The notes: generated by a model from the sequence alone, not told the origin. A stretch of DNA of 64,000 nucleotides from Acidimicrobiia bacterium (GCA_026002975.1 BPGJ01000013.1:1-64000), one strand, 5' to 3'. Shown: positions 1 through 64,000, counted from the first letter of the stretch. Numbers and translations: made by a program.

Positions 1-1224
1 CGCGTCGGGGTTGAACACGACGATGTCCGCGTCCGAACCCACCGCGATGGTGCCCTTCTGGGGGTACATGCCGAACATCTTGGCGGGCGTGGTCGAACAA
101 ACCTCCACCCAGCGGTTGAGGCCCAGCCGACCCTCGGCGACCGCACCGTGGTAGATCAGCTCCATCCGGTTCTCCACCCCTGGCAGGCCGTTGGGGATCT
201 TCGAGAAGTCCCCTTCCCCGAGTCGCTTCTGGGCGGGCAGTCCGGCGAACTCGTCGAAGCAGAACGGGCAGTGGTCGGTGGACACCACCTGAAGGTCGTT
301 GGTGGCCAGACCCGCCCACAGAGCATCCTGATGGCCCTCGGCCCGGTCCCTCAGCGGTGGTGAGCAGACGTACTTCGCTCCCTCGAAGCCGTTGCCCAGG
401 TCGTCCAGTGACAGGAACAGGTACTGGGGGCAGGTCTCGGCGAACACGTTCATCGCCTGGTCCCGGGCGATGGTCACCTCTTCCAGCGCCTCCTGAGCCG
501 ACATGTGGACGATGTAGAGCGGACAGCCCGCCACCTCGGCGAGTTTGATCGCCCGGTGGGTGGCTTCGCCCTCCAGCACCGACTTGCGGACGATCCCGTG
601 GTAGATCGGGTCGGTCTCACCCCGTTGCAGGGCCTGCTCGATCAGCACGTCGATGGCGATGCCGTTCTCGGCGTGCATCATGATGGTCGAGCCGTTCTCG
701 GACGCCTTCTGCATCGCCCTGAGGATCTCACCGTCGGTGGAGTAGAACACCCCCGGGTAGGCCATGAACATCTTGAAGGAGGTGACCCCCTCGTCGACCG
801 CCTGGTCCATCTCCTTGAGGGACTGCTCGTTGACGTCGCCGATGATGAGATGGAACCCGTAGTCGATGGCGCAACGGCCCTCCGCCTTGGCCATCCACGC
901 CTCCCATCCCTCCATGAGGCCCTGACCCTTGGCCTGCACGGCGAAGTCGACGATGGTGGTGGTGCCGCCCCAGGCGGCCGCCCGGGTGCCGGTCTCGAAG
1001 TCGTCGGAGGCGAAGGTCCCGCCGAACGGCAGCTCCATGTGGGTGTGCACGTCGATGCCCCCTGGGATCACGTAGCGTCCCGAAGCGTCGATCACCTGGT
1101 CGGCCTCCCAGGTCTCCGCCCCTCCGGCGGCGATGGCGGCGATCTTCTCGTCCTCCACCAGGACGTCGGCCTCCATGGTCTCGGTGGAGGTGACGATCGT
1201 TCCGTTCTTGATCACGATCCGCAT
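1..1224 (-). CDS. hydA: Dihydropyrimidinase / hydantoinase, 3' end beyond the window
   Basis: Amidohydrolase-superfamily enzyme that opens dihydrouracil, dihydrothymine or a hydantoin to the N-carbamoyl amino acid in the cytoplasm. The full two-metal ligand set is readable: H60 and H62 (GGIDVHTHM), the lysine that becomes carboxylated K151 (SFKMF), H184 (MHAEN), H240 (IVHMS) and D317 (STDHCP). The gene leaves the window on the left with 408 codons present, about 50 fewer than the usual length. The ATG at 1224 follows GGGAGG at good spacing, directly after the aminotransferase stop. It is the last visible gene of the minus-strand operon; the next two genes upstream carry the following catabolic steps. 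The exact substrate (dihydropyrimidine or hydantoin) is inferred from context. Confidence 0.93.
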   Translation of the reverse strand, partial: MRIVIKNGTIVTSTETMEADVLVEDEKIAAIAAGGAETWEADQVIDASGRYVIPGGIDVHTHMELPFGGTFASDDFETGTRAAAWGGTTTIVDFAVQAKGQGLMEGWEAWMAKAEGRCAIDYGFHLIIGDVNEQSLKEMDQAVDEGVTSFKMFMAYPGVFYSTDGEILRAMQKASENGSTIMMHAENGIAIDVLIEQALQRGETDPIYHGIVRKSVLEGEATHRAIKLAEVAGCPLYIVHMSAQEALEEVTIARDQAMNVFAETCPQYLFLSLDDLGNGFEGAKYVCSPPLRDRAEGHQDALWAGLATNDLQVVSTDHCPFCFDEFAGLPAQKRLGEGDFSKIPNGLPGVENRMELIYHGAVAEGRLGLNRWVEVCSTTPAKMFGMYPQKGTIAVGSDADIVVFNPDA

Positions 1225-1233
1225 GGTTCCTCC

Positions 1234-2523
1234 CTATTCCACCGCTTCGATGGCCTCTTCCAGGATCCGATAGCCCTCGTCGGCTTCCTCCTCGGTGAGG
1301 GTGAGAGGCGGGGCGATCCGCAGCACGTTCCCGTACAGGCCCCCCTTGCCCACCAGCAGGCCCCGGCGTCGGGTCTCCTCCATCACCGCCGAGGTGGCCT
1401 CCGGGTTGGGTTCCTTGCCGCCGGGCCGCACCAGTTCCACCCCGATCATCAGGCCCTTGCCCCTGACGTCCCCGACGATGGGGGAGCGGTCCCGCAGATG
1501 GTCGAGTCGGGCCTTGAGGTGGCTCCCCACCTTGTAGGCGTTGGTCTGCAGGTCGTTGGCGAGGATGAACTCGATGTTGGCCAAGGCTCCGGCCGCGGCC
1601 AACGGGTTGCCGCCGAAGGTGGAGATCGAGTTGGCCTGGATGCAGTCCATGATCTCGGCCCGGGCGATCACCCCGCCCATGGCCAGGCCGTTGCCGACCC
1701 CTTTGGCGAAGGTGATGATGTCGGGCACCACCCCGTGGGCTTCGATACCCCAGAAGTGCTCGCCGGTGCGCCCCCATCCGGTCTGCACCTCGTCGGAGAT
1801 GAACAGGATGCCGTGCTCGTCCAGCACCTCCTTCATGGCTCCGAAGAAACCGTCCGGTGGGGTGACGAACCCGCCGACCCCCTGGATGGGCTCGGCGATC
1901 ATCGCAGCCACGTCGCCCGAGGTCGCCACGTCGATCATGTGGCGGAGGTCGTCGACACAGGCCGCGATGAACTGGTCGTCGGGAAGGTGACCGAAGGGGC
2001 TGCGGTAGCGGTACCCGCCGTGTACGTAGGTCACCTGGAGCGGGCTGAGGCTGGACGGCGACCACGACCGGTTGCCCGTCACCGAGATGGCCGAGAACGA
2101 TCGACCGTGATAGCTGTTGCGCAACGCCAGGATCTGGTTGGAGTGCCGGTAGGCGGTGGCCAGCAGGAGTGCCGTGTCGTTGGCCTCCGTCCCCGAGTTG
2201 GTGAAGAACACCTTGGCGTCGGGGATGGGCGACAGCTCGGCGATCTTCTCCGCCAGTTCGATCTGGGGTTCGATCAGGTACAGGGTCGAGGTGTGGAGCA
2301 TCTTCTCGGCCTGCCGTTTGATCGCCTCGACCACCTGGGGCACCTTGTACCCCGAGATGGTGGTGAGGATCCCCCCGAAGAAGTCGAGGTAGGTGTTGCC
2401 CTCGGCGTCCCGGACCCGGCAGCCCTCGCCGTCCACCAGCGATATGGGTTCCTGGTAGTAGAGCGCCAGCCAGGAGGGCATCACCCTCCGATGGCGGGCG
2501 AGCAGGTCGGCGTGGAGACCCAC
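1234..2523 (-). CDS. Class III PLP aminotransferase (beta-alanine/beta-aminoisobutyrate type by context)
   Basis: Fold type I, class III aminotransferase of 429 residues. It has the SDEVQTG aspartate that contacts PLP (about residue 244) and the Schiff-base lysine in ITFAKGVGNG (about K274). The ORF track starts it at 2592, overlapping the upstream gene by 58 bases. I prefer GTG 2523 because AGGAGG lies five bases before it and overlaps the stop of the upstream amidohydrolase. In reductive pyrimidine breakdown, beta-alanine or beta-aminoisobutyrate released by beta-ureidopropionase is transaminated to a semialdehyde. Position between that enzyme and dihydropyrimidinase makes this the likely role; omega-amino-acid specificity is inferred. 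Confidence 0.9.
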   Translation of the reverse strand: MGLHADLLARHRRVMPSWLALYYQEPISLVDGEGCRVRDAEGNTYLDFFGGILTTISGYKVPQVVEAIKRQAEKMLHTSTLYLIEPQIELAEKIAELSPIPDAKVFFTNSGTEANDTALLLATAYRHSNQILALRNSYHGRSFSAISVTGNRSWSPSSLSPLQVTYVHGGYRYRSPFGHLPDDQFIAACVDDLRHMIDVATSGDVAAMIAEPIQGVGGFVTPPDGFFGAMKEVLDEHGILFISDEVQTGWGRTGEHFWGIEAHGVVPDIITFAKGVGNGLAMGGVIARAEIMDCIQANSISTFGGNPLAAAGALANIEFILANDLQTNAYKVGSHLKARLDHLRDRSPIVGDVRGKGLMIGVELVRPGGKEPNPEATSAVMEETRRRGLLVGKGGLYGNVLRIAPPLTLTEEEADEGYRILEEAIEAVE

Positions 2524-2534
2524 AGGCGCCTCCT

Positions 2535-3377
2535 CTACGGCCGAACCAGGTCGCCGTACATGTCGGGTCGCCGGTCCCGGTAGAAGGCCCACACCCGGCG
2601 AACCTCGTCGATCATGTCGAGGTCGAGGTCCCTCACCACCAGCTCCTCCTCGGTGTCGGACGCCTCACCTTCGACGATCTGGCCACGGGGATCCACGAAG
2701 TAGGAGGAGCCGTAGTAGTCGTTGTCGCCGAACGGCTCCTTCCCCACCCGGTTGATGGCCGCCACGAAGTACTCGTTGGCCACCGCCGCGGCGGGTTGCT
2801 CCAGCTTCCACAGGTACATGGAGAGACCCCGGCTGGTGGCGGACGGGTTGAACACGATCTTGGCGCCGTTCAGACCCAGGGCTCGCCACCCTTCGGGGAA
2901 GTGGCGGTCGTAGCAGATGTACACGCCGATCCGACCCACCGCGGTGTCGAACACCGGGTAGCCCAGGTTCCCCGGCCGGAAGTAGAACTTCTCCCAGAAG
3001 CCCTTCACATGGGGGATGTGGGTCTTCCGGTACTTGCCGAGGTAGGTGCCGTCGGCGTCGATCACCGCCGCCGTGTTGTAGTAGAAGCCCTCGTCCTCCT
3101 TCTCGAACACCGGGACCACCAACACCATCCCGGTCTCCTTGGCGACGCTCTGCATCAGCCGGGTGGTGGGGCCGTCGGGTACCGGCTCGGCGTAGGAGAA
3201 GTGCTCGTCCTCCTGGACCTGACAGAAGTAGGGGCTGTAGAAGAGCTCCTGGAAGCACATCACCTGGGCGCCCTGGGCGGCGGCGTCCCGGGCGTACTTC
3301 ACGTTCTTTTCGATCATCGAGTCCTTGTCGCCCGTCCACGCGGTCTGCACGACCGCGGCACGCACCACGTTGGCCAT
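2535..3377 (-). CDS. Beta-ureidopropionase / N-carbamoyl-amino-acid amidohydrolase (nitrilase superfamily)
   Basis: Carbon-nitrogen hydrolase of 280 residues with the catalytic triad in order: E44 (CFQELFY), K118 (KYRKTHIPH) and C155 (VYICYDRHF). The NPSATSRGLS stretch and C-terminal DIDMIDEVRR-like tail agree with the N-carbamoyl-beta-alanine amidohydrolase branch. It converts the dihydropyrimidinase product to the amino acid plus CO2 and ammonia. The ATG has GAGGAGG upstream. An 80-base gap with a strong hairpin separates it from the solute-binding lipoprotein gene, while downstream spacing to the aminotransferase is 11 bases. The pathway assignment rests on both active-site residues and operon context. 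Confidence 0.92.
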   Translation of the reverse strand: MANVVRAAVVQTAWTGDKDSMIEKNVKYARDAAAQGAQVMCFQELFYSPYFCQVQEDEHFSYAEPVPDGPTTRLMQSVAKETGMVLVVPVFEKEDEGFYYNTAAVIDADGTYLGKYRKTHIPHVKGFWEKFYFRPGNLGYPVFDTAVGRIGVYICYDRHFPEGWRALGLNGAKIVFNPSATSRGLSMYLWKLEQPAAAVANEYFVAAINRVGKEPFGDNDYYGSSYFVDPRGQIVEGEASDTEEELVVRDLDLDMIDEVRRVWAFYRDRRPDMYGDLVRP

Positions 3378-3418
3378 CGGTTCCTCCTCGGTCGATCCGA
3401 TTCCAAACCTACTAGAAG

Positions 3419-3447
3419 CTGGGGGCCGCCCGCCGGGCGGCCCCCAG
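3419..3447 (-). terminator. Strong intercistronic hairpin after the solute-binding-protein gene
   Basis: A perfect 13-bp inverted repeat (CTGGGGGCCGCCC, loop of 3, then its complement) lies ten bases past the stop of the solute-binding lipoprotein gene and before the amidohydrolase gene. No clean T-run follows on the minus strand, so partial termination or mRNA 3'-end protection is more likely than full termination. Such hairpins commonly raise binding-protein expression over downstream genes. Confidence 0.7.
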
Positions 3448-3456
3448 ACCGTGCGG

Positions 3457-4587
3457 CTATTCGCCGCCTTCCCTGAGTTCCACCGTCACCGGCTGCCACC
3501 CCGAGCCGATCACGTCGAGGCCCTCGGCTTCGAGTTCGGCCACCGCGGCTTCCGCCAGGTCGGTGCGGTAGGCGTCGGGACCGGGGTCGGCCTCGATCAC
3601 GTTCTGGCTGGTGGCCACGTCGATGGTCTGGGCCCACAGGTCGGGGTCCATGATCCCGATCTTGAGGGGCGACGGCCAGATCAGTTTGTTGATCTCGTTG
3701 AGCTGCCACTGCTGGTGACTGGCGCCGAGGGTGGGGCCGTTGGCGAGGACGATGTCGACGCACTCCTGGAAGTTGTCCCGGCAGAAGATCCAACCCCTGA
3801 ACGAGGCCTTCAGGAACCTACGCGCCAGATCCTGGTTGGCGGGGTCCTCCAGCCAGTCGGCCCGGACCCACACCGCGTCCTGGAGCATGGCGGTGGCGAT
3901 CTCCGGGTCGTTGAAGTCGACCACCAGCAGGTCCTCCGGCTGGTAGAGCTCACCGGTTTCCGGGTTGACCGCCTCCAGCACCTGGGCGTACTCGTTGTAG
4001 GTCATGGCCTGAGCGGCGTCGACCTCCCGGTTGAGGAGCAGGGACATGTCGAAGGGCTGCTGCACCAACTCCACATCGGGAACGTCGAACTTCTCGATGG
4101 CAGCGGTCAGCTCGAACTCGTTGCCGAATCCCCAGGTGCCCACCTTCTTGCCGGCCCATTCGGTGGGATGGTCGATCCCGGTGTCCGCCCACGACACCTC
4201 GAGGGTCCCCGACCGCTGGAACACCTGGGCGATGTTGACCAGACCGGCACCCTCCTCGTTGGACACCAACGCCTTGGGAACCCAAGCCAGACCGAATTCG
4301 GCCTGCCCGGCCGCCACCACCTGCTGGGGCACGATGTCCACCGCCCCTTCCAGGATGGTCACGTCCAGGCCCTCGTCCGCGTAGTAACCCTGGTCGACCG
4401 CGGCGAAGTAGCCGGCGAACTGGCTCTGGGTCACCCATTGGAGCTGCAACTTCACCGGAGTGAGCTCCGCGGGCGCTTCGGTGCCTCCCGGCGCCGCGGT
4501 GGTGGAGGTGCCTCCCCCGCCGCAAGCCGCCGCCAGCATCACCGTCGCAGTGACCAGGGACCAGAGTCCCCAACGATGCTTGGGCAT
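3457..4587 (-). CDS. ABC transporter substrate-binding lipoprotein, NMT1/THI5-like family
   Basis: Solute-binding protein of 376 residues tethered to the membrane: positive start, hydrophobic stretch and lipobox MLAAACGG, then a Thr/Ala linker. The mature part opens VKLQLQWVTQSQFAGYFAAVDQGYY, the typical start of NMT1/THI5-like binding proteins used for hydroxymethylpyrimidine, riboflavin, taurine and nitrate-type substrates. AGGAGA precedes ATG 4587. Its genes for permeases and ATPase lie immediately upstream and the catabolic enzymes downstream, so a pyrimidine, dihydropyrimidine or hydantoin ligand is inferred. The family alone does not fix the ligand. Confidence 0.9.
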   Translation of the reverse strand: MPKHRWGLWSLVTATVMLAAACGGGGTSTTAAPGGTEAPAELTPVKLQLQWVTQSQFAGYFAAVDQGYYADEGLDVTILEGAVDIVPQQVVAAGQAEFGLAWVPKALVSNEEGAGLVNIAQVFQRSGTLEVSWADTGIDHPTEWAGKKVGTWGFGNEFELTAAIEKFDVPDVELVQQPFDMSLLLNREVDAAQAMTYNEYAQVLEAVNPETGELYQPEDLLVVDFNDPEIATAMLQDAVWVRADWLEDPANQDLARRFLKASFRGWIFCRDNFQECVDIVLANGPTLGASHQQWQLNEINKLIWPSPLKIGIMDPDLWAQTIDVATSQNVIEADPGPDAYRTDLAEAAVAELEAEGLDVIGSGWQPVTVELREGGE

Positions 4588-4669
4588 GTTCTGTCTCCTG
4601 TTCTGTCGTGTGTCCCGCCCCGTTGTCTGACAAGGTGAAACTAGCCGGTCCGTCCGGCCGATGCCGCCT

Positions 4670-5440
4670 TCAGCCGGATCGGAGGGAGACGTGCCAGGGC
4701 ATGGCTAGTCGCTCGGCGGCCAGCACCACCGCGTAGAAGCCGATCCCCATCACCGAGCCGACGATGATCGCCGCCCACGCCTCCGCGAAGTGGAACAGCG
4801 CCGCCTGCTGGGAGATGTAGACGCCCAGGGCCTGCCGGGATCCACCGAAGTACTCGGCGACGATGGCTCCGATCACGGACAGCGCCGTCCCGACCTTGAG
4901 GGCACTGAACAGGAAGGGCAGGGAGTTGGGGATCCGCACCTTCCACAGCACCTCGAGCGGACGAGCCGCGTAGGAACGCATCAGCTCCAGCTCGGAGGTC
5001 TTCACCTCGGTCAGGCCCCTCACCATGTTGATCATCACCGGGAAGAACACCATCACCGCCACCACCGTCATCTTCGACAGCGGGTTGGTTATCCCGAACC
5101 ACTGGTTGGTGATGGGAGCCAGGGCGATGATCGGCGTCGAGTTGGCCGCCACCGCGAACGGAAGGATCCCCTCCCTCACCAGGGACCAGCGGGCCGTGGC
5201 CAGAGCCGCCAACACCGCCAAGACGGCGCCCATGGCGAATCCTCCCACCGCCTCCCTCAGGGTGAACAGCCCGGCGGGCACCACCACCGGAAGCTCTCGC
5301 AGGAAGGTGCCGGCGATCACCGACGGTCGGGGCAGAAGGAAGCCCTGGATGTCGAAGACGACCACGAACGCCTCCCACACCGCCAGGCCGGCCACGAACA
5401 GGCCCGCAGCCGGCAGATAGCGGCCGAGCCAGGTCGTCAT
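4670..5440 (-). CDS. ABC transporter permease (SsuC/TauC-like), first copy
   Basis: Inner-membrane permease of 256 residues with about six hydrophobic segments and the EAA-type coupling loop around ELELMRSYAARPLEVLWKVRIP. Its ATG (5440) overlaps the stop of the ATPase gene (ATGA). It differs clearly from the second permease gene at 6215-7123, so the importer probably has a heterodimeric membrane part. It would move the ligand delivered by the lipoprotein encoded just downstream. Confidence 0.92.
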   Translation of the reverse strand: MTTWLGRYLPAAGLFVAGLAVWEAFVVVFDIQGFLLPRPSVIAGTFLRELPVVVPAGLFTLREAVGGFAMGAVLAVLAALATARWSLVREGILPFAVAANSTPIIALAPITNQWFGITNPLSKMTVVAVMVFFPVMINMVRGLTEVKTSELELMRSYAARPLEVLWKVRIPNSLPFLFSALKVGTALSVIGAIVAEYFGGSRQALGVYISQQAALFHFAEAWAAIIVGSVMGIGFYAVVLAAERLAMPWHVSLRSG

Positions 5441-6222
5441 GGAACCTCCACCTCGACGCCTCGCAGAGCTTCACGCACCTGGGTGAGGAGTTCGAAGAAA
5501 CGCGGGTCCTCCCTGGTATCGAAGGTTCGGGGGCGGGGCAGGTCGATGTCGATGGTCTCCACTATCCGACCCGGTCGGGGGGACATGACGACAACCCGAG
5601 TCGAGAGGAACACGGCTTCCGGTATCGAGTGGGTGACGAAGACGATCGTCTTGCCGGTGCGCTGCCAAATGCGCATCAGCTCCATCTGGAGCCGTTCCCG
5701 GGTCATCTCGTCGAGGGCGCCGAAGGGTTCGTCCATGAGGAGAAGAGCCGGGTCGAACGACAGCGCCCGGGCGATCGCCACCCGCTGCTGCATGCCGCCG
5801 GACAGCTGCCAGGGGTAGTGGTCGGCGAACCCGCCCAGCTCGACCAGGTCGAGCATCTCCCTGGCCTTGGCCCTCCTCGCCCTGGGGTCCATCCCCATGA
5901 TCTCCAGGGGGAGCTCCACGTTGCGGATCACCTTCCGCCACTCCAGGAGGGTGGCCTGCTGGAACACCATGGCGTAGTCCCGGTCGAGCCGGGCTCGGGA
6001 GGCGGGTTTGCCGTTGACGGTGACCGTGCCCGAGGTGGGGGAGAGCAGGTCGCCGATAAGGCGCAACAGGGTGCTCTTGCCGCAGCCCGAGGGTCCGATC
6101 AGCGAGACGAAGTCTCCGGGTGCTATCTCCAGGTCGATGCCGCTCAGGGCGGTCACCTCGTCGGCGCCGCCCTGGTTGAAGACCATGTGGACCCCGTCGA
6201 TCGACACCATCGATTCAGCCAC
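5437..6222 (-). CDS. ABC transporter ATPase (SsuB/TauB-like)
   Basis: Nucleotide-binding subunit of 261 residues with Walker A GPSGCGKST (residues 43-51), signature LSGGMQQRV, Walker B LLLMDEPFGALD and the H-loop VTHS. It powers the importer made with the two flanking permeases. GTG at 6222 is preferred: GAGGAGG sits five bases before it. It overlaps the stop of the upstream permease by eight bases, as expected for translational coupling. An internal ATG four codons later is a weaker alternative. Confidence 0.94.
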   Translation of the reverse strand: MAESMVSIDGVHMVFNQGGADEVTALSGIDLEIAPGDFVSLIGPSGCGKSTLLRLIGDLLSPTSGTVTVNGKPASRARLDRDYAMVFQQATLLEWRKVIRNVELPLEIMGMDPRARRAKAREMLDLVELGGFADHYPWQLSGGMQQRVAIARALSFDPALLLMDEPFGALDEMTRERLQMELMRIWQRTGKTIVFVTHSIPEAVFLSTRVVVMSPRPGRIVETIDIDLPRPRTFDTREDPRFFELLTQVREALRGVEVEVP

Positions 6223-7123
6223 CCGCGCCTCCTCTCCTCACCACCAGCCTCTCCACCCCGGACACCAGGCCCACGAAGGCGATACCGAGCAACGCCGACA
6301 CCAGGATGGCCCCGTACAGCTTCTCGGGACCGGAGATGTAGTAGTAGCTGAAGGTCAGGAGGGACCGCCCCAGGCCCTCGTTGAGGCCTGCGGGGAGCTC
6401 CCCGATGATGGCGCCGATCACCGAGGCGGTGGCCGAGACCTTGAGGGCGGTGAACACGTATGGGAGCGCGGCCGGAACCTGGAGCTTCCAGAGCATCTGG
6501 GATGGTGTGGCCGCATAGGAGCGCATCAACTCGGTGGCGGTGGCGGGAGGCGACAACAGACCGCGCAGGGTGTTGATGGTCACCGGGAAGAAGGTGAGGT
6601 AGGCGGCGATCAACGAGACCGACACCCAGGCGGGCCAACCCACCGCCGACCCCCAGATCACCACCATCGGGGCGATGGCGATGAGCGGCACGGTCTGGGA
6701 GATCACCACGTAGGGCATCAATCCCCGTTCCAGCAGCTTGGAGCGGGCGAACGCCACTCCCAGCAGGAATCCGAGGGTGGACCCTCCCAGGAAGCCGGTG
6801 GCGGCTTCCCTCCATGTGAACAGGGCGTTCTTGAGCAGGAAGGGGAAGAGAAGCTCATCCGAGCCTCGCTGCCTGGGGGAGAAGAGAGCGGCGAGGATGT
6901 CCCAGACGTGGGGCATCGACTTGTCGTCTCCCCGCACGGGAAGCGCAACGTCGGTGAACGGGACCCGACCTCCGGTGGCCCCCGCCATGAGCTTGTAACC
7001 CTCCCAGGCGGCGACTACGCAGGCGAGGACCAGCAGGAAGGCGAAGCCCTTCCTCAGGTTGGCGATTGGGGGTCGCAGGGCAGGACCCGGCAACGGACGG
7101 GCTATAGCCACCTGATCCTGCAT
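6215..7123 (-). CDS. ABC transporter permease, second copy (first gene of the operon)
   Basis: Permease of 302 residues with an N-terminal extension of about 25 residues, a first membrane segment (GFAFLLVLACVVAAW) and the coupling loop ATELMRSYAATPSQMLWKLQVP. The ORF track extends it to 8623, across pepA on the other strand; that extension is a shadow. I start it at ATG 7123. It appears to head the minus-strand pyrimidine/hydantoin operon and is divergent from pepA across a 45-base gap that must hold both promoters. Confidence 0.9.
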   Translation of the reverse strand: MQDQVAIARPLPGPALRPPIANLRKGFAFLLVLACVVAAWEGYKLMAGATGGRVPFTDVALPVRGDDKSMPHVWDILAALFSPRQRGSDELLFPFLLKNALFTWREAATGFLGGSTLGFLLGVAFARSKLLERGLMPYVVISQTVPLIAIAPMVVIWGSAVGWPAWVSVSLIAAYLTFFPVTINTLRGLLSPPATATELMRSYAATPSQMLWKLQVPAALPYVFTALKVSATASVIGAIIGELPAGLNEGLGRSLLTFSYYYISGPEKLYGAILVSALLGIAFVGLVSGVERLVVRRGGAGG

Positions 7124-7168
7124 GGGACAACTGTAAACCGGGTGGCCCGCCGCCCGTATCCTCGGGTC

Positions 7169-8581
7169 ATGCAGATCAGAAGGATCCGATCGATCTCCCA
7201 GAGTCGGGCCGATGCCCTGGTGGTCGGTGTGCTCGAGGGCGGGGAGGTGCCCCGCAACATCCGTTCCCTGATCTCGCAGGAGACCCTCCAAGCCAGACGG
7301 TTCGAGGGTCGACTGGGTGAGGTCGCGGCCCTGTCGGCCAGAGAGGGGTCCCCGGTGCCGTGGGTGGTGCTGACCGGCCTGGGGTCCACCGCCGATCACG
7401 AGGCCGTCCGCCAAGCCGCCGGGTACGCCCGGCGTGCCGTCGACTGGGCCCGGACCCTGGCCACCACCCTGGCTTCCATTCCGATCGAAGGCGCGGCCGC
7501 GGCGACCGTCGAGGGGTTCGGTCTGGCCGACTACGCCTTCACCGAATACCGCTCCCAGCCGGCCAGCGACGAGACCGTCTTGGAGCTGGTGGGGCGAGCA
7601 CCTCGGCCCGAGGTGGACCGGGCGCAAGTGGTGGTGGACGCCGTCGGTATGGCCCGCGACCTGGTCAACCGGCCGGCGGCCGACAAGCCACCTCGGGCGC
7701 TGGCATCGGGGATCGCCGAGGAGATGCCCCCGGGGGTGGAGGCCGAGATCTGGGGGCCGGACCGTCTCCGGGAGGAACGACTGGCCGGCATCCTGGCAGT
7801 GGGAGCCGGTTCGCACCGGGAGCCCTGCCTGTTGCAGCTCCGCTACCGGGGGGGAGGACCGAGACTGTGTCTGGTGGGCAAGGGGGTCACCTTCGACTCG
7901 GGTGGGCTGTCGTTGAAGAACCCCGATCAGATGGAGGCGATGAAGACCGACATGGCCGGGGGAGCCGCGGTGGCTGCCGCCACTTGGGCGATCGCCCGAC
8001 TGGGAGTGCCACTGGACGTCACCACCTACGTCCCTCTGGCCGAGAACATGCCGGGCGGAGGCGCCCAGAGACCCGGCGACGTGATCCGTTACCGCAACGG
8101 GAAGACCGTCGAGGTGTTGAACACCGACGCCGAAGGTCGGCTCATCCTCGCCGACGCCCTGTGTCTCGCTTCCGAGGTGGAGCCGGAACTCATCGTCGAC
8201 GTCGCCACCTTGACCGGGGCGTGCAAGATCGCCCTGGGTGAGAAGATCGCCGGGCTGTTCGGTCGACCCGACGAGGCGGTCGAACGGGTGAGGGCGGCGG
8301 CCGAGGCGGCCGGGGAGCGGGTGTGGCCGATGCCGCTGCCCGCCGACTACCGGAGGCTGATCGACTCCGACGTAGCCGACATGAAGAACACCGGAGGCCG
8401 GTTCGGCGGAGCGATCACCGCAGCGGCGCTGCTCGCCGAGTTCGTCGGGGAGGGGATTCCCTGGGCCCACCTCGACGTGGCCGGACCGGCACGATCCGGC
8501 CAGGCCGAGCACTACGTCCCGAAGGGCGCCACCGGCTTCGGAGTGCGGACCCTCGTCGAACTGGCGCTGGGGATGGTCTAG
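7169..8581 (+). CDS. pepA: M17 leucyl aminopeptidase
   Basis: Cytosolic di-metal aminopeptidase of 470 residues that removes N-terminal amino acids from peptides. The catalytic domain shows the lysine motif KGVTFDSGGLSLK (about residue 237) and the family signature NTDAEGRL (about residue 316), followed by DVATLTGACKIALG. The ORF track starts it at 6008; ATG 7169 is chosen because TATCCT lies six bases before it, the leaderless pattern seen throughout the window, and because the protein then has the normal M17 length. It is unrelated to the divergent catabolic operon. Confidence 0.95.
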   Translation: MQIRRIRSISQSRADALVVGVLEGGEVPRNIRSLISQETLQARRFEGRLGEVAALSAREGSPVPWVVLTGLGSTADHEAVRQAAGYARRAVDWARTLATTLASIPIEGAAAATVEGFGLADYAFTEYRSQPASDETVLELVGRAPRPEVDRAQVVVDAVGMARDLVNRPAADKPPRALASGIAEEMPPGVEAEIWGPDRLREERLAGILAVGAGSHREPCLLQLRYRGGGPRLCLVGKGVTFDSGGLSLKNPDQMEAMKTDMAGGAAVAAATWAIARLGVPLDVTTYVPLAENMPGGGAQRPGDVIRYRNGKTVEVLNTDAEGRLILADALCLASEVEPELIVDVATLTGACKIALGEKIAGLFGRPDEAVERVRAAAEAAGERVWPMPLPADYRRLIDSDVADMKNTGGRFGGAITAAALLAEFVGEGIPWAHLDVAGPARSGQAEHYVPKGATGFGVRTLVELALGMV

Positions 8582-8694
8582 CCATCGAAGCGAGGACATC
8601 CGGCGGGGATCTCCTGGTCGCATCCCCCTAGCCTTTGGTCCGATCTGCGGTGCTGCCGACGATCGACGTTGAGAATCCTGGTGGTGCCGAGCTG

Positions 8695-10144
8695 ATGGCC
8701 GGACGCAAACGGATCGTGTGGGTTGTAGGAACCGGCCTAGTGGCGGTCGCCATCATGGTCGCGGTTGCAGTGTGGGGCACATTGAGCGCTGGGAATCGGC
8801 TAAGTCGGGGGCCGGGTGGCGTGGTTCATGTCGGTGGGAGCTTGGTGGCCACGGCGACGGTGACGGCACAGACGGGCCAACTGGACTGGGGCGATGGTCA
8901 CATGGCCGCCATCCTCGACCTCCTAGTCGAGGAAGTCCACTGGGTGGGAGACCGGGTGTCGGCCCGCTCCAAGCCCCCTGACGTTAGGCCTGGACAGCAT
9001 CTGGAGGTCTTGGCGCCGCCGATGTATCCCTACAAGGTGGGGAAACGGTACGCCGCCACCTTCAACTACCTCGGCGTGGGATCGTCTCCAAGTCCGCTCG
9101 ACGACTACGAGTGGTGGCTGGCAGACGGCATCTCAGAAGACGGCCTCGTGCTGACCAATGACGACGACCCCCAGGTGGTCAAGGAGCTGTTTGCTCGCAT
9201 GGACGCTGTCGACGGGGATGTGGACCCTCCTGGTGTCTTCCTGGCGCAGCTTGCCGCCGAATGGGAAGAACAGCTCAACGCCTCCGGTCTGGGACTTCCT
9301 CCCCCACCGCCGGGACCGCTCCTTCGTGTGATGTTCCTCGAGGCGGGGCTGATCTCAGAAGCTGAGGCCGCCACGGCTGGCGCCCCGGACCTCGTCGACC
9401 TCCCCGCCGAGCAACGCATCTTCCCGTCCGATCCACTGGACGCCCCCACGTTGGTGTCCGAGTTCGAAGAAAAGCTGGGACTGGAGATGATCCCACTCGA
9501 AGCCATGATCCTGCACGAGGGAACGGTGTCCGGCTCACCATCCCTTGCCCTGTGGTTCCCCGGAGTGGGTCGCACCGCCGAGTTCTTCGTCGACTCCGAG
9601 ACGGGTATCACCATCATCAATTCGCTCGTCCCCAGGGGTCTTCCCTTCGAGATCGTCGGTTTCTCCGCCCGGCGAAGGCTCAACCGGGCCTCGAACCTGG
9701 AACCGGATCATCGCGCGCACCGTAGCTCAGGAGCGCCAACCCGATGCTCTATACCTGGTAATCGACGTAAGAGGCGACACCCCAGTGGTGAAGTCGATGC
9801 TGGAGGACCAGTACTTCCAGCTGGTTCTCGACATGCAATCCCAGCTCGACACAGGAGTGACCGGGGGCGAATCGGGTGAGATCGTCGACTTCGTAGGCGT
9901 GCACTCGGCGTTCATCAAACCCGATCCTGACTCTTGCTCCAACATGCACGACGGCGAGTACGCCTAGTTTGGGACCAAGGAGAAGGACTTCACCAACCAA
10001 GACCAGGTCAAGGGCAGCAACTACGGTCAAGGTGGTCAGCATCACTGGACCAACGCCGGTGCCCACGAGTGGGTAGACGACGGTGTCATATGGCGCGTGG
10101 GCCGGAACGGCGAGACGGACATCTGCAAGGATTTCGGCTGGTAG
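8695..10144 (+). pseudogene. Membrane-anchored secreted protein of unknown function, frameshifted and with an internal TAG
   Basis: I do not recognise this family. The N-terminus (from ATG 8695) has one membrane segment, IVWVVGTGLVAVAIMVAVAVW, and the rest is predicted outside the cell. Reading continues to about 9668, where one extra base in a CCC run (9668-9670) is needed to join FSA to GEGSTGPRTWNRII in the next frame. That frame hits TAG at 9965-9967, yet coding-like sequence continues 58 codons to the stop at 10142-10144 (ending ICKDFGW). Either the gene is decaying, or the TAG is the true end and the tail is a remnant. Codon use is less GC-skewed than in the flanking housekeeping genes, which suggests acquisition. 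The start could also be TTG 8635 or GTG 8650. Confidence 0.5.
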
Positions 10145-10170
10145 CCAAACGGGAGGCCGCCTTCCCGGAT

Positions 10171-10992
10171 TTGGCGTCGGGGATTCTGACCCTGCTGTTC
10201 GTCGCGCTGCTGACCAGCAGCTGCTTGTCGGGCAGCGGTCCGGCACCTGCGACTGTGGAGACCGCATCAACCGCAGGGCAGACTGCCACGACGACAGGGG
10301 ACACATCGGGATCATCTCTGTTGACCGCAGGAGGGCTCACATTCGATGCTCGTCTGCTGGACGTCCAGACAGGACCGCGACTCGAGATAGAGGTGACGAT
10401 GCTCATCCGAATCTTGAGTCCGGAATGTGACGAACAATGCCCCGAGCTCCTCACGCATCTGGTGAAGAGCGGGGTGCTGGTCGATTACCGGCTCACCACC
10501 GTAGGAGAGGTCCAGGAATTGGTGGTGCCCAACAAGGTGGACGCCATCTCATCGGTGGTTCAAACCCTGACCTTGGAAGGTGTCCCCCCCGGCGAACACT
10601 GCATCGCCGTTTTCTTCCAGGATCTCCGAGTGGACGACGGCGAGGTGATCGGTCGGGAGGGAATGATGGGCTGGTATCGCCACCTGAACTTGAGCCCCGA
10701 GGAATCCGAGACCCCGTCGATCCGATCCTACTGCTCCACCGACGGTCTCCCGGTAGCGGAAGGCACCTTCGTCCCCCTCGAAGCAGAGGGCTGCCGAGGC
10801 CTCCCCAACGGCATCACCACAGACCCCACCACCGGAACCAGACTCCCCGACGGCCAACTGATGGTGCTGGTGCCCACCTGCCCCCAGGACCTGGTCGCGG
10901 ACACCCCCCGTGACTTGGTGCGCAACCCCCTGGTTTTTGTCACAGGGGGAACGTATGTTCGGGGGTATGGAGTGGCACGGTTTCTCGACTGA
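10171..10992 (+). CDS. Putative lipoprotein of unknown function
   Basis: Unrecognised secreted protein. A hydrophobic stretch ILTLLFVALL is followed by lipobox LTSSC and a Ser/Thr/Ala-rich linker (about 35 residues), then a beta-rich-looking domain with several cysteines (PECDEQCPELL, PPGEHCI, SYCSTD, AEGCRGLP, PTCPQ) that could form disulfides outside the cell. The ORF track starts at 9934, but that overlaps the tail of the preceding gene. TTG 10171 places the signal sequence at the N-terminus; ATG 10090 is an alternative. Its 3' end overlaps the next gene by 26 bases. Confidence 0.55.
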   Translation: MASGILTLLFVALLTSSCLSGSGPAPATVETASTAGQTATTTGDTSGSSLLTAGGLTFDARLLDVQTGPRLEIEVTMLIRILSPECDEQCPELLTHLVKSGVLVDYRLTTVGEVQELVVPNKVDAISSVVQTLTLEGVPPGEHCIAVFFQDLRVDDGEVIGREGMMGWYRHLNLSPEESETPSIRSYCSTDGLPVAEGTFVPLEAEGCRGLPNGITTDPTTGTRLPDGQLMVLVPTCPQDLVADTPRDLVRNPLVFVTGGTYVRGYGVARFLD

Positions 10993-12032
10993 TCGACTCG
11001 AACAGCAGCTGATTGCTGCCGAGCAGGCAGTGGCCCGGCTGCGTGGGGTTCAGTTGGAGATCCTGGAGGTCTTGGATCGGCGTCAGGTCGCCACCGCGGA
11101 TGGTTCCCGGAGTCTACGGGAGTGGGTGGCGGCACGGTTGGACCTGGGTCCGGACACGGCGGGGAGGCTGGTAGCGGCGATGAGGGGGACGGTGGATCGT
11201 CCCGACTTGCGGGAAGCCCTGGCAGACGGGGTGTCTTTGGATCGGGTGGAAGCCTTGTCCCGGATCCGTGAGGACGTCGGGTTGATGGAACATGCGGATG
11301 TTTCGGGGGTGCGTCGGGAAGCCTCCCGAAGGACGCGGATCAGCGGTGAAGCCGAGTTTCGGTCTTCAGATGACCGGTTTCTGGTGTTACAGCCCAGCCT
11401 GGATGAGTCGTGGTGGAGGCTCTGGGGAGGTCTAGACGGCGCCTCCGGAGCGATCGTGGACAAGGTGCTGTCCGAAGCCGCCGATGCTCTCCCTACCCTC
11501 CCCGACGGAACCCGGGGAGACGCCTCATGGCGGAGAGCCACCGCTCTAGTGGAGCTGTGTGTTTCCGACGCTCCGCCACCGGCTCAGGTGACCGTCTTCG
11601 TGGACACCGACCGAGCGACCGCGACCAATGGTGAAGCCGGTGTGGTGTTGGAGGCAGGCCCCAGAGTGGGTCGGCGAGCCTTACAGGCGGTGTTGTGTGA
11701 CGCAGTGGTCGAAGTAACCGCAAGGGCTTCTGATGGCACCCCGATGGTGTATGGGAGACAAAGCCGCACCGTCCCGCCGGCATTGAGAAGAGCCGTCATC
11801 GCACGTGACGGCGGAGTGTGTGCGGCCGACGGCTGCCAAAGCCGTTACCGACTCCAGATCCATCACGTCACCCCCTGGACCGCGGGGTGGTCCCACCAAC
11901 CCGGACAACCTGGTCACCCTCTGCTGGTACCACCACCAGGTAGTCATCCACCAGCGGGGCTACACCCTCTATCGCCACCCCGAACACGGACGCATCCGCT
12001 TCAAACGTCCCGACCGCGCACCCCCGGACTAG
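10967..12032 (+). pseudogene. 13E12/DUF222-type HNH endonuclease, frameshifted in the HNH domain
   Basis: Actinobacterial 13E12-repeat (DUF222) family: helical N-terminal region (EQQLIAAEQAVARLRGVQ, GSRSLREWVAARLDLGPDTAGRLV) and a C-terminal HNH nuclease. ATG 10967 is chosen because TATGTT lies seven bases before it. The HNH core reads CAADGC...LQIHHVTPWTAG and then shifts frame. Removing one G from the GGGG run at 11884-11887 restores GGPTNPDNLVTLCWYHHQVV and a stop at 12030-12032. As read, the ORF continues to 12064 with a meaningless tail. The family is often multicopy and mobile; its place beside two unrecognised genes marks an accessory patch. Damage may be real or a base-calling error. 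Confidence 0.8.
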
Positions 12033-12223
12033 CCGGGCTTCCGGAACTCCCACCTGGCCCCTAGGCGTCCGCCCAAAACGCTCAGGATGCCGGATGTGAC
12101 GATGTCCGAGCCGGTCCCAGCCGAGAGCATGAGCCTCGACATCCCCGTGATGCGATGCCTGCCCGTGCTCCTCGAGGAGGTCGAGTGACCGACAAGCGGG
12201 GCCGGCTGGCACAATGTTCGGAG

Positions 12224-13343
12224 ATGATCTACCTCGACCACGCCGCCACCACTCCGCTTCGCCCCGAAGCCAGAGAGGCCATGCGCGAAGCCGAGGAGGT
12301 CTTCGGGAACCCGTCGGGCAGCCACGGGATCTCCCGGCGCGCCAAGAACCTGCTGGAGGAGGCCAGGGAGAAAGCCGCAGAACTGCTGGGCGCCTCACCA
12401 TCGGAGATCGTGTTCACCGGGGGAGGTACGGAAGCCGACAACCTGGCGGTGGTGGGCCGGGCCCTGGCCGGAGGAACCACCGGGGGAGTGGTGGTGGGAG
12501 CCACCGAACACGAAGCCGTGCTGGAGGCGGCCCGCTTCTGCGGGCGGCTCGGCTGTCCGGTCCGGGTCGTCGGGGTGGACCGTTACGGCCGGGTCGATCC
12601 GGAAGTGGTGGCGGCCTCGGTGGGACCCGAAACCAAGGTCGTGTCGGTGATGGTCGCCAACAACGAGACCGGCACCCTCCAGCCGATCCGGGAGATCGTA
12701 GAGGCAGTCGGCGGGCGGGCCGTCGTCCACACCGACGCCGTCCAGGCCTTCTCGTCGGAGGAGATCAGAGTCGACCGATTGGGCGTCGACCTGCTCTCCC
12801 TGGCGGCCCACAAGTTCGGAGGCCCCAAAGGCGTGGGTCTGCTGTACGTGCGGTCGGGCGTCGAGTTGGAGCCGGTTCTCCACGGAGGGGGACAGGAACT
12901 CGGCCGCCGCTCCGGCACCCACAACGTGGTGGGGATCGTGGGCATGGTCGCCGCCATGGAAGCCGCCGCCGCCGACCGTGACCGGTTCAGGAGGCAGGTG
13001 ACAGAAGCACGCCGGGTGTTCGAGGAGGCCCTGGCAGGGGTGGCGGAACGTACCGTCCCCGAAGAAATGAGCCTGCCCCAGCATGCCCACCTCAGGTTCC
13101 CAGGTGTCCGCAACGAGACGCTGCTGGTCAAACTCGACCGGCTGGGCGTGGCGGCCTCGGCCGCGTCGGCCTGCCAGTCGGGCGCAGCCACGGTCTCCCA
13201 CGTCCTCACCGCCATGGGTTACCCACCCGAGCAGGCCCGGGAGTGCATCCGTCTTCTCCTTCGGATGGACCTCCACCGTCGAAGAAGCCCGACGCGCCGC
13301 CGAACTGGTCCGGTCGGCATTGCCTCAGCCGGTGAACCGATGA
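12224..13343 (+). CDS. Cysteine desulfurase (IscS/NifS type), one extra base near the 3' end
   Basis: PLP enzyme that moves sulfur from cysteine to a protein persulfide, here probably feeding MnmA encoded just downstream. Visible are the N-terminal YLDHAATTP, the PLP lysine in SLAAHKFGGPKG and the catalytic cysteine loop SACQSGAATVSH. As read, the ORF runs into mnmA, giving a 757-residue 'fusion'. Dropping one base at about 13252-13253 restores CIRFSFGWTSTVEEARR and a TGA at 13341-13343 that overlaps the mnmA ATG (ATGA). The normal family C-terminus therefore exists in the other frame. ATG 12224 has a CACAAT element eight bases upstream. Confidence 0.92.
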
Positions 13344-14428
13344 CGGCCCTGGTCGCCATGTCGGGTGGGGTGGACTCGTCGGTGGCCGCCGCCCTGATGA
13401 AGGAAGCCGGCCACGACGTGATCGGCGTCACCCTGCGTCTCTGGTCGGGACCCAACGGAGAGGCACCCACCGCCGGCTGCTGCACCGTCTCCGACGCCGA
13501 GGACGCCCGCCGGGTGGCCGCCCAACTCGACATCCCCTATTACGTGTTCGACTACACCGACGTCTTCTCGGCGGGAGTGGTCGACCGGTTCGTCGAGGAG
13601 TATCTCCGGGGCCGCACCCCCAACCCCTGCGTCGAATGCAACCGAACCGTCAAGTTCTCGGCTCTGCTCGCCCAGGCGGACGAGCTGGGATGCGACCTCC
13701 TGGTGACCGGCCACTACGCCCGGGTGCGCTTGGAGGGCGACACCTGGCGCCTGTACCGGGGTGTGGACAGACGCAAGGACCAGAGCTACGTCCTCTCCAT
13801 GCTCGGCCAGGACCAGCTCGCCCGGGTCAGGTTCCCGGTCGGGGAGCTCGACAAGTCGGAGACCAGGAGGATCGCAGCTCGGCTGGGGCTTCGCACCGCT
13901 TCCAAGCCGGAGAGCCAGGACATCTGCTTCGTGGGGCGGGACGACTACCGACGGTTCGTGAGACGCCACGCCGGGGACAGGATCCGGCCCGGACGAATCG
14001 TCACCGTCGAAGGCGACGAGGTGGGCACCCATCAGGGGGTGGTCGATTTCACCATCGGTCAGCGGCGGGGCCTCGGGGTGGCCGCCGGCGAGAAACGGTA
14101 CGTGGTCGACATCGACCCCGACGCCGCGCTGGTCACCATCGGCCGCAAAGAGGACCTGATGGTGGAGGCGATCGAGGTTGGGTCGGTCACCTGGACGTCG
14201 GGGTCCCCGCCCGAGGACGCCTGGGTGGAGGTCCAGTACCGGGCCCACGGAGAGGCGGTGCCGTCGCGGATCCGGAGATTGGACGGCGGGGTGGAGGTGG
14301 TGTTCGCCGAACCCCAGGAGGCGGTGGCTCCCGGCCAGACCGCCACCTTCTACCGGGGCGACGAGGTGTTGGGCGGCGGGATCATACGAACCGCGCACCG
14401 ATCGGCGCTCGAACCGGCCTACGGCTGA
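13340..14428 (+). CDS. mnmA: tRNA-specific 2-thiouridylase
   Basis: ATP-dependent enzyme of 362 residues that puts sulfur on wobble uridine 34 of Glu, Gln and Lys tRNAs. The PP-loop SGGVDSSVAAALMKEAGHDV is near the N-terminus. The two catalytic cysteines are in NPCVECNRTVKF and SQDICFVG, and the C-terminal beta-barrel domains follow. Start at ATG 13340 overlaps the desulfurase stop, so the sulfur donor and acceptor genes are coupled. The longer ORF in the track is an artefact of the upstream frame error. Confidence 0.96.
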   Translation: MTALVAMSGGVDSSVAAALMKEAGHDVIGVTLRLWSGPNGEAPTAGCCTVSDAEDARRVAAQLDIPYYVFDYTDVFSAGVVDRFVEEYLRGRTPNPCVECNRTVKFSALLAQADELGCDLLVTGHYARVRLEGDTWRLYRGVDRRKDQSYVLSMLGQDQLARVRFPVGELDKSETRRIAARLGLRTASKPESQDICFVGRDDYRRFVRRHAGDRIRPGRIVTVEGDEVGTHQGVVDFTIGQRRGLGVAAGEKRYVVDIDPDAALVTIGRKEDLMVEAIEVGSVTWTSGSPPEDAWVEVQYRAHGEAVPSRIRRLDGGVEVVFAEPQEAVAPGQTATFYRGDEVLGGGIIRTAHRSALEPAYG

Positions 14429-16485
<2,057 letters not shown>

Positions 16486-16511
<26 letters not shown>

Positions 16512-16881
16512 ACTCGCCGACGTCGGGGGGGCCGCTGGTGGTGTTCCACCGAATGGTCACGGTGTGCTCCCCCGGGCGCCACTCGGTCATGTACAGACTG
16601 GCGGGACCCGGCTGCCAGCGATGCACGCCGGTGGCATCGACGTAGACCACCTCCGAGTCGGGTACCAGGAACCCGTCCACCCAGATCTGGGCGCGGTATC
16701 CGGTGGCCAGGTCGACCTCGAGGACCGTCTGCTGGAGGACGGCGTCTCCCGGACGGGGAAACACCGCCTCCACCGGCCCGGGAAGCTCGACGGGTCGACC
16801 CTGGGGGGCGAACGCCACCCCGAGGGCGATCACCGCCACCGCCAGGAACGCCAAACCCGCGTATATCGCTCGGTAGGGCAT
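16486..16881 (-). CDS. Small secreted/membrane-anchored protein, Ig-like fold possible, unknown function
   Basis: Unrecognised protein of 131 residues with one N-terminal membrane segment (AIYAGLAFLAVAVIALGVAFA) and an outside domain with alternating hydrophobic strands and many Trp (HRWQPGPASLYMTEWRPGEHTVTIRWNTT), suggesting a small beta-sandwich. The ORF track uses TTG 16890; ATG 16881 is preferred because TACACT lies eight bases upstream of it and would overlap a TTG start. Its 3' end overlaps ligA by 26 bases in convergent orientation. Its promoter is back to back with that of dapC. Confidence 0.75.
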
Positions 16882-16889
16882 CGCCGACA

Positions 16890-16921
16890 AGTGTATGGGG
16901 GTGTTGCAGGGCGGCTACCGT
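16890..16921. promoter_or_regulatory. Back-to-back -10 elements for the 16881 gene and dapC
   Basis: Minus-strand TACACT (16890-16895) precedes ATG 16881 by eight bases. Plus-strand TACCGT (16916-16921) precedes GTG 16929 by seven. Both imply transcripts starting at or near the start codon. The two elements are only 20 bases apart, so the two promoters probably compete. Confidence 0.6.
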
Positions 16922-16928
16922 CACCGCC

Positions 16929-18074
16929 GTGCGCGTCAACCCGGTCTTGGAGAAGGTGGGTCCTTCCCCCATCGCCGCCATACAGGAAAGAGCGCGATCG
17001 CTTCGGGAGCAGGGGCTGCGGCTGATCGATTTCTCGATCGGAGACCCTAGGGAGCCGACTCCCGAGTTCATCCGGCACGCTCTACGGGATGCGGTTCCCG
17101 AGATATCCCAGTACCCGTCCACCCGGGGCACCAGGGCCCTCCGGGAAGCCATCGCCGGCTACGTGGGTCGGCGGTTCGGAGTCGAGGTCGACCCCGACAC
17201 CCAGGTGCTCCCCACCAGCGGTTCCAAGGAGGCGATCTTCTCCACCCCCTTGGCGTTCGTCGATAGGGCGGCGGGAGACGCGGTGGTCTGGCCCACCCCG
17301 GGGTATCCGATCTACGAGCGGGGAGCGCTACTGGCAGGCGCCGAGGGAGTACCGATCTCTCTGGGCGACGACTTCGTGTTCCGGGCCGACACCGTGCCGG
17401 CCGAGGTATGGCACAAGGTGCGGATCGTCTGGGTCTGCACTCCCCACAATCCGGCGGGCACCGTGACGTCGATGGAGGAGCTGGCCCGTTTCGTGGAGCT
17501 CTGCCGTCGGTTCGACGCGCTCCTGTGTTCCGACGAGTGCTACGTCGATCTCTACGACCGCGATCCTCCGCCCTCGGCCTTGCAGGCCGCGGGAAGAGGC
17601 TCCCGCAACGTGCTGGTCTACCTCAGCCTTTCGAAACGCTCGGGGATGACCGGCTACCGATCGGGCGCGGTGGTGGGAGACCCGGAGGCCATCGCCCGGC
17701 TGGTCGAACTCCGCACCTCGACCGGGACGGCGCCCCCCGAGTTCACCCAGGCCGCCGCGGTGGCGGCCTGGTCGGACGACCGACACGTCGCCGAGCGGCG
17801 GGAGCTGTTCCGTCGGAAACGTCGGATCCTGCGGGAGGCGTTCAGCCGAGCCGGATTCCGAGTGGTCGGCTCCGAGGCGGGTCTCTATCTGTGGGTCAGG
17901 GTCGACGACGACCTGCAGGCTGCCGAGCGGCTGCTGAACTCGGGTGTGGTGGTCTCCCCCGGACGGATCTTCGGTGAAGGCGGGGAGGGACATCTGAGGC
18001 TGGCGCTGGTCCCGCCTCTGGAAGACTGTGAGCGAGCAGCCGAGGTGGTGGTGGAATGCCTGACCAGGACCTGA
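16929..18074 (+). CDS. dapC: Succinyldiaminopimelate aminotransferase
   Basis: Class I/II PLP aminotransferase of 381 residues. The Schiff-base lysine lies in YLSLSKRSGMTGYRSG, with substrate-binding TPHNPAGT and SDECYVDLY upstream of it. Together with the following dapD and dapE genes it makes the succinylase branch from tetrahydrodipicolinate to LL-diaminopimelate, for lysine and cell-wall peptide cross-links. GTG 16929 is supported by the -10 hexamer seven bases upstream. The gene overlaps dapD by 19 bases. The family is diverse, and the assignment depends on this context. Confidence 0.9.
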   Translation: MRVNPVLEKVGPSPIAAIQERARSLREQGLRLIDFSIGDPREPTPEFIRHALRDAVPEISQYPSTRGTRALREAIAGYVGRRFGVEVDPDTQVLPTSGSKEAIFSTPLAFVDRAAGDAVVWPTPGYPIYERGALLAGAEGVPISLGDDFVFRADTVPAEVWHKVRIVWVCTPHNPAGTVTSMEELARFVELCRRFDALLCSDECYVDLYDRDPPPSALQAAGRGSRNVLVYLSLSKRSGMTGYRSGAVVGDPEAIARLVELRTSTGTAPPEFTQAAAVAAWSDDRHVAERRELFRRKRRILREAFSRAGFRVVGSEAGLYLWVRVDDDLQAAERLLNSGVVVSPGRIFGEGGEGHLRLALVPPLEDCERAAEVVVECLTRT

Positions 18075-18863
18075 TAACCCGAGTCTTCGAAGCGGGGGGC
18101 GACGTCGAGGATGCCCGCGCCGACGTGGAGGAGACCATTCGCCTCCTCGATCGGGGGGAGATCAGGGTGGGCCGAGAAGAAGGACGGCGACTGGGTGGTC
18201 CACCAGTGGGTCAAACAGGCCATCCTCCTCTACTTCAGGTTGAGGGCGATGGAGACCATGGAGATCGGCCCTTTCGAGTTCCGGGACAAGATCCCCCTCA
18301 AGCGGGACCTGGAGTCCCAGGGCATCCGAGTGGTGCCACCCGGCACCGTCCGCTATGGAGCCTTCTGCGAACCGGGGGTGGTGGTCATGCCCGGTTACGT
18401 CAACATCGGTGCTTGGGTGGGATCGGGGACCATGGTGGACACCTGGGCGACGGTCGGTTCCTGCGCCCAGATCGGACGGGGGGTGCACCTGTCGGGCGGG
18501 GTGGGTATCGGCGGAGTGCTCGAACCGCCTTCGGCCCGGCCGGTGGTGATCGAAGACGGATGCTTCATAGGGAGCCGGGCAGTGGTCGTGGAGGGGGTGA
18601 TAGTGGAGGAGAAGGCGGTGCTAGGAGCCAACACGGTACTCACCGCTTCCACCCCGATCATCGACGTCACCGGTCCGGAACCGGTCGAACACCGGGGTCG
18701 GGTTCCGGCCGGTTCGGTGGTGGTCCCGGGTATGCGAGCCAAGGAGTTCCCGGCCGGGACCTACCATCTGCCCTGCGCGCTGATCATCGGCAAGAGGACC
18801 GAGCGCACCGACTCCAAGACGGCGCTCAACGAATACCTGAGGGAGCTGGGGGTGCAGATGTGA
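18056..18863 (+). CDS. dapD: Tetrahydrodipicolinate N-succinyltransferase, one extra base near the N-terminus
   Basis: Left-handed beta-helix acyltransferase that succinylates tetrahydrodipicolinate. The hexapeptide-repeat core is clear (VVMPGYVNIGAWVGSGTMVDTWATVGSC), with a C-terminal NEYLRELGVQM. The N-terminal 38 residues (MPDQDLITRVFEAGGDV...GEIRV) are in frame 2 and the rest in frame 3. Deleting one G of GGG 18169-18171 joins GEIRV to AEKKDGDWVVHQWVKQAILLYFRL, the conserved DapD sequence. The ORF-track start at 18111 is therefore a fragment. It overlaps dapC upstream and dapE downstream (GTGA). Confidence 0.94.
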
Positions 18864-19927
18864 ACGAGCTCGACCTGCTCGTCGACACCACCAAGGAGCT
18901 CATAGACGTGCCCTCCGAGACCGGCAAGGAGGGCAGGATCTGCACCCGGATCGCGGCCCGGCTCCTCATCACCTACGGCGACGCGGGCGTCAGGAGGGTG
19001 GGCAATTCTCTGGTGGTCGGCAACCGCACCGGACGGCCGATGGTGCTCTTGGTGGGTCACATCGACACCGTGCCCTCCCAAGGGCAAGGGCCGGCCCGGG
19101 TCGAGGACGGAAGGATCCACGGTTTGGGGGCCGCCGACATGAAAGGTGGGGTCGCGGTGATGATCCACCTGTTGGAGGACGCCTCGGTGCGGACTGGGCC
19201 CTTCGACGTGATCGGGGTCTTCTACGAGGGCGAGGAGGGTCCCGCCGACCAGAACGGCCTGGCCGAGGTGCTGCGGCGGGAGCCCTGGTTGGAAGAGGCC
19301 GAGTTCGCGGTGGTGCTGGAGCCGACCGACGGCCGGGTGGAACTGGGATGCAACGGTGTCATCAACGCCCGGGTGACCTTCCTCGGGGTGCCGGCCCACT
19401 CGGCCCGGCCATGGACGGGGGAGAACGCCATCTCCAAGGCCGGAGCATGGTTGGCGGAGATGCACGAAAGGGAACCCGTGCCGGTGGTGGTGAGCGGCCT
19501 GGAGTTCAAGGAGGTGATGTCGGTCACCTTGGCCCGAGGGGGAATCGCATCCAACATCGTGCCCGACCGGTTCGATCTAAACCTCAACTATAGATTTAGC
19601 CCATCCCGGTCGGTCGAGGAGGCCTTGACGGTGGTGCGTCGGGTGTGTGCGGTGGCCGACGAGGTGGAGATCGTCGATCTGGCGCCCGCCGGCAAGGTGG
19701 ACGTCGATCATCCCCTCCTCTCCAGCCTCCTCGAAGCTTCCGGGACCGAACCAGCTCCCAAGCAGGGGTGGACCGACGTGGCCAGGTTGACCGAGGCCGG
19801 GATTCCGGCGGTGAACTACGGGCCCGGTGAGAGCACCCTCGCCCACAAGCCGGAGGAGAGCCTGGCGGTATCAGACCTCGCCCGCACCTACGAGGTGCTC
19901 CGCACGATCCTGAGCCTGGCCCGATAG
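18860..19927 (+). CDS. dapE: Succinyl-diaminopimelate desuccinylase
   Basis: M20-family metallohydrolase of 355 residues that releases LL-diaminopimelate. Metal-site and catalytic motifs: LLVGHIDTVPSQ, GLGAADMKGGVAVM, FYEGEEGPADQNG and, near the end, STLAHKPEES. GTG 18860 overlaps the dapD stop by four bases. The 623-residue ORF in the track joins it to the dapD N-terminal frame and is not a real fusion. Its 3' end overlaps the convergent gene at 19888 by 40 bases. Confidence 0.94.
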   Translation: MNELDLLVDTTKELIDVPSETGKEGRICTRIAARLLITYGDAGVRRVGNSLVVGNRTGRPMVLLVGHIDTVPSQGQGPARVEDGRIHGLGAADMKGGVAVMIHLLEDASVRTGPFDVIGVFYEGEEGPADQNGLAEVLRREPWLEEAEFAVVLEPTDGRVELGCNGVINARVTFLGVPAHSARPWTGENAISKAGAWLAEMHEREPVPVVVSGLEFKEVMSVTLARGGIASNIVPDRFDLNLNYRFSPSRSVEEALTVVRRVCAVADEVEIVDLAPAGKVDVDHPLLSSLLEASGTEPAPKQGWTDVARLTEAGIPAVNYGPGESTLAHKPEESLAVSDLARTYEVLRTILSLAR

Positions 19928-21272
19928 TCGGCTTCGGGCGAGATCACCCAGTGGAGCCAAACCACCACACCACCCTCGGCGGGGCGGGCGAAGAGTTGGG
20001 AAGGTAGGGGCGACTCGATCAGGATCTCCGCCTTCTCGCCCGACAGGCGGTACCTGTGGCCGCCCACCGCGACGGGCTCCGAGATCTCTCCCCGGTCGTT
20101 TCCGTCGACCCTGATCTCGGTTCTTCCCAGCGCGAGCACCAGCTCGGGACCTGCCAGGCCGGAGGGTAGACCGTCGAAGCGGTAGGAGAGGTGCACGCTG
20201 TCGGCGTCCGGCTCCACCTCGATCGTCACACCCTCTCCTCGGGCGACGAGCCGCTCGGCATGGGCCTCCAGCCGGTAAGGGCCCGGTTCGGTCGGATGCT
20301 CCGACCCGGCCAGATGGCGGCACAGGCAGCCCGGCGCCTCGCCGGGAACGGCCCCCCAAGGCCACGGGTTGGGCCAAGAGGTCGAAGGTGAGGATGGCTC
20401 CAGAGGAATGGACCACCATCTCCACCTCGGGGGACCTGATCTCCGCCTCTTCGGATCCGTCGGCGTCCCAGTCGAGCATCATCACCGGCGGGCCCTCCTT
20501 CCTACGGGCCCGCTCGAGCATCGCCGACGCCGCGACCAGCCGATCCTCGGATGCGGTCACGCCATGGCCGACCGCACCCGCGCAGGCCGTGGCCACCTCC
20601 CCCGGAGGGCGAGAGCCCGCCAAGGACTTGATACGGGCCAGCCGGCGCTCCAACCGATCCTGGGGTGTGGGTTCCACCGGGAGGCGGAGACGACCCTCCA
20701 CCCGGTGGTCGGCCAGGAACCGCGACGGGACGGTGAGGGTGCACCCCGGCCGGGCGGCGACCCATGACGCGTACTCCTCCAGACGTGACGGTTCCACCCT
20801 CCACACCGTCACCCGGTCGTCGGGGATGGCCAGGGCCGGCGGATCCGGGTCCACCTCGATTCCCAGGGCGGGGAAAACCCTGTCGAAGAACGCCACCGTT
20901 CCCGACCCGGCCACTCCTTCGACCATCAGGCAGGATGGTCTGGCCGGGTCCAGGAGCGGCAGGAGGCGCTCTGGTCCATCCGGCTCGCAGCCAGAACGGG
21001 CCAGGTTCGAAGCCGGCCTGGTCGAGTCTCTCCGTCTCCATCCGGATGGCCTCCGCCAGCAGACCGGGCGGTAGGTAGTCGGCCCTGGGTGCTCCATGAC
21101 CGGCCCGCACCCACTCGACGGTCGGCAGATCGGAGGGATCGACCTGGTCGATCAGATCGGGAGGCAGCCACACGGCGAGCGGGATGCCGTGCTCCCCAAC
21201 GGGACGCATGACCTCCCGCAGGTCACTGGGACCCCAGCCGGGCGGGAAGGCCACGAACAACACCACGTGCAT
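19888..21272 (-). CDS. Divergent GH57-like protein (DUF1925/DUF1926-type C-terminal half), two extra bases
   Basis: About 460 residues after repair. Two +1 events are needed: near 20980 (joining WLRA to DGPERLLPLLDPARPS) and in the C6 run 20352-20357 (joining QPVALG to AVPGEAPGCLCRHLAG). The C-terminal half has a degenerate 'A-x-C-x-x-A-x-x-HG' motif (ATACAGAVGHGV) and DWDADGSEEAEIRSPEVEMVVHSSGAILTFDL, resembling the region after the barrel in GH57 alpha-amylase/4-alpha-glucanotransferase proteins. The N-terminal part is much shorter than a GH57 barrel, so it may be a degenerate or non-catalytic relative. ATG 21272 has TAGCGT eight bases upstream. Assignment is from motif resemblance only. 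Confidence 0.5.
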
Positions 21273-21283
21273 GATCGGCCACG

Positions 21284-21580
21284 CTACCCGTCGGAGCTCC
21301 TTCGGCGAGTCGTGAGAAGCACCACCGGGACGACCACCCACGCCGCCCGGGGACGCCACAACACGAGAAGGGCTCCGAGTGCGGTCACAGTCACCATCCG
21401 TCGGTCGAGCCTCTCTGGCCAAGCCAACCAGAGGGCCCACAAGACCGCCGCCACCCGGAAGGCGATCCCGGCTGCTCCTTCCCGATTCGAGATCCAGGCA
21501 CCGGCCGCCACTCCGGTCGCCGCCAGGGCGACCCCGAGGAGGGCCCAGCGGATCCCTCGGCTGCCTTCGGAGTGGTTCAG
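21284..21580 (-). CDS. Small membrane protein, three predicted membrane segments; possible CTG start
   Basis: Unrecognised hydrophobic protein. The track starts at GTG 21511 (75 residues), but the same frame is open and hydrophobic further upstream (GIRWALLGVALAATGVAAGAWI), back to a CTG at 21580 that has AGGAGG five bases before it; no ATG, GTG or TTG lies in that interval before the upstream stop. With CTG it is 98 residues with three membrane segments. It precedes the GH57-like gene on the same strand. Its 5' end abuts the gatC promoter on the other strand. Start uncertain. Confidence 0.55.
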   Translation of the reverse strand: MNHSEGSRGIRWALLGVALAATGVAAGAWISNREGAAGIAFRVAAVLWALWLAWPERLDRRMVTVTALGALLVLWRPRAAWVVVPVVLLTTRRRSSDG

Positions 21581-21590
21581 GGTCGCCTCC

Positions 21591-21596
21591 TAGTAT
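21591..21596 (+). promoter_or_regulatory. -10 element of the gatCAB operon
   Basis: TAGTAT ten bases before the gatC ATG (21607); its last bases include an in-frame upstream ATG (21595), which makes that earlier start unlikely. Spacing is at the long end of the leaderless pattern, so a few bases of leader are possible. Confidence 0.5.
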
Positions 21597-21606
21597 GTCG
21601 GCGTTC

Positions 21607-21897
21607 ATGCCGATCGACATCGACATCGTCCACGTCGCCCGGTTGGCTCGGATCGACCTCCACCCCGACGAGCTGGAGTCGTACCGCGCCCAACTCGGGG
21701 TGATCCTGGAGCATGCCGCCAAGGTACAGGCCTACGACACCTCTGGTGTCGAGCCCATCTCCCATCCGTTGGGGTTCACCAACGCGTTCAGGGAGGACGA
21801 ACCGGCCCCTTCCCTTCCTCGTGACGAGGTCCTGTCGGCTGCTCCAGAGGCTCGTGACGGGTACTTCGTCGCTCCGCCCACCATGGAGACCGAGTGA
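21607..21897 (+). CDS. gatC: Asp-tRNA(Asn)/Glu-tRNA(Gln) amidotransferase subunit C
   Basis: Small linker subunit of 96 residues that wraps around GatA and contacts GatB. It shows the family pattern [41 protein letters not shown] and the C-terminal [25 protein letters not shown]. It opens a gatC-gatA-gatB set with four-base overlaps. Presence of the complex implies that Asn- and/or Gln-tRNA are made by transamidation of mischarged tRNA. Confidence 0.96.
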
Positions 21898-23357
21898 GCA
21901 CCCCGACCATCGCCGAGGCCAACCGCCTGTTCGAAGAAGGGCTCCTCGATCCCGTGGAGCTCCTCTCAGAAGTCCTCCATCGGGCTTCCCTGACCGAAGC
22001 CGAACTCCACGCCTATCTGACGATCGACCATGAAGGCGCCAGACGTCGAGCCGAGGCCGCCGCCGAGCGGCTGGCCAGAGGCGAACGTCGCGGGCCGCTC
22101 GACGGTATCCCCATCGCCCTGAAGGACAACCTCTGCACCAAGGGGGTCGAGACCACCTGCGCCTCCCAGATCCTGGCCGGTTGGGTGCCGCCCTACGACG
22201 CCACGGCCGTGGCCCGCCTCCAGGAGGCGGGGGCGGTGCTGGTGGGTAAGACCAACCTCGACGAGTTCGCGATGGGTTCCTCCACCGAGAACTCCGCCTA
22301 CGGCCCGACCCGGAACCCGTGGGACACCGAACGGGTGCCCGGAGGATCGTCGGGTGGGTCGGCCGCAGCGGTGGCCGTGGGCTCGGCGGTGGCCGCCCTC
22401 GGATCCGACACCGGCGGTTCGATCCGCCAGCCTGCAGCCCTGTGTGGTGTGGTCGGATTCAAACCGACCTACGGGCTGGTCAGCCGGTACGGACTGGTCG
22501 CCTTCGCATCGTCCCTCGACCAGATCGGACCGATAACCCGGACCGTGGCCGACGCCGGGATGCTTTTCGAGGTGATCGCCGGACACGACCCGCTGGACGC
22601 CACCTCCTATCCCGGCCAGGTGCCCCGCTGGGACGCCGAACTGGACGCCGGGGTCGGTGGGGTTCGGATCGGTCTGGTCCGGGAGCTGTCGGGGGACGGC
22701 ATCGATCCCGAGGTGGCAGAGGTTTGCCGAAGGGTGCTCGACCTGTTGTCGGATCAGGGCGCCCAGGTGGTCGAAGTGTCGCTGCCCACCGTCGAGGTGG
22801 CACTCTCGGCCTACTACCTGGTGGCACCTGCCGAGTGCTCGGCCAACCTGGCCCGCTTCGACGGAATCCGGTACGGACTCCGGGTGCCGGGGGATACCGT
22901 ATCGGAGACCATGGGGAGGACCCGGGCCGAGGGATTCGGGCCCGAAGTCACCCGACGCATCCTCCTCGGCACCTACGCCCTCTCGGCCGGCTACTACGAC
23001 GCCTTCTACTTGCAGGCCCAGAGAGTCCGGGCTCTGGTCGTCCAGGACTTCGCCGAGGCATACCAGAAGGCCGACGTACTCGTGTCGCCCACCAGTCCCA
23101 CCACCGCCTTCCCGCTGGGCGCCAAAGTGGCCGACCCGCTGGCGATGTACATGTCCGACGTGTGCACCATCCCCTCCAATCTGGCCGGCCACCCGGCGAT
23201 CAGCCTTCCGGTGGGGCTCGACTCGGCGGGTCTCCCCATAGGTCTGCAGATCATGGCGCCCGCCCTGGGGGAGACCCTGCTGTTTCGAGTAGCGGCCGAG
23301 GTCGAGCGGGTGGCCGGGTTCGACGCTCGACCGCGGCTGGCCGAGGGAATGCCATGA
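21894..23357 (+). CDS. gatA: Asp-tRNA(Asn)/Glu-tRNA(Gln) amidotransferase subunit A
   Basis: Amidase-signature glutaminase subunit of 487 residues that releases ammonia from glutamine. The Ser-cisSer-Lys triad is visible: lysine in [12 protein letters not shown], cis-serine in [12 protein letters not shown] and nucleophile serine in [15 protein letters not shown] 21894 overlaps the gatC TGA. GatB, encoded next with an ATGA overlap, uses the ammonia. Confidence 0.97.
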
Positions 23358-24787
23358 CCTGGGAGCCGGTCATCGGTATCGAGGTGCACGTGGAGCTGCT
23401 CACCAGCTCCAAGATGTTCTGTGGATGCCGGGTCTCGTTCGGTGACCCTCCCAACACCAACGTGTGTCCCACCTGCTTGGGGCTGCCGGGCTCCTTACCG
23501 GTTCCGAACCGCAGGGCGATCGAATGGCTGGTGAAGATCGGGCTGGCACTCAACTGTCGGATCAACGAATGGTCGGTCTTCCACCGGAAGAACTACTTCT
23601 ACGCCGATCTGCCGAAGAACTACCAGATAAGCCAGTACGACCACCCGGTCTGTGTGGACGGGTGGTTGGACGTATCCGGTCCCGACGGCGCCTTCAGGGT
23701 GGGGATCGAACGAGCGCACATGGAGGAGGACACGGGCAAGTCGATCCACCTGGGGGAAGGCGGGAGGATCCACTCCGCCACCCAGACCCTCCTCGACTTC
23801 AACCGAGCCGGGGTCCCACTGGTGGAGATCGTCTCCAAACCCGACATCGGCACACCACCTCGAGCCAGGGCGTTCGCCCAGGAGCTCCGAGAGGTGATCC
23901 TCACCCTGGGGGTGTCCGACGCCCGGCTGGAGGAAGGATCGATGCGTTTCGACGCCAACGTCTCCCTCCGGCGACCGGGCGGGCCGCTGGGAACCAAGGT
24001 GGAGGTCAAGAACATGAACTCGTTCCGGTCGCTGGAGCGGGCCCTCGGCTACGAGATCGACCGGCAGAGGAAACTCCTCGAGGCCGGAAGGGAGGTGGTC
24101 CAGGAGACCCGGCACTGGGACGAGGAAGCCGGTGTCACCCAGGGGATGAGGACCAAGGAGGTGTCGAGCGACTACCGCTACTTCCCGGACCCGGACCTCG
24201 TCCCGATCGTGGTCGACACCGCGTGGAGGGAACGGATCGCCGCCGAGCTCCCCGAGCTGCCCGCCCAAAGGCGGGCCCGCTACCTGGACCAAGGGGTCGA
24301 CCCTCAGACCGCGTCCGTGCTGTCGGCCTCCGAGCCCGACCTGAGGAACCTGTACGACCAGGCGGTGGAGGCGGGGGCCGATCCCCGGACCACGGCTCTG
24401 TGGGTCACGGGTGAGATCACCGCCGCGTTGCGGAGGGACGAACAGCTGCGGCTGCCCGCCGGAGGAGAACTGGCCGAACTGCTGACCCTGATCGAACAGG
24501 GCACCGTGTCGGCTTCGGCGGCGAAAGAGGTACTAGCCGGAATGCTCGCCGGGGAGGGAGGAGCCCGTGAGGTGGCCGAACGGAGGAACCTGATCCAGAT
24601 CTCCGACTCGGATGCCCTGTCCGAGGTGGTCGACACGGTCCTGGCCGAGAATCCCGACGCGGTGGAACGCTACCGGGCCGGCGAGGGGAAGGTGCTGGGT
24701 TTCCTGGTCGGTCAGGTGATGCGAGCCACCGGAGGCCGAGCCGACCCGCGTCTCGTCAACCGGCTGCTGGCCGAAAGGCTTGGATGA
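23354..24787 (+). CDS. gatB: Asp-tRNA(Asn)/Glu-tRNA(Gln) amidotransferase subunit B
   Basis: Subunit of 477 residues that phosphorylates the side chain of tRNA-bound Asp or Glu and amidates it. N-terminal [18 protein letters not shown] and [15 protein letters not shown] supply the zinc cysteines. [19 protein letters not shown] is the conserved kinase core, and YqeY-like tail sequence ([38 protein letters not shown]) closes the protein. ATG 23354 overlaps the gatA stop. The track's 22319 start is a shadow extension. Confidence 0.97.
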
Positions 24788-25401
24788 GACCGGTCCTGTT
24801 GGACTGTGACGGCGTCATCTGCGACTCCGAACCCTTGTCGGCGTCGGCGTGGCAGAGCGTCCTGAACAGGTGGGGAATCTCGTTCGGAGAGCGAGATCAC
24901 ACCCGGTTCGTGGGTTCCACCGACCGGGCCATGGCGGACCACTACGCGGACCTGGTGGGAACCGACACCGACACCATCCTGCGGCACCTCCGGGAGGAGA
25001 TGACCCGCCTGACCGCGGCCGGCGTGCCCACCTTCCCCGACGCCTTGGACCTGATCGGCCGGTTGGAGGGAAGACCTTGGGCGGTGGTGTCCAACAGCGA
25101 CCGCTGGAGGCTGGATTTGCTCCTCACCGGGATCGGGGTGACCCGGGCCCCCGTGACCGTCGCCGGGGACGAAGTGGAGAGGCCCAAACCCCATCCGGAC
25201 GTGTACCTGGTCGCCGCCCAACGGCTCCGGGTGTCACCCGGGGAGTGTTGGGCGGTGGAGGACAGCCCGACCGGAGTCGCCGCGGCCAAGGCCGCGGGCA
25301 TGCGGGTGGTGGCGGTCGATCGAGGCATGTTCGACCGGGAACTGTTCACCGGAGCCGACATCGTGGTGCCCGACCTCACCCGAGTCCGCTGGCTAGCGTG
25401 A
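24784..25401 (+). CDS. HAD-superfamily phosphatase, beta-phosphoglucomutase-like
   Basis: Subfamily IA HAD hydrolase of 205 residues with nucleophile and acid aspartates D7 and D9 (LLDCDGVICDSEP), the motif II serine in VVSNSD, lysine in ERPKPHPDVYL and acidic motif WAVEDSPTGVAAAKAAG. The helical cap between motifs I and II suits small sugar phosphates or similar. ATG 24784 overlaps the gatB stop (ATGA), so it is carried by the gat operon; no functional link follows from that. Substrate unknown. Confidence 0.88.
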   Translation: MRPVLLDCDGVICDSEPLSASAWQSVLNRWGISFGERDHTRFVGSTDRAMADHYADLVGTDTDTILRHLREEMTRLTAAGVPTFPDALDLIGRLEGRPWAVVSNSDRWRLDLLLTGIGVTRAPVTVAGDEVERPKPHPDVYLVAAQRLRVSPGECWAVEDSPTGVAAAKAAGMRVVAVDRGMFDRELFTGADIVVPDLTRVRWLA

Positions 25402-25407
25402 ACCGCG

Positions 25408-26877
25408 ATGGAGCGGCAGACCAAGATCGTCGCCACTCTGGGGCCGGCGGTCGACTCACCCGAGGCCATCCGGAGCCTCATCCGGGCCGGCATGGACGTG
25501 GCCCGGCTCAACTTCAGTCATGGGGACCACGACTTCCACCGCAGGATGACGGAATGGGTGAGGACCGCAGCCGACGAGGAAGACCGGGTGGTGGCCGTCC
25601 TCCAGGACATTCAGGGCCCCAAACTGCGGGTGGGGCGGCTGGCTCGGGACCCGACCATCCTGTCGGCCGGACAAGAGGTGACTCTGATCGCGGGCGACAG
25701 CGGAAGCGGGGACGAGATTCCCGTCGCCCATCCCCTGGACGAGGTGAGGCCCGGTGAGCGGATCCTCCTCGCCGACGGCCTGATCCGACTCCGGGTCGTC
25801 GAATCGGACCCGACCCGGGTGGTCGCCCGGGTGGAACAGGGGGGCGCCCTCTCGTCGGGCAAGGGGGTGGCGCTCCCCGACACCGAGCTCCGGGTGCCGG
25901 CGGTCACCGACAAGGACCGTGAGGACCTGGAGTTGGGACGGGAGCTCGAAGTCGACTACGTAGCGGCGTCGTTCGTTCGTTCGGGGGAAGACGTACGTCA
26001 GGTCAGGGATCTGGCAGGGGGAACGCCGGTGGTCGCCAAGATCGAGTTGGCCTCCGCCTACGCCAACTTGGACGACATCCTCGACGAGGCGGCGGGGGTC
26101 ATGGTCGCCCGGGGCGACCTGGGGGTTCAGCTCCCCTTGGAGCGGATTCCCCTGGTACAGGCCGACATCCTCCACCGGGCCAACCGGGCCGGGGTGATAA
26201 CCATCACCGCCACCGAGATGCTCGAATCGATGACCCACTCGCCGCGTCCGACCCGGGCCGAGGTCACCGACGTCGCTACCGCGGTGATGTCGGGCACCGA
26301 CGCGGTCATGCTGTCGGGGGAGACCGCCATCGGCGAGTATCCGATCGAAGCCACCGAGACCATGGCCCGGATCTGTACGACGGTGGAAGCCGGCTGGAGG
26401 CCGAGTGAGCTGACACCTTTCATCGCCACCCCCGACTCGGTGGCTTCGGCGGTCGCCCAAGCCGCGGTGGAGGCCGCCGCCAACCTCGGAGTGGAGACCA
26501 TCGTGGCGTTCACCGAGTCCGGCAACACCGCGAGGCTCATCTCGAAATACCGGCCCGCCGCCCGGATCATCGCCTTCACACCGGTGGCTCGCACCCTCAC
26601 CCGGATGGCGCTGTACCGGGGGGTCAGGCCCTATCCATTCGAGCGGCGGGACTACACCGACATGATGATCGCCGCCGCCGAGAAGTTCCTCGAGAAGTCC
26701 GGCATCTGTCGACGTGGGGAAACGGTGGTGATGGTGGCGGGTATCCCTCCCAACCAGAAGGCGTCCACCAACCTGATGAAGGTCCACGTCGTCGGGGAGC
26801 GGGACCGGGGGGTGGCGTCCCAGCGAACGGGTCGCACCTCACCGGAGGTGGGGGGTTTCTCGAGGGGTACCATCTGA
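25408..26877 (+). CDS. pyk: Pyruvate kinase
   Basis: Glycolytic enzyme of 489 residues making ATP and pyruvate from phosphoenolpyruvate. Visible: N-terminal [27 protein letters not shown], the catalytic lysine segment [35 protein letters not shown] and [24 protein letters not shown]. The C-terminal effector domain is present. TAGCGT (25394-25399) lies eight bases before ATG 25408, inside the end of the HAD gene, so pyk probably has its own leaderless promoter. Confidence 0.97.
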
Positions 26878-26883
26878 CGACCC

Positions 26884-27201
26884 ATGGGACAGACCATCGA
26901 GATCAACCGAACGGCCTTGGTGGGTAACACCCTCGTCGTCGACACCGACCGCAGCCTCGCGGGACAGGACGGCGAGTCGTACAACGGGCCCGAGTCCGCC
27001 CGGCGGGTCGTCGACCACGCCAGACGGGCCGCGGCGTTCCCGGCACGGCTGGCCCTGCGGATATTCGAGGAGATCCCCGGGGTCGACCACGTGCACGTCA
27101 TGTCCAACGTGGTGACCTTGCGTCGACCGGAGGGCTGGTCCGAAGAGACGATCGATCGGGCCCGGGAGCTGATCTCGGGGTTCTTCCGCTTCTACCGCTA
27201 G
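26884..27201 (+). CDS. Nfu N-terminal-domain-like small protein
   Basis: Protein of 105 residues resembling the Nfu_N domain (the part found ahead of the NifU-like iron-sulfur scaffold domain): NTLVVDTDRSL at the front and FPARLALRIFEEIPGVDHVHVMSNVVTLRRPEGWSEE in the middle, ending in a helix. No CxxC scaffold domain follows, so it would be a free-standing Nfu_N-type protein of unknown role. TACCAT lies ten bases before ATG 26884, seven bases after the pyk stop. Identification is by pattern only. Confidence 0.55.
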   Translation: MGQTIEINRTALVGNTLVVDTDRSLAGQDGESYNGPESARRVVDHARRAAAFPARLALRIFEEIPGVDHVHVMSNVVTLRRPEGWSEETIDRARELISGFFRFYR

Positions 27202-27212
27202 CCCGGCACCTG

Positions 27213-29117
27213 TCAGCCGCCCGCCGTCGTGGTGGTGGTCTCGGGCTGCGTGGTGGTGGTGGTGGACGTGGTGGTGGTCGTGGTGGTGGGGCAAGTGGTC
27301 GTGGCGTCGGGCATCCTGCAGGGATGCACCTCGACGATCTCCCGTTGAGGCAGGTAGCGAACCACCCATTCCTGCACCCGCTCGGAACCACCCTGGGTGA
27401 TCTTCCTGGTCACCTTCACCGACCACCCGGGTGACGGCTTCTGGGTCACCACCCGCTCGTCGGGGTCGAGGTCTGGGTTGGCCCGGTACTCGGTCCTCGG
27501 CTCGGTGAAGGCGAAGCGTTCCGAGACGGTGGCTTCCACCCGACGGGCCTGGGGACCTCCTTCGGCGACGATCTCGATGTTGGTCCGGCCGTCGCGGTGC
27601 GACCCCACCAGGATGCGCCCGTCGTTCCAACCGTAGAACAGCACGGTGATCGAGGTGTCGGTGTACTCGGTCTTGATCAGGATGGCCGCATCCGAATCGT
27701 TCCGGAACTCCAGCTCCGGCTCCGGCCAGGAGATGGTCGCTTCGATTCCCTCCGGGTAGCGGCTGAAATAGAAGCTGTGGGGCTTGTGCCGGACGTCCTC
27801 GTACCCTCCCCAGAAGACGGCGTTGTAGAACGTCGTGGCGAACTGGCTCACCCCTCCACCCACGGTCTCGACCAGCTCCCCCTGAACGATGGTGCCGTCG
27901 GGTAGGTAGCCCTTCTCCGCGGTGCGGGGACCCACGAAAGCGTTCAGCCCGAAGGTCTCACCCGGACGGACGATGACGCCGTCCACCGTGTCGGCGATCA
28001 GATGGATGTTGCGCACCCGGTTCTGGCAGCAGCTGTGGTAGGTGGTGAACGACGCCACCAGGTGCCGGATCCCGAGCGCTTCGAGCTCCTCGGTCGTCAC
28101 CTCGGGGTCGGCTCCCTCTCGCATCGGCAGCACCCCACGCCGGTGGGAACCCGAAGCCGCCTGAGCCAGCGCAGAAGCAGTCGCTTCGGGGTCGATCAGG
28201 GTGCCTGGCCGGCCCGGCACCACCCTCACCTGGTAACCGTCGATCTCGAGGCGGGCGTCGACCGGAGGCGCCTCGAGCACGCCCCGCTGACGTTCCAACA
28301 CCTCCCCGACCCGCTGGGGGTCGAAGGACAGGACGAGTTCCGACTCGCCGGCCTCGGCCACCAGAGCCGCCGCCAGATCCTCGACCCCGAAGGTCACCTC
28401 GGCGTCTCCTCCGGGAGCCACCAGGGTGATCGGACCCGAAAGCCAGAGCTTGGCCTGGGCCACCGCCCGGTCGACGTCCGCCGGGGTGAGTCGCGGCTCT
28501 CGACGGACCACCGGCAGGGAGGCAGGGTTGTCGATCCTCCCCAAGAACGCGTCGAGGAGGATCCGGCTCCCGTCCGCCGGATCGATGTGCTCTCCCGGCC
28601 GTGGGTAGAGAGGTACCGGGGTGGTGCCTTCCACCGCGATGCCGCCGGGGAACGGGGGATTCCCGACGTACCTGCTGCTCCAATCCTCCAGCAGGAGCCT
28701 GGTCGCTTCGGCGTCGAGGGAACCTTCGAGCTCCACGGGCACCCGTCGGAACAGATTCCGGAGCCACCAGCCGAACTGGTCGGAGAGGCTTCCCTCCCGG
28801 CCCAGTGACATGACCCGTCGGGCGATCGCATCGACGTTCAACCTGAAACCCACCTGGAGGGGAGTGACCGTGGGGGAGGATCCGTTCACCAGGAAGGTGA
28901 AAGGCGTGACCGCGATCTCGCCCTCCAGCACGGTCAGGGCTTCGACGAGCTCGGTGTGGTCCATTCCACCCACCGACAGTCCGCCCACCACCACGTCACC
29001 CAGGACCCGACCGGCGGAGAGGGCTCGATGGGCCGCGAACCAGCCGACCACCACCAGCAGGGTGGAGGCCAGGCCGACCGCCATCCAGCGGAGCGCTCGC
29101 GTCGAGGATCGGGACAT
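27213..29117 (-). CDS. VanW-family secreted protein with G5-like domain and Thr-rich tail
   Basis: 634 residues. One N-terminal membrane anchor (MAVGLASTLLVVVGWFAAHRAL), repeated peptidoglycan-binding-4-type segments in the first half, then the VanW domain (FNAYFG-like GETFGLNAFVGPRTAEKGYLPDG, GGGVSQFATTFYNAVFWGG). Near the C-terminus is a G5-like region (ERVVTQKPSPGWSVKVTRKI) and a Thr-run tail (CPTTTTTTTSTTTTTQPETTTTT). It is predicted outside the cell at the wall; function of VanW proteins is poorly defined. ATG 29117 is chosen because CATCCT lies eight bases upstream; ATG 29159 in the same frame is the alternative. The track's 29366 start is too long. Confidence 0.88.
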   Translation of the reverse strand: MSRSSTRALRWMAVGLASTLLVVVGWFAAHRALSAGRVLGDVVVGGLSVGGMDHTELVEALTVLEGEIAVTPFTFLVNGSSPTVTPLQVGFRLNVDAIARRVMSLGREGSLSDQFGWWLRNLFRRVPVELEGSLDAEATRLLLEDWSSRYVGNPPFPGGIAVEGTTPVPLYPRPGEHIDPADGSRILLDAFLGRIDNPASLPVVRREPRLTPADVDRAVAQAKLWLSGPITLVAPGGDAEVTFGVEDLAAALVAEAGESELVLSFDPQRVGEVLERQRGVLEAPPVDARLEIDGYQVRVVPGRPGTLIDPEATASALAQAASGSHRRGVLPMREGADPEVTTEELEALGIRHLVASFTTYHSCCQNRVRNIHLIADTVDGVIVRPGETFGLNAFVGPRTAEKGYLPDGTIVQGELVETVGGGVSQFATTFYNAVFWGGYEDVRHKPHSFYFSRYPEGIEATISWPEPELEFRNDSDAAILIKTEYTDTSITVLFYGWNDGRILVGSHRDGRTNIEIVAEGGPQARRVEATVSERFAFTEPRTEYRANPDLDPDERVVTQKPSPGWSVKVTRKITQGGSERVQEWVVRYLPQREIVEVHPCRMPDATTTCPTTTTTTTSTTTTTQPETTTTTAGG

Positions 29118-29192
29118 GGCGAACAAGGATGCGAAACGAGGAACTTCCCCTGTAACCATGCTAGACGCTCGCCCGGATAGCATCGGTTCCCG

Positions 29193-29972
29193 GTGATCGA
29201 GTTTCCGCCTCCCAGACCCGGAGAGCCCGTCCGGGTGTCGGCGACCCTGTTCGTCACCTGGAGGCGATGTCCCATGCAGGCGGGAGCTCGACTGCAAGGC
29301 ATCTACCCGCCCGAGACCGTCCGCACCTTCACCGGGGCTCTTTGTCACAGGTTGTTCGCCCGTCATCTCCGGACCGGACCCATCCCCCCCGAGCTGATCC
29401 CCCAGGTGTGTCGAGAGGAGATCGGGGCGGCACTCAACCCGAAGATGGCCGCGGCCGGGGTGGCTTCACCGGGGAGGTTGCGACCCGTCATCGAGGAGGC
29501 GGAGCGGATCTACCGGCGGTTCACCACCCTCACTGCCCATGGGTTCGAGGCAGCCGAGGTCGATCTCGAAGTCGTCCCCGCCGACGGGGTGACGATCGTG
29601 GGTCGAGTGGACGCCGTGTTCAGGCCCGGCGACGGTGTAGTGCTGGTCGATTGGAAGACGGGTGAACTGGGGGACGACGTCGACATCCAACTGGGTTTCT
29701 ACGCTCTGCTCTGGGCGCTCGACCGGGGCGAGCTACCTGCTGCGGTGGAGGCGGTGTCGGTACGCACCGGGGAACGGATCCGGCGCCGACCGACCGTCGG
29801 TGAGCTCACCGACATGGCCCGCGACGTGTCGGCCATGGCGGGGACGCTGCGGGAGATATGGGAGTCGGGCGGCAGCCCGCCCGTCCGACCCGGACCCTGG
29901 TGTGCCCGCTGTCCCGTGCTGAGAGACTGCGGGGAGGGGTCGGCCGCCGTCCGGCTACTGTCCGGGCCATGA
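29193..29972 (+). CDS. PD-(D/E)XK nuclease, Cas4/RecB-like, with four cysteines
   Basis: 259 residues of the PDDEXK_1 type. The nuclease core is GRVDAVF (D140) followed by VVLVDWKTGEL (D153, K155). A cysteine near the N-terminus (TWRRCP, C26) and three near the C-terminus (WCARCPVLRDC: C237, C240, C246) match the iron-sulfur-bracketed architecture of Cas4/AddB-type nucleases. No cas genes or CRISPR array are in the window, so a role in DNA repair or processing is more likely. GTG 29193 has TAGCAT nine bases upstream. It overlaps the next gene by four bases. Confidence 0.85.
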   Translation: MIEFPPPRPGEPVRVSATLFVTWRRCPMQAGARLQGIYPPETVRTFTGALCHRLFARHLRTGPIPPELIPQVCREEIGAALNPKMAAAGVASPGRLRPVIEEAERIYRRFTTLTAHGFEAAEVDLEVVPADGVTIVGRVDAVFRPGDGVVLVDWKTGELGDDVDIQLGFYALLWALDRGELPAAVEAVSVRTGERIRRRPTVGELTDMARDVSAMAGTLREIWESGGSPPVRPGPWCARCPVLRDCGEGSAAVRLLSGP

Positions 29973-30853
29973 GGGTGCTGATCACGGGATCCACCGGGCT
30001 CCTGGGGACCGCCCTGGCCGCGCGGCTCGAGGAGAGGGGAGACGAAGCGGTGGGGTTGCGTCGCGGCCCGGATCGGAATCGGATCGGATGGGATCCGGCT
30101 TCGGGCTGGATCCACCCGGCGGCGCTGGAGGGGTACGACGCGGTGGTGCATCTGGCCGGCAAGCCGATCTCCCCGCCCTTCACGGCCCGGCGCATGGAAG
30201 CGATACGCGCGTCGAGGGTCGAGGGGACCCGATTGATAGCGGCCGAGGTGGTCCGGCACCGGCCCAGGGTCTTCGTGTCGGCTTCAGCGATCGGGTACTA
30301 CGGGAACCGGGGGGACGAGATCCTCACCGAGCAGGCCCCGCCCGGAACGGGCTTCCTGGCCGACGTGTGCCGGGCCTGGGAGGAGGCCACCAGCCCGGCT
30401 CGGGACGCCGGCGTCAGGACGGTCATGATCAGGACCGGGTTGGTGTTGGCCAACGAAGGGGGCCTGTTCCCCCGCATCACGCTTCCCTTCAAACTCGGAC
30501 TTGGGGGACCCGTCGGGCCCGGCACCCAGTGGTGGAGTTGGATAACGCTGGTCGACCACGTTGCCGCCACTCTGCGGTGCATCGACGATCCCGACCTGGA
30601 GGGGCCGGTCAACCTGACCGCCCCCGAACCGACCCGCAACCGTGACTTCGCCCGGGAGCTCGGCCGTCGGCTGAGGAGGCCCGCCCGTGTCCGGGTTCCG
30701 GCCTGGGCGCTCCGGTTGGCGTTGGGTAGGGCCGCCGACGAACTCGTCCTCGCCAGCCAGCGGGTCCTCCCCGCGCGGCTCCAGCAGGCCGGGTTCCGAT
30801 TCTCCCACCCCGACCTGGAATCGGCGTTGAGTTGGCTCATAGGAGACCGATGA
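29969..30853 (+). CDS. TIGR01777-family (SDR39U1/YfcH-like) NAD-dependent epimerase
   Basis: Short-chain dehydrogenase of 294 residues: GxxGxxG in MRVLITGSTGLLGTALA, VVHLAGKPI, the SASAIGYYGNRGDE motif with active-site tyrosine, and a C-terminal DUF1731-like helix region (PAWALRLALGRAADELVLASQRVLP). Reaction unknown. ATG 29969 overlaps the nuclease stop and also has TACTGT seven bases upstream within the nuclease gene, so it may have an internal promoter. Confidence 0.9.
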   Translation: MRVLITGSTGLLGTALAARLEERGDEAVGLRRGPDRNRIGWDPASGWIHPAALEGYDAVVHLAGKPISPPFTARRMEAIRASRVEGTRLIAAEVVRHRPRVFVSASAIGYYGNRGDEILTEQAPPGTGFLADVCRAWEEATSPARDAGVRTVMIRTGLVLANEGGLFPRITLPFKLGLGGPVGPGTQWWSWITLVDHVAATLRCIDDPDLEGPVNLTAPEPTRNRDFARELGRRLRRPARVRVPAWALRLALGRAADELVLASQRVLPARLQQAGFRFSHPDLESALSWLIGDR

Positions 30854-31977
30854 ATCCGGCGAGCACCGCGACAGCCAGCCGTCTGAGGGCGACACTGGGA
30901 CTCTTGGCTGCCGAGCTCGAGCAGCTCCGATTGAGGCTGGCCCCGGAGGAAGCTGTCGGCTTGCGGGACAGGGCCCTCGACGACATCCGGGCGCATCTCC
31001 TCCCCCGACTGGACGATCCCGACCTGCCCCTGGTCGTCGCGCTGGTGGGGCCGACCGGGGCTGGGAAGTCGACCCTGCTCAACTCGCTGGCGGGCCACCG
31101 GGTATCGGCCGCGTCGGTGATCCGGCCCACCACCGACCGACCCGTCGTTTGGTCGTCGAAGGAGGTGCGGGACCTGGGGGAGTGGGTTCCCTCCGACGTT
31201 CCGCTCGCTGAGCACCTGGCGGTGGTCGACACTCCCGACATCGACTCGGTGGTCACCCGACACCGGGCCGCGGCTCGTCGGGTCCTGACCCGAGCCGACG
31301 TCGCCATCTACGTCACCACCCCACTCCGCTATGCAGACGCAGCCAGCCGGGAACTGCTCGAGTGGGCGGCTAGGCGGCTCCCGGTGCTGGTGGTCGTCAA
31401 CCGGGTCCGGAAGGACACGGTGGGGGCCCCCATCGAGGTGGGTCGGGCTGCCCGATCGTTGGGAGGTCGCCCCCTGACCGTCCTGGAGCAGCACCCCGTC
31501 GAACCCGGGCGTCTGCATCCCGAAGGGGTGGCTCACCTCCAGGACGCCCTCGCCGACCTCGCAGCCCGGAGAGACGAGATCCGTTCGAGGGCGATGGCGG
31601 GCACCGCCCGCGAGGTCGTCGCCGCGGCGGACGAGATCGGGGATTTCGTCGACCAGGAGAGCCAACACCTGGACAGGCTCCTCGGTCTCGCCGACGCGGC
31701 CTTCCGGCGTCGCGCCGCCAGGTGGCTCAACCCGGACCACACATCGTGGAGTTCACTGCGAGCGGTGGAAGACACCCGCAGGATGTGGAGTGCCGATCCG
31801 ATCGGGCGCCGACTCCTGGACGTCGTCCCCGACCCGGACGGCGACTTCGAAGCCGTGCGAGCCGCCCTCCGGGAGCGCCTGCTGCGGCTGGCCGACCCCC
31901 CGTCGGTGGCGGACACGCTCAGGGTGCGGGCCAGGTCGGTCCTATCCGATCTCGACCAGCATGCCGGATCTGCGTGA
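30850..31977 (+). CDS. Dynamin-like/Era-like GTPase A of an actinobacterial GTPase pair
   Basis: 375 residues. The G domain has P-loop GPTGAGKSTLLN, switch I threonines in RPTTDRP, DTPDIDSV (G3) and VVVNRVRKDT as a degenerate G4 (NRVRKD in place of NKxD). The remaining part is helical with no membrane segment. It pairs with the next gene, which has a related G domain plus a membrane hairpin, like the adjacent GTPase pairs of other Actinomycetota. A role in membrane remodelling is inferred from that family. ATG 30850 overlaps the epimerase stop; it overlaps the second GTPase by 17 bases. Confidence 0.85.
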   Translation: MNPASTATASRLRATLGLLAAELEQLRLRLAPEEAVGLRDRALDDIRAHLLPRLDDPDLPLVVALVGPTGAGKSTLLNSLAGHRVSAASVIRPTTDRPVVWSSKEVRDLGEWVPSDVPLAEHLAVVDTPDIDSVVTRHRAAARRVLTRADVAIYVTTPLRYADAASRELLEWAARRLPVLVVVNRVRKDTVGAPIEVGRAARSLGGRPLTVLEQHPVEPGRLHPEGVAHLQDALADLAARRDEIRSRAMAGTAREVVAAADEIGDFVDQESQHLDRLLGLADAAFRRRAARWLNPDHTSWSSLRAVEDTRRMWSADPIGRRLLDVVPDPDGDFEAVRAALRERLLRLADPPSVADTLRVRARSVLSDLDQHAGSA

Positions 31978-33235
31978 GCTGATCGACGCCTACGATCGGG
32001 CGGTCGCCTCCCTGACCGATGTGGCCCCGGAAGAGCTGATCGAGGACGCTCTCCGGGTGGGGCGCTCGGTCAGGTCCCGTCGAGCTTTCCACCCGGGACC
32101 GGTGCTGGTCGGAGTTCTGGGAGGAACCGGGTCGGGCAAGTCGAGCCTGGTCAACGCCCTGGTCGGACGGGCGGTCGCGCCGGTGGGTCCTCGACGTCCC
32201 ACCACCACCGAGCCGCTGGCCGTGGTTCCGGAAGGGTCGGCGCTCGGGCGCCTCCTCGACGAGTTGGGGGTGACCCGCCAGGTCGAGGACCCGCACCTGG
32301 ATGTCGGTCTCGTCGACCTGCCCGACGTCGACTCGATCCAACGTTCCCATCGGGAGCTGGTCGAGCGGCTGGCGCCCCACCTCGATCGGCTCGTCTGGGT
32401 GGTCGACCCCGAGAAGTACAAGGACGAAGCGGTCTGGGTCCTCCTCCGGCGGTTCGCCCACATCCCGTCGATCACGGTCCTCAACCAGACGGATCGGCTC
32501 GGGGAGCAGGAGCTGCAGACGCTGCTGGGCGACCTGACCGCGGCCCTGGAGTCCGAGGGCATCGAAACAGAGGTGTTGCCGGTGGCGGCCGACCCGGCAT
32601 TCGGCCCTCCCATCGGCGTCGAGAGGCTGTCGACCCTGGTGGCCTCGTGGGTGGAGGAGAGAGAAGCCGTCGTGGCCAAACTGGTCGACGACCTCGACCG
32701 GGCTCTCGGCAGGGTGGTGGAGGAGGTTCCTCTCGGGCCGACCGATTTCGAGGACCGCTGGAGGAGCCTCCTGGCGGCGGTGACGGAAGGGTCACCACCG
32801 CTCCCCACCGTCGCCCAGCTGGTGGAGGACATCGCTCCCCTGGTAGACCCGAAGACCGCAGACCGGATGTGGGAGGTGGTGGAGACGATGCAAGGCTATC
32901 CGGGGGTGCCTCCAACCCGCCCGGACCCTTCCCGGGTTGGGGCAGCCACCTTGGCCGGCGCTCTGCTGGGTGGCAGCCTGATCCCGGTCGCCGGCTGGTG
33001 GGCAGCCGCGGCCGGCGGTGTGGCGCTGGCCGCCGGAGGGATCGCCGGCCTCCTGTTGGTTCGTCGCCGGAGGGAACGGGCGGCTGAGAGCGCCTCCCTG
33101 GCGAGACGTCTGGACCGCGAGGTGGGTCGAGCCCTCCGTTCGATCCTCCGGGAAAGAGCCCGGGCTGCGGCCGCCTACGGCGAGTTCAGGATGCGGGTCT
33201 CCGGGATGCGAGGCGATAAGGTGCTAGGGACGTCC
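31961..33235 (+). CDS. Dynamin-like GTPase B with membrane hairpin; reads in frame into MscS
   Basis: About 425 residues before the MscS part. G domain: GGTGSGKSSLVNALVG, RRPTTTEP, LVDLPDVDSIQRSH, WVVDPEKYKDEAVWVLLRRF and LNQTDRL (G4). Later comes a glycine-rich hydrophobic hairpin, GAALLGGSLIP-like then AGGVALAAGGIAGLLLVRRRRER, that should insert in the inner membrane. There is no stop between this gene and the MscS sequence, so the track shows one long ORF. A lost or inserted base could have removed the stop: TAG at 33225-33227 is in the frame reached after one extra base, the error seen elsewhere here. I therefore end the gene before the MscS ATG, with doubt. Confidence 0.8.
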
Positions 33236-34096
33236 ATGATCGAAGAGTTCATCGCTGCGAACTCCGCCCGGATCGTCCAGACCCTCCTCGTCGTCGGGGT
33301 CCTCTGGCTCGGATACCTGGCGGTGGCACGGTTCGGACACCGCCTGGTGCTGCGGGTCACGTCGATCGCGGGGGAGGAGACCACCCGGGGTGAGACCCTG
33401 TGGGCGATGCTGCGTCGCATCCTCATCGTGGTTCTCCTCGTGACCCTGGTGCTGATGGTTCTGTCGGTGTGGGGGGTCTCCACCGCTCCGCTGATCGCGG
33501 TCGGGTCTGCGGTGGGGGTGGCTCTGGGATTCGGTGCGCAGAGCCTGGTCAAGGACGTCATCGCGGGTTTCTTCATCCTGGCCGAAGACCAGTACCGGAT
33601 CGGCGACGTGGTCAGGATCGGGGGGGTTGCGGGAGTGGTCGAGGACATTCGGCCACGGGTGACGGTGCTCAGGGACCTCGACGGGAACGTCCACTATGTA
33701 CCCAACGGCCACATCGACGTCGCCTCCAACCTCACCCAGCTGTACGCCCAGGTGGTCATCGACGTGGGGGTGGCATACAAAGAGGACGTCGATCAGGCGC
33801 TAGCGGTGTTGGCCGACGAGCTGGCCGGGTTGGCTTCCGATCCCGAATGGGCCGAGCTGATCATCGAGGCTCCCGAGGTGCTGGGGGTGGATCAGCTCGC
33901 CGATTCGGCGGTGGTCCTCAGGGCGGTGATCAAGGTGCGGGCCGGCGACCGGTGGAGGGTGAAGAGGGAGGCGCTGCGGAGGGTCAAGAAGCGGTTCGAC
34001 GCAGAGGGAATCGAGATCCCGTTCCCGCACCTGACCGTCTACCGGGGAGACGCGGGAACGGCCGGTACCACCACGGGGAGGGACGAGGGACGGTAG
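33236..34096 (+). CDS. MscS-family mechanosensitive channel
   Basis: 286 residues from ATG 33236, the length of the classic small MscS. Three membrane segments (IVQTLLVVGVLWLGYLAVARF; RRILIVVLLVTLVLMVLSVWGV; a glycine/alanine-rich pore helix APLIAVGSAVGVALGFGAQSLVKDVIAGFF) are followed by the beta domain (EDQYRIGDVVRIGGVAGVVEDI, YVPNGHI) and the C-terminal alpha/beta domain. It would open under membrane tension and release solutes. The reading frame is continuous with GTPase B, so either a true GTPase-channel fusion or a lost stop exists. It overlaps the convergent lipid-kinase gene by 58 bases. Confidence 0.9.
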   Translation: MIEEFIAANSARIVQTLLVVGVLWLGYLAVARFGHRLVLRVTSIAGEETTRGETLWAMLRRILIVVLLVTLVLMVLSVWGVSTAPLIAVGSAVGVALGFGAQSLVKDVIAGFFILAEDQYRIGDVVRIGGVAGVVEDIRPRVTVLRDLDGNVHYVPNGHIDVASNLTQLYAQVVIDVGVAYKEDVDQALAVLADELAGLASDPEWAELIIEAPEVLGVDQLADSAVVLRAVIKVRAGDRWRVKREALRRVKKRFDAEGIEIPFPHLTVYRGDAGTAGTTTGRDEGR

Positions 34097-34974
34097 GCGG
34101 CGTCGAGCCGGGTCGCCTCGCCCAGGATCTCTCCGTCGGCCTGGACCGGAGTGGGTCGGGGGGCCTCGAAGCTCAACGATTCCACTCCTCGGACCACCTC
34201 GAAACCGGGCAGGCGTTCGAACCCGCCACCGAAGGCCGCTCGGGCCACCCCGAAGATCCGTCTCAGAGGCAGACGCGACACGACAAGAACCGTCATCGGA
34301 TCAGGAGCGACACGATCGATCTTGATGGGAACCCGACCGAAGAAGGTGTAGACGGGATGGATCTGCGCCATGAAACCGACCGCAGCCAGGGCACGGCCCG
34401 CCACCTGCACGGTGGCGCGGGGTCGGCGTCTGCGAAGGTCGCTCCACACGGTGGCAGCCGCCGTGCGGGCGTAGTGGAGCCCCCCGAACCGGTACTTGCG
34501 ATAGGGCTCCGTCTCGGCCCGCTCGACGACCAGGGCGTCGGCTCCGGCACCCAGGGCGAACAGCGCATGGCGCACCGCGGTGCCCCGCTCGGTTCGCATC
34601 TGCACTTCGAGGGAGGGCACCATGTTCACCTGGTTGGTCTCGACCAGCAGCCTGGAGGCCTGTGCGGGACGCCGGGGGATGCCCAGCAGGCGGGCCAGCA
34701 CGTTGGTCGTCCCGACCGGCACGATTCCCAGAGGCACGGTCGAAGAGACCAGGCCCTGGGCTACGTGATGGACCACCCCGTCTCCTCCCATCGCCACCAC
34801 CAGTCCGGCGCCGCCCATGACCGCCTCGGTGGCGGCAGCCTGGGCCTCGACCGGACTGGTGGGCCATCGGGTCTCGACCCGATAACGGGAGGACAGAATC
34901 CCCACCACCTTTCGATGCATCCCACCGGTGAACTGGGATGCCGCCGGATTGGCTACGAGAACCGCCACCTCCAC
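34039..34974 (-). CDS. Diacylglycerol/lipid kinase family protein (DagK/YegS-like)
   Basis: 311 residues: N-terminal VAVLVANPAAS, nucleotide-binding VVAMGGDGVVHHVAQGLV and PLGIVPVGTTNVLARLLGIP, then the C-terminal beta-sandwich ending in VQADGEILGEA. It would phosphorylate diacylglycerol or a related lipid at the inner membrane. The track's ATG 35103 lies inside the divergent gene; GTG 34974 is preferred because TAGCCT lies seven bases upstream, and the family usually begins right at the VLVANP strand. Confidence 0.9.
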   Translation of the reverse strand: MEVAVLVANPAASQFTGGMHRKVVGILSSRYRVETRWPTSPVEAQAAATEAVMGGAGLVVAMGGDGVVHHVAQGLVSSTVPLGIVPVGTTNVLARLLGIPRRPAQASRLLVETNQVNMVPSLEVQMRTERGTAVRHALFALGAGADALVVERAETEPYRKYRFGGLHYARTAAATVWSDLRRRRPRATVQVAGRALAAVGFMAQIHPVYTFFGRVPIKIDRVAPDPMTVLVVSRLPLRRIFGVARAAFGGGFERLPGFEVVRGVESLSFEAPRPTPVQADGEILGEATRLDAAYRPSSLPVVVPAVPASPR

Positions 34975-34981
34975 CCGCAGG

Positions 34982-34991
34982 AGGCTAGCTT
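34982..34991. promoter_or_regulatory. Overlapping divergent -10 elements sharing a CTAG core
   Basis: In AGGCTAGCTT the plus strand gives TAGCTT (34986-34991), eight bases before GTG 35000. The minus strand gives TAGCCT (34982-34987), seven bases before GTG 34974. The two hexamers share two base pairs, so RNA polymerase cannot open both at once and transcription of the lipid kinase and the 35000 gene should be mutually exclusive at any moment. Confidence 0.6.
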
Positions 34992-34999
34992 GAGGGCCC

Positions 35000-35974
35000 G
35001 TGACGGCTGGTGACCCCGACAACGGAGCGCCCCGGCGAGAGGTCCTGAGGGACGACAACACCCCGTTGTTCTCCCTTCCCGCCGGCGAAGGGTCGGGAGC
35101 CATGCTCGCCGCCGCAGCGGGAGACGTCGCCGGCGGAGCCGATCCGAGGGCCTATTCCTGGGTCACCCAAACCGCGACGGTCGTCGCCTACCACCTGCTC
35201 GAGAACGACGGGGTCGACCCGGAGGCGCTGGTGGAGGAGTGGCAGCTCGTCGACCACACCGAGTCGGGGATCCGCTGTTACCGGGCCGAGTCGAAGGACT
35301 TCCGACGGTTCCTCGACTCGGGCAGGCCGGTGGACACCCCGTCCTCGGAGCCCGCCTCTCGGATCGGTCCGGTCGGGGTGTGGTTCCGCAGACGGCCCGA
35401 CCGGCTGGTGGAGGCCGCCATCGAACTGACTCGGATCACCCACTCGGATCCTTCCACCATCGTGGTGACCGCCGCCACCGCCGGCGCGGTCGCGGCGGCT
35501 TGCTTCGCCCAGATCGGACGGGATCTCGTCTACGCGGCCGTGGAGACCGGTCGCCAGGCCCTGCAGGCCCTGGGCGACTCCCAGCCGGCGGAGGGATGGT
35601 TGGATCTGCTCGAGGAGGCGGCGGGGCTGGTGCTGGAGCCGCCCCGGGAGACGATCGTACGGGTCGGCGGGCCGGAGGGCCCGGTGGGTCTCAGGGGTGC
35701 CCTCGCCGGGATCGTCCTCGCCTCCGCCCCGCTGGTCGAACCGGTGAAGGCGATCGAAGCCGGCGCGATGGCGGGAGGTTCCGAGGTGGGAGCCGTGGTG
35801 GGCTCGATAGTCGGTGCCCGGGTGGGGCTCAGACGTTGGCCTTGGCCCGTCGCCAACGACACCTGGTTCGCCGAGATCGGGCGCCGGATGGTGGACGGGT
35901 CACGGGAGACCCGGGACCTGCCGATTCCCTTCGCGGTCGAGGAACGGATGACGGTGGAGCTCAACCGCCGTTAG
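35000..35974 (+). CDS. ADP-ribosylglycohydrolase-fold protein lacking the metal-binding residues
   Basis: 324 residues with the ARH/DraG layout: GAMLAAAAGDVAG at the start, SRIGPVGVWFRRRPDRLVEAAIELTRITHSDPSTIVVTAATAGAVAAA in the middle and a late glycine/alanine helix. The expected DDT near the N-terminus is replaced by WVTQTAT, and the late GGDTDT-type motif by GGSEVGAVVG, so both magnesium sites look lost. It is probably a non-catalytic relative that binds a nucleotide or protein. GTG 35000 is set by the -10 hexamer. It overlaps the convergent transporter gene by 14 bases. Confidence 0.7.
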   Translation: MTAGDPDNGAPRREVLRDDNTPLFSLPAGEGSGAMLAAAAGDVAGGADPRAYSWVTQTATVVAYHLLENDGVDPEALVEEWQLVDHTESGIRCYRAESKDFRRFLDSGRPVDTPSSEPASRIGPVGVWFRRRPDRLVEAAIELTRITHSDPSTIVVTAATAGAVAAACFAQIGRDLVYAAVETGRQALQALGDSQPAEGWLDLLEEAAGLVLEPPRETIVRVGGPEGPVGLRGALAGIVLASAPLVEPVKAIEAGAMAGGSEVGAVVGSIVGARVGLRRWPWPVANDTWFAEIGRRMVDGSRETRDLPIPFAVEERMTVELNRR

Positions 35975-37187
35975 CGGTCGCGATCCGTTCCACGGTGCCG
36001 ATCACCCACCATCCGGCAGCCACCAGAAGGCCCAGCGTTCCCAGGGCTGTCGGCCTGCCCCAGCCGAGCAGGTCGACGACGGCCGCCCACACCAGGGGGC
36101 CGGTCACGGTGGCGAACCGTCCCACCGTGGCGTACAGACCGTAGAACTCCCCCAGCCGTTCCGGTGGTGACAGCTCGACCATCATCACCCGGTCCGACGT
36201 CCAGGTCGCCCCCAGGGCGAAACCCCCCATCGGGCCGATCGCCCAGGCCAACAGCTCGACGTCGAGCCAGGCTGCAGCCACCCCGAAACCTATCGCCACG
36301 ATCCACATGACCAGGGCGGCGCGAAGGACGGTGGAAGCCCCGAACCGGGTGACCAGGCGTCCGCCGCCGACACCGCCCAACACGGCTCCCCCGATCGCCA
36401 TCGCGAGCAGATCGGCCGAGCTCCTCCGGTCGAAACCCAGCTCCTCCAAGGCGTAGATGGCGAGGAATCCTCCGATCAGGGTGTTGATCGCGTCGGTGTA
36501 GAGCAACCTGCCCAGCAGGAACCGGAACACCGGTGGGTGGGACCGGGCCCGCCGCCAGGAACGGACCAGATCCACCAGGACCGACCCGAGTCGGGGTGGG
36601 GGTCCCGAGGGCCGGGGCCGGGGCCGCTCTTCGATCCACAGGAAGGCGGGGAGGCTGAACAGCAGGAAGGCGGCGGCGAGGGTGCGGAAGGTGGCGGTGT
36701 GGGTCCATCCCGCGACATCGAGGGTGACCCATCCGATCCCAACCCCCAGGAACGAACCCAGGTACCCGACCCCCACCCCCCAGCCCGATACCCGACCGCG
36801 GGTGTGAGGGGTGCTGACGTCTCCCAGCAGGGCGTCGTACACCACCGAGCCGATGTTGACCGCGGCCACCGCCGCCCCGAGGAGGAGGAAGGTCAGCCAG
36901 GTGGGTCCGGCCGCCAGCCAGGCGGTAGCGGCGACCGCCACCAGGGTGGTGAACATCAAGGTGGGCAGACGGCGACCCGAGTGGTCCGTCCGCGCCCCCA
37001 CCCAGGGGGCGGCCACGATGACGACGGCTCCGGCGAACGCCTGGGTGACGGCCAGGGCGGTGTCGGGCAGGCCTTGGCGGGTCATCCAGTCGGGTAGGTA
37101 GAGGCCGACCACCCCGAGCGCGAACACGGTGTTGGCCAGGTCGTAGATCACCCACGAGACCACCGACCGCCTGGCGGGTGGTTGCAA
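35961..37187 (-). CDS. Major facilitator superfamily transporter, UMF1/Atg22-like
   Basis: About 408 residues with twelve hydrophobic segments and the family opening SWVIYDLANTVFALGVVGLYLPDW; the loop TDHSGRRLPT is the MFS motif A after the second helix. Substrate unknown. The TTG at 37187 follows the upstream dehydrogenase stop by one base (TGAGTTG). A GTG about nine codons later, just before SWVIYDL, is an alternative start. It is the last gene of the minus-strand run from 39434. Confidence 0.87.
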   Translation of the reverse strand: MQPPARRSVVSWVIYDLANTVFALGVVGLYLPDWMTRQGLPDTALAVTQAFAGAVVIVAAPWVGARTDHSGRRLPTLMFTTLVAVAATAWLAAGPTWLTFLLLGAAVAAVNIGSVVYDALLGDVSTPHTRGRVSGWGVGVGYLGSFLGVGIGWVTLDVAGWTHTATFRTLAAAFLLFSLPAFLWIEERPRPRPSGPPPRLGSVLVDLVRSWRRARSHPPVFRFLLGRLLYTDAINTLIGGFLAIYALEELGFDRRSSADLLAMAIGGAVLGGVGGGRLVTRFGASTVLRAALVMWIVAIGFGVAAAWLDVELLAWAIGPMGGFALGATWTSDRVMMVELSPPERLGEFYGLYATVGRFATVTGPLVWAAVVDLLGWGRPTALGTLGLLVAAGWWVIGTVERIATANGG

Positions 37188-37188
37188 C

Positions 37189-38262
37189 TCAGAAGGTGAC
37201 GGCGACGCTGATCAGCTCCTCGTGTCCCAGCATCCCCGCGGTGGCCTGGATCGCCCGGTTGGCTTCGTCGAGCGGGAACTGGTGGCTCACCAGGTCGTCC
37301 AGCCGAGGGTCGCATTCGAGCTGCCTGCACGCCCAGTCGTACGCCTCCGACGTGGCTCCCAGAGCGCCGATGACGCTGAGCTGTTTGCCGACGATGACGT
37401 CGCTCCAGAACTGGAGGAGGGGACGGCCCCCCTTGGTCGAGGCGAGGATCACCCGGCCTCCCGGTCGCACCAGGTCGAGAGCGGTATGTATGGCCTCCGG
37501 GTCGTCGGAGGTTACGTCGACCACGACGTCGGGCCGGCGGCCGAGCTCGTCGGCCACCTCCCGGCCAACGTCACGGGTGGTCACGTCGACGGTCAGATGG
37601 GCGCCCAGACGAGCCGCCAGGTCGAGCCGATCCCGATCCACGTCGAGGCCCGTGATGCCGATCCAGCCGGCGCCGGCCGCTTGAGCCGCCAGCAGGCAGG
37701 CGAGGCCCCGTGGGCCGGGTCCGAGGATGAGTACCGACTCGCCCGGCTGGAGTTTGGGAAGCTGGACAGCCCAGGTGTATCCGCTGGCCAGAGGATGGAC
37801 GAAGGTGGCCACCTCGGCGGGGACGTCGTCGGTTACCGGATGGAGGCGAGCACGGGGATCGATGTAGAGGAGCTCGGCGAGCCCTCCCCACAGTCCTGGT
37901 GGCTCCGTCGAGGGCAAGGCTCCATAGGCGTTGAAGGGACGGCGGAGGGTGCAAGTGTGGAGGCGGGAACGGCACGAGCTGCACCGGCCACACCGGATGA
38001 CCGGTTCGACCACCACCCTGGTTCCCACCTCGTAAGGCAACGACAGGTCGGCCAGGTCGGCGACCCGGCCCACTACCTGCTGGCCCGGGATGAGGGGATA
38101 CACCAGGTCGGGGCGGTCTCCTCGCCACGCCTGGACCTCGGCGCCGGACAGCCCCGTGGCCTCCACCGCCAGCCAGCCGCCGGAGGTGACCGACCGGGCC
38201 GGAAGAGTGGTGGCCGATAGTCGGCGGGGCTCCACCAGGACCATCGCCTTGACGTCCTTCAC
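37189..38262 (-). CDS. Zinc-type alcohol dehydrogenase (MDR) with catalytic-zinc ligands missing
   Basis: 357 residues of the medium-chain dehydrogenase family. The structural-zinc lobe is intact (RCGRCSSCRSRLHTC) and the nucleotide fold has ILGPGPRGLACLLAAQAAG. The catalytic-zinc positions are altered: TGLSGAEVQ in place of the usual GICGSD-type Cys, and IPGQQVVGRV in place of GHE. It may use another mechanism or a different fold of the active site. GTG 38262 overlaps the stop of the upstream aminotransferase (GTGA); the track's 38751 start is a shadow. Substrate unknown. Confidence 0.85.
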   Translation of the reverse strand: MKDVKAMVLVEPRRLSATTLPARSVTSGGWLAVEATGLSGAEVQAWRGDRPDLVYPLIPGQQVVGRVADLADLSLPYEVGTRVVVEPVIRCGRCSSCRSRLHTCTLRRPFNAYGALPSTEPPGLWGGLAELLYIDPRARLHPVTDDVPAEVATFVHPLASGYTWAVQLPKLQPGESVLILGPGPRGLACLLAAQAAGAGWIGITGLDVDRDRLDLAARLGAHLTVDVTTRDVGREVADELGRRPDVVVDVTSDDPEAIHTALDLVRPGGRVILASTKGGRPLLQFWSDVIVGKQLSVIGALGATSEAYDWACRQLECDPRLDDLVSHQFPLDEANRAIQATAGMLGHEELISVAVTF

Positions 38263-39434
38263 GACGACACCCTTCCCGCCAGGCGTTTCAGCCCCCGGTC
38301 CAGATCCTCGTCCGACAGCGCGTAGGAAAGTCGCACATGACCCGGCGCGCCGAAAGCCTCGCCCGGTACGACCGCCACCTCGGCTTCCTCCAGGAGCCAG
38401 GAAGCGAACTCGATGGTCGAGTCCAGGCCGAGGCGGCCGACCACCGCCCCGACGTCGGGGAAGCAGTAGAAGGCACCCTGAGGTTCCTCCACCTGGAAAC
38501 CGTCGATGTCCCGGAGCAGCTCGACCATGCGTCGGCGGCGCCGGTCGAACGCCTCCCTCATCGACCAGACCGGCTCCATCGGCCCGGTCAGGGCCGCCAA
38601 GGCAGCCCTCTGCGAGACGTTGGCCACGTTGGACGTCGCGTGCGACTGCAGGTTGGCGGCGGCCGACACCACGTCGGCCGGCCCGATCAGCCATCCCACC
38701 CTCCAACCGGTCATGGCATAGGTCTTCGCCACTCCGTTCACCATCACCCAACGATCCTCCAGTTCGGGGGAGACCGCGGGCATGGAGGTGAACACCGCAT
38801 CCCCGTAGACCAGGTGTTGGTAGATGTCGTCGGTCAGCACCCAGAGGCCACGTTCACCCGCCCAGCGTCCCAACTCCCGGGTCTCTTCGGGTGTGTACAC
38901 CACCCCGGTCGGGTTCGAGGGCGAGACGAACACCAACACCTTGGTCCGCGGGGTCAGGTGGCGTTCGAGCCGTTCCACGGTGACCTTGAGTCCGGTGTCC
39001 GGAGGGACCGGCACCGGGACACCGCCCCAGATGCGGACCGCCTCGGGATAGGTGACCCAGTAGGGCACCGGGATCAGGACTTCGTCCCCCGGGTCCACCA
39101 GAGCACCCAGGGCCTGGAACACGGCCTGCTTTCCGCCGTTGGTTATCAGCACCTGTTGCGGGTCGACGGCCAGCCCGGTGTCCCTCGAAGTGACCTGGGC
39201 CACCGCCTCCCGCAACTCGGGGAGCCCCGAGTTGGCGGTGTATTTGTGGTTGCGAGGATCCCGCGCCGCCGCCGTGGCGGCTTCGACCACGTGGTCGGGT
39301 GTCGGGAAGTCGGGTTCGCCGGCTCCGAACGAGATGACGTCGCGGCCTTCCTCTCTCATCCGCCGGGCACGGTCGGACACCGCCATGGTGGCCGACTTGC
39401 CGATGGTGGAGAGGCGCTCAGATACCCGGCTCAT
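38259..39434 (-). CDS. Class I aminotransferase (aspartate aminotransferase-like)
   Basis: 391 residues of the aspartate aminotransferase I-gamma type: N-terminal SKSATMAVSDRARRM-like helix, SFGAGEPDFPTPDHV, SPSNPTGVVY, LTDDIYQHLVYGD and the PLP lysine in NGVAKTYAMTGWRVGW. It probably moves the amino group between aspartate and 2-oxoglutarate, though prephenate or other acceptors are possible. ATG 39434 has TATCGT eight bases upstream (39443-39448 on the plus axis). It is translationally coupled to the dehydrogenase gene that follows. Confidence 0.93.
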   Translation of the reverse strand: MSRVSERLSTIGKSATMAVSDRARRMREEGRDVISFGAGEPDFPTPDHVVEAATAAARDPRNHKYTANSGLPELREAVAQVTSRDTGLAVDPQQVLITNGGKQAVFQALGALVDPGDEVLIPVPYWVTYPEAVRIWGGVPVPVPPDTGLKVTVERLERHLTPRTKVLVFVSPSNPTGVVYTPEETRELGRWAGERGLWVLTDDIYQHLVYGDAVFTSMPAVSPELEDRWVMVNGVAKTYAMTGWRVGWLIGPADVVSAAANLQSHATSNVANVSQRAALAALTGPMEPVWSMREAFDRRRRRMVELLRDIDGFQVEEPQGAFYCFPDVGAVVGRLGLDSTIEFASWLLEEAEVAVVPGEAFGAPGHVRLSYALSDEDLDRGLKRLAGRVSS

Positions 39435-39442
39435 GGCGGCCC

Positions 39443-39448
39443 ACGATA
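39443..39448 (-). promoter_or_regulatory. -10 element of the aminotransferase-dehydrogenase-transporter run
   Basis: Minus-strand TATCGT, eight bases before ATG 39434, implying a leaderless transcript for the three-gene run 39434-35961. It lies in the 33-base gap after the repeat-protein gene. Confidence 0.55.
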
Positions 39449-39467
39449 GTGGGGCCGCCGACCGCCC

Positions 39468-39893
39468 TCAGCGGGCCTCGGACTCGCCGGTGGCGTCCTC
39501 CACCTTGCTCGCGACCTCCTCCGCCGCGGCTTCCGCCGTCTCGGCGGCCTGGGAAGCCTTCTCCTCGACGGTGGAGGCCAACTCGCTCATCCGGTCTCCC
39601 GTCTTCTCGCCGACCGTACCCACCTTCTCTTTGGCTTCTTCGGCGATCTCCTTGGCTTTCTCCTTGGCCTTCTCCAAGGCGGGGCCGGCCTTCTCTTTGG
39701 CTTCTTCGGCGATCTCCTTGGCTTTCTCCTTGGCCTTCTCCAAGGTGGGGCCGGCCTTCTCTTTGGCTTCTTCGGCGATCTCCTTGGCTTTCTCCTTGGC
39801 CTTCTCCAAGGTGGGGCCGGCCTTCTCGGTGAGCTCGGACGCCTCTTCCTTCGCCTTACCGAACCAACGCTTCAAAGTGTCGATGAACGCCAT
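39468..39893 (-). CDS. Lys/Glu/Ala-rich helical repeat protein (LEA/apolipoprotein-like)
   Basis: 141 residues, almost all charged or alanine. After MAFIDTLKRWFGKAKEEASEL come three near-identical 22-residue units (EKAGPTLEKAKEKAKEIAEEAK) and a degenerate alanine-rich tail. Twenty-two is twice eleven, the period of amphipathic surface-lying helices in late-embryogenesis and apolipoprotein-like proteins, so binding to membrane or dry-state protection is possible. No signal sequence, so probably cytoplasmic. AGGAGA lies six bases before ATG 39893, a Shine-Dalgarno start unlike most neighbours. Confidence 0.85.
   Translation of the reverse strand: MAFIDTLKRWFGKAKEEASELTEKAGPTLEKAKEKAKEIAEEAKEKAGPTLEKAKEKAKEIAEEAKEKAGPALEKAKEKAKEIAEEAKEKVGTVGEKTGDRMSELASTVEEKASQAAETAEAAAEEVASKVEDATGESEAR
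39624..39821. repeat. Three tandem 66-bp repeats inside a coding region
   Basis: Units begin at 39624, 39690 and 39756 and are almost identical at the DNA level, the visible difference being one C/T change (CAAGGCG or CAAGGTG). Such identity, beyond what the protein requires, indicates recent duplication or homogenisation and a likely site of copy-number change. Confidence 0.9.
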
Positions 39894-39914
39894 ACTGTCT
39901 CCTTTCCTCCGGTG

Positions 39915-41282
39915 TCATTGTATGGAACCGGCTCGGGTGGCGGCTTTCCGGGCTGCGATGTGGATCAGATCCCACACACCGGAGAAGGGAGGGGCGTAGG
40001 CCAGGTCGGTCCAAGCCAGCTCTTGGGCCGGCATGGAGGTCCAGATCGCCACCGCGAACACGTCGATGCGTTTGCCTCCGGCTGGTCCTTCGGACACTAT
40101 CTGGGCGCCCAGCAGCCTTCCCGTGTCCCGCTCGGCGGTCGCCCTGATGGTCAGAGGAGCCGCTTCCGGCCAGTACCCGGCCGTGGTGGTTCCGGTGGCG
40201 GTGGCCGAAACCGCGGCGATCCCCGCCTCTTCGGCTTCGCTCTCCCGCACACCGGTAGACGCCACCTCGACGTCGCAGACCCGGGTGATGCTGGTGCCGA
40301 GGACCCCTGGGAAGATGGCGTCGCCCCCTCCGATGTTGATCCCGGCGACCCGGCCGGTCTTGTTGGCCACGGTTCCCAGATGCGGGTTGACGGGTCGGCG
40401 GGTGACCCGGTGGAACGTCTCGGCGCAGTCCCCGGCAGCCCACACCCCGTCGATCCGGGTGCGTTGCCTCCGGTCGACGGCGATCGCTCCCGTCTCGCCC
40501 AGAGGGATTCCGGCTTTCGCGGCCAGGTCTACCTCGGGTCGGGTTCCGAGACCCAGAACCACCACGTCGGCGGGATGGGTGGCGTCGTCGCAGCCGACGC
40601 TCTCCACTCGTTCCGACCCGTTGATGCATCTCACCTGAGTCTCCAGCACCACGTCGATACCGCGTGCCCTCATGGCGTCCACCACCTTGGCGCCCAGGTC
40701 GGGATCCAGGGTGCGCTCCAAGACGGAGGGGCCCGAGGTCAGCACCTTGGTCCGCCAGCCTCGGACGGCGAAGGCTTCTGCGACCTCCAACCCGACGTAG
40801 CCGCCGCCCACGACCACGCAGTCACCCGGGCCGGCCTCGGCCACCCGTCTCAGCGCGGCCGCGTCGTCCAGGGTCCTCAGCTCGAACACCCCCTCCAGGT
40901 CGGCGCCGGCGATGTCGGGACGTACCGCGGTGGCTCCGGTGGCGACGACCAGGTCGTCGAACCCGACCCGGAAGGTCCGCCCTTCGTCCAGGGCGTGGAC
41001 CGTCACCCTGCGCCGGTCCAGGTCGATCTCGGTGACCTCGCTTCGGACGTGGACCGCGATGTCCCGGGCGGCGAAATCCTCCGGGGTTCGAGCGACCAAG
41101 CGGGACAGCGGATCTACGTAGCCGGCCACGAAATAGGGTTCCCCGCAAGCCGAGTAGCTGACCCAGGAGGACCTCTCGAAGGCGACTATCTCGAGGCGGT
41201 CGGGTCCGAGCCGCCTCCGTGCCTGACTGGCGGCCGACATGCCGGCCGCGTCCCCGCCGACGACGACCAGGCGGCGGGTCAT
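39915..41282 (-). CDS. FAD/NAD(P)-dependent oxidoreductase, CoA-disulfide reductase-like
   Basis: 455 residues of the class III pyridine-nucleotide-disulfide reductases. N-terminal FAD motif VVVGGDAAGMSAASQARR, single redox cysteine in SYSACGEPYF, NAD motif CVVVGGGYVGLEVAEAF, second FAD motif DGVWAAGDCAE and a C-terminal dimerisation domain. It may reduce CoA disulfide or a related small disulfide, or act as NADH oxidase. ATG 41282 overlaps the stop of the LapA gene (ATGA). The track's start at 41423 lies inside that gene. Confidence 0.9.
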   Translation of the reverse strand: MTRRLVVVGGDAAGMSAASQARRRLGPDRLEIVAFERSSWVSYSACGEPYFVAGYVDPLSRLVARTPEDFAARDIAVHVRSEVTEIDLDRRRVTVHALDEGRTFRVGFDDLVVATGATAVRPDIAGADLEGVFELRTLDDAAALRRVAEAGPGDCVVVGGGYVGLEVAEAFAVRGWRTKVLTSGPSVLERTLDPDLGAKVVDAMRARGIDVVLETQVRCINGSERVESVGCDDATHPADVVVLGLGTRPEVDLAAKAGIPLGETGAIAVDRRQRTRIDGVWAAGDCAETFHRVTRRPVNPHLGTVANKTGRVAGINIGGGDAIFPGVLGTSITRVCDVEVASTGVRESEAEEAGIAAVSATATGTTTAGYWPEAAPLTIRATAERDTGRLLGAQIVSEGPAGGKRIDVFAVAIWTSMPAQELAWTDLAYAPPFSGVWDLIHIAARKAATRAGSIQ

Positions 41283-41548
41283 CCGGCCCTCAGGCGACGC
41301 AGTTCTTCCTTCTCGGCGAGACGACGCCGCCGCCGGCGGCGGACGATCAAGCCGATCACCTGGTCGAGCACCATCCCCGCCACCAACACACCGATGATGA
41401 GCACGGCGAGGGGTACCCGCCATTCCCAGACGACGAACCGGATCGTGGTGTGCTGGGTGTTCTGCCAGGTGAACACCACCAGCGAGATCGACAGGAGGAG
41501 GAAGGCGACCAGCCCCCAGGAGATGCCCGGCCGGGGTTCGGGGTCCAT
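41279..41548 (-). CDS. LapA/DUF1049-family small membrane protein
   Basis: 89 residues with two membrane segments (WGLVAFLLLSISLVVFTWQNT and VPLAVLIIGVLVAGMVLDQVIGLIV), the NTQ-type motif between them and a basic helical tail (RRRRRRRLAEKEELRRLRAG). Related to lipopolysaccharide-assembly protein A of Proteobacteria, but here the role is unknown. TAACCT lies seven bases before ATG 41548. It leads the oxidoreductase gene. Confidence 0.88.
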   Translation of the reverse strand: MDPEPRPGISWGLVAFLLLSISLVVFTWQNTQHTTIRFVVWEWRVPLAVLIIGVLVAGMVLDQVIGLIVRRRRRRRLAEKEELRRLRAG

Positions 41549-41555
41549 GGCGGTG

Positions 41556-41581
41556 AGGTTAGATGGCGAGGGGTCTAGCGT
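41556..41581. promoter_or_regulatory. Divergent -10 pair for lapA-like and sugar-dehydrogenase genes
   Basis: Minus TAACCT (41556-41561) serves ATG 41548 at seven bases. Plus TAGCGT (41576-41581) serves ATG 41590 at eight bases. Only 41 bases separate the two start codons. Confidence 0.55.
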
Positions 41582-41589
41582 GTGGGCCC

Positions 41590-42786
41590 ATGCGATCCCG
41601 GCTGGTGGGTCTGGTGGTATTCGCCGCAGCTTGCGTGTCACCACCGAGTGCCGTCCCCACCACCGTCCCAACATCGACGACCACGACCGGCCCGGTGGAG
41701 ACCACCCCACCGGCCACCTCGGTCGTCACCACCACGTCTGCCGAAACGACCACAACCTCCCTACCCGCCCTGTCGGGTCTCTCCTACCGGTCCGTCGCCA
41801 CCTTCGACTTCCCCACCGTGGTCACCGCCCGGCCGGGGGACGACCGGCTGTGGGTGGCCACCAAGGACGGCCGGATCTGGGTCCTCGGTTCGGACGGTCC
41901 GGTCTTCGACCTGTCCGACCAGGTTCGCAACCGGGGTGAGCAGGGACTGCTCGGCATGGCGTTCCACCCCCGGCGTCCCGACCTCCTCTACGTCCACTTC
42001 AGCGCCAACGACGGGGACACGGTCCTCATGGAGCTGTCGGTGACCGACGGGTCCAGCCGGACGTTGCTGCGGATCCCTCAGCCCGCGGCCAACCACAACG
42101 GGGGGATGGTCGCCTTCGACGAGGCGGGGCTGCTCTACCTCGGCCTCGGCGATGGTGGCGGCGCCGGGGACCGGTTCGGGAACGGGCAGAACACCGAAAC
42201 CCTGCTGGGAGGCATCGTGCGGATCGACCCGATGGGTGACCCCTATCGGGTTCCGCCATCCAACCCGTTCGTCGCGGGCGGTGGGGCGCCCGAGCTGTGG
42301 GCCTACGGGCTGCGGAACCCGTGGCGGTTCTGGATCGACCAGGACCTGATCTACATAGCCGACGTCGGTCAGGACTCTCACGAGGAGTTGAACGTGGTCC
42401 CCCTCGCCGACGTGGGTTACAACTTCGGGTGGCCGATCACCGAGGGCTTGGAGTGTTTTCGACCTGCCCGGGGCTGCGACACGTCGGGTCTGGTCATGCC
42501 CGTGATCCAGGTCGACCACGGCGACCAGGGAACCTGCTCGATCACCGGAGGTGTGGTGTATCGGGGTGACGCCATCCCCGAACTGCAGGGAACCTACTTC
42601 TACTCGGACTTCTGCGGAGGCTGGCTGCGGTCCTTCCGGTGGAACGGCTCCGGCGTGACCGAGGAGATGGACTGGACAGCCCAGGTGGGGACGGCCGGTC
42701 AGGTGGTGTCGTTCGGGATCGGACCCGACTCGGAGATGTACGTCGCCACCACCGCCGAGGTGCTCCGGGTCCAACCCGTCAGGTGA
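41590..42786 (+). CDS. PQQ-dependent sugar dehydrogenase-like lipoprotein (YliI/aldose dehydrogenase type)
   Basis: 398 residues. A short signal with lipobox FAAAC (C15), a Thr-rich linker of about 45 residues, then the six-bladed glucose/sorbosone dehydrogenase fold: GEQGLLGMAFHP, NHNGGMVAFDEAGLLYLGLGDGG, ELWAYGLRNPWRFWID and NFGWPITEG. The family oxidises aldoses in the periplasm with PQQ; no PQQ synthesis genes are in view, so cofactor supply is unknown. The ATG is set by TAGCGT eight bases upstream. Confidence 0.9.
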   Translation: MRSRLVGLVVFAAACVSPPSAVPTTVPTSTTTTGPVETTPPATSVVTTTSAETTTTSLPALSGLSYRSVATFDFPTVVTARPGDDRLWVATKDGRIWVLGSDGPVFDLSDQVRNRGEQGLLGMAFHPRRPDLLYVHFSANDGDTVLMELSVTDGSSRTLLRIPQPAANHNGGMVAFDEAGLLYLGLGDGGGAGDRFGNGQNTETLLGGIVRIDPMGDPYRVPPSNPFVAGGGAPELWAYGLRNPWRFWIDQDLIYIADVGQDSHEELNVVPLADVGYNFGWPITEGLECFRPARGCDTSGLVMPVIQVDHGDQGTCSITGGVVYRGDAIPELQGTYFYSDFCGGWLRSFRWNGSGVTEEMDWTAQVGTAGQVVSFGIGPDSEMYVATTAEVLRVQPVR

Positions 42787-43221
42787 TCAGCGGAGCACCA
42801 TCCAGGCTCCCGCCAGCAGCAGGACCACACCGGCCGCGCGGGGGAGATCCACCGGCCGCACCGGGGCGTTCAGCAACCCGAAATGGTCGATCAGGCCGGC
42901 GAACAGGAACTGGGCGGCGGTCATCACCGTCAACGTACGCACCACTCCCAGCCGGGCGGCGCTGAACGCGATCGATCCGACGATGACCAGGCCGAGGAGC
43001 CCCGACGTCCACACCCACCAGGGCAGCTGACGGACCTGACCGATAGCCCCTCCCCGGGCGGCGGCGAGGAGAAGGGTGACCGCCAGACCCCCGCCGGCGT
43101 AGGTGACGAAGACGCTCTCGAGCGTCCCCATGCGGCTGTCCATGAAACCGGCGATCTGGGTTTGGAGGGCCACCCCCAAACCGCCGAGCACCGCGACCAG
43201 CACGATCAACCACAGCGACAC
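42787..43221 (-). CDS. YdcZ/DUF606-type DMT transporter
   Basis: 144 residues with five hydrophobic segments, beginning LWLIVLVAVLGGLGVALQTQI; half the size of a typical EamA protein, as usual for this family, which works as a dimer. Substrate unknown. GTG 43221 has GGAGG upstream at a longer spacing (GGAGGTGCATGGAAC). It ends exactly next to the convergent sugar-dehydrogenase stop with no gap. Confidence 0.88.
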   Translation of the reverse strand: MSLWLIVLVAVLGGLGVALQTQIAGFMDSRMGTLESVFVTYAGGGLAVTLLLAAARGGAIGQVRQLPWWVWTSGLLGLVIVGSIAFSAARLGVVRTLTVMTAAQFLFAGLIDHFGLLNAPVRPVDLPRAAGVVLLLAGAWMVLR

Positions 43222-43295
43222 GTTCCATGCACCTCCTGAAGCGGGCAGGCTAGGCGTCGCGAGGGGTGGGTGGTTCGCGTGTCACAGCCCACGGT

Positions 43296-43301
43296 TACGA
43301 T
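43296..43301 (+). promoter_or_regulatory. -10 element of the HerA-SbcD-SbcC-NurA operon
   Basis: TACGAT eight bases before the herA ATG (43310). The other three genes overlap end to end, so this is probably the main promoter of the whole resection operon. Confidence 0.6.
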
Positions 43302-43309
43302 CCCCCGCC

Positions 43310-44986
43310 ATGGAGACCGATCAGGTGGGGAGGGTCCTGGGGACCGAGGACGCCACCCCCCTCGAGTTCTGGTTCGGGGTGGGCGACGACGTGGCCGTCC
43401 AACTCGACGACGTGGTCGCCACCGAGAGACGCCTCCCCGGGGGTGGAAGCGTCAGGATCTACGGGGTGGTGTCCCAGGTTCGTGCACGGTACGAGGGCGC
43501 CCGCTACGACTCGGACGTGTTCCTCATCGCCGACGGTGTGCTCCCGGCCGAGATCTCCGAGGCGGCCCAGGTGATGGCCACACGTTTCGAACCCGAGACC
43601 TTCGTCCCGCCGCTCCCCGGCACGCCGGTGAGGCTGGCGGCCGATTCGGAGCGGGAAGAGGCGCTGTTCTTCGACCGGATGGAGCATCGCCTGCCGATAG
43701 GCCTGAGCCGCTCGGGCGAGCCCCTGTACCTGAACCTCGACTTCCTGGACGGTAGGCGCGGCGCCCACGTCAACATATCGGGGGTCTCGGGTGTGGCCAC
43801 CAAGACCACCTACGCCACCTTCCTGCTCCACTCCCTGTTCAACAGCGGGGTGCTCGGCACCCGGGGCACCAACACCAAGGCGCTGGTGTTCAACGTCAAG
43901 GGCGAAGACCTGCTCTTCCTCGACCGGCCCAACCTCCACCTCGACGACGAGCAGCGGGCTAGATACGAACTCCTGGGGCTGCCACCCCGACCTTTCCGGT
44001 CGGTGCGGATCTTCGCCCCGGCCCGTCCCGGCCCCTCGGGAGCTCCCCAGACCGCCGCCCGGCTGGAAGGGGTATCGGCGTTCTTCTGGACTCTGGCCGA
44101 GTTCTGTTCCGAAGAGCTGCTGCCCTTCCTGTTCGCCGACGCCGAGGACGACCGGGCCCAGTACACCATGGTGGTCCACAACGTCGCCACCCAGCTCAAG
44201 CGCCGAGCGGTCCCCATGGACCAGGGCGGGGGAGTGAGGATCGACGGGGAGACGATCAGCACCTTCCGGGACCTCGTCGGCCTGGTGTCCAACAAGGTGC
44301 AGGACGAGGAGCACCGGTACGACTGGGCCGGTCCGGCGATCGGAACCGGGACCATCAACGCCTTCCTGCGGCGGCTCCACTCGACCGTGCGGCACGTCGA
44401 GCGGATCATCAGGGGAGACGTACCCGGCGCGGAGCGACGGACGGTTACGCCCCTCCAGGGCCAGCTCACCGTGGTCGACCTGCACGGTCTCCACGACCGG
44501 GCGAAACGGTTCGTGGTGGGTGTGATCGTCAGGCGGGCCTTCGAAGAGCGGGAGGCCCAGGGTTCCTCGGAGGAGCTCTTGTTCCTGGTCCTCGACGAGC
44601 TGAACAAATACGCCCCTCGGGAGGGGTGGTCGCCCATCAAGGAGATCCTGCTGGACGTCGCCGAGAGGGGACGCAGCCTCGGGGTGATACTCATCGGCGC
44701 TCAGCAGACCGCCTCCGAGGTGGAGAGGCGGATCGTGTCCAACTCGTCCATCCGGGTGGTGGGAAGACTCGACACCGCCGAAGCAGGCCGAGAGGAATAC
44801 GGGTTCCTGCCCGGCACCCTGCGCCAACGGGCCACCATCCTCAAACCGGGGACCATGATCGTCTCCCAGCCGGAGCTCCCGGTGCCGCTGGTGGTCGAAT
44901 TCCCGTTCCCGGCGTGGGCGACGAGAGCCGCCGAAGCCGACCGGTACGAGGAAGGAGCCGGCGACCCGTTCGACGACCTCTACTGA
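43310..44986 (+). CDS. herA: HerA-family DNA translocase ATPase with variant P-loop
   Basis: 558 residues. N-terminal beta-barrel HAS-like domain (1-110), then a RecA/FtsK-type ATPase. The Walker A site reads SGVSGVATKTTYA (K165), lacking the usual GxxGSGKS glycine-lysine spacing. Walker B is LLFLVLDELNKYAP (about residue 430), followed by sensor IGAQQTASEVERRI and the late arginine-rich STRNSSIRVVGRLD-like region. HerA rings pump DNA and associate with the NurA nuclease, encoded three genes downstream. Between them lie sbcD and sbcC, giving the complete archaeal-type end-resection set. The 43103 start in the track is extended. Confidence 0.88.
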   Translation: METDQVGRVLGTEDATPLEFWFGVGDDVAVQLDDVVATERRLPGGGSVRIYGVVSQVRARYEGARYDSDVFLIADGVLPAEISEAAQVMATRFEPETFVPPLPGTPVRLAADSEREEALFFDRMEHRLPIGLSRSGEPLYLNLDFLDGRRGAHVNISGVSGVATKTTYATFLLHSLFNSGVLGTRGTNTKALVFNVKGEDLLFLDRPNLHLDDEQRARYELLGLPPRPFRSVRIFAPARPGPSGAPQTAARLEGVSAFFWTLAEFCSEELLPFLFADAEDDRAQYTMVVHNVATQLKRRAVPMDQGGGVRIDGETISTFRDLVGLVSNKVQDEEHRYDWAGPAIGTGTINAFLRRLHSTVRHVERIIRGDVPGAERRTVTPLQGQLTVVDLHGLHDRAKRFVVGVIVRRAFEEREAQGSSEELLFLVLDELNKYAPREGWSPIKEILLDVAERGRSLGVILIGAQQTASEVERRIVSNSSIRVVGRLDTAEAGREEYGFLPGTLRQRATILKPGTMIVSQPELPVPLVVEFPFPAWATRAAEADRYEEGAGDPFDDLY

Positions 44987-46116
44987 TGGTCCGGATCCTC
45001 CACACCTCCGACTGGCACGTGGGCCGGGCGATGAGAGGCATCTCCCGGGCGGAGGAGCATCGACGGGTACTGGACGAGATGGCCGACCTCGCCGCGGATC
45101 GGCGGGTGGATCTGGTCGTGGTGGCAGGCGACCTCTTCGACCAGGCGGCACCGACCCCGGAGGCGGAACACATCGTCTACCGGGGGCTGCTCCGCCTGGC
45201 GGAGGTCGCACCGGTCCTCGTGGTAGCGGGCAACCACGACAACCCCCGCCGGCTGGAGGCGGTGGCTCCGCTCCTCAGCCTGGGTCGAATCCACGTGGCT
45301 TCCCACCTTCGGCCACCTGACGAAGGGGGTGTGGTCGACTACCCCGACCTGGGGGTGCGGGTGGTGACCATGCCCTGGGTGAGACCCCAGGCCCTCATCA
45401 AGGCGGAGCAGATGTTCTTCTCGGACCCCCCCGACCGAGCCCAGACCTACGCCGCCAAGCTCGACCGGGTGGCTCGCCGGCTCTCCGAGGAGTTCGTCGC
45501 CGACCGGGTCAACCTGGCAGTGGCCCACCTGAGCGTGTACGGGGCGGAACCGTCCGGGTCCGAGCGAGCCGTGCGGAACGTGTTCGAATACGCGGTTCCG
45601 GCTTCGGCATGGGAGGGAGCCTCCTATGTGGCGTTGGGTCACTTCCACCGTCCGCAGCGAGTCGACGCCCCCGGGGAGGTCTGGTACTCGGGGTCGCCAC
45701 TTCAGCTCGACTTCGGCGAGGCCGGCGAAGCCAAATCGGTGGCGGTGGTCGAGGCGGAGCCGGGCCTACCTCCCACCATCGAACAGGTGCCGCTGCAAGG
45801 CGGACGACGGCTGGTGGTCGTCCAGGGAAGCCTCGACGAGGTGGTGGAGCAGACCAAGGACCTGGACGACTGTTTCGTCAAGGTGATCCTGCACGAGAAG
45901 TCGCGGGTCGGTCTGGCCGAGGAGGTGAGGGAACTCGTACCCGGAGTCGTCGAGGTACAGGTGGCGAAGTCCGAACACGACCGGCCGAGCCGACCCAGCC
46001 GTCGAGGTCGGAGCCCGGTGGAGCTGTTCGCCGAGTATCTGTCGTCTCGGAGCATCGACGACCCCGAGCTGGTGGCGATGTTCACCGAACTGCTGGAGCA
46101 GGTAGATGAGACCTGA
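44986..46116 (+). CDS. sbcD: DNA double-strand-break nuclease subunit SbcD (Mre11-like)
   Basis: 376 residues of the calcineurin-like phosphoesterase family with all manganese motifs: HTSDWHVGR (D9, H11), VVVAGDLFDQ, VVAGNHDN, VAHLSV and YVALGHFHRPQ. With SbcC it trims blocked DNA ends and hairpins. Its ATG (44986) overlaps the herA TGA by one base, and sbcC starts 11 bases before its stop, so all three are coupled. Confidence 0.96.
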   Translation: MVRILHTSDWHVGRAMRGISRAEEHRRVLDEMADLAADRRVDLVVVAGDLFDQAAPTPEAEHIVYRGLLRLAEVAPVLVVAGNHDNPRRLEAVAPLLSLGRIHVASHLRPPDEGGVVDYPDLGVRVVTMPWVRPQALIKAEQMFFSDPPDRAQTYAAKLDRVARRLSEEFVADRVNLAVAHLSVYGAEPSGSERAVRNVFEYAVPASAWEGASYVALGHFHRPQRVDAPGEVWYSGSPLQLDFGEAGEAKSVAVVEAEPGLPPTIEQVPLQGGRRLVVVQGSLDEVVEQTKDLDDCFVKVILHEKSRVGLAEEVRELVPGVVEVQVAKSEHDRPSRPSRRGRSPVELFAEYLSSRSIDDPELVAMFTELLEQVDET

Positions 46117-48481
46117 GAAGCTGCGCATCCAGGGTTTCTCCGCCTACAAGCAGCCGACCGAACTCGACTTCTCCGGCGCCGACGTGTTCGTCCTCACCGG
46201 GCCGACCGGATCCGGAAAGACCTCGATCCTCGACGCCATCTGCTACGCCCTGTACGGCACGGTGCCCCGCCTCGGCAAGAACGCGATAGAGCCTGCGATC
46301 GCCCTGGGCTGCCTGGAAGCCCGGGTCGAGTTCGAGTTCTCGATCGATTCCGACCTCTACCGGGTCGTCCGGGTCGCCAAGCGCACCAAGACCGGCGCCA
46401 CGTCGGAAGCCGTGCTCGAGGGTGGCCGGTTCGTGGGTGAGGACAAGGTGACCGGCTCCATCCAGGTGACGAGAGCCGTCGAGGGGCTGCTGGGGCTCAC
46501 CTTCGATCATTTCGTCAAGTCGGTCCTGCTCCCGCAGGGACAGTTCGCCGCCTTCCTCCACGACGACCCCAGGGGTCGCCAAGGACTGATCGAGAAACTC
46601 CTCGACATGGGCATCTACGAGCGGGTCCGGGAGAAGGCGGTGGAACGTGCAGCCGTCTGCAGGGGGCTGATCGACGAGGCCACCCACCGGCTGGAGGGAC
46701 TCGCCGACGTTACGCCGGAGCGGGTGGAGGAGGCTCGGCGAAGGGCGGAGGAGCGAAGGAAGCTGCGGAGCGAGGTGTCCGAGCGCCTTCCCCGGCTCGA
46801 GTCGATGGACACCCACCTCGCCGACCTGATCCAGCAGGCCGAACGACTCCACCGGGCACACGAACTGCTCCTCCAGGTCGCCGTTCCCGACGAGGTCGTG
46901 GAGGCGGGACGTCACAGACAGGAGATCGAAGACACCATCGCCGAGTCGGAACGACGAACCGTCGAGCTCGAGTCGGAGGAGGAAGAACTGCGGGAGCGGC
47001 TGGCTGCCGTACCCGACGACCTCGCCGAGACGATCAACCTGCATCAGGAACACGTCCGGGTCTCCGAAGCACTGTCGGCTGCCACCGAGGCGACCGCCGC
47101 GGCCCTCGCCGAGGCCGAGAGAGCCCGCCGCGAGCACCAGGCCGCGGTCGCCAACCGGGAGGAGGCAGAAGCGCGAGTCGACGAGATCGCCTCGAGGCAC
47201 CAGGCCCACCGGCTGGCGCGGAGGCTGGTGGTCGGGGAGCCCTGTCCGGTGTGCGGCCGGACGGTCGAGGCGGAACCCAGCCTGAGCGAACCCGGGGATC
47301 TGGTGGGGGCCGAGGAGCAGCTCGAACAGGCCAGGAGACGGGAATCCGAAACGGCCCGGGTCAAGGACCAGGCCGAGAAGGCCCTGGCTCGGGCGGAGGA
47401 GCGACGCGCCCAAACCGAGACGCGTCGCCTCGAACTGGAGAGCCGGCTGGCGGGCAGGCCACCCCTGGAGCAGGCCCAGGCCCTGGCCGAGGAGAGGGAC
47501 CGGCTGAAGGAGGAACTCGAGCGGAACCGGCGCCGCCTCAAGGAGCTGAGAGCCGACCTCGGCAGGCTCCGCGAGCGTCTGAGCAGTCTGGAAGAAGGCG
47601 AGAAGGAGCAACGGCGGCGCCTCGACGAGCTCCGCCGGCGGCTCGCCGCGGCCGGTCTGGAGGTACCCGGACTGGGGATGGGAAGCCTGGTCGAGGAGTG
47701 GGAGCTGCTCAGCGACTGGGCACACGTCGCCGCGGAGGAGCTCGCCCGGAGTGGGGCCCGTCTCCGGGAGGCGATCGAAGCGGCGGAGTCTGATCGACGT
47801 GGCTTGGTGGCCGAGCTGGAGGAGATGCTGGCCGCCGCAGGGCTCACCACCGATGGTGATCCCAGGGAGACGGTCGTGCAGGCCGAACAACAGGCCGAGA
47901 GGGAGTTGGAGGAACTCTCCCGCCGTCTGGAAGAGAAAAAGGAGCTGGAAGCGAGGAGGACGGAGCAGGAACGGCAGGCGAAACTCGCCGAGCAGCTCGC
48001 CCGACATCTGCGGTCGGACGGTTTCCGACGTTGGCTGGTGGAGGAATCCCTCCTCGACCTGGCGGAAGGAGCCAACACGATCCTCGAGGACCTGGCGGGT
48101 GGGGCCTACTCCCTCCGGGTGGAGGGAGCCGACTTCCGGGTGGTGGACCACCGCAACGCCGACGAGGTTCGATCCGTCCGTACCCTGTCGGGCGGCGAGA
48201 CCTTCCTGGTGTCCTTGGCGTTGGCTCTGGCGTTGGCCGAGAACCTCGCCACCCTGGGGCTGGGCACCACCCGCATCCAATCGGTCTTCCTCGACGAAGG
48301 GTTCGGAACCCTCGACCCCGAGACCCTCGACCAGGTAGTCGAGGTGATCCACGAGTTGGCCGACAAAGGCCGGATCGTTGGTCTCGTCACCCACGTAACC
48401 GACCTGGCCGAGCGGATCCCGGTCAGGTTCGAGGTGAGGAAGGGACCTGGGGGAGCGACCGTGGCGAGGGTGGTGGCGTGA
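46106..48481 (+). CDS. sbcC: DNA-repair ATPase SbcC (Rad50-like)
   Basis: 791 residues: N-terminal ATPase half with LTGPTGSGKTSILDAI and QGQFAAFL (Q-loop), long coiled coil of Arg/Glu-rich sequence, zinc hook CPVC (C380 and C383), a second coil, and the C-terminal half with signature TLSGGETFLVSLALALALAE and Walker B SVFLDEGFGTLD. It is shorter than the E. coli protein, mainly in the coils. It works with SbcD. The nurA gene overlaps its stop (GTGA). Confidence 0.96.
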   Translation: MRPEKLRIQGFSAYKQPTELDFSGADVFVLTGPTGSGKTSILDAICYALYGTVPRLGKNAIEPAIALGCLEARVEFEFSIDSDLYRVVRVAKRTKTGATSEAVLEGGRFVGEDKVTGSIQVTRAVEGLLGLTFDHFVKSVLLPQGQFAAFLHDDPRGRQGLIEKLLDMGIYERVREKAVERAAVCRGLIDEATHRLEGLADVTPERVEEARRRAEERRKLRSEVSERLPRLESMDTHLADLIQQAERLHRAHELLLQVAVPDEVVEAGRHRQEIEDTIAESERRTVELESEEEELRERLAAVPDDLAETINLHQEHVRVSEALSAATEATAAALAEAERARREHQAAVANREEAEARVDEIASRHQAHRLARRLVVGEPCPVCGRTVEAEPSLSEPGDLVGAEEQLEQARRRESETARVKDQAEKALARAEERRAQTETRRLELESRLAGRPPLEQAQALAEERDRLKEELERNRRRLKELRADLGRLRERLSSLEEGEKEQRRRLDELRRRLAAAGLEVPGLGMGSLVEEWELLSDWAHVAAEELARSGARLREAIEAAESDRRGLVAELEEMLAAAGLTTDGDPRETVVQAEQQAERELEELSRRLEEKKELEARRTEQERQAKLAEQLARHLRSDGFRRWLVEESLLDLAEGANTILEDLAGGAYSLRVEGADFRVVDHRNADEVRSVRTLSGGETFLVSLALALALAENLATLGLGTTRIQSVFLDEGFGTLDPETLDQVVEVIHELADKGRIVGLVTHVTDLAERIPVRFEVRKGPGGATVARVVA

Positions 48482-49380
48482 AGTTCAGCGTGGAGCAGTG
48501 GCAGCCGGAATACGGGGTCCCCGCCGGGCCGGACCTCCCCGCCGCCGTCCCACCAGTCGATCTGTCGGTGGAGGTTCCGCCCCGGGGCTGGGGTCCGATT
48601 CGTCCCGATGCCGAGGCGGTGGAGTCGGTCCTCTTCGCAGACGGTGTGAGGAGGGTCGACGCCAGCGTGTGGATCGAAGTGGACCAGGGTTCCCGACTGG
48701 GACTCTGCGCCAGTTACGCGGCGGGTGCCGTGCTCTGCCGGGCCGACTCGGCGGAGATCGTCGGGTGTCGGGTGGAACGCGGGCTGTTCACGGCGGTGTC
48801 CGACGCCCAGGCGATCTCCACCCGGCACGCCCGATATCCGGTCCGTCCCACCCCGGGGGAGTCCCCCGAGGAGCTCTGGCTGGGGATCCAGAACAGGATG
48901 GCCGACCTCGAGGCCGAGGTGGGACTGGACGTGGAAGCCGACCTGGTGGTCGTCGACGGGCCGCTTTCCCACCACCGGGCGCTCCCCAGAGCAGTCGGAT
49001 ACGTCAAGACCCAGCACGTGCGTTACCTGCCCGACGAGTTGACGCCGGTCCTGGCCGGTCTCCCGGTGGGGAGACGGACACCACTCTTCCTGGTGGGGGG
49101 GCCCCGATCGGGCTTCTCGTGGTATGTGCGGATCGGCAGCGGGGGAGGAAGTCTCGGTGGTCTAGCTCGATGTGAGATCACCGCGGACCGGGAGGTCGCC
49201 GAGGCGGCCCGCCTGGCCGATCGGGTGACCGCCACCCTGCCTCGCTTCGCGTCCAAGGAGCACAAGGACCCGAGAGCCCCCCAGAACCTGTACCCGGTGG
49301 GGGGTCTGGAGCGGGTCCTGAGGCATCGTCTGGGCGACCAGTCGGTCCTCTACCGGTCGCTCCGGGCGGCGGCCATCTGA
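48478..49380 (+). CDS. nurA: NurA-family 5'-3' nuclease
   Basis: 300 residues. The NurA domain shows FADGVRRVDA (D55, and D61) near the start and LVVVDGPL (D160) in the middle, the aspartates that bind manganese in the family. VKTQHVRYLP and the late LPRFASKEHKDPRAPQNLYPVGGLE follow. It resects DNA ends together with the HerA pump. GTG 48478 overlaps the sbcC TGA. Its 3' end overlaps the convergent EamA gene by 31 bases. Confidence 0.88.
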   Translation: MKFSVEQWQPEYGVPAGPDLPAAVPPVDLSVEVPPRGWGPIRPDAEAVESVLFADGVRRVDASVWIEVDQGSRLGLCASYAAGAVLCRADSAEIVGCRVERGLFTAVSDAQAISTRHARYPVRPTPGESPEELWLGIQNRMADLEAEVGLDVEADLVVVDGPLSHHRALPRAVGYVKTQHVRYLPDELTPVLAGLPVGRRTPLFLVGGPRSGFSWYVRIGSGGGSLGGLARCEITADREVAEAARLADRVTATLPRFASKEHKDPRAPQNLYPVGGLERVLRHRLGDQSVLYRSLRAAAI

Positions 49381-50270
49381 CGTTCCGGACGGGAAGCCGC
49401 CAGCGCCCCGGCCACCACCAGCACGACTCCGAGGAGGGCGACGGGTGTCACCTCGTCGCCTCGAAGGGTCACTCCCAGGAACAGTGCCACCACGGGGATG
49501 AGATAGGTGATGAACGACGCCCGAGTCGACCCGACCCGGCCCACCAGGGTCGCCATCAAGACGAACGCCAAACCCGTGCCCACCAAACCTGCCACCGACA
49601 CCGCCAACACCGGACCCCATTCGAATCGTGACGACTGCAACCCGGTCAACCCGAGCGGGGCGGTCCACAGGCTCGCCCACCCCAACATGCGGGAGATCAC
49701 GGGAACCGAGCCGTATCTCTGCTGGAGCGGCGCGGCGACGTTCACCGCCAAGCCGTAACAGATGGTGGCCGCCAGCGCGAGTGCCACGCCCACCAGGCGC
49801 GAGCTCCCCGCCTCGGGGAGCGATATGGCCACCACGCCGGTGAAACCGACCACCAGGCCGGCGAGCTGAGCCGACCCGGGAAGGCGCCTCAACATCATGG
49901 AGGCGAACGACGCGGCGAAGAGGGGCATGGCGCCGTTCAACATGCCGGTGACCGCCGAGTTGATGTGCTGCTGGGCGAGGGGGAAGAGAGTGAACGGGAT
50001 CGCCACCCAGGTCAACGACAGGAGCAGGATGGCGGGCCGGTCTGACCTGGGGATGGGCCGTTTCGTCATCGGCAGGAGCACCGCCGCGCCGAGCACCACC
50101 CGGAGCCAGGTGATCGCACCGGGAGCCAAGGCCTCCAGGCCGATGTCCATCAACAGGAACGAAGACCCCCAGATCAGCGAGATCGATGAGAAGAGGAGCC
50201 AGTCACCGATCGTGAATGCGCCGCGGTTGAACCCGTCGGAGGTGGACAAGATCGGCATCGAGATTCGCAT
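49350..50270 (-). CDS. EamA/RhaT-family DMT transporter
   Basis: 306 residues with ten predicted membrane segments in two EamA repeats (LIWGSSFLLMDIGLEALAPGAITWLR, then ATICYGLAVNVAAPLQQRYG). Exporter of amino acids or other metabolites; substrate unknown. It is divergent from the nitrilase gene across 53 bases. I see no clear -10 hexamer at the usual distance from ATG 50270; ATG 50258 (residue 5) is an alternative. Confidence 0.9.
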   Translation of the reverse strand: MRISMPILSTSDGFNRGAFTIGDWLLFSSISLIWGSSFLLMDIGLEALAPGAITWLRVVLGAAVLLPMTKRPIPRSDRPAILLLSLTWVAIPFTLFPLAQQHINSAVTGMLNGAMPLFAASFASMMLRRLPGSAQLAGLVVGFTGVVAISLPEAGSSRLVGVALALAATICYGLAVNVAAPLQQRYGSVPVISRMLGWASLWTAPLGLTGLQSSRFEWGPVLAVSVAGLVGTGLAFVLMATLVGRVGSTRASFITYLIPVVALFLGVTLRGDEVTPVALLGVVLVVAGALAASRPERQMAAARSDR

Positions 50271-50323
50271 GCTACGTGTCGTCGGGGGTTGATAGGGTTG
50301 GCGGTGAGGCAGGAGGAGGGAAC

Positions 50324-51256
50324 ATGAAGGTGGCGGCGGTCCAAGGCACGCCCGCGTTCCTCGACTCCCGTGAGACCACCGAGCGCATCGTGGGGTACGT
50401 GGAGCGAGCCGCGGACGAGGGGGCGGAACTGGTGGTATTCCCCGAGGCTTTCCTCCCGGGCTACCCGGACTGGGTGTGGAGGCGACGGCCCTGGCAGGAG
50501 TATCCGTCCGATTGGTTCGTGCGCCTGTTCGACCAGGCGGTGGTGGTTCCGGGGCCGGAGACGGCCTCGATCTGCCGGGTCGCCGCCCGACGGAGAGCCT
50601 ACGTGGTGGTGGGGATGGACGAACGGGTCGGGAACACCATCTACAACAGCCTCGTCTTCTTCGGACCCGACGGCGAGATCCTGGGGAAGCACCGAAAGCT
50701 GATGCCCACGGGCGGGGAGAGGCTGGTCTGGGGAATGGGAGACGGTTCGACCCTCCGTACCTATCCCACCCCCTTCGGAAAGCTGGGCGGTCTGATCTGC
50801 TGGGAGAACTACATGCCGCTCGCCCGGGCGGCCCTCTACGCCGAGGGCGTCGACGTCTATCTGGCTCCCACCTGGGACAACTCGGATACCTGGGTGCCGA
50901 CCATGCGCCACATAGCCAAGGAGGGCCGCTGCTGGGTGGTGGGTGTGACCGCCTGTCTCCGTGCCACCGACATCCCCGCCGACATTCCCGGAAGGGACGA
51001 GATCTACGGCGACGAGGACGACTGGCTGTCGAGGGGTAACACGGTGGTCGTCGCCCCCGACGGGGAGATCGTGGCCGGGCCGCTGGTGGGGGAGGAGGGT
51101 ATCGTCTACGCCGAGCTGGACCCGCTCGAGACCAGGCGGAACAAGCTCCAGTTCGACCCGGCGGGACACTATTCGCGTCCCGACGTGTTCACCCTTCTGG
51201 TGGACAGGACCGCCCGTTCGGGTGTCGTGTTCGGTGATGGAGAGGAGACGGAATGA
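50324..51256 (+). CDS. Nitrilase
   Basis: 310 residues of the nitrilase branch: catalytic glutamate in VVFPEAFLPGYPDWVW, lysine in KHRKLMPTGGERLVW and cysteine in GGLICWENYMPLAR. CWEN is typical of true nitrilases (aliphatic/aryl nitrile to acid plus ammonia), while CYD-type is seen in the amidohydrolase at 2535. ATG 50324 has GGAGGAGGG five bases before it and TAGGGT (50293) further up, so this gene has a leader. It overlaps the MaoC gene (ATGA). Confidence 0.9.
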   Translation: MKVAAVQGTPAFLDSRETTERIVGYVERAADEGAELVVFPEAFLPGYPDWVWRRRPWQEYPSDWFVRLFDQAVVVPGPETASICRVAARRRAYVVVGMDERVGNTIYNSLVFFGPDGEILGKHRKLMPTGGERLVWGMGDGSTLRTYPTPFGKLGGLICWENYMPLARAALYAEGVDVYLAPTWDNSDTWVPTMRHIAKEGRCWVVGVTACLRATDIPADIPGRDEIYGDEDDWLSRGNTVVVAPDGEIVAGPLVGEEGIVYAELDPLETRRNKLQFDPAGHYSRPDVFTLLVDRTARSGVVFGDGEETE

Positions 51257-51705
51257 GGAGGTTTTCCACGGTCGAGGAGCTCAAAGCCGCGGTGGGTGAG
51301 CACCTCGGGTATTCGTCGTGGTGGGAGATCACCCAGGAGAGGATCGACCTGTTCACCAAGGCCACCGACGACTACCAGTGGATCCACATCGATCAGGAGA
51401 AGGCGGCGCAGGGGCCTTTCGGGACCACCATCGCCCAGGGATACCTCACCCTCTCGTTGGCGGTGCCCCTCACCCGGGAGATCTTCACCGTGGAGGGCGT
51501 CCGGATGGCGGTCAACTACGGGACCAACAGGGTGCGGTTCCCCGCCCCGGTTCCGTCGGGGTCCAAACTCAGGTGTGGTGCGGTCCTCGCCTCGGTGGAG
51601 GACGTGGAGGGAGGAGTCCAGCTGGCCTTGGACCTGACCTTCGAGATCGAGGGAGGTTCCAAGCCGGTGTGTGTGGCTCAGACCCTCTCACGCCTGTACT
51701 TCTGA
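51253..51705 (+). CDS. MaoC-like (R)-specific hydratase domain protein
   Basis: 150 residues of hot-dog fold with the hydratase motif TKATDDYQWIHIDQEKAAQGPFGTTIAQGYLTLSL, where D and H are the catalytic pair. It probably hydrates an enoyl-CoA. Coupling to the nitrilase gene suggests that an acid released from a nitrile may enter CoA-dependent breakdown, but no ligase is present next to them, so this is only inference. Confidence 0.9.
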   Translation: MRRFSTVEELKAAVGEHLGYSSWWEITQERIDLFTKATDDYQWIHIDQEKAAQGPFGTTIAQGYLTLSLAVPLTREIFTVEGVRMAVNYGTNRVRFPAPVPSGSKLRCGAVLASVEDVEGGVQLALDLTFEIEGGSKPVCVAQTLSRLYF

Positions 51706-51717
51706 AGCTGCGGTCCG

Positions 51718-53253
51718 CTAGTCGCCGGGGGTCTCCCCCAGGTCGCGGAGGATCCGCATCGCGGAATTGCGCCCGTTGACCGCGATCACCGAGCCGCCCG
51801 GGTGGGTGGCCGCCCCACACAGATAGAGGCCGTCGATCGGCGTCCGGTAGGGCATCCTCCGGTCCCACATGTAGGGGGGGAGGCACTCGCCCTGGAAGAT
51901 GTGGCCACCGGTGAGGCCGATCTTGGCTTCGATATCGGGAGGCCCCGACACCTCGTAGGCTTCGATCAGATCGCGAAATCCGGGCGACCAACGTTCTATC
52001 TCGTCGAACACCGCCTGGGCGACGGTCTCCCGGTGGTCGTCCCAGCTGCCTTGCTGCCAGGCGTAGGGAACGTACTGGACGAAGGCGGAGAGCACGTGGC
52101 GCCCCGGAGGAGCCACCGACGGGTCGTAGGCGGTCTGCAGGTACAGCTCGGCCCACGGCCTCCCCAGTCGTCCCTCCCGTGCCGCGGCGTGTCCCGAGAC
52201 CATCCCCTCCACCCCGGGTCCGACGTCGACCTGAGACCGGGTCGAGATCGGGTCGCCGTTGAAGACGGGGAGATCCGACAAGGCGACGTTGACCTTCGCC
52301 GAGCAGCCGTCGGTGGGCCACTGTTCCACCCTGGCGGCGAAATCTGCCGGCGGGGTGTCGTCGAGGAGGCCGAGGGTCCTCTTCGGGTCTGCGTTGGAAA
52401 CCACCGCCCTGGCTCGGACCCAGGATCCGTCCGCCAGCATCACCCCCCGCCCCGGGCTGATGGACACCACCTCCGAACCGGTGAACACCGCCGCTCCCGC
52501 CTCCCGGGCAGCGGCCTCGAGCGCGATCGACACCATGCCGATGCCACCTTCGACGAACCCCCAATCGCCCGAACCGCCGGCCAGGCGTCCGCACATGTGG
52601 TGGAACCGGATGTAGGCCGTCCCGGGATGGGTCGGGGGGGCGTTGGTTCCGATCACTCCCTGGCTGGCCAACCCGTCGATCAGCCGCGGGTCGTCGAGGA
52701 ACCGGGAGAGGTCGTCGACCACCGACTCCTCGAAAACGGCTGCGATCGCCGCGGGGTCGCCTCCCAGACGCTGCTCCACCAGTTCCCGGGGGGGCGCCTC
52801 CATCAACCACAGGTCCCGGTCGTCTCCCGGCCGGAGAGCTTCCCGGATCCCATCCCAGAACCCGGCGAGGGCCCGGTAGCCGGAGACCTGACCGGGAGCC
52901 CATCTGGCCAGGTCGGCGAGCGTGCGGTCGAGATCCCGCCATTCCACCAGGGAGATCCCGTCGTCGATGGGAACGAACATCTGTGGGTCCAGCAACCTGA
53001 CCTCGAAACCGTGGCGGTGCAGTCGGAGATCCTCCACCACCCGGGGGTGGAGCAGACCGGCCAGGTAGGCGCAGGGCGACACCCGGAACCCGGGCCAGGG
53101 TTCCTCCAGGCTGGCGGCTCCGCCCACGACCCCGCGACGTTCCAACACGACCACCGCCAGGCCCGCACCGGCTAGGTACGCAGCGCAGGTCAACCCGTTG
53201 TGTCCCGCCCCGACCACGACCACGTCCCAGGTGCGTTCGCGAGGATGCTCCAT
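51718..53253 (-). CDS. FAD-dependent amine-oxidase/phytoene-desaturase-like protein (PYROXD2 type)
   Basis: 511 residues. N-terminal FAD motif DVVVVGAGHNGLTCAAYLAGAG and LERRGVVGGAASLEE; C-terminal FAD-binding YLCGAATHPGGSVIAVNGRNSA. The HNGL form and the tail mark the PYROXD2 group rather than a committed carotenoid enzyme; no carotenoid genes are nearby. Substrate unknown. ATG 53253 has TAGCTT nine bases upstream, back to back with the ychF promoter. Confidence 0.88.
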   Translation of the reverse strand: MEHPRERTWDVVVVGAGHNGLTCAAYLAGAGLAVVVLERRGVVGGAASLEEPWPGFRVSPCAYLAGLLHPRVVEDLRLHRHGFEVRLLDPQMFVPIDDGISLVEWRDLDRTLADLARWAPGQVSGYRALAGFWDGIREALRPGDDRDLWLMEAPPRELVEQRLGGDPAAIAAVFEESVVDDLSRFLDDPRLIDGLASQGVIGTNAPPTHPGTAYIRFHHMCGRLAGGSGDWGFVEGGIGMVSIALEAAAREAGAAVFTGSEVVSISPGRGVMLADGSWVRARAVVSNADPKRTLGLLDDTPPADFAARVEQWPTDGCSAKVNVALSDLPVFNGDPISTRSQVDVGPGVEGMVSGHAAAREGRLGRPWAELYLQTAYDPSVAPPGRHVLSAFVQYVPYAWQQGSWDDHRETVAQAVFDEIERWSPGFRDLIEAYEVSGPPDIEAKIGLTGGHIFQGECLPPYMWDRRMPYRTPIDGLYLCGAATHPGGSVIAVNGRNSAMRILRDLGETPGD

Positions 53254-53262
53254 CGGCGGGCC

Positions 53263-53284
53263 AAGCTAGTCGAGCGGCTACGTT
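53263..53284. promoter_or_regulatory. Divergent -10 pair for the PYROXD2-like gene and ychF
   Basis: Minus TAGCTT (53263-53268) serves ATG 53253 and plus TACGTT (53279-53284) serves ATG 53294, each at nine bases. Forty bases separate the start codons. Confidence 0.55.
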
Positions 53285-53293
53285 CGGGGCGTC

Positions 53294-54379
53294 ATGGCCC
53301 TCAGAGTCGGCATAGTCGGTCTCCCCAACGTGGGGAAGTCGACCCTGTTCAACGCTCTCACCGCGGCTGGTGCCGAAGCGGTCAACTACCCGTTCTCGAC
53401 CATCGAACCGAACGTGGGTGTGGTGCCGGTTCCCGACGACCGGCTCGACCGGCTCGCCCGGATGGTCACCACCGAGAGGATCGTTCCGGCCACCCTCGAG
53501 GTGGTCGACATAGCCGGGCTGGTGGAGGGAGCCTCCCGAGGAGAGGGCCTGGGAAACCAGTTCCTCCACCACATCCGCAACGTCGACGCGGTGATCCACG
53601 TGGTCAGGTGCTTCGACGATCCCGGTGTGACCCACGTGGCCGGTCGGGTCGATCCGGTCGGGGACATCGAGACGGTCGAAACCGAGTTGGGTCTCGCCGA
53701 CCTGGCCACTCTGGAGAAGCGGATGGCTCGGGCCGAGCGGGCGATCAAGACGGGAGACAGAGCGGCGTCCCGGGAACTGGAACTCCTCGCGCGGATCGCT
53801 TCGGTGGTCGGGCAGGGCTTGCCTGCCCGCGACGCCGGGCTGGACGACTCCGAATGGAGAGAGCTGGGGGACCTCCAGCTGCTCACCGCCAAACCGGTCC
53901 TCTATGTGTGCAACGTGGGCGAAGGCGGCGACGCCTCGGGGGTGGCCGCGGTGCGGCGGCTCGCCTCCGATCGGGGAGCGCCGGTCGTCGAGATCTCGGC
54001 CCGGATCGAGGCAGAGCTGCTCCAACTCGACCCGGAGGAACGGAGGGCGTTCCTGGCCGAGCTGGGAGTGGCCCGGCCCGCTCTCGAGCTGGTCATCGAG
54101 GAGGCCTATCGGCTCCTCGACCTGGTCACCTTCTTCACGTTGTCGCCCAAGGAGATCAGGGCTTGGACGGTGACCCGGGGGACGAAGGCCCCGACCGCGG
54201 CAGGGAAGATCCACACCGACTTCGAACGCGGTTTCGTGAGAGCCGAGGTGTTCCGGGTGGAAGACCTGGAGGAGGCGGGCTCCGAGGCGGAGCTGCGTGC
54301 CCGGGGACGGATCCGCAGCGAGGGTCGTGACTACGAGATCCGGGACGGCGACGTGATCCGATTCCGATTCAACGTCTGA
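53294..54379 (+). CDS. ychF: Ribosome-associated ATPase YchF (OLA1 family)
   Basis: 361 residues. P-loop GLPNVGKST (9-17), YPFSTIEPNVGVV, VVDIAGLVEGASRGEGLGNQFL, a helical region, and a C-terminal TGS domain (RGTKAPTAAGKIHTDFERGFVRAEV, YEIRDGDVIRFRFNV). It hydrolyses ATP rather than GTP and binds ribosomes; linked to stress response in other bacteria. Near-universal single gene, complete here. Confidence 0.97.
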   Translation: MALRVGIVGLPNVGKSTLFNALTAAGAEAVNYPFSTIEPNVGVVPVPDDRLDRLARMVTTERIVPATLEVVDIAGLVEGASRGEGLGNQFLHHIRNVDAVIHVVRCFDDPGVTHVAGRVDPVGDIETVETELGLADLATLEKRMARAERAIKTGDRAASRELELLARIASVVGQGLPARDAGLDDSEWRELGDLQLLTAKPVLYVCNVGEGGDASGVAAVRRLASDRGAPVVEISARIEAELLQLDPEERRAFLAELGVARPALELVIEEAYRLLDLVTFFTLSPKEIRAWTVTRGTKAPTAAGKIHTDFERGFVRAEVFRVEDLEEAGSEAELRARGRIRSEGRDYEIRDGDVIRFRFNV

Positions 54380-54395
54380 AGCTAACGTCCCGGCG

Positions 54396-56573
54396 ATGCT
54401 CGAAGTCCTGGCCTCGACCGCCGCGCCCCTGTCGGAACACGAGATCCTGGTGTTCATGGTCCAGCTCCTGCTGCTGGTCGGCTCGGCCCGGATACTCGGC
54501 GGGTTGATGAAGATGGCCGGCCAACCGGCGGTGGTGGGGGAGCTCCTGTCCGGTGTGCTGCTGGGACCCAGCGTCTTCGCCAGGCTCGCTCCGGAAGCCT
54601 ACGAGTGGGTGTTCGGCGAGGAGGTGGTGTCCTCGGTCGTCTTCGGGATCGCGTGGCTGGGAGTCGTCTTCCTGCTGGTCGTGATCGGCTACGAGACCGA
54701 CCTGGGCATCATTCGCAGGTTCCGGCGGGCGGCGGTTTCGGTGTCTGCGGGCGGGCTGTTGCTGCCGCTGGCGGTGGCAGGAGCCGCCGCCTTCCTGGTG
54801 CCGGGCTCGTTCGTCGGGGACGCCGACCGTCCGGTGTTCGCCGGGTTCTTCGCCCTGGCGTTCGCGGTGTCGGCACTACCCGTGGTGGGCAAGATCCTCT
54901 CCGACCTGGGCCTGCTGCGCAGGAACTTCGGTCAGATCACCCTCGCCGCGGGCATGACGATGGACGCGGTCGGGTGGCTCCTCTTGGCGGCGTTCTCGGG
55001 GATCGCTCAGGACGGGTTCGACCCGGTGGCGCTCGCCACCTCCTTCGGAGGGCTCCTCCTCTTCGTGGTGTTCGTGGTCACCGCGGGGCGGGCGCTCCTC
55101 GACGGGGTGATGCGGTGGGTCCTGGCCCGGGGCTCCAGCCTCACCGCCGGCCTCACCGTGACCATCCTCGCCGCGCTGATCGGCGGCACCATCACCCAGT
55201 GGCTCCGCTTGGAGGCCATCCTGGGGGCGTTCATCGTCGGGATCCTCCTCTCCACGTTGCGTCACCAGGTGCCTCAGGTGGAGCGGCACATCGAAACCGT
55301 GACCGCCTCGTTCTTCGCGCCGGTCTTCTTCGCCTTCAGCGGGCTGCGGGTCGACATAGGGCTGTTGGACTCCACCGAGGTGGCCGCCTGGACCGCCGGA
55401 CTGGTGGTGGCCGCGGTGCTGGCCAAGGTGTTCGGAACCCTGATCGGAGCCCGCCTCGCCGGACTCGAGACGAGGGAGGGTCTCGCCCTCGGTTCCGGCC
55501 TGTCGGCGCTGGGTGCGATGGGCATCGTGGTGGCCATCGTCGGACTCAACCTCGGGGTGGTGTCACCCACCGGTTACACGGTGATGGTGTTGGCGGCGAT
55601 CGTGACTTCGCTCCTGGCTCCCCAGCTCCTCAAGTGGGTGGTCGGAGGGTGGGAGGTCCCCGCCGAGGAGCGGGAACGACTCGAGCGGGAGGCCCTCATG
55701 GAGAGCTCCGAGATCCTGGGGGAGCCGTCGCATCCTCCTGCCCACCCGGGGCGGCCGGAACAGCCGGTACGCGGCCCGGGTGATCGCCCCGGGTGTTCGA
55801 CGATCCGGAGGTCACGGGTGATGGTGGTGGACGTGGTCGAGCGACGCTGGGGCAGACGGCGCGCCTCCCAGTCGTCCGACCCGTCGGACGTGGTCGAGGT
55901 CCTCGACGGGACCAAACATCGGGTTCTGCGCCGGATGGCCCGCGATCCGGCCCGCGGCGATCGGGGGCCGAAGCCCGCCTCGGATACGACCCTCGTGCTG
56001 ATGGGAGCCTCCGAGGAGGATCGGGATTCCGGGGTGTTCTCCTCGACCGTGGACCGCATCCTGGCCGGGATCGACATCCCTGCGGTGGTGGTGCGCTTCC
56101 CCCAGGGTGCCGACGGTGATCCGCCTCCTCCACGGAGGATCCTGGTGCCGGTGGCGGCCCTCCCGGGCTTCGAGGGCTGCCGAGGAACTCGCCTATTCGA
56201 TGGCGCGACGCTCCGGTGGCAGGGCTTTCGCGTTGCACGTGGTGGCCCGCCCCCGAAGGTCATGGTCTGACTCTGGGGACTCCGGCTCTCGACGACGCCA
56301 TGCGGAGCGGTCAAGAGATGGTGGCCGCGGGCCGCGGCCTTCGGTGAGCGCCTCGGAGTGGTGGTCGAAACCGGGGTTCGGGTGGCCCCCAACCCCGAGG
56401 CGGAGATCGTGGAGATGGCCAACGCGGGTTCCTTCGACCTGGTGGTGTTGGGGGCGTCGAACCGGCCGCTGACCGACCGGCCCTTCTTCGGCCATCGGGT
56501 CAACTACGTCATCGAGAACTCCAAGATCCCGGTGGCGATCGTTGCGCTGCCTTCCCGGGCGAGCCTCGGCTGA
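54396..56573 (+). CDS. CPA2-type cation/proton antiporter with two C-terminal USP domains; six extra bases
   Basis: About 723 residues once repaired. The first 440 residues are an intact KefB/NhaA-like antiporter with about 12 membrane segments (GQPAVVGELLSGVLLGPSVFA; RLEAILGAFIVGILLS). The C-terminal cytoplasmic part breaks at six G/C runs: 55718-55722, 55787-55790, 55816-55818, 56165-56167, 56250-56254 and 56329-56331. Removing one base at each gives ILGSRRILLPTRGGRNSRYAA...VFDDPEVTVMVVDVV and ILVPVAALPASRAAEELAYS...VVETGVRVAP...VIENSKIPVAIV, two universal-stress-protein domains ending at 56573. The track splits it. It probably exchanges monovalent cations for protons under nucleotide-linked control. 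TAACGT lies seven bases before the ATG. Confidence 0.82.
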
Positions 56574-56789
56574 AAGTGAGACGGGGCTCCGGCAAGGGGG
56601 GGAAACCGGAGCCCCGTCCAGCTCTCCTAGGAGAGCTCCAATGCAGGGATGTTCGGCGGCTGCCAGGGGGAGGCCGCCTACCCCTGCGAGTTGGGGTTGG
56701 GGTACCGGCGGCGTGGGGGGCACCGCCGGCGACTCGATCGTAGGCGAAGAGCGACGAAGCTGCAAACGAAGGCATTAGGTTGTCGCCGG
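56574..56789. other. Structured 216-base intergenic region
   Basis: Longest gap of its kind in this gene-dense window. It holds the 12-bp hairpin, the 18-bp palindrome and a third possible hairpin (CCGGCGG...CCGCCGG, near 56715-56740), then the -10 element of the next gene (TAGGTT, 56776-56781, eight bases before ATG 56790). No open frame in it looks coding. Confidence 0.55.
56581..56617 (+). terminator. Terminator-like hairpin after the antiporter gene
   Basis: A perfect 12-bp stem (ACGGGGCTCCGG and its complement) with a 13-base purine-rich loop, eight bases after the antiporter stop. No T-run follows. An 18-bp perfect palindrome AGCTCTCCTAGGAGAGCT comes next at 56620-56637. Confidence 0.65.
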
Positions 56790-57291
56790 ATGCGGGAACG
56801 TCTCGTCGACTGGTTGGCTTCCCTGCCCGAACCTCTCGCGGTCTTGATCGCCGCCATGTTGCCGGTCCTGGAGCTCCGGGGCGCCATACCCATGGCCCGG
56901 CTGCTCGACTTGGATCCGGCCACCGCCTACCTCGCCGCGGTGTTGGGGAACCTCATCCCGGTTCCGTTCATCCTCTGGGGGCTGGGTCCCGTAACCGAAT
57001 GGGCGGAGGGTCACTGGGGCTGGTTCCACCGCTTCCTCCAGCGCCTCTTCTCCTGGAGTAGGCGCCGCAACGCCCCCCAGGTTCGAGCGTCTCCGGGATC
57101 TGGCGCTGGTGGCGTTCGTGGCGATTCCTCTCCCGATCACCGGGGCGTGGAGCGGTTCTCTGGCCGCGTTCGTGTTCGGTGTCAAACCGACCAGGGCGTT
57201 GGGTTTGATCGCGGCCGGGGTCGCCATCGCCGGTGTGGTGGTCCTGGTCGTCACCTACGGCGTCGGTTGGTGGATCGCATCGGCCGGTTAG
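56790..57291 (+). CDS. Small multidrug-export-family (PF06695-like) membrane protein, one extra base
   Basis: About 166 residues after repair. N-terminal [39 protein letters not shown] matches the DedA-related 'small multidrug export' family; a second half, [27 protein letters not shown], continues in the next frame. Deleting one C from the C6 run 57073-57078 joins RRRNAP to [13 protein letters not shown]. Substrate unknown; the family name rests on weak evidence. ATG 56790 is set by the upstream hexamer. The glycine riboswitch follows within 12 bases. Confidence 0.85.
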
Positions 57292-57302
57292 CATCCGGGC
57301 AC

Positions 57303-57385
57303 GGCTCGGTGGGAGAGATCCCGCCCAGGGGCGCCGAAGGGGCAACCACCCCCGGAAACTCTCAGGCAGAAGGACCGCCGGGCCG
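57303..57385 (+). ncRNA. Glycine riboswitch (one aptamer visible)
   Basis: The aptamer core is readable in order: GGGAGAG, GCGCCGAAGGGGCAA, GAAACTCTCAGGCAGAAGGACCG, which is the conserved glycine-aptamer sequence. Only one complete aptamer is seen, so this is probably a single-aptamer form. It lies about 80 bases before gcvP and should switch it on when glycine is plentiful. Confidence 0.93.
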
Positions 57386-57395
57386 GCAGGCTGGA

Positions 57396-57425
57396 CCCGG
57401 ACTCGGGACTGGACCCGAACCCGGG
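57396..57425 (+). promoter_or_regulatory. Candidate expression-platform hairpin of the glycine riboswitch
   Basis: CCCGGACTCGGG and CCCGAACCCGGG form a stem with ten of twelve pairs and a six-base loop just after the aptamer and ahead of the gcvP ribosome-binding site. No T-run follows, so it could act through alternative pairing at translation initiation as well as termination. Confidence 0.5.
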
Positions 57426-57463
57426 AACAGTGGGGGACGGCACCGAGCGTGGGAGGTGGCCAC

Positions 57464-60301
57464 ATGTCAGGACCGTCCGATTTCGTGACCCGGCATATCG
57501 GTCCCCGACCCGACGACATCCCGAAGATGCTGTCCGAGGTGGGGGTGGAGAGTCTGGAGGCGTTGATCGACGAGGCGGTGCCTCGGGCGATCCGGCTCGG
57601 GCGCCCCCTGCATCTGCCCGAACCGATGACCGAGCCCGAGGTGCTGGCCAGGCTCTCCGAGCTGGCCGCCCTCAACCGGCCGGCCGTCTCCCTCATCGGG
57701 ATGGGATATCACGGCACCTACACGCCACCCGTGATCCTCCGGAACGTCCTCGAGAACCCGGCCTGGTACACCGCCTACACCCCCTATCAGCCGGAGATAT
57801 CCCAGGGTCGGCTCGAGGCGCTGCTCAACTTCCAGACCATGGTCGAGGACCTAACCGGCCTGGACGTCGCCAACGCGTCGCTGCTCGACGAAGCGAGCGC
57901 CGCGGCCGAAGCCATGGCCATGTGTAGGCGGGTGGCCGGAGCCGGCCGGGGTGTGTTCCTGGTCGACCGGGACTGTCACCCCCAGACCATCGAGGTGGTG
58001 AGAACCCGGGCGGAGCCGACGGGGGTGGAGATCGTGGTCGGCGATCCCGCTTCCTTCGAGTTCGCCGACGCTTTCGGGATGTTGCTCCAGTGGCCGGGGA
58101 GCTCGGGCCGTGTCCCCGACTACCGACCGCTGGTCGATCGGGCTCGACGGGCCGGAGTGACGGTGGTGGTGGCGTCCGATCCGCTGGCACTGGTGATGCT
58201 CGAACCGCCGGGAAGTTGGGGAGCGGACGTGATGATCGGATCCACCCAGCGGTTCGGGGTCCCACTCTGGTTTGGAGGGCCCCACGCTGCCTACATCGCC
58301 TGCCGGGAAGAACACGTGCGGGCACTGCCCGGCCGACTGGTCGGGGTGTCCAGGGACCGACGGGGACGGATCGGCCTCAGGTTGGCCCTCCAGACCCGCG
58401 AACAACACATCCGCCGGGAGAGGGCCACCTCGAACGTGTGCACCGCGCAGGTGCTCCTGGCGATCGTCGCCGGACTGTACGCCTGCTGGCACGGTCCGGA
58501 AGGGCTGCGGCGGATCGCTCGACGGGTCCATGAGCTGACCGGTCGCCTGGCGGCCGGCCTCGGATCGGCCGGTTTCGAGGTGGAGAACCCGACGTTCTTC
58601 GACACGATCACCGTCCGTGTTCCCGGCCGGGCCGACGACCTGGTGTCGGCGGCGGCAGAGGGAGGTATCGATCTGAGGAGGGTCGACCCCGACCGGGTCG
58701 GGATCGCCCTCGACGAGACCACCGACGAGGAAACCCTGTCACGGCTGTTGTCGGTCTTCGGGGTGGAGAGGTTGGCCGACCAACCGGTGGAGGGAGTTCC
58801 CAAAGGGCTGGAGAGGCGCCAGGACTTCCTGACCCACCCCGTGTTCAACTCCTATCACTCCGAACATGAGATGCTCCGGTATCTGAGACGGTTGGCCGAC
58901 CGGGACCTGGCCCTCGACCGGACGATGATCCCCCTCGGTTCCTGCACCATGAAGCTCAACCCCACCGCGGCGATGATCCCCATCACCTGGCGGGGCTTCA
59001 CCGACCTCCACCCGTTCTCACCGTTGGACCGGGCAAAGGGCTACCGCGAGCTCATCGCCGAGCTGGAGGGCTGGTTGGCGGAGATAACCGGATTCGACGT
59101 CGTGTCGCTGCAACCGAACGCCGGTTCCCAGGGAGAGCTGGCCGGGCTCCTCGCCATCAGGAACTACCACCGGGCCAAAGGCCGGGGCGAACGAGACGTT
59201 TGCCTCATCCCGGCGTCGGCTCACGGAACCAACGCCGCGTCGGCCGCGATGGCCGGGATGCGGGTGGTGGTAGTGGCCTGCGACGACCACGGCAACGTCG
59301 ACCTGGACGACCTGGAGGAGAAGACCCGGCGGTACTCCGATCGGGTCGCTGCAGCCATGGTCACCTACCCCTCGACCCACGGGGTGTTCGAAGCGGGGAT
59401 CTCTGAGCTCTGCAGGATCGTGCACTCCGCCGGGGGACAGGTATACGTCGACGGCGCGAACCTGAACGCCATGATGGGTATCGCCCGGCCTGGGGACTTC
59501 GGTGCAGATGTGTGCCATCTGAACCTCCACAAGACCTTCACCATCCCGCACGGGGGTGGAGGGCCGGGTGTCGGACCGGTGGCCGCCAAGGCCCACCTGG
59601 CGCCGTTCCTCCCCGGCCATCCCCTGGTCGGGGACGTGATTCCGGGGAAGGGGGGCCCGGTGGCGGCGGCGCCGTGGGGATCCGCCGGGATCCTTCCCAT
59701 CGCCTGGGCGTACATCGCGATGATGGGGGCTTCGGGTCTTAGGCGGGCCAGCGAGGTGGCGGTGCTGGCGGCCAACTACGTGGCGGCCCGGCTGGCCCCC
59801 CATTATCCGGTCCTCTACCGGGGAGAGCACGGACGAGTGGCCCACGAATGCATCCTCGACATCCGTCCGATAACCCGGGCCAGCGGGATCACCGCCGAGG
59901 ACATCGCCAAGAGGCTGGCCGACTACCAGATCCACGCCCCCACGTTGAGCTTCCCGGTGGCGGGCACCCTGATGGTCGAGCCGACCGAGTCGGAGCCGCT
60001 CGGGGAGATCGACCGGTTCTGCGAGGCGATGATCTCGATCCGGGCGGAGATCAGGAAGGTGGAGGAGGGAATCTGGCCACGGGACGACAACCCGCTGGTC
60101 AACGCTCCTCACCCGGCCGAAGACCTGATCTCGGAGGGGTGGGATCATCCCTACAGTCGGGAGGAAGCCGCCTACCCGGTGGAATCACTGCGGGGACGCA
60201 TGTACTTCCCTCCGGTGGGTCGCATCGATGCCGCAGCAGGGGACCGGAACCTGATCTGTTCGTGCCCCCCTCTGTCCGATTACGTAGGTCGAACGGCCTA
60301 G
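57464..60301 (+). CDS. gcvP: Glycine dehydrogenase (decarboxylating), P protein of the glycine cleavage system
   Basis: 945 residues, the long single-chain form with both halves fused. N-terminal [60 protein letters not shown], and C-terminal half with PLP lysine in [22 protein letters not shown]. It decarboxylates glycine and passes the aminomethyl group to the H protein. ATG 57464 has GGGAGG eight bases before it; the track's 57233 start runs through the riboswitch. Genes for H, T and L proteins are not in the window. Confidence 0.97.
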
Positions 60302-60368
60302 ACGTCTGCGTTCAACCATCTAGCCTTGTTGCTCGTCGTCGGGTTGGGAGAGATTCAGAGAGGAACGA

Positions 60369-61536
60369 GTGCATTTCAGAGGTCGAGTGAAGGTCCCCGA
60401 CGATCGGGGGGACGGGGGTAGCAGCCGAGCTGACGATCGACGACGTCTTCTTGGTCCTCACCATCGAGGGTGAGGAGCTGGGGAGTTGGCGAGTCGACGA
60501 GGTCCAGGCCAACAGGATGTACTCCGACCACTTCCTGTTGGAGCTGGCCGGCGAACCGGTCGTCTTCATAGCCGACGACGCGCTGGGTTTCGCGTACGAA
60601 GGTGTCCGCACCATCGAGACCCTGTCGGAGCGGCTGAGGAAGAGGAGACGGTGGCCATGGTCGAGGAGGAGGAGCACTCGAGCCGGGGATGGCGCCCAGG
60701 GGGCCTCCCAAGGGTCGGTCGACGTCGAGCAGCAGCCGGTGGGCGTCGAGCAGCAGCTGGAACCTGTCGACCAGGAGCCGCAGACCGAAGCCGCGGAAGA
60801 ACTGCCTGCCCCCCGGGAGGAACCGGTCGGAGTCGAAGCGGAAACGGAAGCTGCCCGGGCGACGGCCGACCGGCTCGTATCGGCGGAGAGCCCGGAGGTG
60901 GTCGACGGGAAGGTCGAGGCGGAGGATACGCCTGAGCCCTACCAGGGCGAGACCCCGACCGAGGCGCCGGCCGAGGCAGCGTCTGCCGAGGAACCCGTGG
61001 AAGCGACACCCGAACCGGTGGAGGAGAAGTCTGGAGAGCCGGTCCCCGTCGGCGAAGACGAACCTGCCCAGGGAGAGCAGGTCCCGGTGTTTCTCTCGTC
61101 CGACGACGAACCCCTCTCGTGGGCCCCGGAGGTGGACGCCATCGACCTGTCGGTGGTCGACCTGACCCAACTCGAAGAGGAGCGGACGGTGGAGGTGTCC
61201 CCGGTGGAAACACCCGTCCCCGACCAACCCGGCGGGACGCCGAGCCACGCAGAGGAATCCGAGCCCGAGGAGTCGTCGACCGACGTCGAGGACCCGCAAT
61301 CCGAGGACGCCCGATCCGAACGGCCTGGGGAGGGCACGTCGGCCATCCAACCCGCCCCACACCGAAACGGGTCGGTTCGGCGTCGCTGGTTCGGTCGAAC
61401 CCGGTCGGCGAAAACGCCGGCTCACGAACACGACTACCGGGACCGCCGCACGGTGGGTGGCATAACCCGGCGCATCTGCGCGGTGTGCGGCCACATCTCC
61501 ATAGTGGGAGAAGACGTCTACGAAGAGTGGCATTGA
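60369..61536 (+). CDS. Unknown protein with acidic disordered middle and C-terminal CxxC domain; one extra base
   Basis: About 388 residues. The track starts at TTG 60451. I extend to GTG 60369 because AGAGAGG lies five bases upstream. One extra G in 60406-60411 or 60414-60418 separates HFRGRVKVPDDRG from AELTIDDVFLVLTIEGEELGSW. A compact N-terminal domain of about 90 residues ends in basic LRKRRRWPWSRRR. About 200 residues rich in Glu, Pro and Ala follow, then a basic stretch (VRRRWFGRTRSAK) and HEHDYRDRRTVGGITRRICAVCGHISIVGED. Two folded ends on a charged linker suggest a binding or scaffolding role; no known family recognised. Confidence 0.65.
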
Positions 61537-62036
61537 GCTCCCTGCCCGTACCAGACATCCACCCGGAGGCGTACATCTCGGCCCATGCCCGGGTGTACGG
61601 CAACGTCCGGATCGGAGCCCGGGCGGTGGTGTTGTTCGGTGCGGTGATCAGGGCCGAGTTCGACCGGATCGAGGTCGGTGAGGAGACCAACGTCCAGGAC
61701 AACGCGGTTCTCCATTGCGACGCCGGGTTTCCTTGCCTGGTGGGCCGGAGGGTGACCATCGGCCACGGCGCGGTGGTCCACGGCGCCTCGGTGGGAGACC
61801 GATGCCTGATCGGTGTGGGAGCGAGGCTGTTGAACGGCTCCGCCCTGGGTGAAGGGGCGTGGCTGGCGGCGGGTTCGCTCCTGCCCGAAGGGCGGGTCAT
61901 CCCTCCCTGGACCCTCGCGATGGGGACACCCGCCAAACCGGTGAGGGAGCTGACGGAGGACGAGATCGCCCGGCAGGATCGGGGGGTCGCCGATTACCTG
62001 CGTCTCGCCGACCTCTACCGGAACTCGGGCGTCTGA
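61533..62036 (+). CDS. Gamma-carbonic anhydrase-family left-handed beta-helix protein
   Basis: 167 residues of hexapeptide repeats (VYGNVRIGARAVVLFGAVIRAEFDRIEVGEETNVQDNAVLHCD) with the zinc histidines in VLHCD and TIGHGAVVHGASVGD. Family members hydrate CO2 or act without that activity; the role here is open. TTG 61533 overlaps the upstream stop (TTGA), so the two genes are coupled; an ATG start is not available in this stretch. Confidence 0.9.
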   Translation: MSSLPVPDIHPEAYISAHARVYGNVRIGARAVVLFGAVIRAEFDRIEVGEETNVQDNAVLHCDAGFPCLVGRRVTIGHGAVVHGASVGDRCLIGVGARLLNGSALGEGAWLAAGSLLPEGRVIPPWTLAMGTPAKPVRELTEDEIARQDRGVADYLRLADLYRNSGV

Positions 62037-62070
62037 AGAGGTGCGGAGACGCCGGGTAGCCTCCCGGGGC

Positions 62071-63120
62071 ATGCGCATCGTGCCGGTTCTCCTGTCGGGT
62101 GGGGTCGGGACGCGGCTCTGGCCGCTGTCCCGGTCCAGCATGCCGAAACAGCTCCAGTCGCTGCTGGGGGACAAGACGATGGTCCAAGCCACGGTGGAAC
62201 GCCTACCCGACCGGGCTTCTCGGCCCTTGGTCGTCTGCAACGCCTCCCATGCCGACGCCATCTCCGAGCAGCTCGCGGAGATCGGTCGGGAGCCCGAACT
62301 GCTGGTCGCCGAACCGGTGGGACGCAACACCGCGCCGGCGGTGGCTGCGGCGGCTCTCCTAGCAGAGCCGCACGCCATCCTCGTCGTCCTGCCCGCCGAC
62401 CACGTCATCGCCGACGTCGAAGCCTTCCGGAAGGCCCTGGATGTGGCGGTCGAAGCTGCCGGGCAGGGCCATCTGGTCACCTTCGGGGTGGTGCCGGACC
62501 GACCCGAGACGGGATACGGGTACATCGAAGTCGGCGACGCCCACGACGGGTGGCGCAGAGTGGAACGGTTCGTCGAGAAGCCCGATCGGACCACCGCAGC
62601 CGTCTACGTGGGTTCGGGTCGCCACCTGTGGAACTCTGGGATGTTCGTCTTCGAGGCCTCGGAGATCCGGTCGGAGTTGGAGAGGCACGCTCCCGAGGTC
62701 GTGACCGCGGTCGACCGGGCACTGGCCGACGCCTCCCGGGAAGGCCGGCTGCTCCGGCTGGGTGCCTCCTTCGCTGAGGCCCCCTCGGTGTCGATCGACT
62801 ACGCGGTGATGGAGAAGACCGACCGGGCGGTGGTGGTGCCACTGGACGCGGGTTGGAGCGACGTCGGGTCTTGGGCAGCCCTCTGGGAGATCTCCGAGCG
62901 CGACCAGGACGACAACGTAGTCATGGGGGAGGCCGAAGTCCTCGACGTGCACCGCTCCTACGTCCGTTCGGAGGGGAGGCTGGTGGCGGTCGTGGGTGTC
63001 GACGACGTGATCGTCGTCGACACCGGCGACGCGGTGCTGGTCGCAGCTCGGGACCGGGCCCAGGACGTGAAACGGCTGGTGGACCGACTCGCCCGCCGGG
63101 GACGTCCGGAGGTCAGATGA
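62071..63120 (+). CDS. manC: Mannose-1-phosphate guanylyltransferase
   Basis: 349 residues, nucleotidyltransferase half only, with no isomerase domain. Visible: VLLSGGVGTRLWPLSRSSMPKQLQSLLG, EPVGRNTAPAVAAAALL, LPADHVIAD, GYGYIEVG, RFVEKPD and SIDYAVMEKT. It makes GDP-mannose for cell-surface glycans or lipid mannosides. TAGCCT lies eight bases before ATG 62071. It overlaps the cytochrome gene (ATGA), with no evident functional link. Confidence 0.94.
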   Translation: MRIVPVLLSGGVGTRLWPLSRSSMPKQLQSLLGDKTMVQATVERLPDRASRPLVVCNASHADAISEQLAEIGREPELLVAEPVGRNTAPAVAAAALLAEPHAILVVLPADHVIADVEAFRKALDVAVEAAGQGHLVTFGVVPDRPETGYGYIEVGDAHDGWRRVERFVEKPDRTTAAVYVGSGRHLWNSGMFVFEASEIRSELERHAPEVVTAVDRALADASREGRLLRLGASFAEAPSVSIDYAVMEKTDRAVVVPLDAGWSDVGSWAALWEISERDQDDNVVMGEAEVLDVHRSYVRSEGRLVAVVGVDDVIVVDTGDAVLVAARDRAQDVKRLVDRLARRGRPEVR

Positions 63121-63416
63121 AGCCCACCGGGCTGGTGCTGGCGGCCGCCTTGCTGCTGGTGGCCTGTTCCTCGGTCCCGAAGGACGCCTCCGGGGAACAG
63201 ATCTACGCCACGCTGTGCGCCCGCTGCCATGGAGCAGACCTGCAAGGCGGCGTCGGGCCCCCCCTCGGGCCGGGCAGCTCCGCCGCCCAAGCCCCCGACT
63301 CGTATCTGGAGGAGACCATCCTCCGGGGCAGAGGGAGAATGCCTTCCTTCCAGGGAGCGCTGGACTCCGGACAGGTGGAGAGGCTCATCCGCTACCTGAG
63401 GGAGAGGCAGACTTGA
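63117..63416 (+). CDS. Small lipoprotein c-type cytochrome
   Basis: 99 residues. Signal MKPTGLVLAAALLLVACSS has lipobox LVAC, so the protein is anchored outside the membrane. It has one haem site, CARCH, and a distal methionine in GRMPSFQGALD. The fold is the class I monohaem type seen in small electron carriers. Overlaps with both neighbours (ATGA upstream, TTGA downstream) put it in one transcript with manC and menC. Confidence 0.93.
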   Translation: MKPTGLVLAAALLLVACSSVPKDASGEQIYATLCARCHGADLQGGVGPPLGPGSSAAQAPDSYLEETILRGRGRMPSFQGALDSGQVERLIRYLRERQT

Positions 63417-64000
63417 ACCTCGACCAGATCGAATTGCACCCCGTGAAGGTGCCGCTGGTCACCCGGTTCCGGAGGGTCGACTGGAGAGAGGCGGTGTTGA
63501 TTCGAGGACCGGAAGGTTGGGGGGAGTTCTCGCCCTTCCCCGACTATCCACCCGAGACTACCTCCCGCTGGCTGGCCGCGGCGTTGGAAGCTGCCTGCAC
63601 ACCCTGGCCCCGGCCCGGCAGGACCCACGTCGAGGTGAACACCACCATCCCGGCGGTGGAGCCGGAACGAGCCGCCGAGATGGCCGCCGCTTCGGGTTGT
63701 CGAACCGCCAAGGTGAAGGTGGCCGAACCAGGCTGCGACTTCGACCTCGACCTCGCTCGTGTCGCCGCGGTCAGGGAGGCGTTGGGACCGAACGGCCGTC
63801 TCCGGATCGACGTCAACGGTGCCTGGGAAGTGGACGATGCGGTGGAACGGATCCGGGTGTTGGCCCGCTACGACCTCGAATACGTCGAGCAGCCGGTTTC
63901 CACCATCCCGGAGATGGTCGAGGTGCGGAAGCGGGTGGGAGTCCCGATAGCCGCCGATGAGTCGATCAGACGAGCAGCCGACCCACTGGAGGTGGTGACG
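63413..64000 (+). CDS. menC: o-Succinylbenzoate synthase, 3' end beyond the window
   Basis: 196 codons to the right edge, open and without a stop; not listed in the ORF track. Enolase-superfamily protein: capping domain first (ELHPVKVPLVTRF, VLIRGPEGWGEFSPFPDYPPE), then the barrel with the catalytic lysine in CRTAKVKVAEPG, metal aspartates in RIDVNGAW, YVEQPV and AADESIRRA. It dehydrates SHCHC to o-succinylbenzoate in menaquinone synthesis. TTG 63413 overlaps the cytochrome stop. About 100 residues are probably missing. Confidence 0.9.
   Translation, partial: MNLDQIELHPVKVPLVTRFRRVDWREAVLIRGPEGWGEFSPFPDYPPETTSRWLAAALEAACTPWPRPGRTHVEVNTTIPAVEPERAAEMAAASGCRTAKVKVAEPGCDFDLDLARVAAVREALGPNGRLRIDVNGAWEVDDAVERIRVLARYDLEYVEQPVSTIPEMVEVRKRVGVPIAADESIRRAADPLEVVT

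Follow-up and report, generated by a model that had tools for sequence, protein, structure and literature searches.

In the archaea Sulfolobus, Pyrococcus and Thermococcus, the four gene families herA, mre11, rad50 and nurA are found in one operon, in the order herA-mre11-rad50-nurA. Both the families and their order are also those of the locus described here, which lies in a window of 64,000 nucleotides (the whole stretch of DNA analysed) from an Acidimicrobiia bacterium; compared with the archaeal operon, the window proteins belong to bacterial branches, with a NurA of bacterial type. In vitro, the NurA-HerA system of Deinococcus radiodurans (structure 7F6D) weakly resects the 5' strand in a reaction coupled to translocation; what it does in the cell is disputed, and when nurA or herA is deleted in Deinococcus or Thermus, the effect on damage survival is modest or even beneficial (PMC9960219). 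The only bacterial four-gene cluster which we found described is nurA-hepA-sbcD-sbcC of Oceanithermus profundus, read as SbcCD recruitment in one genus (PMC5448004), and a review mentions homologs in Actinobacteria (PMC8708640). A literature search, with some older papers outside its reach, found no description of a cross-phylum four-gene module, of its two gene orders or of a PafBC-type promoter, and no paper linking PafBC with NurA.

In actinobacteria, the break-end resection genes of AdnAB and RecBCD are part of the PafBC regulon and have RecA-NDp promoters, like the promoter predicted here; the mycobacterial regulon includes recA, AdnAB and RecBCD (PMC8223512). The RecA-NDp promoter is a RecA-independent damage promoter of actinobacteria with the consensus tTGTCRgtg-8 nt-TAnnnT (PMC5656591), which is bound by PafBC (PMC5656591, PMC8223512). 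The AdnAB and RecBCD enzymes are unrelated to HerA-NurA, and AdnAB is encoded elsewhere in the host genome (G000; 2.3 Mb, 85% complete).

Gene layout and proteins of the locus

The features of the locus and its immediate neighbours are the following:

42787-43221, divergent, upstream of herA: YdcZ-type gene
43280..43301, + strand: predicted RecA-NDp/PafBC-type DNA-damage promoter, TGTCA - 11 nt - TACGAT
43310-44986, + strand: herA, 558 aa
44986-46116, + strand: sbcD (Mre11), 376 aa
46106-48481, + strand: sbcC (Rad50), 791 aa, CPVC hook
48478-49380, + strand: nurA, GTG start, 300 aa
49350-50270, convergent, downstream of nurA: EamA gene

The four coupled, overlapping genes of the original prediction were confirmed at 43310-49380, with successive overlaps of 1, 11 and 4 nt. 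Since the neighbouring genes are divergent (YdcZ-type) and convergent (EamA), the transcription unit should consist of exactly these four genes, and the gene layout thus places all four families of the archaeal operon in one predicted unit. Beyond these two, the genes found up to about 6 kb away have metabolic or housekeeping functions, with no defence or mobile genes found over that distance, and the GC content of the operon is that of the remaining window.

By its sequence, the herA product belongs to the bacterial (Deinococcus) type of hexameric DNA translocases. It matches the D. radiodurans HerA structure (7f6d_B) over nearly its full length (phmmer E 1e-155), and with a family profile Deinococcus HerA is reached at E 4e-212; the best archaeal score in the same profile search is 2e-7, for the Thermococcus entry 9x1l. 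The residues K165 (Walker A), D200 (catalytic), D429-E430 (Walker B) and R455 are invariant in an alignment with 26 relatives. They correspond to K175, D220, D487/E488 and R513, the ATP binding and hydrolysis residues of D. radiodurans HerA, or drHerA (PMC9960219); the catalytic residues are thus shared with that protein, and so is its unusual Walker A, SGVATKT. Concerning the three acidic residues by which drHerA binds NurA (D78, E80 and D81), the window protein keeps only the first, as the aligned and conserved D69, and has F71 and L72 at the others. Its nearest HerA relatives come from uncultured Acidimicrobiia.

The nurA product is identified by profile, alignment and structural model as a bacterial-type NurA, RNase H-like and of bacterial topology, with predicted nuclease activity. 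It matches D. radiodurans NurA (phmmer 1.8e-18; family profile 1.2e-71) and, with the family profile, Thermotoga maritima NurA (3.6e-22), and no archaeal NurA was matched at E<=1 in the profile search. The alignment contains the motifs DG 55-56, DG 160-161 and a C-terminal HKDPRAPQNL; these, and W8 near the pin, are shared with Deinococcus NurA, and W8 is at least 90% conserved among relatives. In a Foldseek search with the AlphaFold model (pLDDT 91.7), the Deinococcus structure 7f6d comes first, followed by 1zup (Thermotoga) and then by the archaeal 2ygk (Sulfolobus). The original prediction had staked its reading on HerA and NurA answering to profile searches, and this nearly failed with Pfam: HerA has no match and NurA lies just below the threshold (18.5 bits vs a 21-bit cut-off), so that profile libraries alone would miss both. 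The identity of the two proteins stands on the Deinococcus structures and the AlphaFold model.

SbcD and SbcC are, from their profile scores, ordinary bacterial subunits. SbcD scores 182.8 bits with the NCBIfam model sbcd_Bac vs 49.7 with that of archaeal Mre11, and 173 bits with TIGR00619 (cut-off 77.65); its best PDB matches are SbcD structures (E 3e-33). SbcC scores 288 bits with TIGR00618, below the cut-off of 478.5, plausibly because the window protein is short, vs 104 bits with the Rad50 model PRK03918. It contains PF13476 and PF13558 above cut-off, the CPVC zinc hook and a Walker B motif, and its best PDB match is SbcCD subunit C (6s6v, E 1e-46). A second sbcC copy was not found in the host genome. 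The designation 'archaeal-type', used in the original prediction, is therefore not retained: all four proteins are members of bacterial families, their archaeal HerA and NurA counterparts can hardly be detected, and the set occurs widely among bacteria.

Distribution and gene orders

The genome scan gave 237 HerA relatives, the best 80 of which were read, and more loci were taken from whole-genome searches. HerA was matched in 79/397 actinomycete genomes (65/397 with E below 1e-50), 80/94 Deinococcota, 38/61 Gemmatimonadota and 8/81 Chloroflexota. The four-gene cluster is found in all four of these phyla (at least four), in two orders. Among 156 HerA loci, 68 are HerA-SbcD-SbcC-NurA and 39 are NurA-HerA-SbcD-SbcC, 14 contain a NurA-HerA pair whose run lacks sbcDC, two are of other types, and 33, mostly at contig or locus ends, were unscorable. 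The window order thus recurs in other genomes and is not confined to this contig. The O. profundus cluster shows the other order, and in Deinococcus, too, nurA comes first; in roughly half or more of the Deinococcota loci that were read, the nurA-herA pair is unlinked from sbcDC. In contrast to the one-genus reading of the O. profundus cluster, the association seen here spans four phyla and takes in a deep HerA branch.

Gaps of 30 nt or less were found between HerA and SbcD in 47 of 71 complete loci, between SbcD and SbcC in 55, and between SbcC and NurA in at least 48, the last being a lower bound as the 71 include NurA-first loci, where the measure does not apply. In several close relatives herA and sbcD lie 1.5-7 kb apart, with unrelated genes in between, so tight coupling is not indispensable. 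A hidden accessory gene in this gap was considered and rejected, since the inserts vary by lineage and resemble unrelated metabolic or other genes, as plain insertions would.

The HerA-first order forms one clade of the HerA tree (SH-aLRT 98) with a sole exception (L147), and two order changes are enough to explain the gene orders. The 36 HerA-first rows of the NurA tree all lie on one side (SH-aLRT 99), as do all 39 of the SbcD tree, where they are joined by L147. As the HerA, NurA and SbcD trees all split the two orders, the parts have been inherited together. The exceptional locus, from a Gemmatimonadota genome (G605), has the HerA and SbcD of the HerA-first clade and an upstream NurA which lies outside that clade's NurA; it looks like a hybrid with a swapped NurA. 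Three single genomes contain two different HerA-NurA-SbcCD systems each (L102/L103 in G282, L164/L165 in G141 and L125/L126 in G398).

The order NurA-HerA-SbcD-SbcC covers nearly all other clusters, including a HerA branch of about 30% identity across the midpoint root, and is on that rooting probably the older one. With the HerA-first order apparently secondary in bacteria, its match with the archaeal operon is probably convergent. The phylum labels on the HerA tree need 15 changes, which argues that the module has moved between phyla. One phylum-crossing member (L014) lies on a chromosome record of 4.5 Mb; the Truepera case comes from a small contig of a metagenome and may reflect mis-binning.

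Promoter and the PafBC regulon

A plain sigma-70 scan upstream of the operon gave no promoter above chance. The single -10 element of the original prediction, TACGAT at 43296-43301, holds and fits the RecA-NDp consensus. It ends 8 nt upstream of the herA ATG, and the mRNA is for this reason probably leaderless. The core TGTCA-11 nt-TACGAT is fully matched, the upstream half at 6/9 positions; the outer positions of the motif (ttg, gtg) are poorly conserved.

The promoter hypothesis was drawn from the window and tested on the loci of relatives. The strict core TGTCR-Nk-TANNNT precedes the first operon gene at k=11 in 39/117 actinomycete loci, and at ten other spacings (6 to 16) in 0/117. The motif is nearly absent from non-actinomycete loci, with 0/39 for the strict core (Fisher p 3e-6) and 2/39 for the relaxed core YGTCN-Nk-YANNNT, vs 85/117 actinomycete loci for the latter at k=11 (Fisher p 2e-14; at most 11/117 at other spacings); the relaxed core was widened after the strict result had been seen, and since the loci are related by descent, both p values overstate the independent observations and are to be read as an ordering of evidence. 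The motif tracks the first gene, standing before herA or before nurA according to the order.

In the host genome, the strict pattern occurs at 25 sites vs 14 for the backward control. In ten of the 25, that of herA included, 6-9 nt separate the end of the site from the start codon of an open frame, a spacing that leaderless mRNAs would show. Among the genes preceded by the motif are recA, dnaX, comM and one for a RecB-family nuclease, immediately ahead of AdnAB. Each of three genes of the DUF222/HNH type (L190, L204 and L205) has a RecA-NDp core 6-7 nt before its start, which suggests, at the level of sequence, that this poorly understood actinobacterial family may belong to the DNA-damage regulon of this genome. 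The window contains a second RecA-NDp core at 10938-10959 on the + strand (TGTCACAGGGGGAACGTATGTT), 8 nt before an ATG; the frame which follows seems to resemble these DUF222/HNH genes. A further core, at 50277-50298 (+), lies 25 nt before an in-frame ATG in a carbon-nitrogen hydrolase gene (50276-51256) and may be due to chance.

Concerning the regulator, the host genome encodes the canonical dop-pup-prcBA-pafA-pafB-pafC-tatA-tatC locus, several genes of which were recognised by sequence and order only. PafB and PafC, which had no NCBIfam match, were assigned from their WYL domains and the gene order, the two WYL genes being next to each other and flanked by pafA and tatA-tatC.

Relation to AdnAB and proposed role

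Adjacent AdnA-like and AdnB-like genes are present in the host genome, with the AdnAB entries 7sjr and 6ppu as best matches (6.5e-44 and 1.6e-90). A comparison of two tables gives a PDDEXK_1 domain of the AdnAB type, a nuclease domain not unique to AdnAB, at E<=1e-20 in 62/65 actinomycete genomes with a strong HerA match. The original prediction had left it open whether the operon acts alongside RecBCD/AdnAB or in place of it; only the former agrees with these data, and substitution for AdnAB in this host is ruled out by the presence of AdnAB in the same genome. The window also contains a stand-alone PDDEXK_1 (RecB/Cas4-like) nuclease gene at 29193-29972 (+; 68 bits).

The exceptions come from one family (f47): G155 has no PF12705 match, and the matches of G224 and G232 are weak. 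AdnAB may have been lost in this family, which is possibly a lineage where HerA-SbcCD-NurA does replace AdnAB. Three of its loci (L102, L104 and L181, from G282, G155 and G224) are HerA-first operons with AdnAB-type nuclease domains absent or weak and, near the operon, a UvrD-like frame of about 910-1010 aa; in two of them about 2.6 kb separates herA from sbcD.

We regard it as quite likely that the locus is a bacterial-type operon for processing the ends of double-strand breaks, induced by DNA damage under the control of PafBC and working beside AdnAB. Single-stranded DNA arising from damage would activate PafBC, which would turn on the RecA-NDp promoter and yield a leaderless herA-sbcD-sbcC-nurA mRNA. 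SbcC-SbcD would recognise, tether and open broken or blocked ends through cuts near them; the HerA ring would then load on the opened duplex and pump DNA into the NurA dimer, which would remove the 5' strand and leave a 3' tail for RecA. The operon would act beside AdnAB, perhaps on ends closed to it. This repair reading is based on the intact catalytic residues of HerA and NurA, the four-gene linkage in four phyla and in the HerA branch of about 30% identity, the trees which split the two orders, the motif at one correct spacing, the PafBC locus and the metabolic flanks.

An antiviral nuclease operon, in which HerA pumps foreign DNA into NurA, is an unlikely alternative. HerA rings feed effector nucleases (Sir2, DUF4297) in known defence systems, the patchy presence among actinomycetes and the movement between phyla fit such a role, and a 2026 study of Thermococcus HerA-NurA doubted end resection and proposed an antiviral function (PMC12977600). 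However, PADLOC has no match for NurA, and its HerA models reach the window protein only over the motor, at about 3e-6; there are no defence or mobile genes nearby and no known defence effector is paired with HerA. The predicted DNA-damage promoter is common to the operon and recA, and the frequency of HerA in Deinococcota is core-like.

We find it rather improbable that the four proteins act as a modulator which competes with or dampens other resection systems and not as a productive resection machine. A modulator has been suggested for Deinococcus and Thermus, where the effects of deletion, which count against the repair reading, mean that the net role may be regulatory. In D. radiodurans deletion improves tolerance of mitomycin C and UV, and the weak activity of drHerA-NurA in vitro points the same way (PMC9960219), as does AdnAB in the same genome. 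The linkage to SbcCD and a damage-inducible promoter would be odd for a brake, though, and as in Deinococcota the pair often lies apart from SbcCD, the phenotype seen there may not be transferable. An archaeal operon gained by horizontal transfer and replacing AdnAB, for which the matching gene families and the archaeal donor assumed in the literature for Deinococcus-Thermus could be cited, is highly improbable given the archaeal profile scores, the bacterial SbcC and SbcD and the presence of AdnAB; those scores rule out transfer from archaea in recent time, the span to which the conclusion applies as the trees contain no archaeal rows.

The role of bacterial HerA-NurA is disputed, with repair, anti-repair and antiviral readings all published, and recent papers place the pair mainly in Deinococcus-Thermus, one of them assuming archaeal transfer. 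The conserved link to SbcCD across phyla and a predicted DNA-damage promoter of the kind which also drives recA argue for repair, and a direct test is open in culturable actinomycetes, e.g. Actinoplanes, Catellatospora and Pseudonocardia, also as to what a second system would contribute beyond AdnAB. On a wider view, whose chances we judge to be evenly balanced, Actinomycetota would have a second PafBC-controlled resection pathway parallel to AdnAB, with SbcCD opening the ends and HerA-NurA resecting them, and the module would be not an import from archaea but an old bacterial unit which spreads between phyla en bloc and is rewired to whichever damage regulator is present locally.
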